This document shows, piece by piece, positions 1 to 52,392 of a stretch of 52,392 nucleotides of DNA. The position numbers and the translations under genes were made by a program. The notes beneath the pieces are model-generated. The model searched no databases, was not told where the DNA came from, and saw only the letters and a list, made by a program, of their open reading frames with translations. Source of the DNA: a virus; the IMG/VR virus record IMGVR_UViG_3300037502_000790, positions 1-52,392 of that record; one strand, 5' to 3'. Numbering within the stretch: position 1 is the stretch's first letter; each line of letters begins with the position of its first letter.

Positions 1-3000
1 GCTACCGTATAGGCAGGGGTTGCATCCCACTTCGAGAAGATGCGGTTGAAGTGTTCTTGTAGAGTGAGTGCGCCAACCACACCGGAGAAGCGGCCACGAC
101 GATAGCGGGTGCCCTCGCCGTCCTCGTCCGTGATGTCATCCAGATCCTTGGCGTTGGTGTCGTCACGCGCCATTACCTCTTTCAGATAGGCGTCGATCGT
201 GTTGTCAGGATTAGCGCCAGCCTCGATTGCAGCCTTGGCAATGTCGTTCAGCTCAGCAGCCTCATGCAGGATAGCCTTGAACTGACCCTCGTCAGCCTTG
301 GCAATCTGAGTGCGGTAGTTCATCCACATCTCAGGCGACAAGTAGCGCAGCTGATCGAGCTGGGAGTACACAGGCGAGCGCATCTTCATGTCGAGGTTGC
401 GCATTGCCTCTCTCACCTGACGGGTGAAGAACTCGTTGTACGCCTCTTGCTCTTCTTTCGTCAGTGCGTCGTTGACCTGACCCTCGAGATCAGGGCGGAC
501 AGCCAGCACATCTGAAATGTCTTGCAGCCAAGCGCGGACAGGATCAGGGAACAGATCGCGGATCATCTGGCGCAAAGGCACCTCGGTGATCGTGTCTGGA
601 TTCCTCATCTCCGACAGGGAGAACTGGTTGAACAGGGCGTTCGGGAACAGAGTTTCCAAACTGCCAGTCGAGAATGAAGCGTTGTCCTTGACGCGGTCGG
701 ACAGGCGCTGCATGTACTTCCTGCGGTTGTTCTTCCAGTTCTCGTAAGCAGTCGTTTCGGTATCACTAAGTGGTACCAAACTCTTGACGGGGACGTTGTC
801 GTAGGCTTTGAGCCACGCTTCACGCGCCATGTACGGACTCATCCCCGACTTCTCGATGTAGCCGTCGAGGGTGTAGTTCGCAGCGATGTTGCCCGACAGG
901 TCGATGAACCGCTTACCAACCTGAACACCAGCTTCGCGCATAGCGTCCAGCAGATGCATCACGCCGATGTCGTTCTCGCGGACAGCCTTGATGGCCTCCT
1001 CGAAGCTCATTTCCTTCTTCGCAACGGCGTCCACAAGGCGGCGAGCCTCGGTGCGCTGCTGGTCATTGAAGTCCAGCTCAGCTTGAATCTCGTTGCTGCC
1101 CGGGAATGTCTCGGGTTCAGCGTTGGTGTCTTTGGCTGGAGGAATCGCGGCGACGGTATCGCGCAGCTGCTCGTCAACAATCTGACCCAGCTCGCCATCA
1201 CGCAGTGCTTTCAGGTCGGACTCGGACTTTGAAACTGTGGCGTTGATCTCAGATTCGGAGAAGCCGTCTCTCGCCATCATATCCCGCACACCAGCAAGCT
1301 GACCCAACTTCCTATCGATGTCTCTGACCAAGGCGCGGACACGACCAGACATAATCTTGGCGTTCTCATCCACCAAGCGGTCAGCCTCAGCTCTTTCTTC
1401 CTCAGCCTTTTGATCGCGCAGCTCGACCTCAGTAGAACCCTCTACGCCATAGACGCCAGAGCGAGCGAGGTTGGTGAACACGCCGCCAGTGTCGTCATCA
1501 AACCAAGACGGATCACGTTCTTTGGCCGCATTCTTTGCCTTTTGGTCAGCGTCCCTTGCCTTGGTTCTTTCCTCGACTAAGCGGGACACGCCAGACATAA
1601 TCTCAGCGACTTGCCCGTCGAACGCGGTGCGAGATCTCGACAGTGGTAGATCGCCCTGAGCATCTTCTGCGAATGCAACCTTACTGCGCTTATCTTCAGT
1701 CTTCTGCAACTGCTCTGCTTCGCGGCTCAGCGCATCCATCGACAGACCAGTGGTCTCACCAACCTGTGCTGAACGGTACAGATCACCTGCTTGCTTGTAC
1801 TTCTTCTCAGCCAGCAGTCGCTTGATCTGCTCCACGGCCTTGTCTGTATCGATCTTCGGCTCGGTCTTGTTGGAGGCGTCGGAAGAACCCAGTAGCTTAG
1901 TGGCTGCGGCCTCATACTCGTCTGCGAGTTGCTTACGCTCAGCCAACACTTCGAGCATCCGAGACCGCTTGTCTTGTGTAGTGGCTGTATCGGCAACACG
2001 CCGCTCAATGCCCTCGACTGATTGGGCGAGCGCAACCATATCGCGGCCAACCTTTGCAAGCTTGCGGCCAGACTCAATCAAATCTGCGCCACGGTTTGGA
2101 TCTGTAGGCAGAAAACCGCCACCATCCGATTCCATTTTCTGACCGCGATCAACCAGTTCATTACCGCGCTGACGCAGTGCTTCAGAGGAAATACCGGCGC
2201 TTTCTGTAGCAACTTTCCGATCGGTTTCTTTCTGAAGGTCGGTGAACTTAACGCCAGTCTTTGCCATCAGCTTGTTGGCGGAGAAGAGTCTCGCGGCCTC
2301 AGGAACCTTGTTCTCAGACAGGAGCGAGCGCACCTGAGCTAGAGTTGCCTTGTCGTCATCGCTCGTGCTCTCGAAGGCGTTGTCGATCGCGCCGTCTTGA
2401 GTGAGGTCGAGGTTAGTCCCGCCTTTGGACTCGTTGACAAACCCAGCCAACATCCGACGCACTTGCTTGATCTCCGTCACATACGGAAGGATCTTTTCAT
2501 CTCTACTGGTCTTCGCGCCGAACTTTGCGATCATGTCATCAATGACCGCGAGGATTTTCTGTAATAGCCTAGGTTGCTTTTGACCAAGTTCTTGCCAGAA
2601 TGCGGGCTCTGTGAACATCGTGCCCATCAGATCCGCAACCATCTCCTCGTCAACCTTGCTGATGTCGTACCCAACTGCCAGCATTTTTGCCGCAAGCTGC
2701 TCACGACCATCCTGACGAACGTAAGATAAGACCTCTTGCTCTAATTGAGCAGCAGCTTCTGGATTGCGGCGGCGTAGCTCGTGATACAACTCATGACCAA
2801 AAATGGACAAGTGTTGATTTTCTTTATCGGCGTTAAGCATTACAACACCGCCAGACAAAGATGAGCCCAAACGAGACTTCAATAAATCATTGTTGCCAGC
2901 GTACCTAAATCCATACACTTGAACGCCAAAGCGCTTAGCTAATTCTCTGATCGTCGGAGCAACAGGGACAGGAATGTAGTCAGCAGGTTTGGCCGTAGGC

Positions 3001-5099
3001 TCTCTGGCTTGATCCCGCTGAGCCATACGCTCACGGACTTGAGCAAACGTCTGGAAGTTGGGATCGATCTTGGGCCGAATGTCTTCACGATCGCCGGGAG
3101 GAAGCCCATCAATCTTTTCAGTAGCTCCTTGCTGCGGATTAGCTATGGCGCCAAAGACTGCTTGAGCCTGCTCTGGGGTAAAGCCACGGCTAATCATCTC
3201 CTGCATCGAGGAGGTGGCGGCGGCGCGTCGAACAGCTTCAGGCATGCTCATGATGTTCTCTGCGCGGCGCTCGTAGCCACGGATCTGAACATCAAGAGGA
3301 GGTTGATTGGGGAACTGAACAGACGGGCCAGCGTTGAGAGTCGCAGGGTCTGGCGTAGCTGGAGGCTTCTCGCGGGAGAACTGACCCTCAGCAATGGCTT
3401 GTCCCTGATCTGCCAGCTCCTGTGCCATCTTCATGCGCTCACGAATAGGCATGAAGTCAGGAGGAGCGTCTAGGTCAGTGCCGCCATCAAATGGAGGGTC
3501 GTTCGGGTTGAAGTCGGTATTGCTGCCGGTCTGATTCAGACGGGTGTTGAAATCCTCGAAGAAGTCAGGATTGTTGTCGATGCGAGAGTTGCCTTCTTTC
3601 AGGAGATTTTCATCCTGAGACAGCTCTGCGAAATTGAGATCGGGGTTGGCAGCTTGTAGACGGGCGCGACCAGCTTCGTCGGAACGAGCCCATGCTGCAG
3701 CCATGTAGGAAGGATTGTTGACAGCCGCACCGTACTCAGCATCAGTCAGCGGAGGACGAGCAGGGGGTTGTTGCGTTTGTTGCGTTTGGTCAGGCGTGTC
3801 TACTGGAGGCGCAGCCGTCTCTGCGGACTTAGTGCCGCGAAGGGCGCTGACACCACCGAAGCCACCACCAGCAATGCCACCAAGAGCGGCACCAGCACCA
3901 GCGGCCTGAGGCACACCCTCGAATAGATCTTGATCAGGCTTGGCGCCGGAGAAGCGCGTACCCACGTTGGTTGCAAACTGAGAACCGCCTTCTTCACCAG
4001 CTTCTTGAGCGCTTTCTTTGAGGATGCCTTTGCCGACTTCGGTTGCGACCTTGCCAACAGTACGTTCGGCCAGCTCTGCACCAGCCTGACCAGTAAGCAC
4101 TTTAGCTTCGAGGGAACCAGCGCCAGAGACTTTGCCAGCGACAAGAGAGATCGCACCAGCCAGCGATGCAGCAACAGCGGAAGCGTCATTAGCCAAGCGC
4201 TCACGGGCTTGCTTGCGACCATCAGGGGTATCCCCAAGCTGTGTCACTAATGCCTGATACTGAGGCGACTGGCTAAGCTCTGCCTCACTCATCGTCATCA
4301 CGTTCTGACGAGCGTCCATACCTGCGGAGCCACCCTCGACTGCAGCGTTCAAACCAAGAACGGTGCGGGTAGCGCTGGTCGTAGCAGCAGCCTGAGCAGC
4401 CTCAGCAGACAGGCCAGCAGTGCTTGCAGCGGAGAATGCTCTGGCAGCAGCAAGGCGAGCCGCACCGGCCACGGTGAGAAGTTGAGGGCCCATCTCGAGC
4501 GCCATCATCCCAGCCAAGCGTGGGTTCGACACCACAGCAGTGAAGCTATCGATGAAGCCGTCTGCCTTCTCTAGCTCTGCGCGTTGTGCCTGAAGTTCAG
4601 CGGAGTCGTTGGCGCCCAGTTCCTTGCGATACCGGTCAATAACCTCTCCGGGGGTCGTGCCGGAGATGTATCTAGCGGCAGCGTCAGGCGCACCCATCGT
4701 CACCAGATTGGCTACTTCGTTGATGCCGCCTATCAGGCCAAGGCCACCCCTAGCAACGGAGCGACCAACGTCTCCAACTAGCGTTCCTTCCCCTTTCGGG
4801 GCGGGGGTAGATGTGGCTTGAGAAGAGTACTGCTCAGTCAGATTAGAAAGGAGTGACGCGACTAGCGGGTCTTCACCTGAGGATTGCTCTGGGGCGGGTT
4901 GAGGAGCAGGCTGGGGTGCGGGTTGAGTAGCAATCGCTGATCTACGCTGCATGTACTCTGCAGCCTCTTGCCCCGGAACATAGTCTCTACCTCTAGCAGA
5001 ACGGTAGAAGTCGCCCGGGTTGTAGCCCCCAGTTGAAATTGCCTGCCCCTTACGGCGGACACCCTTTCCTGCCTCGTCTGCTGTCTGGTAGATCGGCAT
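1..5099 (-). CDS. Giant polyvalent virion protein, N-terminal part (residues 1-1700 of 2,959)
   Basis: This open frame starts at an ATG at 5099 (GGAAAGAAC upstream) and runs off the left edge. Across the circular junction the frame continues without a stop into the minus-strand frame at 52392-48612. From the N-terminus I see a Pro/Ala/Gln-rich linker (about 55-75), an Ala-rich hydrophobic stretch (about 195-230), a glycine-zipper-like segment (about 397-421), then a zincin-type HELYH motif at 769-773 with an acidic segment around 815 that could hold a third metal ligand. Charged helical sequence follows, including two similar segments near 920-960 and 1075-1120. Large multi-domain proteins of this type (polyvalent proteins, Iyer and colleagues) are thought to enter the host with phage DNA. 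The place at the end of the late operon, after two other internal-virion candidates, agrees. Individual activities are inferred. Confidence 0.88.
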   Translation of the reverse strand, partial: MPIYQTADEAGKGVRRKGQAISTGGYNPGDFYRSARGRDYVPGQEAAEYMQRRSAIATQPAPQPAPQPAPEQSSGEDPLVASLLSNLTEQYSSQATSTPAPKGEGTLVGDVGRSVARGGLGLIGGINEVANLVTMGAPDAAARYISGTTPGEVIDRYRKELGANDSAELQAQRAELEKADGFIDSFTAVVSNPRLAGMMALEMGPQLLTVAGAARLAAARAFSAASTAGLSAEAAQAAATTSATRTVLGLNAAVEGGSAGMDARQNVMTMSEAELSQSPQYQALVTQLGDTPDGRKQARERLANDASAVAASLAGAISLVAGKVSGAGSLEAKVLTGQAGAELAERTVGKVATEVGKGILKESAQEAGEEGGSQFATNVGTRFSGAKPDQDLFEGVPQAAGAGAALGGIAGGGFGGVSALRGTKSAETAAPPVDTPDQTQQTQQPPARPPLTDAEYGAAVNNPSYMAAAWARSDEAGRARLQAANPDLNFAELSQDENLLKEGNSRIDNNPDFFEDFNTRLNQTGSNTDFNPNDPPFDGGTDLDAPPDFMPIRERMKMAQELADQGQAIAEGQFSREKPPATPDPATLNAGPSVQFPNQPPLDVQIRGYERRAENIMSMPEAVRRAAATSSMQEMISRGFTPEQAQAVFGAIANPQQGATEKIDGLPPGDREDIRPKIDPNFQTFAQVRERMAQRDQAREPTAKPADYIPVPVAPTIRELAKRFGVQVYGFRYAGNNDLLKSRLGSSLSGGVVMLNADKENQHLSIFGHELYHELRRRNPEAAAQLEQEVLSYVRQDGREQLAAKMLAVGYDISKVDEEMVADLMGTMFTEPAFWQELGQKQPRLLQKILAVIDDMIAKFGAKTSRDEKILPYVTEIKQVRRMLAGFVNESKGGTNLDLTQDGAIDNAFESTSDDDKATLAQVRSLLSENKVPEAARLFSANKLMAKTGVKFTDLQKETDRKVATESAGISSEALRQRGNELVDRGQKMESDGGGFLPTDPNRGADLIESGRKLAKVGRDMVALAQSVEGIERRVADTATTQDKRSRMLEVLAERKQLADEYEAAATKLLGSSDASNKTEPKIDTDKAVEQIKRLLAEKKYKQAGDLYRSAQVGETTGLSMDALSREAEQLQKTEDKRSKVAFAEDAQGDLPLSRSRTAFDGQVAEIMSGVSRLVEERTKARDADQKAKNAAKERDPSWFDDDTGGVFTNLARSGVYGVEGSTEVELRDQKAEEERAEADRLVDENAKIMSGRVRALVRDIDRKLGQLAGVRDMMARDGFSESEINATVSKSESDLKALRDGELGQIVDEQLRDTVAAIPPAKDTNAEPETFPGSNEIQAELDFNDQQRTEARRLVDAVAKKEMSFEEAIKAVRENDIGVMHLLDAMREAGVQVGKRFIDLSGNIAANYTLDGYIEKSGMSPYMAREAWLKAYDNVPVKSLVPLSDTETTAYENWKNNRRKYMQRLSDRVKDNASFSTGSLETLFPNALFNQFSLSEMRNPDTITEVPLRQMIRDLFPDPVRAWLQDISDVLAVRPDLEGQVNDALTKEEQEAYNEFFTRQVREAMRNLDMKMRSPVYSQLDQLRYLSPEMWMNYRTQIAKADEGQFKAILHEAAELNDIAKAAIEAGANPDNTIDAYLKEVMARDDTNAKDLDDITDEDGEGTRYRRGRFSGVVGALTLQEHFNRIFSKWDATPAYTV

Positions 5100-5110
5100 G
5101 TTCTTTCCAA

Positions 5111-6310
5111 TTACTTAGGTTTTTGCTGTGCGTTCTGCTTCGCTTGTCTAACGATCTGCATTGCCATTGCCGCAGCCTCTGGGGCGGACTTCGCCTTGCC
5201 GGACTTGTACAGCGCGTATGCAGTGTTCATCACATTCATCGTGTCTTGCTGGTACTGCTCGATGTTCATCGCGTTCGACGGGTTGCCCATAGCTGCGCGA
5301 GCAGGATCCATAATGATCGTCTCAAGCTCCACGAACATCGGATCCTTCTGGCCTCTACCAGCACGTTCATTCTGGACAAGCTCACGATCCATCGCGCCTT
5401 GGTTGTTCAACAAGGCAATGCCTCGTGCGTTGGCGTTGCTTGCGGCGTTACGAGCGGTGTCGCCCTGCTCTTTGATCTCAGTCTGCTTGAACGCAGCCAT
5501 CGTGTTGGCGTATGCCTCGGAACTCATCGAGGGTAGGATCACATCTCGGAAGCCATCAAACACTTCTTGCTTCTTGCCGTCCTTACCAATTCGGAAACCC
5601 GCAACAGTCGGGCCGAACATGCCCGGCTTCAGTTCGAGCTTGACGTCATCGCCAATCTTGATCTTGCCGTTTTTGTTGAACATCGCTTTGGCGCCAGCTT
5701 CGTCACCAGTGGTGTGGTAGTAGCGCAGAGCCTCGATTGCGCCTTCGCGTTCAGCTTCCTTGCGACGGTTCTTTGCTTCCTTGAGAAGTTCAGGCGTGAC
5801 CTTGCCGTAGCGCAATGCTTCTTCCAGCATGATGTCTGCTGCTCGCATCTCCAGATCAACTGGGTTGAGCGCAGCAATCTGCTTGGCCGAGCCGGGCCTA
5901 AACGTCAGTCCCTTTTGCTGAAGGTCTCGTGTGGCCTGCTCCATTGAAGAGAACCGCATTGGGCCGACTTGCTTGCCACTGGGGTCGATAACATCAAGCT
6001 CCACACCGCCTTGAGAAGCGGCAACCAACTCAGAAAGTCGTTTTGACTGGCTGGCCTGAAAGTCACGGTCGCGCTTCCTCTGGTCAAGATCAAGACCGCC
6101 AGCCTCAATCTGCTGTAGAGTGAGTTGCTTGGTCAGGCCGAACTGCTCGGCGTCTCTTTCCGATCTTGCCTTATCAAGGGCGAAACGAGACTCCTCAAGC
6201 GCCATGCGCTTCTTTTCATTCTCCGCAGCCTGCCTATCTCGCTCTAGTCGCTGCCGCGTGACAATGCCATCAGTAAGACCATCAGCGAATGCCCCGAGTC
6301 CACGTGCCAT
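5111..6310 (-). CDS. Putative internal virion protein, helical/coiled-coil (399 aa)
   Basis: The ATG at 6310 overlaps the stop of the upstream gene (TAATG). Residues about 15-100 are very rich in Lys, Arg, Glu and Gln with heptad-like spacing (for example DRQAAENEKKRMALEESRF), predicting a long coiled coil. The middle is mixed alpha/beta and the C-terminus is Lys/Gln-rich (KQNAQQKPK). There is no signal peptide or membrane segment. It lies between another virion-protein candidate and the giant gene, the usual place for ejected internal proteins in podoviruses. I do not recognise a named domain; the role comes from position and composition. Confidence 0.8.
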   Translation of the reverse strand: MARGLGAFADGLTDGIVTRQRLERDRQAAENEKKRMALEESRFALDKARSERDAEQFGLTKQLTLQQIEAGGLDLDQRKRDRDFQASQSKRLSELVAASQGGVELDVIDPSGKQVGPMRFSSMEQATRDLQQKGLTFRPGSAKQIAALNPVDLEMRAADIMLEEALRYGKVTPELLKEAKNRRKEAEREGAIEALRYYHTTGDEAGAKAMFNKNGKIKIGDDVKLELKPGMFGPTVAGFRIGKDGKKQEVFDGFRDVILPSMSSEAYANTMAAFKQTEIKEQGDTARNAASNANARGIALLNNQGAMDRELVQNERAGRGQKDPMFVELETIIMDPARAAMGNPSNAMNIEQYQQDTMNVMNTAYALYKSGKAKSAPEAAAMAMQIVRQAKQNAQQKPK

Positions 6311-7485
6311 TATTTCTTCCCCTTAAGTGCTTTGCGCTTGCGCTGGACAGCAGCTGGCGTGTGAGTCTCTTTGACCAGCCTGTCTAGCTTGCCCTTGCCA
6401 ATCTTTCTGACGGTGTCGGCTGGAAGCACGTACTCGCCGTTCGAGAGCATCGCAGGGATCTTGTCGTCCACAGGACCGCCAGGACCACTCACAGGGCCAG
6501 CGCCAACATGCGCACCATCAGCCAGTCGCAAACCACGATGCACCTCGCCACCGTCCGCAAAGTACTTTCCAAATGCCAGACCAGCGAACTTACCGAAGCC
6601 GCCAAACATATCCGCGTTAGCCTGTTGCTGTGCGTTGTAACCCTGCATACGAGCGTTGAACTCTTGGCCGTAGATATTGCCTGCCGTTCCGTAGCCGCCG
6701 ATCGCCGCTTGATTAGCTGCAGTAGCACCTTGGAAGCCCTGCCCCATGATGCGACCACCCGTTTGGGCAGTGTCTTTTGCGCCTTGGCTTGCATTCAGGG
6801 AGACGCCATAAGCAGTCGATGCATTCGTGGCTAGATTTCTACCAAGACCAGCTGCGTCATACAGCATCGCCATACCCTTGTCTTGCGCCATTGTTCTAGC
6901 TTGGTTCTGTCCGCCAGCACGAGCAAGCGCTTCTTGCGTCAACATCGTTTGGTTCAGCGCAGCAAAGCGGCCTGAGTTCGGCGCAATACCTGCTGCCGCT
7001 AACTGGCGATTCTGCTGGCCACGAGCCACTCCAAAAGCTTGAGATACGTCCGATGCGGCTGCGCGAGCCAACTCTTCTCGTTTGGCTTCGGTGTTGTACT
7101 CCTTGGCGCGCCTAACCAACTCCTCCTCTACCGGGCGGAATGTGCCTTTCTCATAGGCTGAGTAATCATCAGCCCTAGCCTTATTGGCGGCTTGAATATC
7201 TATCTCGCCCTGAAGAAGCTTCGTCAGGGTCGGCTTGAACTCTTCGTACTGCTGCTTGTAAAAGTTCAGCGTATCTGTAGCGATCTTCTCTTGACTAGCA
7301 GCCACAGTCTTCGCAGCTTCAGCTGACGCCATCATCCCGGGGTTGGGGTCAGGCGGACTGCCCTTACCGCCAAAAGCAATGTTGCGTTTCTTCATGACCG
7401 CGAGCTTGCGCTCAATCGGGTCACGAGGGTCATCGCAGACATCCCCGTAGAACTGCATGAAGTCGTCGTATTTGTGTTCGAACAT
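6310..7485 (-). CDS. Putative internal virion/ejection protein (391 aa)
   Basis: ATG at 7485 with AAAGGACTAGAGA upstream. The N-terminal half is helical and Ala/Gln/Glu-rich; the central region (about 200-300) is Gly/Ala/Asn-rich with many small residues. The C-terminal 75 residues contain ADGGEVHRG and GPGGPVDDKIPAMLSNGEY. This ADGG and GPG(G)PxDDxIPAxLSxGEYV module recurs at the C-termini of phage structural proteins. The stop overlaps the next start, so translation is probably coupled. A role in DNA ejection is inferred from position and composition. Confidence 0.8.
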   Translation of the reverse strand: MFEHKYDDFMQFYGDVCDDPRDPIERKLAVMKKRNIAFGGKGSPPDPNPGMMASAEAAKTVAASQEKIATDTLNFYKQQYEEFKPTLTKLLQGEIDIQAANKARADDYSAYEKGTFRPVEEELVRRAKEYNTEAKREELARAAASDVSQAFGVARGQQNRQLAAAGIAPNSGRFAALNQTMLTQEALARAGGQNQARTMAQDKGMAMLYDAAGLGRNLATNASTAYGVSLNASQGAKDTAQTGGRIMGQGFQGATAANQAAIGGYGTAGNIYGQEFNARMQGYNAQQQANADMFGGFGKFAGLAFGKYFADGGEVHRGLRLADGAHVGAGPVSGPGGPVDDKIPAMLSNGEYVLPADTVRKIGKGKLDRLVKETHTPAAVQRKRKALKGKK

Positions 7486-7496
7486 TCTCTAGTCCT

Positions 7497-7916
7497 TTAG
7501 ATAAAGCGGCATTCTTCTCGCCACATCCGATAGATGATTACGTCGCCGCCGTCTCTCGCCGCGCCCTCGAGCACAGCCTCTGGTTTGAATCCTAGGTGTT
7601 CGTCCAACTGACGAGCCTTGATGTTTGATGCTTCTACCCACCCGCTTACGCGCTTGCACTTGAGTTGATTGAATGGGTAGCCAAAAACCGCTTTAACAAA
7701 CGACTTTGTTGCCCAGTGACCACCATCTATTCCTGCCACATGCATGAAGATATTGTTGGTGCTGTAGCTGTCGTACAGAACTCCGCCCACCAATTCGCCG
7801 TCGCGCTCGATACCAATGCCCTGCATACCCGCAGAGAACACCATCGGCACACCCCGGTCAGTCACAAAACTGAAGACTCGGTCAACGTCGAATATTAGGT
7901 TACTCATGTTAGGCAT
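7497..7916 (-). CDS. GNAT-family N-acetyltransferase-like protein (139 aa)
   Basis: Length and pattern fit a single GNAT domain: central beta strands (GELVGGVLYDSY, NIFMHVAG), then a late segment WVEASNIKARQLDEHLGF typical of the final helix and strand of GNAT enzymes. The start at 7916 overlaps the preceding gene by 8 nt; an alternative in-frame ATG lies at 7907. Such single-domain acetyltransferases occur inside the structural modules of several podoviruses. Substrate unknown; it could modify a virion or host protein. Confidence 0.8.
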   Translation of the reverse strand: MPNMSNLIFDVDRVFSFVTDRGVPMVFSAGMQGIGIERDGELVGGVLYDSYSTNNIFMHVAGIDGGHWATKSFVKAVFGYPFNQLKCKRVSGWVEASNIKARQLDEHLGFKPEAVLEGAARDGGDVIIYRMWREECRFI

Positions 7917-8100
7917 TCAGTCTAGCTATTATGCCATTCACTGCGCTGATCACTTCAGGCAAAGTGGCATCGGTGGGTAGCTGCGCAAGCGGCCCTCCAC
8001 GAGCCCCGGTAATGGACTCGATGTTCTCCTTCATGGGGCGCAGTAGGGAGGCAATCCTCTGATCCGCCACATTCACTGCAGGGATGCTTGGCTTCTTCAT
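7909..8100 (-). CDS. Small structural-module protein (63 aa)
   Basis: The ATG at 8100 overlaps the stop of the 604-aa gene as ATGA, indicating coupling. The protein has a proline-containing N-terminus and a C-terminal helix (TLPEVISAVNGIIARLNA). Not recognised. Its position suggests a minor virion or assembly component. Confidence 0.7.
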   Translation of the reverse strand: MKKPSIPAVNVADQRIASLLRPMKENIESITGARGGPLAQLPTDATLPEVISAVNGIIARLNA

Positions 8101-9911
8101 AATGTCGCCAGTTCTTTCACTGTCTCAGCCATCTTGACGTAGCGGCATTCGATGTTGCCGGAGATGCGCACCTCAAAAGCCTGCCCTTTGTAACCCGAGG
8201 GCATCCTGTACACACCCGACTGCGTGTATTGCCCATTGAAAACAAGCTCACCATCGCAGTACACCTCGGTCAACAGGTAGCGATCGTCAACGATACTTGG
8301 TATGTTTTTGAGGATGGAGCCATTCAAGTCTCGCGTATTGAGGACGAACTCATTGAGGGAGCCTTGTAAGTTGCCGGAGGCAGCAAAAAGAGCTTGGTTG
8401 TACGCAATGATCTCCGCAATACGCTCCGCCAGATCTTCCGCCTCCTGCGCATTATCAAAATCCGCATCCAACTCAATGGCGCCAAGATTCACGGGTTTCG
8501 TAAAGATAAATCTTTTGGATAGCCACTCATAAGGCAACCAGTTGTAGATGTCCCCTTCCCACTGCTTGATTACATCGTCTTCAACAATAAACAGGGTGGC
8601 CGTTTCAGGGTCTACGAAGCAGGCGTTGGACTGAATGCTGGTGATTGACAGCGGTGTTGCAGGAAGCGTTCGGTCAAGAATAAAAGCGCCGTCCTTGAGA
8701 TACTCAGTGCCATTCGTGTAGAAACCAAAGTACTTGCCAGCATAGTTTGCACACCGCAGAGTGGCTGGGTTGAACTTCTCAAAGTCGTCCCTCAGCATGA
8801 TGTTCCCTGTGGTGAGGCCAGCTGCGCCGGGTCCAATCACGCAGATACCGTTGGTACTGGCATACACCACGCCACTCGAATCAGAGGCGATGGAGCGCTT
8901 AGCAACACAGGGCTCGAGTTCCGGAATCTTTTCCGGCGACATTGATTCTGGCGTAAGGCCAGTGACGATCTGAGGGAAACCCCTTGTCATCACAGCAACA
9001 GAGGTACCAAAGATCCCAAGTCCCACGATGTCCACGTTTAGCGATAGGCGGTACTCAAGAGGCCAAGCGTGAGGCGCACCTATTTCGGACATGCACAGCT
9101 CTTGCCCCACAAACCCGATCAAGAAGCCGCTGGGGTGTGCAACAAGGCCAGCCAGTTCATCGGGCGGCTCTAACCAAGTAAGCGACTGCAGCTCCTCGCC
9201 TAATGCAGCTGCCGCGACGTTGTCAGAGTAGCTTGTTGTAGCAACTGCGATCTCAGCCACAAACAGAAAGGTAGTTGTTGCTGACCCAGTGACAGAACGA
9301 TAGATTCTGCGCTTGGTGACGTTGTAGTCGCCAGAGGGCGCCGCAGAAAAGCCGCTGACCGTAATCGTGTCCCCAGTTCCACAAAGGACCTCGGCAGAGA
9401 CCGGACTTGGCGCGCTTTCTTCCTCGATGCCGCCAAACTCTTGGATATTGGTGTACACGTAAACGCGGGTCTCCGGCGAGCCGCCAGAACCAACCCTTGC
9501 AACCGTGGGGGCAGCCGTTGGGGCCTTCACGCCCATGTTCAAGTAGTCAGCCGGGGGGTCGCCCTGTGTACTTCCGGCCAAAGTCGAGTTGGTCTTTTTG
9601 GGTGTAGTGTCCCCGGTGTAGTAGATCGACATCGGGTTGGATGAGTCTGTAATTGGATTACGCACCACATCCACATCATCTACCCAAGAAATCCAAAGCG
9701 CGTCCCCTGCTGTGTCCTTGCCTTTGTAAATGCTGATTGTTCCTTCTGGAACATTGAACGCAGGCGAGACCGGAGACGGCTTTCTCCACGCCCTTAAATC
9801 TCCGGCGTATAGCTTGGTGTTGATGGCTCGTTGCGCTTCGTTGTCTTGAAGCAAGTGCGCCGCAACCCGAGGAACGTATCCTCCTTGCGTCATGAGCTTC
9901 AGACCAGCCAT
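8097..9911 (-). CDS. Virion structural protein, probably tail component (604 aa)
   Basis: ATG at 9911 with AAGGGGAG upstream. The N-terminus has a conserved-looking phage pattern (GGYVPRVAAHLLQDNEAQRA) and the body is beta-rich with many Thr, Ser, Gly and Tyr. Residues about 125-235 resemble a fibronectin-like beta sandwich (ETRVYVYTNIQEFGGIEE). There is no signal peptide or membrane segment. Long beta-rich proteins at this point of podovirus late operons are usually tail or tail-tip proteins. The exact position in the virion cannot be read from sequence. Confidence 0.8.
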   Translation of the reverse strand: MAGLKLMTQGGYVPRVAAHLLQDNEAQRAINTKLYAGDLRAWRKPSPVSPAFNVPEGTISIYKGKDTAGDALWISWVDDVDVVRNPITDSSNPMSIYYTGDTTPKKTNSTLAGSTQGDPPADYLNMGVKAPTAAPTVARVGSGGSPETRVYVYTNIQEFGGIEEESAPSPVSAEVLCGTGDTITVSGFSAAPSGDYNVTKRRIYRSVTGSATTTFLFVAEIAVATTSYSDNVAAAALGEELQSLTWLEPPDELAGLVAHPSGFLIGFVGQELCMSEIGAPHAWPLEYRLSLNVDIVGLGIFGTSVAVMTRGFPQIVTGLTPESMSPEKIPELEPCVAKRSIASDSSGVVYASTNGICVIGPGAAGLTTGNIMLRDDFEKFNPATLRCANYAGKYFGFYTNGTEYLKDGAFILDRTLPATPLSITSIQSNACFVDPETATLFIVEDDVIKQWEGDIYNWLPYEWLSKRFIFTKPVNLGAIELDADFDNAQEAEDLAERIAEIIAYNQALFAASGNLQGSLNEFVLNTRDLNGSILKNIPSIVDDRYLLTEVYCDGELVFNGQYTQSGVYRMPSGYKGQAFEVRISGNIECRYVKMAETVKELATL

Positions 9912-9920
9912 TTACTCCCC

Positions 9921-10859
9921 TTATATGATTTGCTTACCACGGAAGAATGCTTTCTCCCCGTGTACTGAACAGAATTCTGGATGTATGAGTTCGCCATCTA
10001 CGATCGTCAACACAGCAAAGCCAGAGCAATGGTTTGTTGGGTTGTCTTCCCCGTAGTGCATGTGGTCCCCATCCGTCTCTGCAAGAGTCCCGCAGTCGAT
10101 ACCCCACCGGGTTCCTCGATAGTCAGACAGGATCGTTGCCTGCAGTCGGTGTAGGTGACCGGTGCACATCGAAACTCCACCATGCAGTGTGTTGTTCCAC
10201 GTAGCGTGGGTGCCATTCCTAAACCGGTGCTTGATCATTAGGTTCTTGTTAATGAACAAGCTGATAGTGAAGTTCCAGCCGTGAAAGTGATCCTTTAAGC
10301 TAAATCCGCTAACTCCAGAAAACTCTGGAACTGAGTTAGCAAGCTTTGCTTCAAACCGCATGTCGTGGTTGCCCAGCGTCCACCAAGTCTTTGCGTTCCC
10401 AGAGACCTCCTTGATCTCTTGTAGTCGCTCAGTGACAGCCTCTAGCTCTTGCTTGACCGTTGGCATTGCGCCCCAGTCCATCCTTGGGTGGCGACTGATG
10501 CTGGCGCCGTCTAGCAGGTCGCCGTTCATTACAACGATCTCCGGCTTGAGGTCTTTGACCACTTTCACTAATGCCTGATGAGCTGTGCTGATAACACCGG
10601 GCCAGTAATGCGCGTCTGATCCGACAACAATCACTCCGTTCCGCATAGAGCAGTCTACACGGGGTGAGTGTTCTCGAATCACATATGTTGGGGAACGCGG
10701 GTCTGTGGAACCTAGATTAACGCCCAGCCTAGCCTCAAGCTCTCTTCGACGACGATGAACATTTCTCTCTGCAACACCTAGATACTTTGCTACAGCCGCA
10801 GCAGACTGAAGTCTTTTCCAAGTCTCTATGAATTTCTCTTCACTTATTCGTTGTGACAT
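9921..10859 (-). CDS. Calcineurin-like metallophosphoesterase with N-terminal HTH (312 aa)
   Basis: The metallophosphoesterase signature is complete: D82 and H84 (GSDAHYW), D114 (NGDLLDG), N164-H165-D166 (LGNHDMR), H211 or H218, and G234-H235-x-H237 (TGHLHR). Together these bind two metals in phosphodiesterases and phosphatases. Residues 1-45 hold a helix-turn-helix-like segment (AAVAKYLGVAERNVHRRRR), suggesting DNA binding. The gene sits between lysis and tail genes and has a poor ribosome binding site; its start lies inside the end of the upstream gene. It could be a nuclease or a phosphodiesterase acting on a nucleotide signal. Catalytic class is well supported, substrate unknown. Confidence 0.88.
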   Translation of the reverse strand: MSQRISEEKFIETWKRLQSAAAVAKYLGVAERNVHRRRRELEARLGVNLGSTDPRSPTYVIREHSPRVDCSMRNGVIVVGSDAHYWPGVISTAHQALVKVVKDLKPEIVVMNGDLLDGASISRHPRMDWGAMPTVKQELEAVTERLQEIKEVSGNAKTWWTLGNHDMRFEAKLANSVPEFSGVSGFSLKDHFHGWNFTISLFINKNLMIKHRFRNGTHATWNNTLHGGVSMCTGHLHRLQATILSDYRGTRWGIDCGTLAETDGDHMHYGEDNPTNHCSGFAVLTIVDGELIHPEFCSVHGEKAFFRGKQII

Positions 10860-11130
10860 TTCGTTGTTGTGGTTGTTGCAAAACAGTAAGCGCCGCGATC
10901 ATCCCTTTAGGAATCACCAGAGTCTGCGCGTGATTGTCGGAAGATAGCGTCTGGCATACCTTCACATGCGTCTTGGTTTGCTTCATTAGCCACCCAACCG
11001 TAAAGCAGTTCAGCACTGGCTCTTCCTCATCTTGGTGATTTCCCTCTTGCCAACCAAACTGGTGCTCGGCATCCAACCACTCCACCAGAACGATTGCCGG
11101 AGTATCTATCGCGGGACCGCTTGGAACCAC
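10840..11130 (-). CDS. Conserved small phage protein, start uncertain (about 96 aa)
   Basis: The frame is open from 11199, but the upstream part overlaps the coiled-coil/TM gene in another frame. A GTG at 11130 is the likeliest start, giving a protein beginning VVPSGPAIDTPAIVLVEW. It has a short beta-like core (IVLVEWLDAEHQFGWQ), an acidic patch and a Gln-rich tail (LQQPQQRNVTTNK). No known domain recognised. It overlaps the metallophosphoesterase start by 20 nt, consistent with a coupled operon gene. Confidence 0.6.
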   Translation of the reverse strand: MVPSGPAIDTPAIVLVEWLDAEHQFGWQEGNHQDEEEPVLNCFTVGWLMKQTKTHVKVCQTLSSDNHAQTLVIPKGMIAALTVLQQPQQRNVTTNK

Positions 11131-11348
11131 ATTGCGACTTTTACTACCACCCCGCCGATTGTTGCTGATAGTCCGCTTATCCACAGAAGTGTCCTCCATC
11201 CACCTTTAGCTTCAGACAATGTTTGCTGGATGCCAGAAAGCTGATCCATCATCTTGTACATGTCCTTGTGCAAGCGGTTCACTTGATCTTGTAGCGCCTC
11301 AATCTGCGCGTCGTGTTTACCAAGGTCCCGGTGAATCTCTTCGCTCAT
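11106..11348 (-). CDS. XhlA-like small membrane protein / holin accessory (80 aa)
   Basis: The ATG at 11348 overlaps the endolysin TGA and has GGAG 8 nt upstream. Residues 1-50 form a coiled coil (HDAQIEALQDQVNRLHKDM); residues about 53-76 form one membrane segment (LLWISGLSATIGGVVVKVAMWF). This architecture matches the XhlA/haemolysin-like family often found in phage lysis cassettes. It may be a second holin or an accessory lysis factor. Confidence 0.75.
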   Translation of the reverse strand: MSEEIHRDLGKHDAQIEALQDQVNRLHKDMYKMMDQLSGIQQTLSEAKGGWRTLLWISGLSATIGGVVVKVAMWFQAVPR

Positions 11349-11767
11349 CAAACAATCTCCACGCCAGCCTGCAGTTGTGCCAATGTAAATCCACCCGTGT
11401 ACTGGAAGTGCGCCATTTCCTTAAAGCGCTTCCACTCCCCAGCCCACTCCAACCCCGCCTGCTTGCCCAACTCACCAAGCTTCGCCCAGACAGGATCCTT
11501 CGTATTCCAGTTCGCCTTGCCATTGACCAGAGGCACGACATCTATAGCGCAACGATGGTTGTGCCACGACTGCCCCGGCTTCGCGTTGGTAACTATTGCC
11601 CCGGGCGCCGTGCGGCCTTGAGCGTAGAGAGCTGCTTGACTAGCGGCGTCTCTAAAAGTGGAGGTGATCAGCAAGTCGATGCCGTTCTCTTCGCATAGCT
11701 GCTGGAACCTCTCCACCTTAGCCCTCACAACGGGCAACAGCTCTTTGATGTCTCTCGAGTTAATCAT
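11348..11767 (-). CDS. M15-family peptidase endolysin (139 aa)
   Basis: Probable peptidoglycan L-alanyl-D-glutamate (or related) endopeptidase. Visible zinc ligands are H69 and D76 in QSWHNHRCAIDVVP and H120 in KEMAHFQ; the acidic residue just before the last ligand (E117) is the candidate catalytic base. Length and motif spacing match CwlK/T5-type single-domain endolysins. There is no signal peptide, so export depends on the holin encoded upstream. The start overlaps the Rz stop as ATGA and the gene is followed by an XhlA-like gene. Confidence 0.9.
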   Translation of the reverse strand: MINSRDIKELLPVVRAKVERFQQLCEENGIDLLITSTFRDAASQAALYAQGRTAPGAIVTNAKPGQSWHNHRCAIDVVPLVNGKANWNTKDPVWAKLGELGKQAGLEWAGEWKRFKEMAHFQYTGGFTLAQLQAGVEIV

Positions 11768-12249
11768 TGCGAGTTGTAGTTCTTGATTATTTCTTGAAGG
11801 GCTTCTAAACGGCGCTCGTTGTCTCGGCAGGATTCGTAGTTCTCTGCGACTGTGGCGGCAACGTCTTGAGCTTTGACGGAGGCTGCATCAGCTCCGGTGG
11901 CACTGGAATCCGGCACGGTTGCGTTCGCGGCTGCGTCGTGGAACACCCGGAAACCACCAGACAAATTGCAATCACTTTCCACATACTTCGGTATCTCCTT
12001 GATCAGAGTCTTGTAGACCACTCGTTCCTTTGTCGCCGAAGCTGCCACCTTCGCGCCCACAGCGTCCGCAAACGCTTGATCTTTCCTCTCCTGCTTGAGA
12101 GCTGCCTCTGCAAGTGCAGCCTTCTCCGCATCCCACTTCGCCTGTACGTGGTCTACCCCTAGACTCCAAGAAAGCGCGCACACCGCAAGGACAACGAGTG
12201 ACAGGGCTATCCACCTAGCCACCTTCCAGTTCATCATCAGACTTACCAT
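11764..12249 (-). CDS. Rz: Rz-like i-spanin (161 aa)
   Basis: An N-terminal membrane anchor (WIALSLVVLAVCALSWSLGV) is followed by a long periplasmic helix rich in Ala, Glu and Lys (KAALAEAALKQERKDQAFA) and a C-terminal helix with paired cysteines. This is the topology of inner-membrane spanin subunits that join the outer-membrane lipoprotein to fuse the membranes at the end of lysis. ATG codons at 12249, 12237 and 12234 are all possible starts. A complete Rz1-type lipoprotein gene lies inside it in another frame. Confidence 0.88.
   Translation of the reverse strand: MVSLMMNWKVARWIALSLVVLAVCALSWSLGVDHVQAKWDAEKAALAEAALKQERKDQAFADAVGAKVAASATKERVVYKTLIKEIPKYVESDCNLSGGFRVFHDAAANATVPDSSATGADAASVKAQDVAATVAENYESCRDNERRLEALQEIIKNYNSQ
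11805..11984 (-). CDS. Rz1: Rz1-like o-spanin lipoprotein, embedded in Rz (59 aa)
   Basis: Wholly nested in the Rz gene in a different frame. ATG at 11984 with AAGGAG at good spacing. The product begins MWKVIAICLVVSGCSTT: a short signal peptide ending in a lipobox (VSGC, lipidated Cys14). The mature part is Pro-rich (CRIPVPPELMQPPSKLK, TLPPQSQ), as in Rz1 proteins. The stop is TAG at 11805-11807. Signal, lipobox, proline content, ribosome site and nesting together make this a confident call. Confidence 0.92.
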   Translation of the reverse strand: MWKVIAICLVVSGCSTTQPRTQPCRIPVPPELMQPPSKLKTLPPQSQRTTNPAETTSAV

Positions 12250-12499
12250 TCTTGATTTGCTCCAGTTTCTCTTTGCTCCTGCCCCATGCGGTTATCCCTA
12301 AGATCGCGCCAAAAGCTAGATGGATCAGACCACCAGCCTGCAACGTGATTGGTTGCCATTGCATTAACCCGGCATCCATGTAGTACTGAATGATGGAGAA
12401 CAGAATTGGGAAGACGATGAAGTCGCAGACGTTGATTGCCATGTACACCCAAGCCATCGTTGGGCGCCACTTTCGGTTCATCCAGTCTTCAGTCTTCAT
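12215..12499 (-). CDS. Holin, three membrane segments (94 aa)
   Basis: About three hydrophobic segments: MAWVYMAINVCDFIVFPILF, LMQWQPITLQAGGLIHLAFG and AILGITAW. A charged C-terminus (SKEKLEQIKNGKSDDE) follows. Size, the tryptophan-rich N-terminus (NRKWRPTMAWVY) and position immediately before Rz/Rz1 and the endolysin identify it as the pore-forming holin. The ATG follows directly on the stop of the dioxygenase gene, so translation is probably coupled. Confidence 0.85.
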   Translation of the reverse strand: MKTEDWMNRKWRPTMAWVYMAINVCDFIVFPILFSIIQYYMDAGLMQWQPITLQAGGLIHLAFGAILGITAWGRSKEKLEQIKNGKSDDELEGG

Positions 12500-13624
12500 C
12501 TACTTGAAGAATGGACCAACCATCCAACAGACCACCGAGTAGCGAGTCCCTTTTGTGATGTCCTCTACCCCATGCACAAGGAAGCTTGGAAACACCAACA
12601 CCGTGCCTTTAGCCTGCGGCGGGTAGTACCGCTCGTGACCGTCTTGGATAAAAAACTTACCACCCTCAAAGTCGTCGTTTAAGAACGCTAGCACCGTTAG
12701 CTTTCGACACTCTTCCTGTGGATTGAGAAACGTATCCATATGCGCCGTGTATCTACCACCAGCGGGGTATTTCAAAAACTCCGCTTGATTAGCGTGACTG
12801 ATATTAAAGTTCCAAGCACGACGATTTGCAGACAGACCAGCTGCAGCCAAACGACCACCAATGTCCTTGTACACCGGCAGCATCACGCGCTCGACGTTGC
12901 GAATCTCTGTATTAATAGCACCTTCACCTGTGCCGATAACCGGCGGCAGCTTCTCTACTAACTCTTGGTCGTAGGTCTTGATAATGATGTCGCAAGCCTC
13001 GGGTGTCAGGATGTCGGTGTATATCCAGTGCCGTAGGTTTTGCGGCTGCTCCTCTGGCAGGTTCAGTTTGCCGCGCTTGTCATACACCCACTCCTTGTGC
13101 GGCCCATCAGCATCGACGTAGTGCAGGAATACCTGCGCCTGCCACTTACCCTCGGTATAGACCTCACGCCAATGATGCTTGTCCATGCCACGGTACAGAA
13201 CGGCGTCTCCGACGTTCATGTCTATACGACTTGCATTTTCTTTGTTTTCACCATCACCCATATAGATGGGCCAGACATCGCCTTCAAAGCCGAGCGTCAC
13301 AGTCGCACTGATCTCGCAAGACTCGCGGTCGGTATGGTTCTTTAGCTCATCGCCCGGTGCGTACAGTCTGGCGTAGGAGTAGGTTGGCAGTAGGCGCTTG
13401 CCTGACGCTTGCTCAAAATGCGGTAGTAGCTGCACCAGCAACGAGTCAAAGACTTGAGCGCCGTGGATTGCCTCGGACTTCGGGCACTGCACATCTTGCG
13501 TGGTTTGTTTTTGCGCGACGAGTTTCTTCAACTCAGCAGTGAGTTGTGCGCAGTTATCCTTATCCAGAAACTCTGGCAGGTGTACGTATTTTTGTACTGT
13601 AAATTGCGATAGCGCGTCGCACAT
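12500..13624 (-). CDS. Tandem 2OG-Fe(II) dioxygenase, two catalytic domains (374 aa)
   Basis: Two double-stranded beta-helix dioxygenase domains lie in one chain. Domain 1 (about 1-175) shows H97-x-D99 in LKNHTDRESC and a distal His at 150 or 151 (MDKHHWREV). Domain 2 (about 200-374) shows H295-x-D297 in RYTAHMDTF, distal H351 (FLVHGVED) and R361 (KGTRYSVVC), the usual co-substrate-binding Arg. These residues bind Fe(II) and 2-oxoglutarate; the family hydroxylates proteins, nucleic acids or small molecules. Domain 1 lacks an obvious equivalent of the Arg. The gene lies between fibre-assembly and lysis genes, so a virion protein is one possible target. Target unknown. Confidence 0.88.
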   Translation of the reverse strand: MCDALSQFTVQKYVHLPEFLDKDNCAQLTAELKKLVAQKQTTQDVQCPKSEAIHGAQVFDSLLVQLLPHFEQASGKRLLPTYSYARLYAPGDELKNHTDRESCEISATVTLGFEGDVWPIYMGDGENKENASRIDMNVGDAVLYRGMDKHHWREVYTEGKWQAQVFLHYVDADGPHKEWVYDKRGKLNLPEEQPQNLRHWIYTDILTPEACDIIIKTYDQELVEKLPPVIGTGEGAINTEIRNVERVMLPVYKDIGGRLAAAGLSANRRAWNFNISHANQAEFLKYPAGGRYTAHMDTFLNPQEECRKLTVLAFLNDDFEGGKFFIQDGHERYYPPQAKGTVLVFPSFLVHGVEDITKGTRYSVVCWMVGPFFK

Positions 13625-13627
13625 AAA

Positions 13628-14044
13628 TTATTCACTCCATTGAGCAGTTGGCTCTACAGGCCAGTCAATAAAACCTGCTTGCGGATTAATAATGAAACTA
13701 CGCAGCCATGATCTGTACGAAAGAAAATCAGATTGATTCGTCAAGTACGGAGGATATGCTGGATCTGCTGCATCAGGTTCTACCGCCCAGTTAGTAGCAG
13801 CGTACTTTTCTTCTGCTGTTGTTTTGTTTTCGTCTGCTGTAGGCACAGGGGGCGGCGCTACTGGCATTACTTCGCATACACCGTTGTAGTACCACCAAAT
13901 ATCTGCAACGCAATCATCCGGGCAATCAATCCAATAAAGCGGTGGCGCAACTTCAAACGCCAACGGTTCTACCTGCGCAACGCGGCATCCAACATTGCCT
14001 AAATAATCTGTTCTTAATTCCATCGGCGAAATTAAAGCTTTCAT
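13628..14044 (-). CDS. Tail-fibre assembly-like protein (138 aa)
   Basis: ATG at 14044 with GAGGAG upstream, overlapping the stop of the glycine-rich adhesin. A proline-rich middle (PVAPPPVPTADENKTTAEEK) separates an N-terminal Trp/Asp-rich part from a C-terminal segment (LTNQSDFLSYRSWLRSF) resembling the end of phage fibre-assembly proteins. Position directly downstream of the adhesin supports a chaperone or accessory fibre role. Similarity is of pattern only. Confidence 0.65.
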   Translation of the reverse strand: MKALISPMELRTDYLGNVGCRVAQVEPLAFEVAPPLYWIDCPDDCVADIWWYYNGVCEVMPVAPPPVPTADENKTTAEEKYAATNWAVEPDAADPAYPPYLTNQSDFLSYRSWLRSFIINPQAGFIDWPVEPTAQWSE

Positions 14045-14721
14045 TAATAAAACTCCTCAACAATAACAATGCCCGGCGTGCCTGCGCCACCGGGATTTGT
14101 GCCAACTAACGGCGAAGCACCGGGGCCTCTAGTCCCACCACCGCCGGCAGCACCAATTCCTAGACCATTTATTCCTGGGGCAGAAGCAGGAGATGAATTG
14201 GATGGGCCGCCCAACCCTAAACCAAAAAAACCACTTCCACCACCACCAGTAAATCCACTAGCAGACGGTTGTCCGGGTTGTCCATTAAATGCAAGCAAAA
14301 TTGTTGGCGATGGGGTAACTGCACCGCCAGCGCCACCAGTGTTAATTTGTGTGTTTGGCGTACTTCCACCAGCTGCACCGGCAGTGCAAGATACTAATGC
14401 CCCAAAAGAATTTGTGCCAGCACCAGCAGTAATAGTTAATGGCGAAAGCGCAGGCGCATCATAATATGTTTGTACACCAGCCCCACCGCCGCCGCCGGCA
14501 CCTCGTGCAGTTGGAAATCCGGGGCCACTTATTACTGCATTTCCACCAGCGCCACCCGCGCCGATTACTGTAACTCTTACTGCTTTTAATGCAGCAGGCG
14601 CAGTCCACGGCGATGGCGATGTATAAGTTCGCATAATGTAATCACCACCACCTGTTGCCGCAGTGGTTTGTATGCTGTTATCGGGGAAGCGTACACCACC
14701 ATTCTCTAATGACGTAGGCAT
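14044..14721 (-). CDS. Glycine-rich tail-fibre adhesin (225 aa)
   Basis: Begins with a fibre-collar-like motif (FPDNSIQTTAATGGG), then a beta-rich domain (WTAPAALKAVRVTVIGAGG) and many glycine-rich runs (RGAGGGGGAG, GFTGGGGSGFFGLGLGG, GIGAAGGGGTRGPG). This composition is typical of phage receptor-recognition adhesins. It lies between an S74-type fibre and a fibre-assembly-like gene, so it probably forms a distal host-range element. Confidence 0.8.
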   Translation of the reverse strand: MPTSLENGGVRFPDNSIQTTAATGGGDYIMRTYTSPSPWTAPAALKAVRVTVIGAGGAGGNAVISGPGFPTARGAGGGGGAGVQTYYDAPALSPLTITAGAGTNSFGALVSCTAGAAGGSTPNTQINTGGAGGAVTPSPTILLAFNGQPGQPSASGFTGGGGSGFFGLGLGGPSNSSPASAPGINGLGIGAAGGGGTRGPGASPLVGTNPGGAGTPGIVIVEEFY

Positions 14722-14725
14722 CGTC

Positions 14726-15694
14726 TTATCCTCTCAATTCTGCAATTTGTTTCTTCAAAAGTTCCACTTCCTTTGCCAGCTCGATTGCAGCCACAAGAGC
14801 TGCATTGCCGTAGGAAACAGATAACATTCCATCATCATTCGAAATAACCGCTTCGGGTAAAACCTGCTGCAGAGATTGAGCAGACACACCAACCTGCGTC
14901 ATCTCTTGATCAGTACGCTCGTATGCGCCGCTCTTTACAGCAGCCAATCTAGCAACAAAGTTGTTCGCAACGCCTCTCCAGTTCTTCTTGAGTCGCTCAT
15001 CAGAACTCGAGGTCACGTTTCCACTCGCGCCAACGTTACCGTCTTTGTCACAGTAGATCTTCTCGACGCCAGCGTTAGCACCCGTGAATATCCTGCTCGC
15101 TGCTGCAGATCCAGCTGCATTAAAACTGATTAAAATACCGTTGTCGTTGTTGGTAAACTGACCACCATAGTTCAACGAGCCGCCGGTAGCACCAACTACC
15201 GCATTGTTTGCTCCAGCAACAGTGACCGTGACAGGGCCGGAGATTGCGCCACCTGTCTTGTCGAACTTTTCAGAGTCCAGCTCATTGATTGCTGCCTGAA
15301 CCGTGGTAGCTGCAATTCCGCCAGCTGGAGTATTTGAGATTGCAGTCGCAGCATGTGCGGCAGTTGGATCGGCAATGTGATCTTCGATCGATGTGACGAT
15401 GTCAGCAAAGTCCGCAGCAACTGGACGCAATTCGATCTTGTCGCCTGCAATGTATGCTCGTCCCGTCGTTCCATCTTGGCCTCGCACAACAGTCAAGTTG
15501 TTACCCGATCGAGCAGTACACTTGATGATCTCGAGATTATTGCTGGAGTCTGCGAGAGTCGCGTAGAAGTAGTCCCCCGCACCCAACGATGGAAACAGCG
15601 CACCCCCTCCTGACGTAAGCGTCAAAGCGGTATCAGACGCGCTGATTGACGTCGCTAGAGTTGAGAATGCGTTGTTGGTGAACTTAATTGCCAT
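14726..15694 (-). CDS. Tail fibre with C-terminal Peptidase S74 intramolecular chaperone (322 aa)
   Basis: The C-terminal about 95 residues carry the S74 autoprotease signature SSSDERLKKN (Ser about 230-231, Lys236-237), followed by GVSAQSLQQVLPEA and a terminal coiled coil (AAIELAKEVELLKKQIAEL). In this family the chaperone trimerises the fibre and then cleaves itself off at the Ser. The N-terminal part is beta-rich with Ser/Thr/Gly; a short AAxTVQAAINELD segment is common in phage fibres. Very likely a trimeric receptor-binding fibre. Confidence 0.9.
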   Translation of the reverse strand: MAIKFTNNAFSTLATSISASDTALTLTSGGGALFPSLGAGDYFYATLADSSNNLEIIKCTARSGNNLTVVRGQDGTTGRAYIAGDKIELRPVAADFADIVTSIEDHIADPTAAHAATAISNTPAGGIAATTVQAAINELDSEKFDKTGGAISGPVTVTVAGANNAVVGATGGSLNYGGQFTNNDNGILISFNAAGSAAASRIFTGANAGVEKIYCDKDGNVGASGNVTSSSDERLKKNWRGVANNFVARLAAVKSGAYERTDQEMTQVGVSAQSLQQVLPEAVISNDDGMLSVSYGNAALVAAIELAKEVELLKKQIAELRG

Positions 15695-15706
15695 TCTTGG
15701 CCCCTA

Positions 15707-16150
15707 TCAGGAGATCGTCACTGTCCACGTGATCGTCATTGCATCAGATGCGCCTTTGTTGACCACGGCAAAAGTAGTGCGGCAGAGCATCGTTCCAGCG
15801 GAACCGGCGTTAAATATGCCAGCCTCGACCAGCGCCCCAGTGCCAGTACCAGCACCGAACGTAGCGACGTAAGTAGCAACAGCGCCAGAAGAAGAACCCG
15901 AAGTCAAAGCTACGCGCCCAACCTCTGCGCCCAGCGTGGTGTCACCCGCTACAGGCGAAGTGTTGTCCGTACCAACAGCCATGTGACTCATGACATTGGC
16001 AGCGGTGCCAACCATCCGGCTTGCAATGAAATCCTTGCCGACCGTGACAACCAAGTTGTCGATCTCGCGGCTGTCTTTCAGATTTCCATCATCACCAAAC
16101 AGCTCGATCTTCAAGCGCCCAGTGGCTTTCAGTAGTTCTTGTGTGAGCAT
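15707..16150 (-). CDS. Tail/baseplate-type structural protein (147 aa)
   Basis: ATG at 16150 with GAGGAGAAATAG upstream. The protein is small and beta-rich, with an N-terminal half resembling phage structural proteins (IKLELFGDDG-like start followed by NLVVTVGKDFIASRM) and a Gly/Ala/Thr-rich C-terminal half ending in a beta strand (AMTITWTVTIS). No catalytic motif. Position just upstream of the S74 fibre suggests a fibre connector. Not confidently assigned. Confidence 0.72.
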   Translation of the reverse strand: MLTQELLKATGRLKIELFGDDGNLKDSREIDNLVVTVGKDFIASRMVGTAANVMSHMAVGTDNTSPVAGDTTLGAEVGRVALTSGSSSGAVATYVATFGAGTGTGALVEAGIFNAGSAGTMLCRTTFAVVNKGASDAMTITWTVTIS

Positions 16151-16171
16151 CTATTTCTCCTCGTATCAAAC

Positions 16172-17395
16172 TCACGGTCCATTCAGAACGAAGAAGTTCA
16201 GAACGTATGTGTTAAGTAGCTGCGGGGCCGAAGACGTTACTGCGATCGAGATGTTCTCGGTCACAGTCACAGAGTCCCCGGTTATTGCCTTGTCCAGCAG
16301 GAAGCTATCGTCGTCTGCAGTATTTACTGCGTCAGCAAGCAACTTCTCGAGCTGAGCTGATATCGCATCAGCTAATGCCTGTGAATCAGCAAACGTCCGC
16401 TCCCACTGCAGTTGGCGGTCAAACAGATCAGTAGTAGTGGCAATATCATCAAGCGCCTTGTCAAGGCTGTGCGCCACGAAATCGGACACAACCGCACTAT
16501 CCGCCGCAAGCCTTTCCAAGCTGAACGCAAATGCGTCATCCGGCGCTGCCGTATCTGCTAGCGTCCTGCTAAAGTCAAAGCTAGGGGCGTCCTCCGCTTG
16601 AGCAAAATCTGTCAGCGCCTTGGAGATGTCGAAGTTTGGCTCGTCACTTCCTGTTGCTGTGTCCGCAAGAGGCTTATCTACACTCAGCGCGCTACTGTCC
16701 TCAGCTCCTGCCGCGTCACTTAGCTGCTTCGCAACGTCGAACGTGCGATCGTCAGACACAACTGCGCTTTCGCTTTCGTTCTTCCCAAATCCGATAGTAG
16801 ATGTGTCAGAAAGACTGGCTGAGTCGCTTAGTGCTTTATCTACACCAAGCGCTAATGCGTCGTTTGCCGCAAACGCATCAACCAGTGCTTTTGCGACTGC
16901 AAGTACCTTGGCGTCCTCGGCTGTCGCCACATCAACAAGCGCTTTGCTTAGATCGAACTCGCTTGCATCTGCCGTCGATACTGTATCCGCGAGCGTTCGC
17001 AGGATGATGAGTAAAATCGTCACCGCTTCTGCTGTGGTGACTGAGTCTCCTAACTCCTTCGTAAATGCAAGCGCGGGTTCATCAGAAGCAAGCGCCGAAT
17101 CCACTAGCGCCTTTGCAAACGCAATCGACTTCTGGTCAAGAACCGCTACAGCGTCTCGGATGTACGGGTACCTACCCGTTTCATCGAGCTGCGCAGCAGA
17201 GGTAATGAGGATGTAGTCAATGGCAGAGGCTGCCAGCTGGTACACAACATCGGATCCAGCAAGAGTCGCAGCTACACTGAGCCGGATCTTCTCGGACTGC
17301 ACATACGCACTAGCCTTAACGTAGGCAACTGTTGCGTCGGCCTTGACTTCCTGAACTTGTACCGAGGCTAGGACGGCGCTGACCGTCGCAGCCAT
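16172..17395 (-). CDS. Tail protein made of 18-residue tandem repeats (407 aa)
   Basis: After an N-terminal domain (1-90) the protein is about 15 units of 18 residues, consensus roughly F-D-h-x-K-x-L-x-D-x-A-x-x-x-D-x-x-x. Examples are FDLSKALVDVATAEDAKV, FDVAKQLSDAAGAEDSSA and FDISKALTDFAQAEDAPS. Two units are 20 residues long. The C-terminus (about 385-407) leaves the repeat. Regular spacing of Lys, Leu, Asp and Ala predicts a repetitive rod or solenoid. Neighbours are tail and fibre genes, so a fibre shaft or spacer is likely. Confidence 0.82.
   Translation of the reverse strand: MAATVSAVLASVQVQEVKADATVAYVKASAYVQSEKIRLSVAATLAGSDVVYQLAASAIDYILITSAAQLDETGRYPYIRDAVAVLDQKSIAFAKALVDSALASDEPALAFTKELGDSVTTAEAVTILLIILRTLADTVSTADASEFDLSKALVDVATAEDAKVLAVAKALVDAFAANDALALGVDKALSDSASLSDTSTIGFGKNESESAVVSDDRTFDVAKQLSDAAGAEDSSALSVDKPLADTATGSDEPNFDISKALTDFAQAEDAPSFDFSRTLADTAAPDDAFAFSLERLAADSAVVSDFVAHSLDKALDDIATTTDLFDRQLQWERTFADSQALADAISAQLEKLLADAVNTADDDSFLLDKAITGDSVTVTENISIAVTSSAPQLLNTYVLNFFVLNGP
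16260..17125 (-). repeat. Degenerate 54-bp (18-codon) tandem repeat
   Basis: Coding repeat inside the 407-aa tail protein, about 15 copies. Amino-acid phase is kept while nucleotide identity between copies is low, implying an old duplication held by protein structure rather than recent slippage. Confidence 0.8.
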
Positions 17396-17728
17396 TTAGA
17401 AGTCCTCGCGCAGCTTGAACTTGAGTGGGTCGTATACAGTTTGTATCGTGCCGTCACCAAAGACGATCTCGATCTCGCCCTCGTAGTCGCCAGCTGGACC
17501 ATCCAGAACCGTTGGTACCTGAGCCCAGTAGAAGACAACCACACCACCCGCAGCATTGGAAATCGTGCCAGTCAGGGTTGCTTTGAGCGTTGTCGAGCCG
17601 ACCTGACGAAACTTCAGGTACACGGTTGCCCCAGTCAAAGGAATGGGAGCGCCTGTGTTCTCATCCGTCAAGGTGCATACCAGTGCGGGTCTTGTGTCGC
17701 CTTGAACCAGTTTGATTTTGTCTGACAT
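17396..17728 (-). CDS. Ig-like/BppU N-terminal-like structural protein (110 aa)
   Basis: ATG at 17728 with GGAGAATCTA upstream, overlapping the previous stop. The pattern is a single beta-sandwich domain: KIKLVQGDTRPALVCTL, GATVYLKFRQ and GDYEGEIEIVFGDG. This resembles the N-terminal attachment domain of phage upper-baseplate/fibre proteins (BppU-like). It probably attaches a fibre to the tail. Confidence 0.7.
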   Translation of the reverse strand: MSDKIKLVQGDTRPALVCTLTDENTGAPIPLTGATVYLKFRQVGSTTLKATLTGTISNAAGGVVVFYWAQVPTVLDGPAGDYEGEIEIVFGDGTIQTVYDPLKFKLREDF

Positions 17729-18375
17729 TAGATTCTCCGCATCTTGACTTGCTTGCTGACACGCACGTAGCCCTTGAGCGCACGATCCCGGGCGACATTC
17801 AAGCCAGCCAAGTAGAGCGCGTTACGAGCTACCGCGAGCTGCGGGTTGGTGTACGGCTTGTCAGGGGATAAGGCCAAGCGGGAAATGGCGCCATGTCCGA
17901 TGATCTCGGCGTAGTCTTCAAAGATGACATCGTCGATTGTGGAAGATGTCCGAGTCGGCTTTAGCGCCACCCGCAAGGTGATCGCATTGGCAGCGGTTTC
18001 GTTAGGGATCGGATACACAGAGAACGAACGAGCGTCCTTCTGGGTGATCAGTCGTGGATCTTCCCGGCGAACAACCGCACCAGATATTGGGTTGTAGATG
18101 GATGGAGTATTAATCTCATCAGGACCGACTGGCTCCAGCGGTACGCCCTTGTACCAAGCTCGAATGATCTTTACGACCAGCCTGCCACTTGGCGGCTCGA
18201 AGTCGTAGTCCATGATGTTGTCGATTGCAGTGACCGGGTCGTGGTCGATCTGCAGGAGGAGGGACTTCTCGCAGAAGTCAATGATCGTGTTCTTGATCTC
18301 GTGCAGCGCCATTTCGTTGGTAGCGCCCGGCACCTGAGGTAACACGTAGTCGAGGAACGCGGTGTGTGCTGTCAT
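17728..18375 (-). CDS. Putative connector/tail protein (215 aa)
   Basis: ATG at 18375 with GGAGATGACTAA upstream. Mixed alpha/beta protein starting with helices (HEIKNTIIDFCEKSLLL) and a central beta region (SGRLVVKIIRAWYKGVPLEP). The C-terminus is basic (YVRVSKQVKMRRI). Position directly after a DUF6682-like adaptor candidate suggests a head-tail or tail-tube role. No catalytic motif. Confidence 0.72.
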   Translation of the reverse strand: MTAHTAFLDYVLPQVPGATNEMALHEIKNTIIDFCEKSLLLQIDHDPVTAIDNIMDYDFEPPSGRLVVKIIRAWYKGVPLEPVGPDEINTPSIYNPISGAVVRREDPRLITQKDARSFSVYPIPNETAANAITLRVALKPTRTSSTIDDVIFEDYAEIIGHGAISRLALSPDKPYTNPQLAVARNALYLAGLNVARDRALKGYVRVSKQVKMRRI

Positions 18376-18695
18376 TTAGTCATCTCCGCCTGAAAGCGGC
18401 TAAGCAGGGCAGCAGCTCGCCCATCTTGTGAATACTCGTCGTCGCGCAGCTCGGCACGGAAGCACACGTAGTGCGTCAGGAGCATCTGGTACGCAGACGG
18501 GAAAGGAACATTATCTCCAGCGACGTAGGTCTGTGCAGACGCCGTGTAATTGCCAAAGCGGAAATCAGGACGCAGACGAAAGCCTTCCTGAACGCCATCG
18601 TTGGCATACGAGAGAAGCTCCGGGGTCGTATAACGGACTCCCGCAGAATCATTGAGTACCACACGTACATCATTGATCACGTCTTGAAATGTCAT
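18372..18695 (-). CDS. Head-tail adaptor-like protein (DUF6682-like, 107 aa)
   Basis: Short helical protein with the pattern VINDVRVVLNDSAGVRYTTP, ELLSYANDGVQEGFRLRPDF and a C-terminal helix. This matches small phage adaptor proteins of the DUF6682 type that bind under the portal. ATG at 18695 has AAGGACC upstream; the stop overlaps the next start. Confidence 0.72.
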   Translation of the reverse strand: MTFQDVINDVRVVLNDSAGVRYTTPELLSYANDGVQEGFRLRPDFRFGNYTASAQTYVAGDNVPFPSAYQMLLTHYVCFRAELRDDEYSQDGRAAALLSRFQAEMTK

Positions 18696-19007
18696 TTACC
18701 ATAGGTCCTTCCGCGCCCAGTGATTGGCACTGAACACATCGTTCTTGGTCAGCTGACCGCTCTTGTTCTTGATCCCAGCTGAGCGTTTCAGGTAGTTCTC
18801 CCTGCGCTGCGGATCTTTGTGCTGGGTGAAGTCCTCGTAGTCTCGGTGGCCGTACTTGACCAGCTTTACCTCGTCACCCTTCTTGGCGAGCACCATCTTT
18901 TTGTGCTTACCACCCTTGGGTGCGGGTACCGGCTTGTTGAATCCCGGGAACTCGTGGCCCCGGTATTGCAACTTGCCGTTCTCTCGCTTTACGCTGGACG
19001 CTTTCAT
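18696..19007 (-). CDS. Conserved small basic phage protein (103 aa)
   Basis: The frame is open upstream, but ATG 19007 is preceded by AGGAACAAC and chosen as start. Basic throughout, with KPVPAPKGGKHKKMVLAKKG and VKYGHRDYEDFTQHKDP followed by YLKRSAGI, a pattern I associate with a small conserved protein of podovirus structural modules. Function unknown; possibly a DNA-binding virion component. Confidence 0.78.
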   Translation of the reverse strand: MKASSVKRENGKLQYRGHEFPGFNKPVPAPKGGKHKKMVLAKKGDEVKLVKYGHRDYEDFTQHKDPQRRENYLKRSAGIKNKSGQLTKNDVFSANHWARKDLW

Positions 19008-19014
19008 GTTGTTC

Positions 19015-19329
19015 CTACAGCTTGTTGTTGACATCTGGCTCAGCAACCAACTCCTCGAAGGAGTGAATGCTCCAGATCAGGTTCTCACCAGTCTCGAGGA
19101 CAGCAAGCACCTTGTCGTTCCGTGCCAGCCAACACAGTCGGGTGTAACCGGCACCACCAGTACCGAAAGCGTATCCATCACGCATGTCTCTGGCGCCGCA
19201 GTAATCGGTGCGGGTCGTGATGACCGTCCAACCACCGGCGTTGTTCGGAAAACCAGCAGCTTGTGATTCTTCTGCTGCGGAGATTCCTGTAGCAATCAAC
19301 GCAATAAATGCGGCGATTAGACGTTTCAT
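19015..19329 (-). CDS. Secreted small protein with signal peptide (104 aa)
   Basis: Starts MKRLIAAFIALIATGISAAEE, a clear Sec signal peptide with probable cleavage after the Ala-rich end. The mature protein is about 85 residues with two Cys (YCGARDM, RLCWLARND) that could form a disulfide in the periplasm. ATG 19329 has GGGGGATG upstream at good spacing. A periplasmic protein inside a virion-assembly operon is unusual; it may act on the infected cell's envelope. Function unknown. Confidence 0.75.
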   Translation of the reverse strand: MKRLIAAFIALIATGISAAEESQAAGFPNNAGGWTVITTRTDYCGARDMRDGYAFGTGGAGYTRLCWLARNDKVLAVLETGENLIWSIHSFEELVAEPDVNNKL

Positions 19330-19341
19330 CTGCATCCCCCG

Positions 19342-19587
19342 TTACCTATGCTTTGCGGTCTTCTTCGCAATCGCCTTGGGCTGCTTTGATACCTGCTTGC
19401 CCTTGGCCTTTGCTTCTCGCTTAGCCTTCGTGGTTGCCGCGTACTCAGATGGAGTAAGCGCTTTGATTGCCTTTTCGGGCAAATACCTTTCGCCAGTAGC
19501 GTCAGGTCCTTGTGTGGACGGCTTGCCGGATTTGGTGCGCCACTTCTGGTCGGTCCAATCCTTTAGCGATTTCTGGGGCTTTTTCAT
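19342..19587 (-). CDS. DUF5872-like basic protein (81 aa)
   Basis: ATG at 19587 with AAGGACTGAA upstream. Begins MKKPQKSLKDWTDQKWRTKS, then PSTQGPDATGERYLPEKAI and a lysine/alanine-rich tail. This pattern matches a small conserved family (DUF5872-like). Strongly basic, so it may bind nucleic acid. Coupled to the preceding 59-aa gene. Confidence 0.78.
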   Translation of the reverse strand: MKKPQKSLKDWTDQKWRTKSGKPSTQGPDATGERYLPEKAIKALTPSEYAATTKAKREAKAKGKQVSKQPKAIAKKTAKHR

Positions 19588-19588
19588 T

Positions 19589-19768
19589 TCAGTCCTTGTA
19601 CCCGCCGCCAGCGTCCTTGTATGCCTTGGCAAGCATCTGTGCTTTACGAGCACTCCACTCACCGGGCGAACCGCCTTTACCGCCAGCCTTGATTTCGTTG
19701 AACAGTCGCTTCCTTAGAGCTGGCTTGGTGTAGTTGCCAGCCTCATTGACCTTCGACTTTGGCTTCAT
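19589..19768 (-). CDS. DUF6321-like small basic protein (59 aa)
   Basis: A short gene with ATG at 19768 (AAGGGAAAAGCCG upstream) and TGA at 19589-19591. The product contains YTKPALRKRLFNEIKAGGKG and EWSARKAQMLAKAYK, a well-conserved small phage/bacterial pattern (DUF6321-like). It overlaps the upstream gene by 26 nt and ends one base before the next ATG. Function unknown; basic charge suggests nucleic acid contact. Confidence 0.82.
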   Translation of the reverse strand: MKPKSKVNEAGNYTKPALRKRLFNEIKAGGKGGSPGEWSARKAQMLAKAYKDAGGGYKD

Positions 19769-19967
19769 CGGCTTTTCCCTTCTTCGTCAGGACAGCTTTC
19801 GCCATAGCCTTGATGTCGTCCTGCGCGGCAACCGTCTCAGCCACTGGTTGTGCTGGCGCCTTTACTTTCGCAGGCGGCTCGTAGTCCACCATATCGTTGC
19901 GCTTCGCGAGGTTGTCGGTCCACGGGAACACGCGGCCAGTTGGTTTGTGCTTAAGTAGTTTTTGCAT
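19743..19967 (-). CDS. Small structural-module protein (74 aa)
   Basis: ATG at 19967 with GAGGATGT upstream. N-terminus MQKLLKHKPTGRVFPWTDN and a downstream DMVDYEPPAK segment form a compact motif, followed by an Ala/Lys-rich tail. Found just after the coat-protein terminator. Similar small proteins accompany coat genes in podoviruses. Function unknown. Confidence 0.75.
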   Translation of the reverse strand: MQKLLKHKPTGRVFPWTDNLAKRNDMVDYEPPAKVKAPAQPVAETVAAQDDIKAMAKAVLTKKGKADEAKVEGQ

Positions 19968-19982
19968 ACATCCTCAGAATGA

Positions 19983-20013
19983 AGAAAGGGGGAAGAGATC
20001 TCTCCCCTCCCCC
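19983..20013 (-). terminator. Rho-independent terminator after coat protein gene
   Basis: Minus-strand stem GGGGA...TCTTCCCCC around a GAGATCTC centre, followed by TTTCTTC. It lies just past the coat-protein stop codon, so it can boost coat protein relative to the downstream genes. Confidence 0.78.
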
Positions 20014-20021
20014 ATCAGGCA

Positions 20022-20963
20022 TTAAGCCTTGGCGGCGTACAGATCCACCAGAGCTTCAGGCTTCACAACCTTGTAGCCGTACACGTTCAGACCGCGAACG
20101 ATGTTGCCGAAGGTCGAAGTCGAGCGCAGGCTTTCCACGTTGGTGATCTGCGAAGCGAACGAGATCGCGTCACGGGTACCAGCGAGGAAGTGGTAGGCGT
20201 TGTCACCACCAGCAGTCACCTTGGTCAGGTTGTTCGAAACGAACAAGGTGAAGCGGTCGATCATGCCCAGCTTGCCGTTACGCAGCGGAGACACATCGTC
20301 ACCGGTCAAGTAGGCTTGACGCAGATCCGAGGACTTGAGCAGCGAAGCAAACCAAGGAGTGACAACCATCCAACGGCCATCTTCAGGCACGTTCTGCTCG
20401 TCCAGAACTTGACCGCAGTTCAGGATGTTTTCCAGAACATTGGTTGCGTCGATCTGAACAGGAGCACCAGTGGTACCGAGGTCGATGTCGCCAGAGATAG
20501 CGCCAGCAGTGGTGCCTTGGTTAGCAGCAGCAACGTCAGGAGCCACGTTGTTCAGAACGTCGCCGTCGATAGCGATCTTCATCTGCTCGGAAGCATCGTT
20601 GGTGAAGATGTCCATCAGACGAACGTCGGCCTGCACATCATCCACATCGTCAACGATGACGGAGAAGTACTTACCCTTGTCGATCGTCAGCTCGATCGGA
20701 GTGGAGGTCGGAACCTGATTCGACAGGTTCATACCCTTCTCGTAGTTCGAGATGGTGATCGTCGGGATCGAACGGATGTGGATCGTGTCGCCCTGATTCT
20801 TAATCTCGCCTTCCCAATCGTTGTTGGTGATTTCAGCGAGAACGGTGCTCTTATAAAACTTGACCTGAAGCTTGCCGCTCCAAATCTCAGGAATGAACGC
20901 TGAACCGGCAGGGTTGGCGTTGTACGAGTACTGGGGATAACCAGCGGATACTGGAACTGCCAT
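20022..20963 (-). CDS. Major capsid protein, HK97-like fold (313 aa)
   Basis: ATG at 20963 with TTAGGAG upstream. Follows scaffold and portal in order. Features of coat proteins are visible: an N-terminal arm with FIPEIWSGKLQVKFYKSTV, a spine-helix region (RLMDIFTNDASEQMKIAIDG) and late GRWMVVTPWFASLLK and FVSNNLTKV strands typical of phage coat proteins. Length 313 aa is normal for a podovirus coat. Followed by a strong terminator. Confidence 0.9.
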   Translation of the reverse strand: MAVPVSAGYPQYSYNANPAGSAFIPEIWSGKLQVKFYKSTVLAEITNNDWEGEIKNQGDTIHIRSIPTITISNYEKGMNLSNQVPTSTPIELTIDKGKYFSVIVDDVDDVQADVRLMDIFTNDASEQMKIAIDGDVLNNVAPDVAAANQGTTAGAISGDIDLGTTGAPVQIDATNVLENILNCGQVLDEQNVPEDGRWMVVTPWFASLLKSSDLRQAYLTGDDVSPLRNGKLGMIDRFTLFVSNNLTKVTAGGDNAYHFLAGTRDAISFASQITNVESLRSTSTFGNIVRGLNVYGYKVVKPEALVDLYAAKA

Positions 20964-21006
20964 TTTAATTCTCCTAACATATAGCAGTACCGCTAATACC
21001 TAAGGG

Positions 21007-21948
21007 CTAACGAATGCGCCCCTCGATCGTTGCGGCGTGGATTTCGGATTCCATCGCCACCATTTCCTTTGCTGAGATTTCACCGCGTCGAGCTGCAGCG
21101 TAGAAAGCTGCGATCTCTGGACGAGTGAAGATTCGTTTACCCGCAGGCGGCTGCACGACACGATTCGTATCGGGCGAGACCTGTGCGGCTAATGCTTGGG
21201 AATTGGGGGCGGTGCGTTGTTTCTGCGTGGCTTTCCACTTGGTAAAGAACCGCGCAACGCGCTCTGCATCCTTAGCTGCTTCTGCTTCGGAAAGGAGGTC
21301 TTGACGGGTTTTGCCTGTCAGCTCGTCGTATTCATCAAGCCACTTCAAGAAGCCTTCATCGGAGTTGATCGTTACCCAGTCAGGAGCAATGCGACCCAAG
21401 GTGTCGAAAAAGTTGACCTCTACGGACTTGGCTGTGGTCTGGTTGACCATATCCAAACGCCGTTTTAGATCTTCAATCTCCGCCTCTTTGGCTGCGACTT
21501 GCTCTTGGGCTGCTCGCTTCATAACGTCGAGCAGGTCGTCCCCGTACTTCTCTCTGTCTTCTTGGCTGATGAGTGACTGCTGCGGTTTTGCCGCCTGACT
21601 CTTCAGACTTTCCATCTGTTGCTGAAGCGCTTCGATTTGAGTGCGAAGCTCGCGGTTGTCCGCCGCTAAGCGCGGGACCTCAGCTCTGTACTTGCCCTCG
21701 ATTACCTTGTACTTGTGTTCCCATGTGTCATCCTTTTGTTGCGCGTCTGGCAGCTCACCTACTGGTGGAGCAATCGCAACGTCCGGCTGTGGAGCTGGAC
21801 TTGGCTCAGGATCTGCGTTGGGAGCAGGATCAGGTTGTGGATCAGGTACTGGTTGCGGTTGAGGATCCTCGGCAGGCTTCTCATACACCTGCTTGTGGAG
21901 TGCTTCGGCCTTTTCAGCCGCCTCTCGAACTGCGCGTGGAATTGCCAT
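21007..21948 (-). CDS. Scaffolding protein (313 aa)
   Basis: ATG at 21948 with GGAGAATTT upstream. Residues about 25-65 are a Pro/Asp/Gln-rich repeat (PQPVPDPQPDPAPNADPEP), then a long helical, charged region (about 85-170, NRELRTQIEALQQQMESLKS) predicted to be coiled coil, and a basic C-terminal part. Position immediately upstream of the coat gene and this composition are characteristic of internal scaffolds. Confidence 0.86.
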   Translation of the reverse strand: MAIPRAVREAAEKAEALHKQVYEKPAEDPQPQPVPDPQPDPAPNADPEPSPAPQPDVAIAPPVGELPDAQQKDDTWEHKYKVIEGKYRAEVPRLAADNRELRTQIEALQQQMESLKSQAAKPQQSLISQEDREKYGDDLLDVMKRAAQEQVAAKEAEIEDLKRRLDMVNQTTAKSVEVNFFDTLGRIAPDWVTINSDEGFLKWLDEYDELTGKTRQDLLSEAEAAKDAERVARFFTKWKATQKQRTAPNSQALAAQVSPDTNRVVQPPAGKRIFTRPEIAAFYAAARRGEISAKEMVAMESEIHAATIEGRIR

Positions 21949-22067
21949 AAATTCTCCATGAGCCGAATCTCGAGACGAACGGAGCCCTCGGAAGGTAGTC
22001 CGCCGATACGAGATCAGTGTTCATTACTTGCTGACTAAGACCCGGTCAGCGCGGGTTGCCCTACGGG
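21949..22067 (-). other. 119-nt leader before scaffold gene
   Basis: The longest gap in this part of the late operon. On the minus strand it can form a stem ACCCG...CGGGT and a small GCCCGTAGGGC hairpin, close to the scaffold start. It may hold a promoter or translational control for scaffold and coat; no convincing -10/-35 pair is visible. Confidence 0.3.
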
Positions 22068-22298
22068 CTAAAACTTGCGAATGGTTTCTTGCGCGTTGTC
22101 AGCTCGCTGTAGGAACTCTTGCAACAGCTGTTGGGCGCCTTGATTCCAGCGGGTTTGTACCTCGTCCTTGGAATAAGGCGTCTGTTCATTCAGCTCGTTG
22201 AGAGTCGTCCTCAGCCATTGCTTGACAACTTCAAAATGAATATCACCATCCAGAGTCGCTAAGGCTTGGATGGCTTGTTTACTTGGTTGGGTTATCAC
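22068..22298 (-). CDS. Small helical protein next to scaffold (76 aa)
   Basis: The likely start is GTG at 22298, overlapping the previous stop (TAGTG). Helical throughout: LDGDIHFEVVKQWLRTTLNE and QGAQQLLQEFLQRADNAQ. No membrane segment or catalytic motif. Placed between portal-side small genes and scaffold. Function unknown. Confidence 0.72.
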   Translation of the reverse strand: MITQPSKQAIQALATLDGDIHFEVVKQWLRTTLNELNEQTPYSKDEVQTRWNQGAQQLLQEFLQRADNAQETIRKF

Positions 22299-23035
22299 TA
22301 GCGGGATTTCAACGGGAATCTCTGGGAGTACTCACCCTCAAGCTCCTTGCGAACAGGGAACTCTTGGCTCGTCTCAGGCTTCATGTCTTTGTAGACTGCC
22401 TTGCTTCGGCGCGTCTTCTGGCGCGACTTTACTGGAGCATCGTCTTCTCGCAGCGGCTTACCCTTGATCGGCTCCGGATCTTTGAATGGGCGAACCTCAA
22501 CATCGTCGCCTCGACCTTCCATCGTCGGGTTCGAGAAGATTCCACCCTTCGGCTTGACGCCGCGATCTGCTTCATCAGCATACGTGTCAGAAACCGGTGG
22601 AGGTGTGTTGCCTTCTTCATCGAGAGTACTCATGTTGCGACCAGAGTAGTCACTCGACTGGTTGTTCGTAGGCGTCTTCATGTCACGTTCCATCTGACCG
22701 CGACCGGCGCCATACTTGTAGTACGCCTCAGAGCCCTTGCTGTCGATGTTACCCTCTTTCAGACGAGAGCCCAGACGCTTGAAGCCGTCAACGAATTTCT
22801 CGAGGCCGCTCATGTTTGAACGCTCAGCTTCACGCTCGCGGTTCGAAACCTCCAAGCCCTCACGCTTTAACTGCTCTTCGTCCGCCAACCCGCCATCGGC
22901 AAAGTTGAAGCGCATACCTTGCTGAGGCTTGACGTTCTCGGAGTGGAAAATAGGACGGCTTGTAATACCCGGCTTGGTTCTCGCTTCGCCGGTTTTTGCC
23001 GCGCTTTGGCGCTGCCAATCAGGTACGTATCCCAT
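22298..23035 (-). CDS. Hydrophilic structural-module protein (245 aa)
   Basis: ATG at 23035 chosen; the open extension upstream overlaps the preceding gene. The N-terminus MGYVPDWQRQSAAK resembles the start of the 113-aa protein upstream of terminase (MGHAPDWMRQSYGKVK), suggesting a related N-terminal tag. The rest is highly charged and probably disordered, with an ADGG element at FADGGLADEEQ. Function unknown; may be a virion-associated or assembly protein. Confidence 0.72.
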   Translation of the reverse strand: MGYVPDWQRQSAAKTGEARTKPGITSRPIFHSENVKPQQGMRFNFADGGLADEEQLKREGLEVSNREREAERSNMSGLEKFVDGFKRLGSRLKEGNIDSKGSEAYYKYGAGRGQMERDMKTPTNNQSSDYSGRNMSTLDEEGNTPPPVSDTYADEADRGVKPKGGIFSNPTMEGRGDDVEVRPFKDPEPIKGKPLREDDAPVKSRQKTRRSKAVYKDMKPETSQEFPVRKELEGEYSQRFPLKSR

Positions 23036-23037
23036 TC

Positions 23038-23223
23038 TTATTTCCCGTAATCTTGCATCGAACGACGACCAGTGCCTGACATGCCAGATGCGCAACCAGC
23101 CATCCCGCCATCAGCCATTTTCTTGGCGCCTTTGTGCATCTTCGAAACGTGCGCCTCGACTTCTTTCTTGGCGACCTTCTTCATTTTTGCCATGCCGCCG
23201 TCTGCGTATTTCTTCATCATCAT
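23038..23223 (-). CDS. Small Lys/Met-rich 'ADGG' protein (61 aa)
   Basis: ATG at 23223 with GGAGACGCA upstream. Two ADGGMA motifs (KKYADGGMAKMKK, KKMADGGMAG) flank a basic helix (KKVAKKEVEAHVSKMHKG). Short Lys/Met-rich proteins with ADGG repeats are common beside podovirus portal genes. The same ADGG motif occurs in three other proteins here. Function unknown. Confidence 0.78.
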   Translation of the reverse strand: MMMKKYADGGMAKMKKVAKKEVEAHVSKMHKGAKKMADGGMAGCASGMSGTGRRSMQDYGK

Positions 23224-23232
23224 TTGCGTCTC

Positions 23233-25350
23233 CTAGATAGAGCCATTCATAACCAACGAGCGAAGGACTTGATCCGCCATCGGCTCAGGAACTTGCCCAC
23301 CGTCTGCCATCTGCATCGGCTGCATCGTGTTTGCCATCTGCCCACCAGCTGGAGCGCCACCAGGTAGTTGCTCTTGCGGAGCCCCTAGTGCAGGCGGCAT
23401 CCCTTGCTGTTGTTGCATCTGTGACATCATCTGTTGGATCATCTCTTGAGCCATCACCTGTGCGGCAGCTTGAATCTTCTGCTGCTCGAAGGTGTTCTGG
23501 TCAGGAACGATCTTGGTTGTATCCATCTGCAGACCACGCGCAGCCTCGCGCAGCAGGTATGCCCTGCCCTCGACGCCAGTGATCTGAGAATCAATCGGAT
23601 TCGCTGTAGCCATGAGGAACTCATTGCGGCGCATCTGGAGAGTCTCTTTGTGCAGGAGACCGATCGCGCCCTTGGCTACAACTTTGAAGTCGCCCTTGAT
23701 GTAAGGATCAGGGTCGAACATCATGTTGTGCAGATATAGTCTCTGCACAATACCACTTACTATTTTATCTATGTTTGCAACAGCTTGCTTGATACCTTTC
23801 GATGCATTGTCCATAAGCATCGACAGACCACTGGCTGTGCGACCAGCGCCACTCACGGCACTGGAGCCGTAGACGTAGTTCGGAATGCCGGTGACCTCGT
23901 CGGCCTGTCGAGCGAACGTGGTGTACACGCTAAGCAGGACATCGGCGTTCATGTTCGGCTGGAAGAAACGAACAGCAGGCTGACCACCGCCAGTACGGTC
24001 GGAGGTTGTCTGCCAGATCTTCCACGGATAGATGTCGGTCAGCTCCTCGCCATCAGGCAGGCGGTCAACCGCGATCTCAGCTTGAGGGCCAGAGGCAATC
24101 CCCATGTTGTTCGCCAAGCTACGAGCTGCGGCGTTGCACATGATCTGGGTATCGCGCATGACTTCGGGTAGCGCCACACCCCAGAAGCTGTGAGGCACTT
24201 CTTCCCATGAGGAGATCTCATACGGACGCTCGCCCAGCGGATCCGGGTTCAGGATGCACTTCCAGACAATTCCGCCCGTCCACCAGAGGTTCACCTCATA
24301 GGTTTTGTCGGAGACGATCGTCTTGTCTTTGATTCCCCACTCGAGCAGCCACTCACCATTGACCGAACCCCAGAACTCCACCGTCTCAATCTCGCTGGTG
24401 TTGATCGGGAAACGAAATGGCTTACCCTCGAGGTCGCGGCGCTCACTGTCGCCTTGCAACCAGCTGCGGTAGCCTTTGCGCCCATAGCGATCGATTACGG
24501 TAGCCAGAGCATCTTCGTTGACACCCGGGGTACCGCTCATCGATTCCAAACCGACAAGGTTCAGGCGGTGACGCTGGATCAGGTAGGCGTCGTTCACGCC
24601 AGTTGAAGCCGGTGCCGGGAAGATGTCATACGGGCTGACCCGCTCCATCTCACGGACGAACTCGGTAGTCACGATCGCTTGGAAGTCTGGACCCCACGCA
24701 AGGGCTTTGCGCCGCTTGACATTTGGCCCCTTCATGACTGCCGTTGGGAACGTAACGAAGTCCGTTATGAAGTTGCGCAGCTCGTCCTTGAACTTGCCTT
24801 GGTTGAGCTGATCCTCGATCTTGTCTCCCATGCGACGGGCGGAGTCCTCAGCCTCAGCGCGCAGCTTCTGCATAATGTTGTCGTGGACTTCTTCCATGCG
24901 AGCACGGAAAGTCTCGGGGTGCAGCTCGCCACCTTCAGCAATGTATTGCTCAGCCTCAGTGCGAACCAAATCCACGATCGCCTTCTTCATCTCAGGCGGC
25001 ATCTGGGGGTTCTTGGCAGGGGTCAGATCAAAGACGCGCTCTTGCTGATTTAGCATCACATCTTTGATCCATGACTCAGCAGCGCGACATTTGACGTCTG
25101 TAAGCATCATAAATATGTCACTGCCACCGGTCTTGCGAATGTCGGCCTCGTGGTCAGGGTCGTAGACACCACGGCGTTGACGCTCGCAGCGGAGCAGGCG
25201 CTCGGTGATCTGAGTCTTGGCGGTCTTCGCCTCGTTCCAGCACTGGCGCACATACGCGGCAAGTTGCGTCTCGAAACCCGGATTGCTGATCTCGTTGCCG
25301 TCTTCCTTGATGTCTATTTCAACCGGAGGTTGTTCGTTCACATAGCTCAT
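23233..25350 (-). CDS. Portal protein, P22-like size (705 aa)
   Basis: Length and position directly after the terminase identify the dodecameric portal. N-terminal helical part (ERLLRCERQRRGVYDPDHE), then a mixed central domain with GGSDIFMMLTDVKCRAAESW and VSPYDIFPAPAST, a conserved-looking VYGSSAVSGAGRTASGLSML stem region and a Gln/Met-rich C-terminal tail (MIQQMMSQMQQQQGMPPALG). The long C-terminal tail resembles the barrel/tail of P22-type portals. Confidence 0.92.
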   Translation of the reverse strand: MSYVNEQPPVEIDIKEDGNEISNPGFETQLAAYVRQCWNEAKTAKTQITERLLRCERQRRGVYDPDHEADIRKTGGSDIFMMLTDVKCRAAESWIKDVMLNQQERVFDLTPAKNPQMPPEMKKAIVDLVRTEAEQYIAEGGELHPETFRARMEEVHDNIMQKLRAEAEDSARRMGDKIEDQLNQGKFKDELRNFITDFVTFPTAVMKGPNVKRRKALAWGPDFQAIVTTEFVREMERVSPYDIFPAPASTGVNDAYLIQRHRLNLVGLESMSGTPGVNEDALATVIDRYGRKGYRSWLQGDSERRDLEGKPFRFPINTSEIETVEFWGSVNGEWLLEWGIKDKTIVSDKTYEVNLWWTGGIVWKCILNPDPLGERPYEISSWEEVPHSFWGVALPEVMRDTQIMCNAAARSLANNMGIASGPQAEIAVDRLPDGEELTDIYPWKIWQTTSDRTGGGQPAVRFFQPNMNADVLLSVYTTFARQADEVTGIPNYVYGSSAVSGAGRTASGLSMLMDNASKGIKQAVANIDKIVSGIVQRLYLHNMMFDPDPYIKGDFKVVAKGAIGLLHKETLQMRRNEFLMATANPIDSQITGVEGRAYLLREAARGLQMDTTKIVPDQNTFEQQKIQAAAQVMAQEMIQQMMSQMQQQQGMPPALGAPQEQLPGGAPAGGQMANTMQPMQMADGGQVPEPMADQVLRSLVMNGSI

Positions 25351-25361
25351 TTATTTCCCAT

Positions 25362-26792
25362 CTAGGTCCAGCCCTTCGAGGATCTCTTTGTAACCGCCCT
25401 AGCCCTTGCGGGAGTCAGGCCGCTTCTGACCTTCAAGCATGCGTACTGCAGCGCGTCTTGGATGTGCGAGTAGATGTCTTTGACGGGTCGGTCTTTATAG
25501 CGAGCGTTGCCGGAAGTCTTCAGCCGCTCAAACTTGTAGCGCCCAAGGAATCCCTTCCTCAGGTTTGTGCATCGTGGGTTCAGCAGGAAAGCTGGCTCAC
25601 CGTCCATCATCCGGGTCATGAAGAAGGCAACGGATTCGCGCCTTGGGATGAAGTCGTTGGTGGCGGCTGGCTCGGTGTAGATCCCCGCCTCAAGCAGCTC
25701 CTGAAGACAGGTGCGCTCGTCGGTCTGGGCTCGGATGTTTCCGGCTGGGTCGCCTGCTGAATGAATTTGAAAACCGCCGTACTTGTTCATAAGTACCGGC
25801 TTTACGATATCGTTGGCGAACTGGCGGATACCCATATCCTCTGATACCAGTTCATCCAGAATGATAATCTTCCCTCTTCCTGTTACTTGCAGGATGACGC
25901 AAGCAGGTGTGAGTCCAAAGTCCCACCCCAATACGATCGGCAGGCCACGCTCACCCTCGACGTTCTTGTTGAGGCAGTGCACCTTGTCGTTGTACTCAGG
26001 GTAGACCGGCTTGCCGTCTTTGGTGGATCCGTAATTCCCAAGAAGGAATACGTTGATCCAGTCCTCCGACTTCGAGGGGACTTGCTGCTGGTAGTAGCTG
26101 TAGCCACCCGGCAGGTTGAATACGTTCTCGGCGTCTGGGTTCGGTGCATAAGTGCCGTCTTCCAAACGCAGCAGGCCACCCGGTTGACGGAAGAACTCCC
26201 ACTCAGGCGGACAGTCTTCCTCAGCCAGCTTGTAGTACCAGTGATCGTCGTCGCACGGGTTGGTGTCAAGGATGATCCCGCACCAGCTCGGCCCACCCTG
26301 CAGCTTCGATGGGAATCGTCCCACCCGCTGGGTGACCATATCGAAGATTTCTTTAGGGACCTCCGAAGCTTCGTTGATCCATGCGCCTGTCAATTCCAGC
26401 GACCGGAGCTTGCCCGTCTCTGTAGGCTTGTCCAGCGCCATGAACATCACCTCGAGTTCCAGCCCGGTGCCATCCCCGATGTTGTTGATCTTCATCGTCG
26501 ATGTGATTGGGGTGTCCCACTTGATGGGCGCCACGTTTGTCGCGAACCAAGTCTCCCAAGTTTTGATGGTGGTGGACTTTAGCTCCGGGTAGGTGTTACG
26601 AATGATAAGCCATCGAGAACGCCGAATACCGTCGCGGCTAGGACGTTGTCGCAATGCGCGAGCCACAATTTCCACGCAACAACTTGAGGATTTTCCAGAA
26701 CCAACAGGACCCATAAGGCCGCGTACAAACGCATCTGATTCGTGGAACTTCGCTGCATTCTTTCCCGGGGGCGAGTACTTGATTACTTCCAC
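25362..26792 (-). CDS. terL: Terminase large subunit (476 aa)
   Basis: ATPase and nuclease halves are visible: Walker A GPVGSGKSS at 28-36, a Walker B-like AWINEASE at about 137-144, then a RNase H-like nuclease with D291 (VLGWDFG), E314 (ILDELV) and D348 (SAGDPAGN). The start is GTG at 26792, overlapping the upstream stop (TAGTG). Length is typical. It pumps DNA through the portal encoded next and cuts concatemers; the circularly permuted contig fits headful packaging but does not prove it. Confidence 0.94.
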   Translation of the reverse strand: MEVIKYSPPGKNAAKFHESDAFVRGLMGPVGSGKSSSCCVEIVARALRQRPSRDGIRRSRWLIIRNTYPELKSTTIKTWETWFATNVAPIKWDTPITSTMKINNIGDGTGLELEVMFMALDKPTETGKLRSLELTGAWINEASEVPKEIFDMVTQRVGRFPSKLQGGPSWCGIILDTNPCDDDHWYYKLAEEDCPPEWEFFRQPGGLLRLEDGTYAPNPDAENVFNLPGGYSYYQQQVPSKSEDWINVFLLGNYGSTKDGKPVYPEYNDKVHCLNKNVEGERGLPIVLGWDFGLTPACVILQVTGRGKIIILDELVSEDMGIRQFANDIVKPVLMNKYGGFQIHSAGDPAGNIRAQTDERTCLQELLEAGIYTEPAATNDFIPRRESVAFFMTRMMDGEPAFLLNPRCTNLRKGFLGRYKFERLKTSGNARYKDRPVKDIYSHIQDALQYACLKVRSGLTPARARAVTKRSSKGWT

Positions 26793-27133
26793 TAGCGCTT
26801 TCTTGGTATTGAGTAGTAGCGGTCGCCGCGCTTCACGACGTCGTAACCCGCCTCGTCTTCGCCCTTCAGAGCTTTATCCCAAGTCTCGTGCTTGGCGCCC
26901 TTGAGCATGATTCCAGTTCCCTCTGGCAGATCCTTCGGGCGATCTTTCTCGTTCAGCTCGACACGAGATCCCCAGTGACCGAGGTTCTCTCCAGTCCCAT
27001 CTGGGCCCATCCCGTATCGCTTAGCCGTCTCGTAGTCGTAGCCGTCGCTCTCCGCGTCAAAGGCAGCGCCACCATCGGCCATGTGCTTGACCTTGCCGTA
27101 GCTCTGGCGCATCCAGTCGGGGGCGTGTCCCAT
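26792..27133 (-). CDS. Small packaging-module protein (113 aa)
   Basis: ATG at 27133 with AGGAAGACGAG upstream, overlapping the preceding stop. N-terminus MGHAPDWMRQSYGKVKHMAD carries an ADGG element (HMADGGAAFD). The C-terminal domain has KGAKHETWDKALKGEDEAGY and a final VVKRGDRYYSIPRKR. It shares the PDW(M/Q)RQS start with the 245-aa protein near the portal. Function unknown. Confidence 0.75.
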   Translation of the reverse strand: MGHAPDWMRQSYGKVKHMADGGAAFDAESDGYDYETAKRYGMGPDGTGENLGHWGSRVELNEKDRPKDLPEGTGIMLKGAKHETWDKALKGEDEAGYDVVKRGDRYYSIPRKR

Positions 27134-27384
27134 TACTCGTCTTCCTCTTTGCGTTTGCCTGACATGTCGAGCTGGAAGGTGATTGGCTGAGCATCGACTT
27201 CCATCTTGACGTCGGACAAGTCGGGCAGGATTTTCCGGAGCAAGATCTCAATAGACCTAACTTGTGTTGCCGAAAGATCAACCTCACCATTGGCATGGTT
27301 GGTCAGACGATTGATCAGCTGAGCCGCTTGGATCTTCAGCCGTGTGTTCTCGTCGTGTCGGATTTTTTTGATTCTTGCCGCCAT
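27133..27384 (-). CDS. Putative terminase small subunit-like protein (83 aa)
   Basis: Helical, basic N-terminus (MAARIKKIRHDENTRLKIQA) followed by LINRLTNHANGEVDLSATQV and RSIEILLRKILPDLSDVKME. This helical pattern ahead of the large terminase matches proteins often annotated as small terminase or packaging factors. It is shorter than most small terminases, so the DNA-recognition role is only probable. Confidence 0.68.
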   Translation of the reverse strand: MAARIKKIRHDENTRLKIQAAQLINRLTNHANGEVDLSATQVRSIEILLRKILPDLSDVKMEVDAQPITFQLDMSGKRKEEDE

Positions 27385-27387
27385 GTC

Positions 27388-27651
27388 TTATCCCAATGTC
27401 TGTACCCCGGCGCGATCGAACGCTTTCAGGATCGCTGAGCCGAGGAGGAGTAGATCCTCCCTGCTGTTGAACTCGGTGAGATTGATCTCTGTTTCGAACA
27501 GGTGGGGGTCTCCGCCAATATTGACCATCCCGGTCAACATCACCACCTGAGGCGCGATGGCTCGCTTTAAGTCGCTCTCATATGCAACTTCAATACCGGC
27601 CAATGCGCTGCTTTGGTTCAAGAACCTCTGTAGCTCTTCTACGGTGAGCAT
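27388..27651 (-). CDS. First late-operon gene, unknown function (87 aa)
   Basis: ATG at 27651 with GAGGAAGTTTT upstream. Alternating helices and strands (VEELQRFLNQSSALAGIEVA, PQVVMLTGMVNIGG, EDLLLLGSAILKAFDR). No recognised domain. Being first after the structured leader, it may be an early late-phase factor. Confidence 0.72.
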   Translation of the reverse strand: MLTVEELQRFLNQSSALAGIEVAYESDLKRAIAPQVVMLTGMVNIGGDPHLFETEINLTEFNSREDLLLLGSAILKAFDRAGVQTLG

Positions 27652-27676
27652 AAAACTTCCTCGGTTTGGAATAGGT

Positions 27677-27728
27677 GAGGGCCCCCTCTGGCTCGATCAC
27701 CAGATGAGCAAGCGAATGCTCGGCCCTC
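27677..27728 (-). other. tRNA-like three-way junction in the late leader
   Basis: Perfect outer stem GAGGGCC (27677-27683) with GGCCCTC (27722-27728), enclosing two hairpins: TCTGG/CCAGA (27687-27691 with 27700-27704) and GAGCA/TGCTC (27706-27710 with 27717-27721). On the minus strand the 7-bp stem is followed by ACC, like a tRNA acceptor end without the final A. It lies between the tRNA and the first late gene. Confidence 0.5.
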
Positions 27729-27781
27729 GTTGCCGTCAGCAGTGCTTCCCGGTTTAAGGCGGGGCGGCTCTACGGTCTTGA

Positions 27782-27856
27782 TGGTTGCGGAGGATGGAAT
27801 CGAACCACCGACCTCGGGATTATGAGTCCCGCGCTCTACCGCTGCGCTACTCCGCT
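27782..27856 (-). tRNA. tRNA with CAT anticodon (Met or Ile-type)
   Basis: Minus-strand cloverleaf of 75 nt with an encoded CCA end. The anticodon arm CGGGA-CTCATAA-TCCCG gives anticodon CAT; the T arm is GGTGG-TTCGATT-CCATC; the acceptor GCGGAG/CTCCGC is closed by an unusual A1-A72 mismatch. The D stem has an imperfect pair. A 1-72 mismatch is a feature of initiator tRNAs, but the anticodon stem lacks the three consecutive G-C pairs next to the loop. A CAT anticodon could also be modified to read AUA (Ile). Confidence 0.85.
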
Positions 27857-27872
27857 ATATGTGCACAGTATC

Positions 27873-27914
27873 GCTAATTTACTAATATATTAGCATAGCC
27901 TGTTTGCTATTAGC
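27873..27914 (-). promoter_or_regulatory. AT-rich operator-like region upstream of tRNA/late leader
   Basis: Contains a perfect 12-bp palindrome CTAATATATTAG (27882-27893) and a GCTATTAGC palindrome (27906-27914), with repeated TTAGC/GCTAA half-sites and -10-like TATGCT/TAATAT sequences on the minus strand. A plausible regulated late promoter; the exact -35/-10 pair is unclear. Confidence 0.4.
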
Positions 27915-28091
27915 GCAACTTAAAAACAAAACCACCTCGATTGAAGCCCCCGGGGTGCGTGTTCATTTGGTCCACCCCGGGTCGCCCTCGTGAATGAATT
28001 TTCAATGAGAACAGTTCTCAGGCGGTCGTTTGTCAGAAACTTGCCACCATTTCTGACATCGGCTGTAGATGCGCCTAGTGGTACAGCGGAG

Positions 28092-28493
28092 TCAAAACTT
28101 CCTATCAACCTTGACGCAGTCAAATGGCAGCGGCGTTTTGTTGTCATCGCTCAGGTTGCCCCACAACAGCTTGGAGTTGTACCGGTCAATCAAAACCGAC
28201 ATCTTGTCTGAAACGCTCGGCTTCTTTGTTTCCTTGTCCACATTGATGAAATCACCTCGTATAAACCGATCTCCAGACTGAACAATCTTCCACGTTGACT
28301 CAGTCGTAAATCCTCCGCCTGCCTGCATCCGAGTAAAGATCGCCTGCATATCAAGAGCAACTGTCACCTCCCACTTCGCCCCCAACCCCTCACAGCTCAG
28401 TCGGATAGTTGACTGACCGTAACTGCTACCCATACTCAACACGAGACATAGACACGCCTTACTAAAGAATGAAACCACCGTTCTTATCTGCAT
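28092..28493 (-). CDS. Secreted protein of unknown function (133 aa)
   Basis: ATG at 28493 with GAGTAAAACT upstream. N-terminus has a signal peptide (FFSKACLCLVLSMGSSYGQS). The mature part has two Cys (LSCEGLGAKW, PFDCVKVDRKF) that could pair in the periplasm, and beta-rich sequence (KWEVTVALDMQAIF). It stands alone upstream of the late operon and may be a superinfection-exclusion or lysogenic-conversion gene; that is inference. Confidence 0.72.
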   Translation of the reverse strand: MQIRTVVSFFSKACLCLVLSMGSSYGQSTIRLSCEGLGAKWEVTVALDMQAIFTRMQAGGGFTTESTWKIVQSGDRFIRGDFINVDKETKKPSVSDKMSVLIDRYNSKLLWGNLSDDNKTPLPFDCVKVDRKF

Positions 28494-28550
28494 AGTTTTA
28501 CTCGCTTTACGTATTCAATTGCCACGCAACAAAACATAGCACATGAAAAG

Positions 28551-28610
28551 TGAATGGCGCGTGTGGATATGGGATACGAAAGATGAACGGTGCGTGAGTA
28601 GATGGGATAC
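28551..28610 (+). repeat. 27-nt imperfect direct repeat, two copies
   Basis: TGAAYGGYGCGTGWGKAKATGGGATAC at 28551-28577 and 28584-28610, 33 bp apart (about three helical turns). Ends in identical ATGGGATAC. Candidate regulator binding sites. Confidence 0.6.
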
Positions 28611-28908
28611 AGCTGGAGCCTCAACCCCCGGGTGATGCACTTCGTGGTCCCGTGCCCCTAGGAGTACGTATGCATACCCCCTGTATACACATTCATCCGA
28701 CTCGTAATGAGTAGAACCCCTAGTGTTTTCAATGCTTCTCAGGGTAACTGTGCTGAATTTGTGCGGATAAACCTACCCCGCGGCACAGTCTGGTGCGTCT
28801 TTTATGGAGAACTCGGACTCGCGTGCGTATTCCCCCGTAGTTTTCATTGATTTTTTCCCAACTGACTCCTCCCTCCGTTCCCCTCCTTAGGAACTGACAC
28901 ATCGGGCC

Positions 28909-28939
28909 CTGCCCCTTCACTCATCGTGAAAGGGGGCAG
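28909..28939 (+). promoter_or_regulatory. Leader hairpin with TTCAC/GTGAA core (copy 1 of 3)
   Basis: Stem CTGCCCC-TTCAC, loop TCATC, GTGAA-(AG)-GGGGCAG, followed by a pyrimidine-rich stretch, an 8-T run and AAGGAG before the 28987 start. Similar hairpins precede 31118 and 32994. Could be a weak terminator, attenuator or processing site. Confidence 0.55.
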
Positions 28940-28986
28940 TTCCCTTTCTACACCTCAATCGTTGTTTTTTTTCTAAGGAGCTTCAC

Positions 28987-29313
28987 ATGACTCTGCAACT
29001 CAAACCTATCACTCCTGCACAACACGGTCGTATCCAAGCCCTGATGGACCGTGGACTCGTAGCCGGTTCCATCCCAGAGACATCGTGGGAAGCTTCTTGC
29101 GTAATTCGCAACGCTCCTGCATCCAAGCGTGACAAGGATGTCTTGAAGAACAAGGGTGGTCGGGTCTTAGCACGTATGACTTCATCCGAGGTAGAGATGA
29201 CTTCCAAGGTAGTGGAAGCTCTTGCTCTCATCGATGGTGCTGGTATCAAGAACGCGAAGGTACTGGAAGGCGCCATGATCCTACGTTCTATGTTCTGTTC
29301 TAAGGCTCAGTAA
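28987..29313 (+). CDS. First accessory gene, unknown (108 aa)
   Basis: ATG at 28987 with CTAAGGAG upstream. Helical: QHGRIQALMDRGLVAGSIPE, then a basic stretch (ASKRDKDVLKNKGGRVLARM) and TSKVVEALALIDGAGI. No recognised domain. It is followed by a terminator and precedes the tandem RNA hairpins. Strong ribosome site and hairpin leader suggest high expression. Confidence 0.75.
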   Translation: MTLQLKPITPAQHGRIQALMDRGLVAGSIPETSWEASCVIRNAPASKRDKDVLKNKGGRVLARMTSSEVEMTSKVVEALALIDGAGIKNAKVLEGAMILRSMFCSKAQ

Positions 29314-29336
29314 TCTCTCTTACGTCTTAGGCATAC

Positions 29337-29370
29337 GCGGGAGCGCTTGTTCAAAGGGTTTCCCGCTTTT
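29337..29370 (+). terminator. Rho-independent terminator
   Basis: Stem GCGGGA (29337-29342) with TCCCGC (29361-29366) followed by TTTT, 23 nt past the 108-aa gene. The loop is long (18 nt) so strength is uncertain. Confidence 0.65.
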
Positions 29371-29386
29371 AACCCCTTATCAAAAT

Positions 29387-29463
29387 CCTAAGGTCGCTAG
29401 CTCAAGCTAGGTAAATCCTTAGGTCGGCGGGAGGTCGCCAGCTCAAGCTGGGTAAATCCTCCT
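29387..29463 (+). ncRNA. Two tandem hairpins with compensatory changes
   Basis: Copy 1: CCTAAGG-TCG-CTAGC-TCAA-GCTAG-GTAAAT-CCTTAGG (29387-29423). Copy 2: GGAGG-TCG-CCAGC-TCAA-GCTGG-GTAAAT-CCTCC (29430-29462). Both outer and inner stems change by compensating pairs, while the internal loop (TCG / GTAAAT) and the TCAA loop are identical. Covariation within one locus is strong evidence for an RNA structure. It lies after a terminator and directly before five small membrane-protein genes, so it may be a leader element. I do not recognise the family. Confidence 0.6.
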
Positions 29464-29496
29464 TGCCGCTATCTAACCACTTATCAGGAGAGCAAC

Positions 29497-29595
29497 ATGA
29501 GCACAACACTCAAGATCGTTTGGTTCGCTGGCTTCATCTCGCCAATCGTCCTTGGCTGGATCTTGGCGAAGCTCTTCGGTGGCCCAACAGACTAA
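29497..29595 (+). CDS. Miniature membrane protein 1 (32 aa)
   Basis: ATG at 29497 with CAGGAG upstream, TAA at 29593-29595. Product MSTTLKIVWFAGFISPIVLG..., one membrane segment and a short polar end. First of five consecutive tiny membrane-protein genes, each with its own ribosome site. Function unknown. Confidence 0.62.
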   Translation: MSTTLKIVWFAGFISPIVLGWILAKLFGGPTD

Positions 29596-29605
29596 GGAGA
29601 ACAAC

Positions 29606-29683
29606 ATGTCAATCGACTTCATCCTCGCAGGTTCCTACTTTGTAGCAATGGCTTACCTTGCAATTCTGTCAATGATCAACTGA
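29606..29683 (+). CDS. Miniature membrane protein 2 (25 aa)
   Basis: ATG at 29606 with AAGGAGA upstream, 10 nt after the previous stop; TGA at 29681-29683. Product begins MSIDFILAGSYFVAMAYLAI, essentially one hydrophobic helix. Confidence 0.58.
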   Translation: MSIDFILAGSYFVAMAYLAILSMIN

Positions 29684-29693
29684 GGAGAACAAC

Positions 29694-29786
29694 ATGGAAG
29701 ACCGCACACTCGTAGCAATCGCGATGGCATTCCTTGGCGCATGTATTGGAGCGCTGGCTGGATTCATCCTCATCATCCTGATCTAG
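29694..29786 (+). CDS. Miniature membrane protein 3 (30 aa)
   Basis: ATG at 29694 with GAGGAGAAC upstream; TAG at 29784-29786. A polar start (MEDRTL) is followed by one membrane helix (VAIAMAFLGACIGALAGFIL). Confidence 0.6.
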   Translation: MEDRTLVAIAMAFLGACIGALAGFILIILI

Positions 29787-29794
29787 GAGGTCGC

Positions 29795-29866
29795 ATGTTC
29801 GAAGCACTCATCTTCATCGGCTGCGTTGCCTTGATCGGTATCGCATTCATCGGATTCTTTGACTAG
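29795..29866 (+). CDS. Miniature membrane protein 4 (23 aa)
   Basis: ATG at 29795 with TAGGAGGTCGC upstream; TAG at 29864-29866. Product begins MFEALIFIGCVALIGIAFIG and ends Phe-Phe-Asp; nearly the whole peptide is one hydrophobic helix. Confidence 0.58.
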   Translation: MFEALIFIGCVALIGIAFIGFFD

Positions 29867-29875
29867 GAGATCAAC

Positions 29876-30073
29876 ATGAATCGTCTCGAAACACTCGCAA
29901 TGCTTGTCTTGTCAGTACTGGTCTACGTATTTGCTCTTTACTGCGGCATGAAGCATCTCATCTCAGCATGGACAATGTTTGCTACCGCAATGTTCGGAGT
30001 CTTCTGTGGCGTCTACTCATCCTTTCGCATCATCACCGCGTTTGATGTTGACTCCCGATATCAGTCTGGCTGA
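29876..30073 (+). CDS. Small membrane protein 5 (65 aa)
   Basis: ATG at 29876 with TAGGAGATCAAC upstream. Two hydrophobic segments (LAMLVLSVLVYVFALYCGM; WTMFATAMFGVFCGVYSSF) and a short polar tail. Last and longest of the miniature membrane series. A shared gene-start sequence suggests duplication or co-regulated expression. Confidence 0.7.
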   Translation: MNRLETLAMLVLSVLVYVFALYCGMKHLISAWTMFATAMFGVFCGVYSSFRIITAFDVDSRYQSG

Positions 30074-30093
30074 TACTGCATTAGTTAAACGGA

Positions 30094-30157
30094 GCCGGGG
30101 TTCTTCGGAGCCTCGGCTTTATTAAAAACTTCGGAGCGGCAGGACTGCCAGCCTCCG
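30094..30157 (+). terminator. Terminator hairpin and second hairpin
   Basis: GCCGGGG (30094-30100) pairs with CCTCGGC (30111-30117) and is followed by TTTATT: a terminator after the miniature membrane genes. A second hairpin, CGGAG-C-GGCA-GGAC-TGCC-AG-C-CTCCG (30132-30157), follows and precedes the next gene. Confidence 0.7.
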
Positions 30158-30195
30158 ATATTCCCGTGCAAGCAATCCGAATTTCTCGAGGAAAT

Positions 30196-30483
30196 ATGTA
30201 CATCGAACAAACTTGTTACGAGCGTGGCTGTGCCTGTTTTGACTACCGGCTGAACACCGGGGTCGAGGTGCATCGCAAAAACAATCTAGTTGCTCTGCTG
30301 ATAACCACGCTGTCTTTAGCTATCAGTCTCATCACATTCGCACTGGTGTTCCTACTGTGCGGCGCTCTAAGAATCACTGAGCCGTATGCATTTATCGCTG
30401 CAATGTTCTGGTCGTTGGCGCCATTAGTTGTTGGCGTTTGGGACGGCAGCATGTTCAACACAATCACAAAGGAGAAAACATGA
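30196..30483 (+). CDS. Two-TM membrane protein (95 aa)
   Basis: ATG at 30196 with GAGGAAAT upstream. A Cys-rich soluble N-terminus (QTCYERGCACFDYRLNTG) precedes two membrane segments (LVALLITTLSLAISLITFAL; FIAAMFWSLAPLVVGVW). The cysteines might bind a metal. Stop overlaps the next ATG (ATGA). Confidence 0.72.
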   Translation: MYIEQTCYERGCACFDYRLNTGVEVHRKNNLVALLITTLSLAISLITFALVFLLCGALRITEPYAFIAAMFWSLAPLVVGVWDGSMFNTITKEKT

Positions 30484-30746
30484 AGTACTTATGGAAAACG
30501 ATTCGCCAATCCAAGTATGGCGACGGGGTAGATGTCCACGGTTTCTACGAAGCCGAGAGCAGCAGCGTACTCGCCGGTCAAACGCTCAAGCAATTCATCG
30601 ACAGCTACGACACGCAAGAACTAGCTCAAGCCGCGCACCCAGACGCTCGCATGGGCAGCAGCTGGACTGACCCAGTTGTCAGCATCAATCACTTGCCCTG
30701 CGAAGACGACCCAGTTCCCGGCGGGATGTACCCCGATGACTATTAA
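30480..30746 (+). CDS. Small soluble protein (88 aa)
   Basis: ATG at 30480 with AAAGGAGAAAAC upstream, overlapping the preceding stop. Starts MKYLWKTIRQSKYGDGVDVH; central helix (TLKQFIDSYDTQELAQAAHP) and an acidic C-terminus (CEDDPVPGGMYPDDY). No domain recognised. Confidence 0.7.
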   Translation: MKYLWKTIRQSKYGDGVDVHGFYEAESSSVLAGQTLKQFIDSYDTQELAQAAHPDARMGSSWTDPVVSINHLPCEDDPVPGGMYPDDY

Positions 30747-30758
30747 CAAGGAGGCCAC

Positions 30759-30935
30759 ATGAACGAGAGCGATCTGATGATTATAGAAAACCGCATCCGG
30801 ATTAAAGACTGGGTAATTGAGCAGCACAAGATAGCACTGCATCGTATAGGCGATGCAATAGCAACAGGAGACCCAGAAGTTATCTACGACACGTGGATGA
30901 AGTTGCGTCCATTGGCTGATCGAAAGGAAGAGTAA
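30759..30935 (+). CDS. Small helical protein (58 aa)
   Basis: ATG at 30759 with AAGGAGGCCAC upstream; TAA at 30933-30935. Product MNESDLMIIENRIRIKDWVI then EQHKIALHRIGDAIATGD; acidic and helical. Function unknown. Confidence 0.68.
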   Translation: MNESDLMIIENRIRIKDWVIEQHKIALHRIGDAIATGDPEVIYDTWMKLRPLADRKEE

Positions 30936-30986
30936 TGCTTTTCCATCGAACCACCACCAACTCTTGCCCAGCAGATAGTCAGTCGT

Positions 30987-31001
30987 CTGATCGTTCCGTG
31001 C
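30987..31001 (+). repeat. 15-mer CTGATCGTTCCGTGC (copy 1 of 3)
   Basis: Identical copies occur at 36258-36272 and 36908-36922. The latter two lie in different genes in different reading frames, so protein coding does not explain the identity. Possible regulatory site. Confidence 0.6.
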
Positions 31002-31059
31002 TGTGGCGCAAGCGTCAAACCCTTTCCCGCTCCACCCCTCTTCAACCACCAGAGTCCCA

Positions 31060-31082
31060 CCCCTCACCTGTCGGTGAAGGGG
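31060..31082 (+). promoter_or_regulatory. Leader hairpin with CACC/GGTG core (copy 2 of 3)
   Basis: Stem CCCCT-CACC, loop TGTC, GGTG-(A)-AGGGG, then a pyrimidine-rich segment and AAAGGAGG before 31118. Same design as the hairpins at 28909 and 32929. The whole 30936-31117 stretch is open in frame with 31118 but has no ribosome site at its 5' ATG, so I treat it as leader. Confidence 0.5.
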
Positions 31083-31117
31083 ATGGTCCTCTTCTCAATT
31101 CTGCAAAGGAGGATTGC

Positions 31118-31396
31118 ATGAATCACTTTATTGGCACAGTAGAAGTCACGCATGGTGAGTACAACACCAAGTGTGCATTCATCTTCAAGACGGAAGAAGA
31201 TCCCGGCAAGTACCTCAATCAAATCGCTAAGAGTTGGTACGGCAGTAGACCAATCAAAGATGGCAACAACTTCTTCTTCGATGCTGGGTGCGTGTGCGTT
31301 ACCCCTGTCGGATGGAAGCAGATCTCGCCAGCTACACAAGCTGACATACACGGCATTCTCAATGTGCTAACACCCCAACCAAGGAGACTTACATGA
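31118..31396 (+). CDS. Small accessory protein (92 aa)
   Basis: ATG 31118 chosen because AAAGGAGG precedes it. Product starts MNHFIGTVEVTHGEYNTKCA; beta-rich with helix PGKYLNQIAKSWYGSRP. A longer form from 30935 (153 aa) is possible but would cover the hairpin leader. Overlaps the next gene by 4 nt. Confidence 0.68.
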   Translation: MNHFIGTVEVTHGEYNTKCAFIFKTEEDPGKYLNQIAKSWYGSRPIKDGNNFFFDAGCVCVTPVGWKQISPATQADIHGILNVLTPQPRRLT

Positions 31397-31749
31397 TTGA
31401 TACCTCACACTTCACAGGCACCGAGGCATACCACCGGTTCGGCCTGTTCCCCGATGTTGCAACCGATGGCGCTATCTACGTGGCTAAGAAAGCCGGTGCG
31501 TTCTGGTTGCTTGACGCGATTGCTGCTCAATTGCGACACAAAGCGCGACACGAGCACGACACTTTTGCTGTCGCGAAACTTGAGGTGGACGTTCTTGCCA
31601 GCAAAGGAGTGCTCAAGCTAGATGATGGCAACGGCAACGTCTTCGCCACCGAGAAGATCCAGTACACCGACTACCCAGATCCCGACATCACCTTTTTTGC
31701 AAAGTGGGTTGGCAACCGCTGGGTGCTTATGGTTCCCTCGGAATATTAG
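31393..31749 (+). CDS. DUF6876-like protein (118 aa)
   Basis: ATG at 31393 with AAGGAGACTTAC upstream. Pattern FTGTEAYHRFGLFPDVATDG, YVAKKAGAFWLLDAIAAQLR and WVGNRWVLMVPSEY matches a small conserved family of phage and mobile-element proteins (DUF6876-like). Function unknown. Confidence 0.78.
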   Translation: MIDTSHFTGTEAYHRFGLFPDVATDGAIYVAKKAGAFWLLDAIAAQLRHKARHEHDTFAVAKLEVDVLASKGVLKLDDGNGNVFATEKIQYTDYPDPDITFFAKWVGNRWVLMVPSEY

Positions 31750-31759
31750 GAGATCGATA

Positions 31760-31948
31760 ATGAATCAGCACCGCTTCTGCGCTACCTGTTACAGCCACCG
31801 CAAATCGGAGGGCGGCAGCATCAAGCAAGGCCGGGTTCCCCGATGGGTGTGTGAAGAGTGCACCAATAAAGCTTCAGCTCGTTGGTCAGGACGCATCGCC
31901 GAGTTCGCACCAAAGGAAATCAAAAAAGAGGAATGGAGGTACCGATGA
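31760..31948 (+). CDS. Zinc-ribbon small protein (62 aa)
   Basis: ATG at 31760 with TAGGAGATCGATA upstream. CATCYSHRK and VCEECTNKA supply a CxxC...CxxC zinc site. The C-terminus is basic and charged (APKEIKKEEWRYR). Likely nucleic-acid or protein binding; otherwise unassigned. Confidence 0.72.
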   Translation: MNQHRFCATCYSHRKSEGGSIKQGRVPRWVCEECTNKASARWSGRIAEFAPKEIKKEEWRYR

Positions 31949-32115
31949 TCAACCGCACACCAATCCCCTGTGTTTGGAACTCCGACTGGAAGTACACCAG
32001 CTCCAGAGATACAGACATTCGTAAGACCTTTGCTAAGCATGGGTTCAAACCAATCAAGAAAGGAAGACGTAATGCAAGAGATCTGGACAACGAAAGAACT
32101 AGCCGACAGCCGTGA
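31945..32115 (+). CDS. Small basic protein (56 aa)
   Basis: ATG at 31945 with AATGGAGGTACCG upstream, overlapping the zinc-ribbon stop. Basic, with KTFAKHGFKPIKKGRRNAR. Overlaps the next gene by 44 nt in another frame. Function unknown. Confidence 0.58.
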   Translation: MINRTPIPCVWNSDWKYTSSRDTDIRKTFAKHGFKPIKKGRRNARDLDNERTSRQP

Positions 32116-32251
32116 GTGTTTGGCACCAAGGGTTCCCGCCGGTTGGCAATCCACCGAGCTGACCGACGAAGAACTACACGAATGCTATCGCCTCATGCAT
32201 CAAGACTATGAGGACATGGGAGATCCATACGATCCAAGGAGTTTCAAATGA
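32072..32251 (+). CDS. Small acidic protein (59 aa)
   Basis: ATG at 32072 with AAGGAAGACGTA upstream. Acidic: STELTDEELHECYRLMHQDY and EDMGDPYDPRSFK. Stop overlaps the next ATG. The open extension upstream (to 31970) lacks a ribosome site. Confidence 0.65.
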   Translation: MQEIWTTKELADSRECLAPRVPAGWQSTELTDEELHECYRLMHQDYEDMGDPYDPRSFK

Positions 32252-32604
32252 ACATGAACCACCCAAAAGCACACCCCAAAATCAAGGAAGCAAAAGCCAA
32301 GATCGACGAAAGCATCGAGTCAATCAAAGCTATACATGGGGAGACCTACGCAGACATTGTGCTTTGCTACGTGATGAGCCTGCACTTAACAAGAATGATT
32401 GCGATGTTGGCAAGAGAAGCATCAAGAGAAGAAGCTAACGCCGTTGGCGAACAACTGACCGGAACGCTGAGCGCCATGATGGACTTGGTCGTAGATGGTC
32501 ACAACATTTCCGCCAAGACAATAGATGAAATCCAGAACTGGGCAATCCGGCTGACCGGTCACATCGATTACGGTATCGAACAAGCTGTGAAGGGGGGCAA
32601 ATGA
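32248..32604 (+). CDS. Helical accessory protein (118 aa)
   Basis: ATG at 32248 with AAGGAGTTTCAA upstream. All-helical: KIDESIESIKAIHGETYADI, LTGTLSAMMDLVVDGHNISA. Might form a helical bundle; function unknown. Overlaps both neighbours by 4 nt. Confidence 0.72.
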   Translation: MNMNHPKAHPKIKEAKAKIDESIESIKAIHGETYADIVLCYVMSLHLTRMIAMLAREASREEANAVGEQLTGTLSAMMDLVVDGHNISAKTIDEIQNWAIRLTGHIDYGIEQAVKGGK

Positions 32605-32948
32605 GCTGGACAGATGCACTCCGACCTTGGCACGGATCGACCGCCAAGAAGGTTGCTTTGCACATGCAATCTGAATGGGGATGGGATGTAACCATTGTTC
32701 AAGGACGCTTGGACAGTATCGACGCAAGTCTTAGATATGGAAAACGATGGCGGTACTCTCAAGCACTAAAGCATGACATTGATGAGCAAGTCCAACATCT
32801 TATCGATGCACTGGATATGTCCATAAGCATGTTTGACGATCTCGATCGCGCAGCAAAAGAGGATGGCGCAGTAGGCAAGTACACCATCCTCCCCTTTCCC
32901 AAAGACATCAATCCTCAACGAGCGGCACCCGCCTCTCACTTTCAGTGA
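32601..32948 (+). CDS. Accessory protein (115 aa)
   Basis: ATG at 32601 overlapping the previous stop. Trp-rich start (MSWTDALRPWHGSTAKKVAL), then a helix KHDIDEQVQHLIDALDMSIS. Its 3' end runs through the hairpin at 32929-32957. No domain recognised. Confidence 0.72.
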   Translation: MSWTDALRPWHGSTAKKVALHMQSEWGWDVTIVQGRLDSIDASLRYGKRWRYSQALKHDIDEQVQHLIDALDMSISMFDDLDRAAKEDGAVGKYTILPFPKDINPQRAAPASHFQ

Positions 32949-32957
32949 AGAGGGCGG
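32929..32957 (+). promoter_or_regulatory. Leader hairpin with CACT/AGTG core (copy 3 of 3)
   Basis: Stem CCGCC-TCT-CACT, loop TTC, AGTG-(A)-AGA-G-GGCGG, followed by CTTCTTCTTCTT and AAGGAG ahead of the amidoligase start at 32994. It overlaps the last codons of the 115-aa gene. Possible terminator or regulatory leader for the amidoligase gene. Confidence 0.55.
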
Positions 32958-32993
32958 CTGCCTTCTTCTTCTTCAAACAATAAGGAGATTTGT

Positions 32994-34472
32994 ATGACGA
33001 GCATCTATAGCTACGCTCGCCAGAAGCTCAACGCTACTGGTTTCGGGCGTGATGTATTCCTCGATCTGCTTCTCAAGCGCACGATCAAATCAGTGTCAAT
33101 GACCGGTGGCAGGAACATTGGCAAGAACAAGTGGCTTGGGTTGATCGACGCTCTGGTTGCAACAGACCCAGAGAAGTACGGCGGAGTCCTATCCGATCTG
33201 GACGGTAGGCTGCATAAGTATGAGCGCACCCATAAGCGGGGCTGCTTGCGTATGTATTTCTTAATAGATTACATCAGACGCGACCGAACAGGAGAAGATC
33301 GTCTCAACGCTATGCAGCTGATCAAAGACTGGTTCCCCAAGTTCGACGCGCAAGAACAATCCGAGTGGATCCTGTCTGTTGCAAGAAATCACAACGTGTA
33401 CAAAGCAGACTGCGGTCACTTCACTACGGATACCTACACTCTTAGGGGTACTGACGAAGATGTCTTCGCTCACAGCACGGTGTGCCACGCCTGCTCTCAG
33501 GATCTGATCAACAGCGGCGTCAGGACTTTCGACAACAACGGCGAGATGGTCCTGTCTCGATACGCGGTATCTGCGTTCATGCATGGTCAGAGCACACGCA
33601 CCTTTGACCGTCGCAACAGCCACATTATGTACGACGAGCGTCGCCAGATCTGGTATGTGCAAGGCTGGTCTCCGTATCAAGGTCTGATCGACAGCTACCA
33701 CAGTTCAAAGAACAAGGGCTTTAACGTCATTGATTCTCAGTGGCTGCGGTCCAATCGCCGTGCGTTCGGCTGCGAACTCGAGGTCGAGGTTGTATCTGGC
33801 GAGCCGTACTTAGCAGCTGGTCGCGTCCACGATCTGCTCAATCCATCTGGGGTGGTCGGCGAGTACTGCTACTTCGAGCGCGACGGATCCATTGGCAATG
33901 GCTTTGAGCTGGTCACCCAGCCTGCTGGCCTAGACGTACATCGAGAGAAGCTCGCCCTGTTCCTGAATGACGGCAACGTCAAGAAAGGCATGCGCTCACA
34001 CGAGGGCGGTCGCTGCGGCTTCCATGTCCACGTGGGTAGGGAATACGTCACACAGTCCCAGATCTACCGAGTTCAGTCGTTCCTGAATGACGTCCGCAAC
34101 GAGGCGCTGATCAGGTCGATCGCTCGCCGGTACAGCGGTGGTTACTGCCGGATCAAGCACGAGATGGCTAAGTTCTCACCGCACAACAAGAACACGGGCG
34201 AGCGGTACGAAGCACTCAATGTTCAGAACTCCAAGACCATTGAGTTCCGTATCTTCCGTGGGTCCCTTCGGTATGAGTCAATCATGGCAGCACTTGAGTT
34301 CTGCAATGCCGTGCTCGCCTTCTGCACTCCAGGCGTGACTGCCATTCAAGACTTCACATCGATTGGGTTTAAGAAGTTTGTCCTGCTGCGTGAGAACAGA
34401 GAAGACACAAAGTTCTTGCGAAGCTATCTCGCACTGGACGCCAATCATGACAACGAACGCCAAGCAGCATAA
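32994..34472 (+). CDS. GS-like amidoligase (Amidoligase_2 type) with N-terminal Zn site (492 aa)
   Basis: The C-terminal half shows the glutamine-synthetase-like COOH-NH2 ligase motifs: FGCELEVEV (258-266), RDGSIGNGFELVTQP (296-310), CGFHVHVG (341-348) and TIEFRIFRGS (415-424). These build the ATP/metal site in the Amidoligase_2 family, which forms amide or peptide bonds. N-terminal part has a probable zinc site (C140, H142, C164, C167 in DCGHF...VCHACS). Immediately downstream is a class II glutamine amidotransferase, which could supply ammonia. The substrate (peptide, cell wall or virion protein) is not shown. Confidence 0.86.
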   Translation: MTSIYSYARQKLNATGFGRDVFLDLLLKRTIKSVSMTGGRNIGKNKWLGLIDALVATDPEKYGGVLSDLDGRLHKYERTHKRGCLRMYFLIDYIRRDRTGEDRLNAMQLIKDWFPKFDAQEQSEWILSVARNHNVYKADCGHFTTDTYTLRGTDEDVFAHSTVCHACSQDLINSGVRTFDNNGEMVLSRYAVSAFMHGQSTRTFDRRNSHIMYDERRQIWYVQGWSPYQGLIDSYHSSKNKGFNVIDSQWLRSNRRAFGCELEVEVVSGEPYLAAGRVHDLLNPSGVVGEYCYFERDGSIGNGFELVTQPAGLDVHREKLALFLNDGNVKKGMRSHEGGRCGFHVHVGREYVTQSQIYRVQSFLNDVRNEALIRSIARRYSGGYCRIKHEMAKFSPHNKNTGERYEALNVQNSKTIEFRIFRGSLRYESIMAALEFCNAVLAFCTPGVTAIQDFTSIGFKKFVLLRENREDTKFLRSYLALDANHDNERQAA

Positions 34473-34507
34473 CCAATATCAATCAACCAAAGAAAGGAAA
34501 TCTAACC

Positions 34508-35557
34508 ATGTGCATTCTCATTCATCAACCAAAAGACGGATGCTTCGAGTCGGCTCAACTGCAAGACTTTTACAACAAGAACTCCGACGGTTTCGGCGCA
34601 ATCGTGAATCTTGGTAGCGAGGTAATCGTTGTCAAGATGGTTGGCTCATTCAGCGAGATCGAAGATCTGTACTACAACAAGGTCGCATGCCACGAGGCAG
34701 TCATTCACTTCCGAATGAAGACGCACGGCGACATCGACATGGACAACTGTCACCCATACGAAGTGACGCCGGGTCTATGGATGGCGCACAACGGTATCTT
34801 GGCTACCGGCAATCATGCCAACCCCAAGATGTCAGACACTTGGCATTACATCAACGACTACCTAAAGCCTTTGCTTACTCTTAACCCAGATCTAATCAAG
34901 CAGGAAGCTTTCCTGAAGATGGTCGGCGGTCACATCGGCGGCAGCAACAAGTTTGCGTTCATGAATCAGCAGGGCGAATGCTTTATCGTGAATCGCAATA
35001 GTGGTATCGATCACAACGGTATGTGGTATTCCAACACTTATGCTTGGACACCTTGGAAGTTTGGCTATGGCAACCCGCCTGCGCCCGTGTCCTACCCAAA
35101 GTATGACCACACCAAGTACGCCACCAGCCCTACGTGGCGTGAGTGGGATGCCATCGATCGCCGTGAGCAACTCGCGCTGGACTACAAGACCAGCAAAGTC
35201 AAGGCTAAGCCAAAAGCAAAGCCACGCAAAAAGTCCCCGCTTGCGCCAGCGCTAGGAACTTTGACCACTTCGCAGATGCGCCGCTTGGTTCGCTCAAGCT
35301 ACAACAGCCTGATGCTGGAGGACTACGACGGTGTGCTGCGCTGGGCAGTTGATCACCCAATGAAAGCATCTCACTTTATCTATGAGCTGTTGGGCAACGA
35401 GAACGACAAGCACTACTCATCGGAAGCAATCTGCGACAAGGTTGCCAACGATCCAGACTGGGCCGCAGAAACCATCATCGATCTCTGGGTTGACATGGAA
35501 GATGTACTGATGGACTTAGGCGGCATTGAACAACCCAAACAAGGAGCACAAGCATGA
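34508..35557 (+). CDS. Class II glutamine amidotransferase (349 aa)
   Basis: Begins MCILIHQPKDG: Cys2 becomes the N-terminal nucleophile after Met removal, as in GATase class II (Ntn hydrolases). EAVIHFRMKTHGD, MAHNGIL and GSNKFAF match substrate-binding elements of this fold. Residues about 230-245 are a basic linker (KVKAKPKAKPRKKSP), and the C-terminal helical domain (about 260-349) is not recognised. It hydrolyses glutamine to give ammonia and is next to a GS-like amidoligase, the expected acceptor. Confidence 0.88.
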   Translation: MCILIHQPKDGCFESAQLQDFYNKNSDGFGAIVNLGSEVIVVKMVGSFSEIEDLYYNKVACHEAVIHFRMKTHGDIDMDNCHPYEVTPGLWMAHNGILATGNHANPKMSDTWHYINDYLKPLLTLNPDLIKQEAFLKMVGGHIGGSNKFAFMNQQGECFIVNRNSGIDHNGMWYSNTYAWTPWKFGYGNPPAPVSYPKYDHTKYATSPTWREWDAIDRREQLALDYKTSKVKAKPKAKPRKKSPLAPALGTLTTSQMRRLVRSSYNSLMLEDYDGVLRWAVDHPMKASHFIYELLGNENDKHYSSEAICDKVANDPDWAAETIIDLWVDMEDVLMDLGGIEQPKQGAQA

Positions 35558-35883
35558 TGTTCGACTACACAACACAAAACATTATGGAAGAAGACATGCG
35601 TAAAGACAACGCATTCAACTTCTTCCGCAGGAATAGCTCCGTAGGTTTCAACAACAATGGCGATGCGCTAGAGATTCGGACTGCTCTCGGCAGTTCGTAT
35701 CACAGCGCGTTGTCCATCACAGTTGACGAGTGGCACAAGATCACAAAAGCGATGGCGCGAACAAACGAAGGAGCATCTTTCCGATCGTTTTTCATCTATC
35801 ACCACCTTAAGGACACCGGACGACTTAAGGTTTGGTTTGACAAAGTCCGCTCACTTGGAAGTTCAACGAAGTTCTACGCATAA
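35554..35883 (+). CDS. Small accessory protein (109 aa)
   Basis: ATG at 35554 overlaps the amidotransferase stop as ATGA. Mixed sequence with SVGFNNNGDALEIRTALGSS and HKITKAMARTNEGASFRSFF. No domain recognised. Last gene of the plus-strand accessory block, probably co-translated with the amidotransferase and possibly a partner. Confidence 0.72.
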   Translation: MMFDYTTQNIMEEDMRKDNAFNFFRRNSSVGFNNNGDALEIRTALGSSYHSALSITVDEWHKITKAMARTNEGASFRSFFIYHHLKDTGRLKVWFDKVRSLGSSTKFYA

Positions 35884-35901
35884 TCCGCAGCCAGCAAGGA
35901 T

Positions 35902-35981
35902 AAAAAAATCCCCGGGTGATTTAGGCCCGGGGAAAGTCCTTGTGAAAGGAGAAGGGTAGTCGGCGATTGACCGACCCCTTC
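35902..35981 (-). terminator. Terminator of the replication block, plus second hairpin
   Basis: Perfect CCCCGGG (35910-35916) with CCCGGGG (35926-35932), 9-nt loop; on the minus strand it is followed by a run of seven T. It ends leftward transcripts from 40.5 kb. A second hairpin GAAGGG-TA-GTCGG-loop-CCGAC-CCCTTC spans 35951-35981. Confidence 0.85.
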
Positions 35982-35995
35982 ATCCTACAGAAAAT

Positions 35996-36487
35996 CTAAT
36001 GTTGCATTAACGTAGTGTTTGAAGCATCTAACCACTCCCATAGACCGTCCATGAGTCTATCTTGTACCGGTGCCAAGACTTCAGCCAGTTCTCTCCTGAA
36101 CTTCCATGCCTTATGCTGAGTCATTCCCGTCAGCTCACTGACATCGCGCACCGACTTCCCTAATAACGCATCACGTAACTGTTTCTTTGACAATCCGTAT
36201 TTGCCCAGCCTTTCGGCATGCTTCCTAATCAATAGCGCGGCAGCGAGGCGACGTTCCCTGATCGTTCCGTGCAAGTAAAAGGCGTACAGCTGTTCGTCTT
36301 CTGGCCTTCTGCTTAGGAAGTTGAAGATCATTCCCACCTGTGCATGCAGATCGTACTGCGTCAGCCGATCACTGGTACTCTCGTTGTCTGTCTTGTTGGC
36401 TATGTATGTAGCCGATGGGATACTGATGACCGCACTTGATCTCATGCGAAAGGCGAAGGCAAGCGCCTGATCGGGTGACCTAAACAT
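35996..36487 (-). CDS. HTH regulator, possibly antitermination-like (163 aa)
   Basis: ATG at 36487 with GGGGACAGG upstream. The C-terminal part has an HTH-like element (SVRDVSELTGMTQHKAWKFR). The N-terminal half is helical and unassigned. It is the last gene of the replication block, a position often taken by late regulators such as Q-type antiterminators. Function inferred from position. Confidence 0.68.
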   Translation of the reverse strand: MFRSPDQALAFAFRMRSSAVISIPSATYIANKTDNESTSDRLTQYDLHAQVGMIFNFLSRRPEDEQLYAFYLHGTIRERRLAAALLIRKHAERLGKYGLSKKQLRDALLGKSVRDVSELTGMTQHKAWKFRRELAEVLAPVQDRLMDGLWEWLDASNTTLMQH

Positions 36488-36752
36488 CCTGTCCCCTTGC
36501 GCGGATACCCTTAGCCAACTCCACCAGCGTCATTGCGATGATGCGTTGTATCTTTGGGTGGTCCCTCAGGCCGGAAAGGTCTACGCAATTCTCCAATATC
36601 AAAGCACACGCCTCGCGCTCGGCTGCTGCGACTAAGCTGGCAAAGTGTTCGATCTCTGGCGCAACGCAAGTCCATTCGACATTTAGTTCAAGTTGGCTTG
36701 CGTCAGAAAATCCAGCCTCCCTCGCCATGCGGAGAATGTCATCTCTGTTCAT
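36480..36752 (-). CDS. Small conserved phage protein (90 aa)
   Basis: ATG 36752 chosen: CGGAGG precedes it and it overlaps the resolvase TGA. Pattern MNRDDILRMAREAGFSDA and HFASLVAAAEREACALIL is common in small proteins of siphovirus/podovirus early regions. Function unknown. Confidence 0.75.
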   Translation of the reverse strand: MNRDDILRMAREAGFSDASQLELNVEWTCVAPEIEHFASLVAAAEREACALILENCVDLSGLRDHPKIQRIIAMTLVELAKGIRARGQDV

Positions 36753-37156
36753 ACTGCCCTCCGATATATCCAAGCGAACGCATCCATCGACACCTCAGCC
36801 GTCCAGATCAACCCATCCTCACCAGCCCACCTATCCTGAACATCATTCAGCCTGACCCTAACTCGCCACTCTCTCCGATCTTCGCGCATGAAGAGGACCG
36901 GGCGGCGCTGATCGTTCCGTGCTTGAACGACTGTCTGCGCCCAAAAAGATTCGATGTCAGCAGGTAGGATCTTGGCGTAGCGCTTGACCTCTGGCGCCCA
37001 ACCATTCAGCCCTGAGATGTCGTACCCACCGTCTCGTGTCTGCTCAAGGTTCCGCTCAAGCTTATCGGTCAGCTCAGGCAACACCCGCTTGAGTTCACCG
37101 ATTAGCTCGCGCTCTCCCGCACTACCTTTGGTTCTACTGTTAATCTTCTTCTTCAT
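36749..37156 (-). CDS. PDDEXK Holliday junction resolvase-like nuclease (135 aa)
   Basis: Starts MKKKINSRTKGSAGERELIG, the N-terminal signature of phage resolvase-like PDDEXK proteins. The nuclease core is GYDISGLNGWAPEVKRYA: Asp, then Glu-x-Lys at the expected spacing. These enzymes resolve branched DNA before packaging. ATG 37156 is chosen over the longer open frame because the motif starts there. Confidence 0.82.
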   Translation of the reverse strand: MKKKINSRTKGSAGERELIGELKRVLPELTDKLERNLEQTRDGGYDISGLNGWAPEVKRYAKILPADIESFWAQTVVQARNDQRRPVLFMREDRREWRVRVRLNDVQDRWAGEDGLIWTAEVSMDAFAWIYRRAV

Positions 37157-37508
37157 TGTTACCCCAATTAAGAATAGATTCTCCTTGCTGCACTCGCTTC
37201 CAAAACCTACTTTCATTTGAAACGCCGATCACCTCCACCTCGTTGTCAAAACCGCTTTTCCAAAGTACAAACCGAGTCTCAGGGTGATCGCATAAACCCT
37301 CTTCCAACATTTGTGTTTTGAACTCAGGTGTGCAGTCAAGGCATACGCCTGTGTCTTTTGGATTGCTGCTCTGACGCATCAGGTGGATGTAGTCACGGTA
37401 CTGATCCGGACTTTCGAAGCAGGCTGGGTGACTTGCCGACCTCGAGCCCAGCAGTACCTTGCGTGGATCTCTTGACCTCCGAGCATTCGGAAAACCCTTA
37501 CGCCCCAT
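37140..37508 (-). CDS. Small Cys-containing protein (122 aa)
   Basis: ATG 37508 overlaps the previous stop (TATGGGGCGTAA); a 37523 start is also open. Basic N-terminus (MGRKGFPNARRSRDPRKVLL), two cysteines (GVCLDCTPEFK) that could be half of a zinc site, and an acidic tail (NWGNNEEED). Possible nucleic-acid binding; unassigned. Confidence 0.7.
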   Translation of the reverse strand: MGRKGFPNARRSRDPRKVLLGSRSASHPACFESPDQYRDYIHLMRQSSNPKDTGVCLDCTPEFKTQMLEEGLCDHPETRFVLWKSGFDNEVEVIGVSNESRFWKRVQQGESILNWGNNEEED

Positions 37509-37833
37509 AGGATTTCTTCTCAAATCTTTCGTCAGCTCGCAACGTGCGCCACACTTCAGCCTGCATCTCGATTGACTTCATGTCGTACCGCAATCGCTCT
37601 TCCGCTTCGACCGCCGCCTGCAATCCATCGAGCAGTGCTAGGTATTCTTCCGAAGCTAATGCTTCCCTATCCTGCGCTGCCACCGTTTTGAATCCATCTC
37701 GATCAGCTTGTCGCATCAGAATCGCATGCTTAGATTTCTTAAACTCTTCGATGTAAGTGCGCTTCGCTCTGGCTTTGGCGTACTCGGCCACCTTCTCTCG
37801 GTAGTCGTGCATCAACCGCTCAATCTCATTCAT
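37498..37833 (-). CDS. Helical small protein (111 aa)
   Basis: ATG 37833 with GCGGAGGAAGA upstream, overlapping the preceding gene. Long charged helices: RLMHDYREKVAEYAKARAKR and EEYLALLDGLQAAVEAEERL. No catalytic motif. Confidence 0.72.
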   Translation of the reverse strand: MNEIERLMHDYREKVAEYAKARAKRTYIEEFKKSKHAILMRQADRDGFKTVAAQDREALASEEYLALLDGLQAAVEAEERLRYDMKSIEMQAEVWRTLRADERFEKKSYGA

Positions 37834-38017
37834 CTTCTTCCTCCGCCCCAATCACGTTCAGCGCAATGACCAAAAGCCTTGCGTCGCTTGTCTTCTGGTA
37901 TGCGCGGATCAGAGCCTCGACCTCATCGAGCATCTCTGCCATTTCTTCGCAGTGGGAGAGAAGAAGCTCAGGATTGAGTGCTTCCTCCTGCTGATCAGTC
38001 CAAACCTCCGCACTCAT
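37826..38017 (-). CDS. Small acidic protein (63 aa)
   Basis: ATG at 38017 overlaps the previous stop with CGGAGG upstream. Acidic and helical (LLSHCEEMAEMLDEVEALIR). Unassigned early gene. Confidence 0.7.
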   Translation of the reverse strand: MSAEVWTDQQEEALNPELLLSHCEEMAEMLDEVEALIRAYQKTSDARLLVIALNVIGAEEEDE

Positions 38018-38481
38018 TTTTTCCTCCGCTTCTCATGTAGACAAAGGGCGTCTACTCCCATGCCGCAGTCAGACATAAACTCGCTCACGATCTGCACCGC
38101 TTCGACTGCATTGGCACCCATGTACAAAGCCCCGTAGGCGATATCCCTGCCGGAGCCGGTGCAGTACTGCTCGTCCTCGAACACAATCGGAGATGGGGTG
38201 TACTCGTATCGAAGGATCAATCCCTCAGTCGTGATGACAGTCAGCACAGCTGATAGATTATTGTCGTCCTGATACCTCGGGAAATGATCAGGCAGAGCAC
38301 CGGCTGCATACCAATCCATCATCACGTTGGCCTGAGTCGAAGCGCCCGAGCCGCCCATCAAGTGACCTTTGTACTTCCCGTTTGTTACCCGCCTGATCTT
38401 GGTGATGGTTCGTCGGATCCCATCATCAGTTGCTTGCTTGTCAGCTGCCAAGGTCTCCCCATCCCATACGATTACCGTCAT
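38014..38481 (-). CDS. Proteasome beta/HslV-like Ntn hydrolase (155 aa)
   Basis: Starts MTVIVWDGETLAADKQATDD: after Met removal Thr2 would be the nucleophile, followed by an Asp-Lys (DKQAT) at the HslV/proteasome-like position. Later GSGRDIAYGALYMGANAVEA matches the GSGxxxA helix of HslV/20S beta subunits. ATG 38481 is chosen over the longer frame because it puts Thr at position 2. Such phage proteins may form peptidase rings or act as simple amidohydrolases. Substrate unknown. Confidence 0.8.
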   Translation of the reverse strand: MTVIVWDGETLAADKQATDDGIRRTITKIRRVTNGKYKGHLMGGSGASTQANVMMDWYAAGALPDHFPRYQDDNNLSAVLTVITTEGLILRYEYTPSPIVFEDEQYCTGSGRDIAYGALYMGANAVEAVQIVSEFMSDCGMGVDALCLHEKRRKK

Positions 38482-38483
38482 CC

Positions 38484-38777
38484 CTAGCCTTTCACTTTGA
38501 TCAGATCCTGCTCCCACATCCTCTGATACGTCTTGCAAATAGCGGCGAGAATGAAGTCCCGCTTTTCTTCCCTGCTCATCTTGGCGCCTTGGTCATACTC
38601 GGTGTGGCAGCGGTAGCACAGCCAAGCATGCATCCCATCGTGCGCTTTCAACCCCTTGCCCTTGCCGTGCTCCATAAGATTGGAGTGCGCGGCCACGGTC
38701 GTTCCGTTCTCTGATCCACACCATACACACGCCTGACCTCTAGCCAGATCCAGCAGCTTGCGGTTACGGTAGGTCAA
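38484..38777 (-). CDS. YbcO/DUF1364-like nuclease, TTG start (97 aa)
   Basis: A TTG at 38777 overlaps the upstream stop as TTGA and gives MTYRNRKLLDLARGQACVWC, matching the YbcO start. Zinc and HNH-like residues follow: CVWCG, TTVAAHSN, DGMHAWLCYRCHTEYDQG. Likely a recombination/replication endonuclease. The longer open frame starting at 38870 overlaps the helicase and is not used. Confidence 0.82.
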   Translation of the reverse strand: MTYRNRKLLDLARGQACVWCGSENGTTVAAHSNLMEHGKGKGLKAHDGMHAWLCYRCHTEYDQGAKMSREEKRDFILAAICKTYQRMWEQDLIKVKG

Positions 38778-40471
38778 CGCAGGAACCCCGAGCCCTGCCC
38801 CGCAGGAATGGTGAATCGCCCTGAGTGCTTGTCCCACTCGAGGAACGTTTGCCCCAGCTGACCCAACCACCTCGACCTGATCTTCTGCACGTGTACCTCG
38901 GAGTAGGCGTGAGGATCAGACTTGTCACGGTGGATCGCAATGATGTTGTCTGCCTTGTTGAAGAAGTGCGCCGACCCTGCTACGTCATAGCCAGTGGGTA
39001 CCGGGTACTTTCCATCCATCCCCTTCTGCAACTTGGTGGGGTGCGCCACAAGCCAGATGTGAATACCCATCATTCGAGCGAAGCCACGCAGCTGCGCCAA
39101 GAAGTCGGAGATGTACTCCGTCTCGGAGATGCCATCCTTCCTGTGGGTGTGGGTTATCTCGTTGTAGGGATCGATGATCAGACCCTTCATCCCGTAGCGC
39201 TTGACCATCAGCTTGGCTTTAGCCAGAAGGGAATCAAGTGTCCGATCCTCAGGCATGACGAACTTGAAGAAGACGCCGACCCATTCCTTGGCCTCCTCAT
39301 ACTCTTCCTTCGTCATCTTGTGCAGCCGCTTACCAGCGTACTTCTCCATTAGCTTGGCAGCGTGGTAGGTGATGGGTTGATTCTCTGGAGAGCACACGCC
39401 AATGACCCAGTGGTGGACACGAGTCATGTTCATTGCCAGCGCGTCAAGCCACTCGGACTTTCCCATGCCGGGGACACCGGTCACTAAAGTCCACTGCCCT
39501 TCCATCGGGCGGTAGAAGTCATCGACGTTCGCCCAGCCGGTCGTCAAGCCGGGAGGCAAACCCTCGGTGTAGATCTGGTCAAGGTCGCTGCCGAAAGCAT
39601 CCAGCTCGAAGATGCCATCGACAGGGAAAGGAACTGCGTTCTTTATGCAGTCGGAGAGAACCTCTTTGCCAAGCTTGATGAGCACATCGTTGGCGTCCTT
39701 GCAATCCTCCGGCCACTGAACGCGGTAGCACCGCTCTTTGCCAAGGCGACGTGCAAGCTCCTCCTCCAACTTCCGCCCCGGTACATCACTGTCAACAGCG
39801 AGAATAAACTTCTCGACCGACTCGATACTCGGATCTTCGACATCGAGGTACGAGAACTTCTTTTCAAAATTCGTTGCATTGCCAGTTGGCGCTCCGTCCG
39901 GTACAGAGATCGCGTGGCGGAAACCAGCAACTTCCAGCGCCAAAGCATCAAACTCTCCTTCTGTGATGATCGTGCACTTCGGATCGATGTCGTCATACTT
40001 GTACCATGTCTTCTCTGCGCCACCCTCTTGGGTGAAGTACTTGTTCTTGTCCCGGTATTTCACGTTGACGATCTCTCCGTGCTTGATGAACGGAAAGGCG
40101 ATGCACATAACCTCCTCTTCACGCTGAGGCATGTACTTCTTCATCATCGAGATCTGATTGCGAGCGGCTACCTCAGGCGTGATGCCCCGCTCTGCCAAGT
40201 AGTTCATGCCACTCTCCGTGAGGAGCTGCGCCTTGAACTCAGGCTTACGATAGTTCTTCGCGCCCGATGCGTAGGGCTTCATGTAGTTCCCTTTCCCTAT
40301 TGATCCCGACCAACCGCAGTGCCAGCAGTTGTACATGCCCTTGTCGATGTTGACGTTTAGGCATGGATACGATCGTTTCTTTCTTGTGTGGGAACACTGA
40401 GGACAAACAGTCTTGATCTCGCCAGAAAACTTGCCCCTGACATCAATACCTAGATCACTCCACGACTTCAT
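38774..40471 (-). CDS. Bifunctional primase-helicase, T7 gp4-like (565 aa)
   Basis: N-terminal zinc ribbon C23-C26 and C49-C52 (CPQC, CWHC), TOPRIM domain with TEGEFDAL (E171/E173) and AVDSDVPG (D227/D229), then a DnaB-type helicase with Walker A GVPGMGKS (332-339) and a downstream MKGLIIDPYNEIT segment. It primes and unwinds at the replication fork. ATG at 40471 has AAGGGTGAGTT upstream; a consensus promoter lies about 300 nt upstream. Confidence 0.93.
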   Translation of the reverse strand: MKSWSDLGIDVRGKFSGEIKTVCPQCSHTRKKRSYPCLNVNIDKGMYNCWHCGWSGSIGKGNYMKPYASGAKNYRKPEFKAQLLTESGMNYLAERGITPEVAARNQISMMKKYMPQREEEVMCIAFPFIKHGEIVNVKYRDKNKYFTQEGGAEKTWYKYDDIDPKCTIITEGEFDALALEVAGFRHAISVPDGAPTGNATNFEKKFSYLDVEDPSIESVEKFILAVDSDVPGRKLEEELARRLGKERCYRVQWPEDCKDANDVLIKLGKEVLSDCIKNAVPFPVDGIFELDAFGSDLDQIYTEGLPPGLTTGWANVDDFYRPMEGQWTLVTGVPGMGKSEWLDALAMNMTRVHHWVIGVCSPENQPITYHAAKLMEKYAGKRLHKMTKEEYEEAKEWVGVFFKFVMPEDRTLDSLLAKAKLMVKRYGMKGLIIDPYNEITHTHRKDGISETEYISDFLAQLRGFARMMGIHIWLVAHPTKLQKGMDGKYPVPTGYDVAGSAHFFNKADNIIAIHRDKSDPHAYSEVHVQKIRSRWLGQLGQTFLEWDKHSGRFTIPAGQGSGFLR

Positions 40472-40565
40472 AACTCACCCTTCTTATAGTTCTTCTTCAA
40501 CCGGTTTGTTTTTTATTCCGGTATCAATCTATGTAACTATGTTTAAATAACCCTTCCTCTATGGT

Positions 40566-40600
40566 GAAGACGTACCTAGCCCATCCTTAGGTACGCCTTC
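40566..40600 (-). promoter_or_regulatory. Leader hairpin of the primase-helicase transcript
   Basis: CGTACCTA pairs perfectly with TAGGTACG, extended by GAAG/CTTC across one mismatch; 9-nt loop. No long T run on either strand, so an antitermination or attenuation element is likelier than a simple terminator. Confidence 0.55.
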
Positions 40601-40773
40601 AGCACGTTTCCTCTACGGAGCCAGACATGCACCCGACAGACTTGCGCTCACGGGGATCTATCTTCGCCACCCCTGTCCTTCTTCCCGAGCTAACCCACAG
40701 TAAGGACTCTTGATGGTTACGCTGCCGTTGGTTTACCCCGACCATAACCACGCAATCATTTCTGATGTGATGA

Positions 40774-40802
40774 AGTATAAGCGGGACTGATATGCAAGTC
40801 AA
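40774..40802 (-). promoter_or_regulatory. Sigma-70 promoter for the leftward replication operon
   Basis: Minus-strand TTGACT (40797-40802), 17-nt spacer, TATACT (40774-40779). One of the best matches to a host promoter in the window. Confidence 0.78.
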
Positions 40803-40810
40803 CGGTAACA

Positions 40811-40844
40811 TGTATTGACAGCGTGGTTAATACAGGTGTTGAAT
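40811..40844 (+). promoter_or_regulatory. Repressor promoter and operator
   Basis: TTGACA at 40815-40820 with a weaker TTGAAT 18 nt later. An inverted repeat TGTATT (40811-40816) / AATACA (40829-40834) overlaps the -35, a plausible CI operator next to the divergent promoter. Confidence 0.6.
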
Positions 40845-40874
40845 TGCGCCTTTGTAGCGCACACAGGGGGGCTT

Positions 40875-41540
40875 ATGCCTAACCGCAATCTGAACAAAGA
40901 CGAGCTTGAAGATGCCAGACGACTCCGCCAACTCTGGAAAGACAAGAAGGACGAGCTTCACTTATCGCAAGTGAAAGCAGCGAAGGAGCTTGGGTATAAC
41001 AGCCAAGGTGCTGTGTCCCAGTTTCTGAACGGTAAGGTCGGCCTCAACTTTCAAGCTGTTGCTAAGTTCGCAAAACTACTCAGGGTTACTGTTGGGGAGA
41101 TCTCGCCTCGGTTTGCCCATCTAGTGGAGAAGCCAATCGCCCCAGCTCTAGACCGGTATGTAGCGCCTGAGACGGGATCAATAGGGGGCGTTCACACCGA
41201 CATCACCGTAGACTGGTTTGCCTTCTCTAAAGACTTCTGCGCTAGCCTTGGGGTGCAGCCAGAGAACTTGAAGACTGTTCGACTCACCGATGACTCTTTT
41301 AAGGAGTTTCCTATCGGCACAGTATTCTTGGTAGACGACAGCTTTCAGCCGAAGCCGGAGCCCGGCGTGTACTTGTTCCAACAGGGCAACACGATCGTTG
41401 CTAGGCGGGTAGCTGTTGGTGACAAGATAACTATTAGCGCTGGCCGGGGGAAGACTCAAGAGATCGACCCTGAAGCATTTCAACTATTACGTGTTATTGG
41501 TCGCGTAGTAAGTGCTTTTTCTACAACATCAAAGGCTTAG
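40875..41540 (+). CDS. CI-like repressor: HTH plus S24-like domain (221 aa)
   Basis: ATG 40875 with GGGGGG upstream. The N-terminal HTH contains KAAKELGYNSQGAVSQFLNG. The C-terminal part resembles LexA/CI S24 domains: LTDDSFKEFPIGTVFLVDDS and GNTIVARRVAVGDK. The usual GDSM is DDSF (Ser kept), and the Lys expected in the second motif appears as Arg/Ala. It may therefore dimerise without self-cleavage. Divergent promoters and an operator upstream support a lysogeny repressor. Confidence 0.85.
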   Translation: MPNRNLNKDELEDARRLRQLWKDKKDELHLSQVKAAKELGYNSQGAVSQFLNGKVGLNFQAVAKFAKLLRVTVGEISPRFAHLVEKPIAPALDRYVAPETGSIGGVHTDITVDWFAFSKDFCASLGVQPENLKTVRLTDDSFKEFPIGTVFLVDDSFQPKPEPGVYLFQQGNTIVARRVAVGDKITISAGRGKTQEIDPEAFQLLRVIGRVVSAFSTTSKA

Positions 41541-41563
41541 GGTATTTTTTTGTTGATAGGGTA

Positions 41564-41591
41564 TTGACGCCGCTAATATTTGCTCTATACT
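41564..41591 (+). promoter_or_regulatory. Sigma-70 promoter for the recombination operon
   Basis: TTGACG (41564-41569), 16-nt spacer, TATACT (41586-41591), then ERF at 41623. The -35 context GTATTGAC also occurs at the repressor promoter, suggesting a shared operator half-site. Confidence 0.72.
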
Positions 41592-41622
41592 TGCACCCAC
41601 AAACAACAAGTATGGAGGGTGT

Positions 41623-42255
41623 ATGGATGGGCAAAAGAGTCCCCATGTCCTGATAGGCATCAAGCAAGTGATGCAGGCGTTTGCTGATAAAGGCATCGCC
41701 AAGTCCCACAAAAACGAATCCCAAGGCTTTAAGTTTCGAGGCATCGACGATGTGATGAACCGCATGGCTCAGCATCTCGTCGAGGCCGGTCTTGTCATTG
41801 TCCCGAATATTAGGAATCGTGAAGTTTATGAGCGTGTTAATAGTCGAGGCAATCCCCTCTTCTATGTGACCGTTCAAGTGGACTTCACCATCTGGTCAGC
41901 CGTAGATGGCAGCAGTGTTGTGTGCTCGGTGCCGGGCGAAGCTATGGACTCTGGCGACAAGGCAACCAACAAAGCGCTGTCGATCGCCTACAAGTACATG
42001 GCGTTCCAGCTCTTCGCCATCCCGATTGATGAGGATCCTGACCGCCACACCCATGAAGTCGGCAGATCCCCTGACAAGACACTAGCTCCCAGCGACATCG
42101 ACATCATTCGCAAGCTAATGGCAAACACCGATGTGACGGAAGCAAAGCTGCTGGAGATCTACAAAGTGACCAGCATCGAGCAGATACCGATTAGCAAGAT
42201 GGCGGAGATCACATCGAACCTGCAGAAACGAATCAAACAAGCGGAGGAAGCATGA
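41623..42255 (+). CDS. erf: ERF-family single-strand annealing recombinase (210 aa)
   Basis: ATG at 41623 with GGAGGGTGT upstream. The ERF pattern is clear: FRGIDDVMNRMAQHLVEAGL, YVTVQVDFTIWSAVDG and PGEAMDSGDKATNKALSIAY followed by YKYMAFQLFAIP. It anneals complementary strands and partners the exonuclease encoded downstream. The C-terminal 60 residues are a variable helical tail. Confidence 0.9.
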   Translation: MDGQKSPHVLIGIKQVMQAFADKGIAKSHKNESQGFKFRGIDDVMNRMAQHLVEAGLVIVPNIRNREVYERVNSRGNPLFYVTVQVDFTIWSAVDGSSVVCSVPGEAMDSGDKATNKALSIAYKYMAFQLFAIPIDEDPDRHTHEVGRSPDKTLAPSDIDIIRKLMANTDVTEAKLLEIYKVTSIEQIPISKMAEITSNLQKRIKQAEEA

Positions 42256-42512
42256 AGCAATACAACAACATCTCAGTATTCAAAGCCAAGCCAAGCCAGA
42301 ACGCGAAGGCTCCACAGTTCAACGTCGTCATTGAGATGGCGGACGGAACCAAGTGGCGCGGCGGTCTCTGGGAAGCAACATCCAAGGCTGGCACGAAATA
42401 CCTGCGCGGCTCACTCGATGAGGACACCGGCAACGGTGATCAGCCTCGCGCATCCAAGCGCAACGACGACCCACCCTTTGAGCCAAACAACAACAGTTTG
42501 GTTGACTGGTGA
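42252..42512 (+). CDS. Small recombination-operon protein (86 aa)
   Basis: ATG at 42252 with GCGGAGGAAGC upstream, overlapping the ERF stop. A single beta-rich domain (PQFNVVIEMADGTKWRGGLW) and an acidic, disordered tail (ASKRNDDPPFEPNNNSLVDW) with a terminal Asp-Trp. Acidic tails with aromatic ends occur in ssDNA-binding proteins, so an SSB-like role is possible. Confidence 0.65.
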   Translation: MKQYNNISVFKAKPSQNAKAPQFNVVIEMADGTKWRGGLWEATSKAGTKYLRGSLDEDTGNGDQPRASKRNDDPPFEPNNNSLVDW

Positions 42513-42878
42513 GATCGCTGGCCTCGGGGGTCATAGGTATTGCAGATGCTCCCGCCGACCCGAGGCGTATTAAAGAGGCGGGGAAAGACTCCTTTCCCTC
42601 GGGCAACCGGGGTTTTGAACCCGTAACGTCAGGGCAATCTGCATCGGCGTGACACTGGAGAGACAGCCGGAGGAGTTAGCGCCCCTCCGGACCAAGACGC
42701 ATGGGGATTGGATAGACACTGCTATCGGCTCACCGTTGAAAGAATACGGACAAGTTGGCCCGACAGAAACGCCAGTCCCCAGTCGTGTTGGTGGTGAGCG
42801 CAGCACCTTGGGCCGTAATGGGCCGAGCCAACCCGCAGCGGGGGCGGACTGCGCACCTGTACCGATTTAGGAGATTGT
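42513..42878 (+). other. 366-nt noncoding, hairpin-rich segment
   Basis: Stems: GCCTCGGGGGTC/GACCCGAGGC (42521-42566), GGGAAAG-ACTC-CTTTCCC (42581-42598), CGGG-G-TT/AACCCG (42608-42623), CCGGAGG/CCTCCGG (42667-42690) and a GTTGGCCC/GGGCCGAGCCAAC pairing further on. A GTG-started frame (42649-42870) shows no protein-like pattern. Candidate structured RNA or regulatory leader for the downstream recombination genes. Confidence 0.5.
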
Positions 42879-43163
42879 GTGGACAAACAAGAAGAGAAGA
42901 TGCCAAGCAAGGTGTACATGAGCGAAATGCTGGCGCGGGTGAAGAAAGCTACGTACACCCTCATGCCGGGCACGACGACTACCTTCTGCCAGCTGGAGAT
43001 GGTCAACGGTTACACCGTATGGGGCAAGAGCGCATGCGTTGATCCGAATGAATACAGCCATGCCCTCGGTGAGAAGTATGCCTTCGAAGATGCGGTCAAT
43101 CAGCTGTGGCCGCTGGAGGGATATCTCTTGGCAGAGCGCCGCTATCAAGCAGGGCTGGCATGA
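42879..43163 (+). CDS. Gp49-family protein (N4 gp49/Sf6 gp66 like, 94 aa)
   Basis: GTG start at 42879 with TTAGGAGATT upstream; ATG at 42900 is an alternative. The family pattern is visible: YMSEMLARVKKATYTLMPGT, TTFCQLEMVNGYTVWGKSA and a final LWPLEGYLLAERRY. Common in phage early regions; function unknown. Confidence 0.82.
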   Translation: MDKQEEKMPSKVYMSEMLARVKKATYTLMPGTTTTFCQLEMVNGYTVWGKSACVDPNEYSHALGEKYAFEDAVNQLWPLEGYLLAERRYQAGLA

Positions 43164-44032
43164 ATCTTACCAATATCCACGACTTGCCTCAGGCGCTGGT
43201 CGATGCGGTAAGGAATGATCCTTACACGGGCGGCGGGGACATCTCGGTCACCAAGCTGATCGACTCGGCGCAGCGTCGCGTCCTGCTCAAGAAGTTCGGC
43301 GCGTCGGTAGTAGAGGATGTCAGTGAGCGCATCTGGTCTTTGCTTGGTCAGGCTGTGCATACCATCCTCGAGCGAGCCAACAAGTCCGACATTGTCGAAG
43401 AGCGTCTGTACGCTGACGTGGAGGGTTGGTCTTTGTCTGGTCAGTTCGATCGGATGGATTTGCGTAACGAGACATTAGACGACTACAAGTGCACGAGTGT
43501 GTACAAGGTGATGATGTCTGACATGAAGGAGTGGGAGCGCCAGCTCAATGTGCTGCGTTGGTTGGCGATTCAAAACGGTTACAAGGTAGAGCGTCTTAGG
43601 ATCATTGCGATCCTGAGGGATTGGCGCAAGTCTGATGCAAAGCGTAAGCAAGACTATCCACAAAAGCCGGTAGCCACCATTGATATCCCGGTCTGGCCGC
43701 TTGATGAAACATATCAGTACATAAGAGATCGTATTAGCTTACACCAAGCAGCAGAAGCGGGTGGCACACTTATTGTGTGTACTGATGAAGAGCGATGGTA
43801 TGCGGGTACGACTTACGCGCTGATGAAACCGGGCGGCAAACGAGCAATAAAGATATTCGAAAGGAAGGAAGATGCTGAATCCGCACTCACTGACAGCACA
43901 GTTATTGAAGAGAGGCGCGGAGGATACAGACGATGTGAAGAGTACTGCGAAGTGTCTGAGTTCTGCGAACAGTATCAGTCTAGTCGGGAAAACTCTGAGC
44001 CTACCTTCTGGGAAAGTGGTGAGGGTAGTTGA
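43160..44032 (+). CDS. Cas4/RecB-like PDDEXK exonuclease (290 aa)
   Basis: The catalytic pattern of the RecB/Cas4 group: GQAVH (H67), GQFDRMD (D97) and DDYK (D108, K110). A C-terminal Cys cluster (RRCEEYCEVSEFCEQY) could bind an iron-sulfur cluster. ATG 43160 chosen, overlapping the Gp49 stop. Encoded with ERF, it is the likely 5'-end resection partner of the annealing protein. Confidence 0.84.
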   Translation: MNLTNIHDLPQALVDAVRNDPYTGGGDISVTKLIDSAQRRVLLKKFGASVVEDVSERIWSLLGQAVHTILERANKSDIVEERLYADVEGWSLSGQFDRMDLRNETLDDYKCTSVYKVMMSDMKEWERQLNVLRWLAIQNGYKVERLRIIAILRDWRKSDAKRKQDYPQKPVATIDIPVWPLDETYQYIRDRISLHQAAEAGGTLIVCTDEERWYAGTTYALMKPGGKRAIKIFERKEDAESALTDSTVIEERRGGYRRCEEYCEVSEFCEQYQSSRENSEPTFWESGEGS

Positions 44033-44195
44033 AGAAACAGGGCGGGGGTCCTACAGATGTATGTATGACTTGCCTGAAGTTGAGTCATATGTAGGGATGA
44101 CAAAAGAGCAGCTGCACGAAGCTCGCAAGGTGGAGTTCAGCGATAAGTTTCTAATCAATTTTGGTGAGGAGGTTGAGTGGAATTTCAAAAACTAA
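44016..44195 (+). CDS. Small protein, start uncertain (about 59 aa)
   Basis: The frame is open from 43872 but overlaps the exonuclease; a GTG at 44016 is the likely start. Acidic, with YRCMYDLPEVESYVGMTKEQ. Overlaps the next gene by 19 nt. Function unknown. Confidence 0.5.
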   Translation: MVRVVEETGRGSYRCMYDLPEVESYVGMTKEQLHEARKVEFSDKFLINFGEEVEWNFKN

Positions 44196-44374
44196 TGGAC
44201 GTTGAAGAGGCCGCTGACTATGTCGGCCTGTCCACGTTTACCGTGCGTAGGCTGGCAAAAAACGGGGCGCTTCCCGCCGCGAAAATCGGCAGAGCATATC
44301 GTTTCAAAAAAGAGGATATCGATACTTATCTAAGAACTCAATACAAGGGGGAGCTGCATGGGTCAACGGCTTGA
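44177..44374 (+). CDS. HTH protein, excisionase-like (65 aa)
   Basis: GTG at 44177 after GAGGAGG. A single HTH_17/MerR-like domain: MDVEEAADYVGLSTFTVRRL and KIGRAYRFKKEDIDTYL. Size and position upstream of the integrase suggest an Xis-type directionality factor, though such proteins also serve as repressors. It could bind the integrase promoter palindrome at 45771 or the repeats at 46971-47254. Confidence 0.75.
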   Translation: MEFQKLMDVEEAADYVGLSTFTVRRLAKNGALPAAKIGRAYRFKKEDIDTYLRTQYKGELHGSTA

Positions 44375-44609
44375 AAATCAACAGTTGGTTGAGGGGATCA
44401 TTCGTGAGTGGATAGCGATGAGCGTCGCGCAACCAGAGATCACTAGCGATGTTTGGTTGAGGGCAATTGGGTTGATGGGCGGATTGACACTACATCTATC
44501 CGGTGTCTCTGAAGATCAAGCTGAGGGCGCAATGATGATTGTCTCTCAGATGGCGATGGAAGCCTATCGAAAAGCGCCGGAAGCAGAGCTAAGAGCAACC
44601 GTTCAGTGA
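44358..44609 (+). CDS. Small helical protein (83 aa)
   Basis: ATG at 44358 with AGGGGGAGCTGC upstream. Helical: LENQQLVEGIIREWIAMSVA, GVSEDQAEGAMMIVSQMAME. Unassigned. Confidence 0.7.
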   Translation: MGQRLENQQLVEGIIREWIAMSVAQPEITSDVWLRAIGLMGGLTLHLSGVSEDQAEGAMMIVSQMAMEAYRKAPEAELRATVQ

Positions 44610-44610
44610 G

Positions 44611-44949
44611 ATGCAGAACTGTCCAAAGTGTGAGGCGAAGACCGACGTTTATGACTCTCGCCTATCAATCGAGGGAGAGTTTCGTCGCAAGCGCAAGTGC
44701 CGGGGTTGCGGCTACCGATACGCAACCATTGAGGTGCTGGACACTGCTCGTCCACTAGATGAGAGACAGCCCAAACCAAAAGTGCCACCAAAGCCCAAGA
44801 GGGTTACAGCTTCCAAGCTGGTGAAGCCAGCAAGAGTAGTCAAAGAGAAGCGGGTCAGGCGGCTCGATGACGATGACTATGAAGTCGGTTCAGTCGAGTA
44901 CGAGATTCAGGACATAGCAAGAGAGCTGGGGATTGGAGACTTCACGTGA
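44611..44949 (+). CDS. NrdR-like zinc-ribbon protein without ATP cone (112 aa)
   Basis: The N-terminus matches the NrdR zinc ribbon: NCPKCEAKTDVYDSR (C4, C7), GEFRRKRKCRGCGYRYATIE (C30, C33). The usual ATP-cone domain is absent; the rest is basic, Pro/Lys-rich sequence (KPKVPPKPKRVTASKLVKPA) and an acidic C-terminus. Probably a DNA-binding regulator derived from NrdR. Confidence 0.8.
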   Translation: MQNCPKCEAKTDVYDSRLSIEGEFRRKRKCRGCGYRYATIEVLDTARPLDERQPKPKVPPKPKRVTASKLVKPARVVKEKRVRRLDDDDYEVGSVEYEIQDIARELGIGDFT

Positions 44950-45308
44950 GCGATAGACCTGAAGAATGGACTGCTGACGATATGGCATACAGGCCGGGAG
45001 GGTTGTCGCAGCCAGACCTAGCCAAAGTTGGAGAAGTTGGTGTTTGGGGTGAAGAGCTAGCGCAGACGCCTGTAGCGCAAGTCCACGTTGCCGAGGATTA
45101 CTACCCTCACGTTGTTTGGATGGAAGGCATCAACGCTGTTTGTTTTGACCAACAGTATTTGTACATAACCCCACCACAGCGCGAATGGAAAGGGCTGACG
45201 ACTGCTGAACGCAAGGCGTTATGGAACGCAACAAAAAAGCCTAGCGAGTTCGCGGAAATGGTTGAGGCTAAGTTGAAGGAGAAAAACGCATGGACATGCA
45301 AGAACTAG
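44946..45308 (+). CDS. Unknown early protein (120 aa)
   Basis: GTG at 44946 overlapping the previous stop. Mixed protein with QVHVAEDYYPHVVWMEGINA, FDQQYLYITPPQREWKGLTT and a C-terminal helix. No catalytic motif. Confidence 0.68.
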   Translation: MSDRPEEWTADDMAYRPGGLSQPDLAKVGEVGVWGEELAQTPVAQVHVAEDYYPHVVWMEGINAVCFDQQYLYITPPQREWKGLTTAERKALWNATKKPSEFAEMVEAKLKEKNAWTCKN

Positions 45309-45514
45309 CAAACCGAATGGACGCCACCGTGCAAGCAATGCTCAATTCTCAGAGCCGAGACCTTGCGGAGGCAACACTAATTAGAACGGCAGCAAGCCTT
45401 CTGGACAAGCTTGAGGATCGAGACAGTCAAATCAAGTCTCTCAGACTTCAGGTTGATGTAATGGCTAAAGAACTTTCAGAATTAAGGCAGCGTTTCACGG
45501 ATGATGGAAAGTGA
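45290..45514 (+). CDS. Helical early protein (74 aa)
   Basis: ATG at 45290 with AAGGAGAAAAACGC upstream, inside the previous gene's end. Coiled-coil-like C-terminus (DRDSQIKSLRLQVDVMAKEL). Unassigned. Confidence 0.68.
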   Translation: MDMQELANRMDATVQAMLNSQSRDLAEATLIRTAASLLDKLEDRDSQIKSLRLQVDVMAKELSELRQRFTDDGK

Positions 45515-45764
45515 CTTATTCGAAATACTCGAAGAACCGCAGGAAACCTTATTGGCGCAGCAACTAGCCGAGTGCCAGCAACGCTTCATCGCCCGTATTG
45601 AGGAAGCATTGAAGCTACGCACCAACAAGAAGGCTAGGAAAGAGCTGTATCAGAAATGGAGAAAGGAATTGGGAGACGACGCTGCGCGTGAGTCGGCCAA
45701 CTACGTTGAGGCCCTGCTGATGGGCAAGGTGGGCTGGCCTAAGTTCCATAAGCAAGCAAAGTGA
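45501..45764 (+). CDS. Helical early protein (87 aa)
   Basis: ATG at 45501 overlapping the previous gene. Helical and charged (AQQLAECQQRFIARIEEALK, KKARKELYQKWRKELGDDAA). Precedes the integrase promoter. Unassigned. Confidence 0.68.
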   Translation: MMESDLFEILEEPQETLLAQQLAECQQRFIARIEEALKLRTNKKARKELYQKWRKELGDDAARESANYVEALLMGKVGWPKFHKQAK

Positions 45765-45770
45765 TATCAG

Positions 45771-45801
45771 TACTTGTCAAGTATATCTCTGTGCTTATAC
45801 A
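45771..45801 (+). promoter_or_regulatory. Integrase promoter with palindromic operator
   Basis: TTGTCA (45774-45779), 16-nt spacer, TATACA (45796-45801). A perfect odd palindrome TACTTG-T-CAAGTA (45771-45783) covers the -35, so a dimeric regulator could block integrase transcription. Confidence 0.72.
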
Positions 45802-45834
45802 ATGCGCAGGCGTGTCCCCGGCTTGGAGGGGGTT

Positions 45835-46887
45835 ATGAAGTACTTCCAGCGTGGGAGCATTTGGTGGGGCCGGTGGAGCGTTAATGGTCAGCAGGTAAGG
45901 GTTTCCTCCCGCACCAGTAACGAGAAGCTAGCCAAAATTTACTTGGCTGATGAGTATGCCAAGTCGTTCAAAAAAGAACTGTTGAACGAGAAGCCTCGCA
46001 GGACTTGGAAAGAAGCAGTAGGCCGGTACCTTGAAGATCGTCAGCACCTGAGAACTATCGGGGCCTACGAGGATCACAAGGTCTGGTGGGATGGTGAGTT
46101 TGCTAAACGCAATGTTGTGTACATCGATCAGATCACGCCTGATGTTGTGCGCGAGATTCGTACTGCAGAGTTCAGCAGACCAAAACTTCGAGGTGGTGGT
46201 AAACGTAGTGCAGCAGATGTCAATCGCAAGATTGCTTTACTGCGAGCCGTTATACGTGCGGCGTACAAGGAGTACCGCTGGATCGATGGTGAGGCGCCGA
46301 TGTTCCGCTTCATCCCCGGCCAGACCGAACGGATGCGTCGGCTCCAACCTGAAGAAGTAGTCAGGCTGGCGAAGTCGCTACCTAAGGGGTACGCCGACTT
46401 GCTGTACATGGCAGTTGCTACAGGTCTTCGGCGCAGGAATGTGCTGAGGATGCGGTGGGATCAGATCGACTTCGGTCACCGCCTGTTGCGGGTGGATGGA
46501 GTGCAGATGAAGAACGGTGAGACGCTTGTGATCCCGTTGAACCAAATGGCGGTGGACATTATCCTGCGCCACAAGGACAACGGATCCGAGTGGGTGTTTC
46601 CCTTGAATGCGGGGAAGCCTCTTAACGAAATCTCATCGAAGATCTGGAGGCAAGCGCTTCAAAAAGCTGGCTTGGAAAATTTACGATGGCACGACATGCG
46701 TCATACGTGGGCGTCTCTGTTGCGCGAGAGTGGTGTTCCGATGGCCGACTTGAAAGAGTTAGGTGGGTGGAAAGATGCTCGTATGGTGGAGCGGTATGCT
46801 CACCTGAGTGTTGATCACTTGTCGAAACACGCCGTCGCAATTGACAGTGTGTTCGCGGTTGACAAGCGCCTAAAAGCGGTTGGTTGA
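45835..46887 (+). CDS. int: Tyrosine integrase (350 aa)
   Basis: ATG 45835 with GGAGGGGGTT upstream. Catalytic residues of tyrosine recombinases: R199 (ATGLRRRNVL), K226 (QMKNGETL), H286 and R289 (WHDMRHTWAS), W312 in the H/W position (GGWKDAR) and Y321 (VERYAHLS). The N-terminal about 60 residues are a basic, beta-rich arm-binding-type domain (WWGRWSVNGQQVRVSSRTSN). The stop codon abuts the 3' end of tRNA-Thr, a common integration target. Confidence 0.93.
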   Translation: MKYFQRGSIWWGRWSVNGQQVRVSSRTSNEKLAKIYLADEYAKSFKKELLNEKPRRTWKEAVGRYLEDRQHLRTIGAYEDHKVWWDGEFAKRNVVYIDQITPDVVREIRTAEFSRPKLRGGGKRSAADVNRKIALLRAVIRAAYKEYRWIDGEAPMFRFIPGQTERMRRLQPEEVVRLAKSLPKGYADLLYMAVATGLRRRNVLRMRWDQIDFGHRLLRVDGVQMKNGETLVIPLNQMAVDIILRHKDNGSEWVFPLNAGKPLNEISSKIWRQALQKAGLENLRWHDMRHTWASLLRESGVPMADLKELGGWKDARMVERYAHLSVDHLSKHAVAIDSVFAVDKRLKAVG

Positions 46888-46963
46888 TGGTGCCGCTGGT
46901 CCGACTCGAACGGACGACCTGACGCTTACGAAGCGCCTGCTCTACCAGCTGAGCTACAGCGGC
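46888..46963 (-). tRNA. tRNA-Thr (CGT), complete, abutting the integrase gene
   Basis: Minus-strand 76-nt cloverleaf: acceptor GCCGCTG/CAGCGGC, D stem GCTC/GAGC, anticodon stem GGCGC/GCGTC with loop TTCGTAA (anticodon CGT), T-arm loop TTCGAGT, discriminator A and encoded CCA. Its CCA directly follows the integrase stop codon. Integrases often target tRNA 3' ends, so this may be the attP core, but here the 5' half is also complete. Confidence 0.92.
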
Positions 46964-46970
46964 GGCACGA

Positions 46971-47254
46971 TTAGCACAGTCTTAGCACAGTAGCTTGTAA
47001 GTCATTGATTCGTAAAGGTGGCCTACTAATTACGAATCGAACGTAGTGGTAGTTAGTGCTACACAAAAGTCGTTATCTTTCAACATCTTACGCTGGGGAC
47101 ACGCAACTTAGCGAGCAGTAGAAAGCATACGAATAGCACAGTGATTAGCACAAATTTAGCACAGCGATTTTTCGGGAGGTCTACTCATGCGCGATGAGTA
47201 CGTTCAAGCAGATGGGCAGAAAAGATTTAGCACAGTTAGCACAGTTAGCACGGA
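46971..47254 (+). repeat. Eight copies of a TTAGCACAG 9-mer (probable attP arm sites)
   Basis: Copies at 46971, 46982, 47133 (ATAGCACAG), 47145 (TTAGCACAA), 47156, 47228, 47237 and 47246 (TTAGCACGG), all in the same orientation. The last three are in perfect 9-bp tandem inside the next gene. Placement beside integrase and tRNA suggests arm-type integrase binding sites or another regulator's sites. Confidence 0.78.
47007..47038. repeat. Inverted repeat in the attP-side region
   Basis: GATTCGTAA (47007-47015) and TTACGAATC (47030-47038), 14-nt spacer, between repeat groups next to tRNA-Thr. Could be a regulator site, a core-type recombination element or a weak hairpin. Confidence 0.55.
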
Positions 47255-47597
47255 TGAGGTCAACAACCCAAAGCATTACACCTCAGGGAAGATCGAGTGC
47301 ATCGAAGCGATTGAGGCAGCATTGACGCCGGAGGAACTGAAAGGGTTCTTAAAAGGCAACATCATCAAGTACACATGGCGAGAGCGGCATAAGGGCGGGG
47401 TGCAGTCGCTGGCAAAAGCGCAGTGGTATTTGAACCGCTTGCTGGGTACCGACTTGGCGCCGCCTGAAACGGACAAGCCATTGCCACAAATCCGAGATCT
47501 ACCAAAGACCCTTGGTGCGGCCTTGGGTATCAAGGATGATCTGGATGCATACGATAAAGTGGAAGCGTACTACTCGAAGAGGGGATTTGAACAATGA
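47187..47597 (+). CDS. DUF3310-like protein (136 aa)
   Basis: ATG at 47187 with GGGAGG upstream. The DUF3310 core is visible: VNNPKHYTSGKIECIEAIEA, GFLKGNIIKYTWRERHKGG and LAKAQWYLNRLL. The N-terminal STVSTVST is encoded by the three tandem 9-mers, so it may be a coding by-product of DNA sites. Role in phage metabolism unknown. Confidence 0.83.
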   Translation: MRDEYVQADGQKRFSTVSTVSTDEVNNPKHYTSGKIECIEAIEAALTPEELKGFLKGNIIKYTWRERHKGGVQSLAKAQWYLNRLLGTDLAPPETDKPLPQIRDLPKTLGAALGIKDDLDAYDKVEAYYSKRGFEQ

Positions 47598-47902
47598 GCT
47601 ACAACGAACTCGAACTGAACATCGTCCGCTGGTCTGAGGATCGGGGCATCATCCAGAACAGCGATGCTAAGACGCAGCTGCTGAAAGCTTTCGAAGAGAT
47701 GGGTGAGCTGGCGTCCGGAATCAACAAGAAGGACATGGCGCTCATCAAGGATGGCGTGGGGGATGTTGTGGTCTGCCTCATCAACGTCTGTGCGATTTTA
47801 GATATTAGCATTACTGAATGTCTTCAGCTTGCTTATGATGAAATCAGGGATCGCAAAGGTTATCTAACCAAAGATGGTGTATTCATCAAGGAGGCGGCAT
47901 GA
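47594..47902 (+). CDS. MazG-like nucleotide pyrophosphohydrolase (102 aa)
   Basis: ATG at 47594 overlaps the DUF3310 stop. Metal-binding pattern KAFEEMGELASGINKKD (E..E..E) and DGVGDVVVCLINVCAIL (D...D) fits the MazG-like fold. Such phage enzymes hydrolyse NTPs or (p)ppGpp-like compounds, keeping the host active or cleaning nucleotide pools. Confidence 0.82.
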   Translation: MSYNELELNIVRWSEDRGIIQNSDAKTQLLKAFEEMGELASGINKKDMALIKDGVGDVVVCLINVCAILDISITECLQLAYDEIRDRKGYLTKDGVFIKEAA

Positions 47903-48075
47903 TTGCAGCCGGAATAGTTTTGTTCTTTCTTGGCGTTCTAGCCGCTAATCTGCTGGGTGATCCTCGACCACTCAAGCACAACAAGTGGGATTACTTCGCT
48001 GGGGTTGTGATCTTGTGCGGGGTAGCTTCGGCTGCAGCTGGCTTGACCGTTTTGGCGTGGAGGTACTTGCCGTGA
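47899..48075 (+). CDS. Two-TM membrane protein (58 aa)
   Basis: ATG at 47899 with AGGAGGCGGC upstream; TGA at 48073-48075. Two hydrophobic segments: MIAAGIVLFFLGVLAANLLG and YFAGVVILCGVASAAAGLTV. Overlaps the next gene's GTG by 4 nt. Confidence 0.66.
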   Translation: MIAAGIVLFFLGVLAANLLGDPRPLKHNKWDYFAGVVILCGVASAAAGLTVLAWRYLP

Positions 48076-48158
48076 TTATCGGCTTTATCTTCGGCTTTAC
48101 GGTGGGAGTTGCAGTGTGTTGCGTCGTGGCGTGGCGCTGGATGTCAGAGGATCCCTGA
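48072..48158 (+). CDS. Miniature membrane protein (28 aa)
   Basis: GTG at 48072 overlaps the previous stop; TGA at 48156-48158. Product starts VIIGFIFGFTVGVAVCCVVA: one membrane segment and a short acidic end. Stop overlaps the next ATG (ATGA). Coupling on both sides supports a real gene. Confidence 0.55.
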   Translation: MIIGFIFGFTVGVAVCCVVAWRWMSEDP

Positions 48159-48628
48159 TGAACATTCACAGCTGTAGCTACTACTGCGACAAGCCTGCCT
48201 GCATCAAGCGGCAAAGAGACGAGCTGAGGGATAAACTGTTTGAAGAGTACGAGAGAAAGGAAAGTGTGGAGATGGGAGCGTTAGATAAGATCTACGCAGA
48301 AGCGAGGGAGTATGCGGAGGGTGAGCGCAGAGTAGCTCAAGAGGGCGTCATGCAGTTGGATATTCAAGCTCTTCGCAGGGAGTACATTGACCTGATGGCG
48401 ATGGTGGCGTACTACACCCGTCTCGAGCAGGCGATGTCTGCCACCCCGCGCCTACACTTCGACGCTCTGAAGAAGGCAATGAAGGACATCAAAGCCGATG
48501 AGATGCTGCATCAGGCAGATGTCGCGGCTGAAGATGGGATGCCGATTGCAGGGACCGCCCGTGTTCCGGCTAAGCCCCTGCTCGAGATCCTCTCACGACT
48601 GAAGGCAATGCTCAGCGATCGTCAATGA
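48158..48628 (+). CDS. Helical/coiled-coil protein with Cys N-terminus (156 aa)
   Basis: ATG 48158 chosen; Cys-rich start (MNIHSCSYYCDKPACIKRQR) with possible metal site, then a long charged helix (KIYAEAREYAEGERRVAQEG). The 3' end overlaps the giant gene (convergent) by 17 nt. Unassigned. Confidence 0.74.
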   Translation: MNIHSCSYYCDKPACIKRQRDELRDKLFEEYERKESVEMGALDKIYAEAREYAEGERRVAQEGVMQLDIQALRREYIDLMAMVAYYTRLEQAMSATPRLHFDALKKAMKDIKADEMLHQADVAAEDGMPIAGTARVPAKPLLEILSRLKAMLSDRQ

Positions 48629-51600
48629 CCGCATCTCGGAAGCCGCGACGCAGGGCTTGAGTCACAGCCCGGTTGCGGTACTCCTCCTTCATCTTGTCGT
48701 ACTTGTTGCGCATCTCGATGATCTCTTCCTCGGAGTAGCGAGGGTTGTCGGAGTTGGCCTCAACGATCCGGCTCATCCCCTTCATCTGCTGCTCCATGCC
48801 ATCGAACATAGCCTTCAGGCCACCAAGACCCGGATGATCTTTGATGATCTCCTGCTTGCGCTCTGTGCTGGTTCTACCTGACATGTACTCCTTGTACAGG
48901 GTATCGACGTCTTCCTTGACGCGACGGTAAGCTCCGCTGTCAAAAGTGGCGTCATCCACCTTAGCCTTGAACCTGCCCAGCACAGGGAGGTCTTGATCCT
49001 TGGTGTCGCGGCCAGCTGCAGCGTTGAGAGCCTTGCCCGTCCCTTGATACAGAGAAGAGATCAGACCCGGCAAGTAGCTGTTGATCAGGTAATCCACGGT
49101 TGCGGGATTCACATCGATCAACGACTCGTTGTACCTCGGATTCTTACCGCCAGACGTAGCCTCAGCCAAGAAGTGCATCAAGCTCTTCGAGATCGGGTTC
49201 ACGCTATCGAAATGCTTATAGGCGTCCGACTCTTGGATGGCGGAGAAATCGCCGTCACTCTTGGCAATCGGAGCGCCAAAGCGGTTCTCGTTCAGGCCCA
49301 GCTCGAGCAACGGAACCAGAGGGCTAGGCAGCAGCGTCTTACCAGCTTGACCCAAGAAGGTCTTCGATTCCACGCCGGAACCAATCGGCGCAAACGAATC
49401 GAATGCAGCCTTGACTACCTTGCCAGCTGAACTCTCTGCGCTGCGGTACCCCATAACCGTGTCGTAGGCGTACTGCCCCATCGTGGAGAACACGTTCCAG
49501 CCGTAGGCTACAGGGATCGAGCCGAAGTAGGTGTCAGGCAAGAAAGTGACCGAAGTTGCTCGCTTGTAGTCAGGCACCTTATCGATGGCGCGTAGACCGT
49601 CCTTGCGTTCTTCCTCGTCGTCATCTCCGAAGGCGTCGGCAATCATGCTGCTGATCATGCCCATTGTGATCCAGCCAGCAGACACGGCGGCGAAGCGCTT
49701 GTAGTTGCCTTCCTTGGCATCCTTGAACATACGCATCGTGCCCTGAATTGCCGGGTTGGCAAATACGTACAGGGCTCGCAGCGGCTTGTAGGCACCCTTC
49801 ATGTTGAAGTTGACGGTCAGCTCCTTGGCGTAGCGAGCAGCTCTCTCACGAGACCAACCGTTCTCACGCAGCACCTTGTATGCAGCTAGACGCGGGGCGA
49901 TTTCAGCCGGTGTGCCAAGCAGCTCCATCAGATCAGCAATCGCTTCGAACTTGCCAGTCGTCCAGACACCCGCATCCTTGACGCCCCGGATCTTGCCGAT
50001 CGTCATCGGGTTCAGGTGACGGTTCAGTTTGTCGATCGTCTGCTCGAGACCATTCCTGTCAATAAAGTAGGTAGCGGCACCGTCCTCAAAGAACTCGTTG
50101 ATCCACTTTTTCTCAGCATCCGACAGCGGATTCTTCTGAGCAGCAGCTTTCATGCGGTTGCCCCACCACCCCTGCTTCGCGTCAGCTTGCTCTGCCACTA
50201 GATGGCGGAAGGCGATACGGTGAGTGCGCTTCCACTCCATGAACATCTTGCCAGCCAACTCAGCGCCCACCTCAGGATCAGCGGCAGCGTTAGCAAATGC
50301 AGTCTGAATGTCTCGCACCATGTTGACCGGTACCCAAGCCGGGTTCATCGTCGTGACCATCTGGCTAAACAATCGGTTCCAGACAGCCACCGCTTCGATG
50401 AACGGCCCATTCTGGGTGACGTTCATGCCAGTGATGGCATCGAAGAAGTCCATCGACTTGCCGTTGAACTCCATCGTGATCGGCTTGCCGTTAACCTTGA
50501 CTACCACCTGACGATCCTTGTCGCCCGGGGTCTCAACGGTCGTGACGTACCCATCAGGGCTCAATCTTGCCGACATCACAACCTGCTCGTTGACGTTGCG
50601 AACTGCACGAGCTGCTTCGTCAGGAGAGATGTCGCGGCGAGCTTCAGCTTCATTGATGCGGCGAACCAGATCAGCCATAGCTTCATCGCTGTCCAGTGTG
50701 CCGTCTTTCATCTGGCGCTGGAGACCAACAAGGTATTCGCGGCCCGAGTCATTGGTCGGAGCATCGCCAATCGCAGACAGGACTTTCTTGTCGAAGGTCA
50801 GGCGATCGATGTTGATCTGCTTGCGACGATTGACGTTCTCAACCTTGACGTAGCTCTGGTCAGGGTTCTGCTCGAACATCTGCAGAATGGCTTGCAGCGG
50901 ACGGTTCTTCTGACCACGGATGATCGTAGACAGGTACGAGTTCATCGTGTTCTGCAGTACGTCCACAGCGACCGTGCCACGACCAGTTGCCCGAATGATG
51001 TCGGAGCCACGCACATTGAAGGAGCGTCCACCCAACTGGCTCATGTCGTACTTGTCGAGATCCAACTCCTGATTGCCGGAGAGGTTCACGTAGTGCTTGT
51101 AGCGGGAGAGGGACTCGTACTGGTACTTGTTGATCAGGCCGGTGTCGAGCATGTAGTTAAGCTTTGCTTTACTCATCTCATCCATCAACTTGCCGATCTC
51201 GTCCAGCTCGGAGCTGAAGTCTGCCCATTTGCCGTCGTTATCACCGCTCAGGATCTTCTGTGCTTCTTTGGTATCCAGACCGGAGCCACGCGAGTTCTTC
51301 GGATTGATCGCCTTGATGAAACGGTTACGCTCCTCGGCGTGACGCGCCATCAGATACAGGTCGATGTCTTCCAGCGTTGCGCCCTTCTTGCCAGCCTCAC
51401 CCATCAAGCGGGTTATCGGGCGAGCATAGGCTTTCTCGTAGTTGTCAATAAACCACTTGGTGCGGGACTCGTACTTGATCAGATCATCGATCACAGAGTT
51501 CTTGATGCCCTTGCCCTCGAGGAACTTTGCCACCTCGAAGATCGGCAGGAACATGTTCTGACCTTGGATCAGCATGTTGCGCTTGAAGCGAGCCCAGCCG

Positions 51601-52392
51601 GTAACGTCGTTGAAGTTCGGGATCTCCGCCACATTCTTCGGATCAACCTCTTGGCGCGTCGAGCGGTCACGAGCCATCGTCACCTGACCCACCTTCTTCA
51701 GCAGATCGTGTGCATCCACAAGCTCTTCAACGGTGTGAACCGTGTAGTTGCCTGAAGCAAGAGACTCTGCGCCAGAGTTCAGGGTAAAGACAGTCCAGTA
51801 CCCATTGACCGGGTTGATGCGGGTGTAGCCGGTGACCTTGCCGTCACGAATAGCGTAGCCCTCAACAGGCATCTTCTTCGAGCGGTTGTACATCACATCG
51901 GAGGGGGCGCCATCGAGCGGGGAGATGCCCTGCTTGGACATTGCCACCTTGCGAGCCTGCGACAGGACGAATGCCAGCTCGGAGGATCCAGTCGAATCCA
52001 GCCAGCTTGCCACGTTGCTCATGCCGTGCTTCTTCAGCCAGCGCACCAGACGACCCATCAACTCACGGAATGCACTTGCATTACCTTCCGTTGCCTGATC
52101 AGCAATGGCTTCCTCGATGGACTCCAGCTTGCTCATCGGCATGCCGTTCTCTTTGGCTTCTGCAGCCAGACGATCAGCAGCTTCACGAACCTTCTGGTTG
52201 ACCTTGTACTGGTTGTTCAGGAAGGAGTCGATTCCATCCCCGAGGAAAGCCTTCATGCCCCAGTGACCGTACAGCTCGTGGAACATCGTGAACTCGGCAT
52301 CCTCCACCGACTCGGCAAACTCCGAGAAGATGTAGATGTGTCCCGTTTTGGGATCAATCGCACCTTTGAATGAGCCATTCTCAAAGCGGCTC
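48612..52392 (-). CDS. Giant polyvalent virion protein, C-terminal part (residues 1701-2959)
   Basis: Continues in frame from the left-edge gene; the internal ATG at 52307 is not the true start. At 1738-1743 is HELYGH in TMFHELYGHWGMKAFLG, the HExxGH-type metallopeptidase motif of MuF/polyvalent phage proteins. Residues about 2550-2800 carry the LPD38-type region (ELTVNFNMKGAYKP, IQGTMRMFKDAKEGNYKRF) with hydrophobic segments that may enter a membrane (AVSAGWITMGMISSMIADAF). The C-terminus is charged and helical (RTSTERKQEIIKDH). Likely ejected with DNA; proteolysis of itself or host proteins is inferred. Confidence 0.88.
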   Translation of the reverse strand, partial: SRFENGSFKGAIDPKTGHIYIFSEFAESVEDAEFTMFHELYGHWGMKAFLGDGIDSFLNNQYKVNQKVREAADRLAAEAKENGMPMSKLESIEEAIADQATEGNASAFRELMGRLVRWLKKHGMSNVASWLDSTGSSELAFVLSQARKVAMSKQGISPLDGAPSDVMYNRSKKMPVEGYAIRDGKVTGYTRINPVNGYWTVFTLNSGAESLASGNYTVHTVEELVDAHDLLKKVGQVTMARDRSTRQEVDPKNVAEIPNFNDVTGWARFKRNMLIQGQNMFLPIFEVAKFLEGKGIKNSVIDDLIKYESRTKWFIDNYEKAYARPITRLMGEAGKKGATLEDIDLYLMARHAEERNRFIKAINPKNSRGSGLDTKEAQKILSGDNDGKWADFSSELDEIGKLMDEMSKAKLNYMLDTGLINKYQYESLSRYKHYVNLSGNQELDLDKYDMSQLGGRSFNVRGSDIIRATGRGTVAVDVLQNTMNSYLSTIIRGQKNRPLQAILQMFEQNPDQSYVKVENVNRRKQINIDRLTFDKKVLSAIGDAPTNDSGREYLVGLQRQMKDGTLDSDEAMADLVRRINEAEARRDISPDEAARAVRNVNEQVVMSARLSPDGYVTTVETPGDKDRQVVVKVNGKPITMEFNGKSMDFFDAITGMNVTQNGPFIEAVAVWNRLFSQMVTTMNPAWVPVNMVRDIQTAFANAAADPEVGAELAGKMFMEWKRTHRIAFRHLVAEQADAKQGWWGNRMKAAAQKNPLSDAEKKWINEFFEDGAATYFIDRNGLEQTIDKLNRHLNPMTIGKIRGVKDAGVWTTGKFEAIADLMELLGTPAEIAPRLAAYKVLRENGWSRERAARYAKELTVNFNMKGAYKPLRALYVFANPAIQGTMRMFKDAKEGNYKRFAAVSAGWITMGMISSMIADAFGDDDEEERKDGLRAIDKVPDYKRATSVTFLPDTYFGSIPVAYGWNVFSTMGQYAYDTVMGYRSAESSAGKVVKAAFDSFAPIGSGVESKTFLGQAGKTLLPSPLVPLLELGLNENRFGAPIAKSDGDFSAIQESDAYKHFDSVNPISKSLMHFLAEATSGGKNPRYNESLIDVNPATVDYLINSYLPGLISSLYQGTGKALNAAAGRDTKDQDLPVLGRFKAKVDDATFDSGAYRRVKEDVDTLYKEYMSGRTSTERKQEIIKDHPGLGGLKAMFDGMEQQMKGMSRIVEANSDNPRYSEEEIIEMRNKYDKMKEEYRNRAVTQALRRGFRDAVIDDR

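Follow-up and report, generated by a model that had tools for sequence, protein, structure and literature searches.

A candidate RNA module of two tandem hairpins in the operons of uncultivated phages

To our knowledge, few cis-acting RNA modules of phages are known outside the lambdoid group. The put RNAs of HK022 (putL and putR) are ~70-80 nt long and consist of two adjacent stem-loops with internal bulges; the put sites lie in an early operon of this temperate phage, and putR, ~270 nt beyond the start site of PR, thus comes after cro, the first gene of its operon (PMC9378689). Tandem structured elements of other kinds have also been described, among them the pan motif, whose stems are broken by conserved unpaired bases and which usually occurs in tandem upstream of operons, and the STAXI motif, which comprises tandem structured repeats near mobile-DNA genes (PMC2864571). 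Here we describe an element of two hairpins in a 52,392-base stretch of DNA (the window), which is the whole virus record of an uncultivated bacterial virus. Judged from its relatives in other contigs, we take the element to be a real structured RNA module of one phage clade that had not been listed before.

The tandem element and its genomic setting

The window encodes a head-tail adaptor/portal protein, TerL (43-46% identical to the TerL of Pelagibacter, Methylophilales, and Burkholderia phages), a TOPRIM primase-helicase, ERF, and a tyrosine integrase, and from the presence of the integrase we infer a temperate lifestyle. The two hairpins, 82 nt together, lie at positions 29387-29468 (+), between the first gene of a run on the plus strand and five small ORFs. 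The features of the locus are as follows.

28987-29313 (+): gene for a 108-aa orphan protein, upstream of the element in every case; conserved across 23 viral loci
29337-29366 (+): hairpin after the 108-aa gene, followed by TTTTAA
29387-29423 (+): hairpin unit 1, with a 7-bp outer stem, 5-bp inner stem, and 4-nt loop (from sequence and fold)
29394-29396 (+): unit 1 internal loop, 5' side, TCG; invariant in 8/8 sequences
29411-29416 (+): unit 1 internal loop, 3' side, GTAAAT; invariant in 8/8 sequences
29424-29424 (+): linker, one unpaired T; invariant in 8/8 sequences
29425-29468 (+): hairpin unit 2, with a 10-bp outer stem containing one bulge, 5-bp inner stem, and 4-nt loop (from the fold and RNAalifold of 8 sequences)
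29435-29437 (+): unit 2 internal loop, 5' side, TCG; invariant in 8/8 sequences
29452-29457 (+): unit 2 internal loop, 3' side, GTAAAT; invariant in 8/8 sequences
29497-30073 (+): five small, mostly hydrophobic ORFs (23-65 aa) downstream of the element (29497-29595, 29606-29683, 29694-29786, 29795-29866, and 29876-30073)
30094-30123 (+): strong terminator-like hairpin with a UUCG loop, further along the operon than the element

In each hairpin, a TCG/GTAAAT internal loop separates the outer stem from the inner one (in unit 1, CCTAAGG TCG CTAGC TCAA GCTAG GTAAAT CCTTAGG), and the spacing between the two units is exactly 41 nt. A first-pass annotation had already proposed two hairpin copies here, and both sequence and fold agreed with it on their place and on the start at 29387; its end point of 29463 fell short, since unit 2 runs 5 nt further, to 29468, with an outer stem that extends beyond GGAGG/CCTCC via CGGCG/TGCCG and includes one bulge. 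The compensating stem differences that it had reported between the copies were borne out as well: the inner stems differ by one pair changed on both sides (T-A to C-G), and several outer-stem pairs have other bases in the two copies yet remain paired. The pattern TCG-N5-TCAA-N5-GTAAAT had exactly two matches in the 52 kb window, both within the tandem element. The fold energy of the 96-nt stretch was -39.5 kcal/mol compared with -25.3 ± 3.1 kcal/mol for dinucleotide shuffles (z = -4.6), and none of 1000 shuffles was as stable.

Tested as intrinsic terminators, neither hairpin of the element was followed by a U-run in any of the eight sequences. A terminator had been said to precede the element, and a hairpin is indeed found there (29337-29366); the terminator scan did not call it, and the label is doubtful because the U-run is short here and missing in several relatives (L052, L054, L055, L056, and L058). 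The location ahead of five miniature membrane-protein genes was correct for the window but did not hold as a general layout. The element precedes the first mini-ORF in the window, L003, L011, L013, and L002, and lies further down the operon in L006, where it follows a 28-aa ORF, and in L034, where it follows two ORFs, giving three gene-relative positions overall. Every copy is intergenic and points with the genes (sense), and in L002, L006, and L034 long spacers or terminators stand between the element and the next start codon. Hiding of a ribosome site, considered on account of the resemblance of CCTCCTT to an anti-Shine-Dalgarno sequence, was rejected as a general function since in these three loci a long distance separates the element from the next start codon, and a riboswitch was disfavoured on the grounds that the downstream gene is not constant and that there is no overlapping expression platform.

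The 108-aa protein has 34 invariant columns in 17 homologues, and its structural model is confident and helical (pLDDT 90), with no match in Pfam, PHROG, or PDB or by fold. Its position makes it a possible partner of the element and the obvious candidate for a reading in which the element is a protein-binding site for translational or transcriptional operon control, with a dimeric protein on both hairpins. Two equivalent surfaces 41 nt apart and the constant upstream location of the gene would suit such an arrangement, and the pan motif, likewise made of tandem bulged stems, has been proposed to bind a dimeric protein (PMC2864571). We nevertheless consider operon control of this kind unlikely, given that seven relatives have the 108-aa gene without the element, that the predicted fold of the protein has no known relative, and that long spacers or terminators precede the next start codon in L002, L006, and L034.

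Several further features were recorded in the window and its relatives. In 15 related phages, a conserved non-coding stretch precedes the 108-aa gene (28817-28869; CGCGTGCGTATTCCCCCGTAG...TTTTT..AACTGACT); TTTTT and AACTGACT are invariant in it, and it is possibly a promoter or leader RNA. Right before the gene, the arms of a hairpin at 28909-28939 covary among relatives with complementarity kept. An Rfam Betaproteobacteria-1 RNA (83.8 bits) occupies 40631-40752 (-), ~160 nt upstream of the phage primase-helicase gene and in the same orientation. The sequence CTGATCGTTCCGTGC occurs three times in the window (30987-31001, 36258-36272, and 36908-36922), and a similar ATCGCTCCGTGC in relatives comes after terminator-like hairpins. 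At 32994-35557, an amidoligase-like gene was noted and, after it in the same run of genes, a weak match to class II glutamine amidotransferase. In L054 (1957-2000), and in the same place in L055, a very strong terminator-like hairpin (~15 bp, then U8) lies just past the element and adjoins a second hairpin, CCGTAGG..CCTACGG, with z = -6.7; the arrangement is also present in L060, which is without the element.

Homologues and covariation

Pattern scans of IMG/VR and searches with the 108-aa protein converged on one set of uncultivated phage contigs. The tandem was present in L002, L003/L005/L009, L006, L008, L010, L011/L014, L013/L018, L015, and L034, at one copy per phage record, and comprised eight distinct sequences, the window's included, that align in one gap-free register over 96 columns. 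Because the pattern scans demanded the loops, loop conservation was partly selected for; the protein searches made no such demand, and among the relatives that they recovered the element was either intact or wholly missing in the compared locus sequence. Homologous loci with unconserved stems, which the first-pass annotation had named as evidence against its proposal, were sought and none was found. Strict and looser loop patterns in IMG/VR matched only this phage clade, the rest being chance matches, and the element was unmatched among annotated phages, plasmids, and bacterial genomes. Likewise, cmscan against Rfam 15 at the family gathering threshold, run on the window and on 29300-29520, matched no family to the element, and the earlier suggestion of a new motif is thus in keeping with both Rfam and the annotated phages. 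Thirteen single matches in a scan of bacterial and archaeal genomes had no tandem or inner stem and were judged to be chance, and a group of loci with GGTCGAAGGTTCAATAATAGTAAATCC (L001, L004, L007, L012, L016, and L017) was rejected for having no inner stem. A search of 399 genomes of one order with the 108-aa family and the model was empty, a result that shows little, as this order need not be that of the host.

Given the alignment of the eight sequences as its sole input, RNAalifold returned the proposed fold, with 27 pairs, seven of them changed on both sides (in the numbering of alignment A2, 8-44, 10-42, 11-41, and 19-30 in unit 1 and 47-88, 50-84, and 62-69 in unit 2). Paired cells amounted to 95.8% in this alignment. 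Two-sided cells numbered 12 as against 3.9 in shuffles, and the covariation score was 0.208 versus 0.119 ± 0.017 when shuffled (0/500 shuffles as high), figures that come from only eight related sequences, among which covariation counts can beat shuffles even without structure. When the partners were slid by 1-3 columns, pairing dropped to 20-62%. Inspection by eye revealed that the unit 1 stem of L006 is restored with a one-base bulge and that the unit 2 inner stem of L034 is rebuilt from different bases, so that some of the cells counted as broken are probably paired after all. The L034 variant also suggests a pair between the C of TCG and the G of GTAAAT, with T then facing TAAAT, and the G-U pairs seen at 50-84 are consistent with the sense strand.

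Chance or low-information hairpins inherited by common descent would be a natural reading of sequences that are few and related, yet seven pairs carry two-sided changes and the element is conserved above the neighbouring gene, with flanks that are poorly alignable, and we regard such an origin as extremely improbable. The structural selection claimed in the first-pass annotation is upheld by eight distinct homologous tandems that keep the fold through these changes, and in our judgement the element is very probably a selected RNA-level module.

Gain, loss, and probable exchange of the element

The 108-aa gene occurs without the element in the compared sequence of L047, L049, L058, L059, L060, L061, and L075, and in L047 and L049 the flanks are like those of element-bearing relatives with the element missing. 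At this site L047 reads TTTTAACCCGTTATCAGGAG, and L003 has TTTTAACCCGTTATCAAAAT, the element, and then TACTTATCAGGAG, a difference that could reflect either an insertion with a short duplication or a deletion between TTATCA repeats. Mapped onto the 108-aa protein tree, the distribution of the element requires five changes, at least three of which are forced by well-supported branches. In 34 of 36 pairs, identity was higher for the element than for the adjacent gene (mean of 88% vs. 74%, with flanks at ~67%). L052 and L046 share 98% of the element and 68% of the gene, whereas between L052 and its gene relatives the gene is 82-84% identical and the element only 80-84%. Because element and gene relationships conflict in this manner, the element has probably been exchanged between lineages, a conclusion that is suggestive at a length of 82 nt. 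A leader RNA would not usually be exchanged as a unit irrespective of the genes beside it, as this element appears to be.

REP/IS200-IS605 hairpins and integron attC sites are imperfect hairpins with conserved unpaired bases and show block-wise gain and loss, and the element could be a small mobile or exchanged DNA cassette of this type, its hairpins read as single-stranded DNA with no RNA role. Its presence or absence as a block, with at least three gains or losses, would fit, as would the conflicting L052/L046 relationships and the TTATCA that flanks some filled sites on both sides and occurs once at the L047 empty site. However, the TTATCA repeats accompany some copies only, the orientation is always sense, and the exchange is also achievable by ordinary phage recombination; furthermore, the many copies at unrelated sites that mark REP/IS200-IS605 hairpins were not seen, each phage having one copy and the bacterial, plasmid, and annotated-phage collections none. 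A DNA cassette is therefore quite improbable in our view. Other inserts were observed in the same slot in L042 (4100-4215) and L060 (6375-6460), with TAACGGGAG..TAGCT..GTGGCAA in common; only these two matched the TAACGGGAG insert pattern in IMG/VR, and they folded no better than shuffles. Because the element combines a clear covariation signature with natural variants and natural empty alleles, its function is testable by simple reporters.

Candidate function and comparison with known systems

A cis-acting transcript module was preferred over a single-gene riboswitch because the shape of the element is kept, it is always sense, it is indifferent to the next gene, and it can be lost. The best explanation overall, which we advance tentatively and with somewhat less than even confidence, is an 82-nt sense RNA module that acts in cis through put-like antitermination. 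The structured 82-nt RNA would be made within the sense-strand transcript of the phage operon, where its twin internal loops may serve as the recognition surface for a factor binding nascent RNA; the folded RNA, by itself or together with a protein of host or phage, would remain on RNA polymerase, which would thereby pass the terminator hairpins studding the operon, and the module would act on the whole downstream transcript rather than on a single gene. As the element's job, put-like antitermination is a first choice made with comparable or slightly greater reserve, because of the downstream terminator-like hairpins and the put-resembling architecture. A strong terminator-like hairpin was found downstream in 8 of 8 element-bearing loci (0.8-3 kb scanned), mostly with genes beyond it, and in L054 and L055 it begins ~45 nt past the element. 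Against antitermination, L047, L049, and L060, which are without the element, keep the same kind of downstream terminators, and the element is therefore not essential for terminator passage. No sigma-70 promoter-like site was detected close upstream of the element.

Next after antitermination we place a role in setting or protecting an mRNA end. A host nuclease or RNA-binding protein would recognise the twin hairpins, yielding a stable 5' end of the mini-ORF message or a protected 3' end of the upstream gene, and the sense, intergenic location near small ORFs, the stability of the two hairpins (z = -4.6), and the independence from the following gene are all compatible with this role. We rate it as rather unlikely, however, since the invariant internal loops in both units exceed the needs of a generic stability hairpin, and since half-stems of 7+5 and 10+5 bp are shorter than the stems of classical RNase III processing signals.

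Compared with REP/IS200-IS605 hairpins and attC sites, the element is non-repetitive, not in bacterial chromosomes, and always sense, and its outer stems are without the attC core sequence. A STAXI unit is a pseudoknot that often has a UUCG loop, and three units are usually present, whereas the element has plain hairpins, exactly two of them, and no Rfam match. The pan motif has two conserved bulged A residues per stem and stands before bacterial pan genes in pantothenate operon leaders, whereas the internal loop here is TCG/GTAAAT, and cmscan gave no Rfam match that would place the element in the pan family. In HK022, model R1 with filters off found nothing in the PL-nun or cro-cII intervals, where the put sites lie, and gave one weak antisense match elsewhere (E = 0.037); thus the element is not a put homologue. 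HK022 put, which lies downstream of an early promoter and suppresses termination through the zinc-binding domain of the RNAP beta-prime subunit, is also without twin identical TCG/GTAAAT loops, and unlike put the element is missing from close relatives. More specifically, the element may represent a new, horizontally exchanged family of phage antiterminator RNA whose two hairpins share the same internal loop, which has no sequence kinship with HK022 put, and which uncultivated podovirus-like phages carry as an interchangeable cassette, a proposal that we consider possible though doubtful. The likeness to HK022 put, itself ~73 nt long (PMC9378689), is one of architecture: 82 nt folded into two adjacent stem-loops, both bulged and set apart by a single unpaired base.
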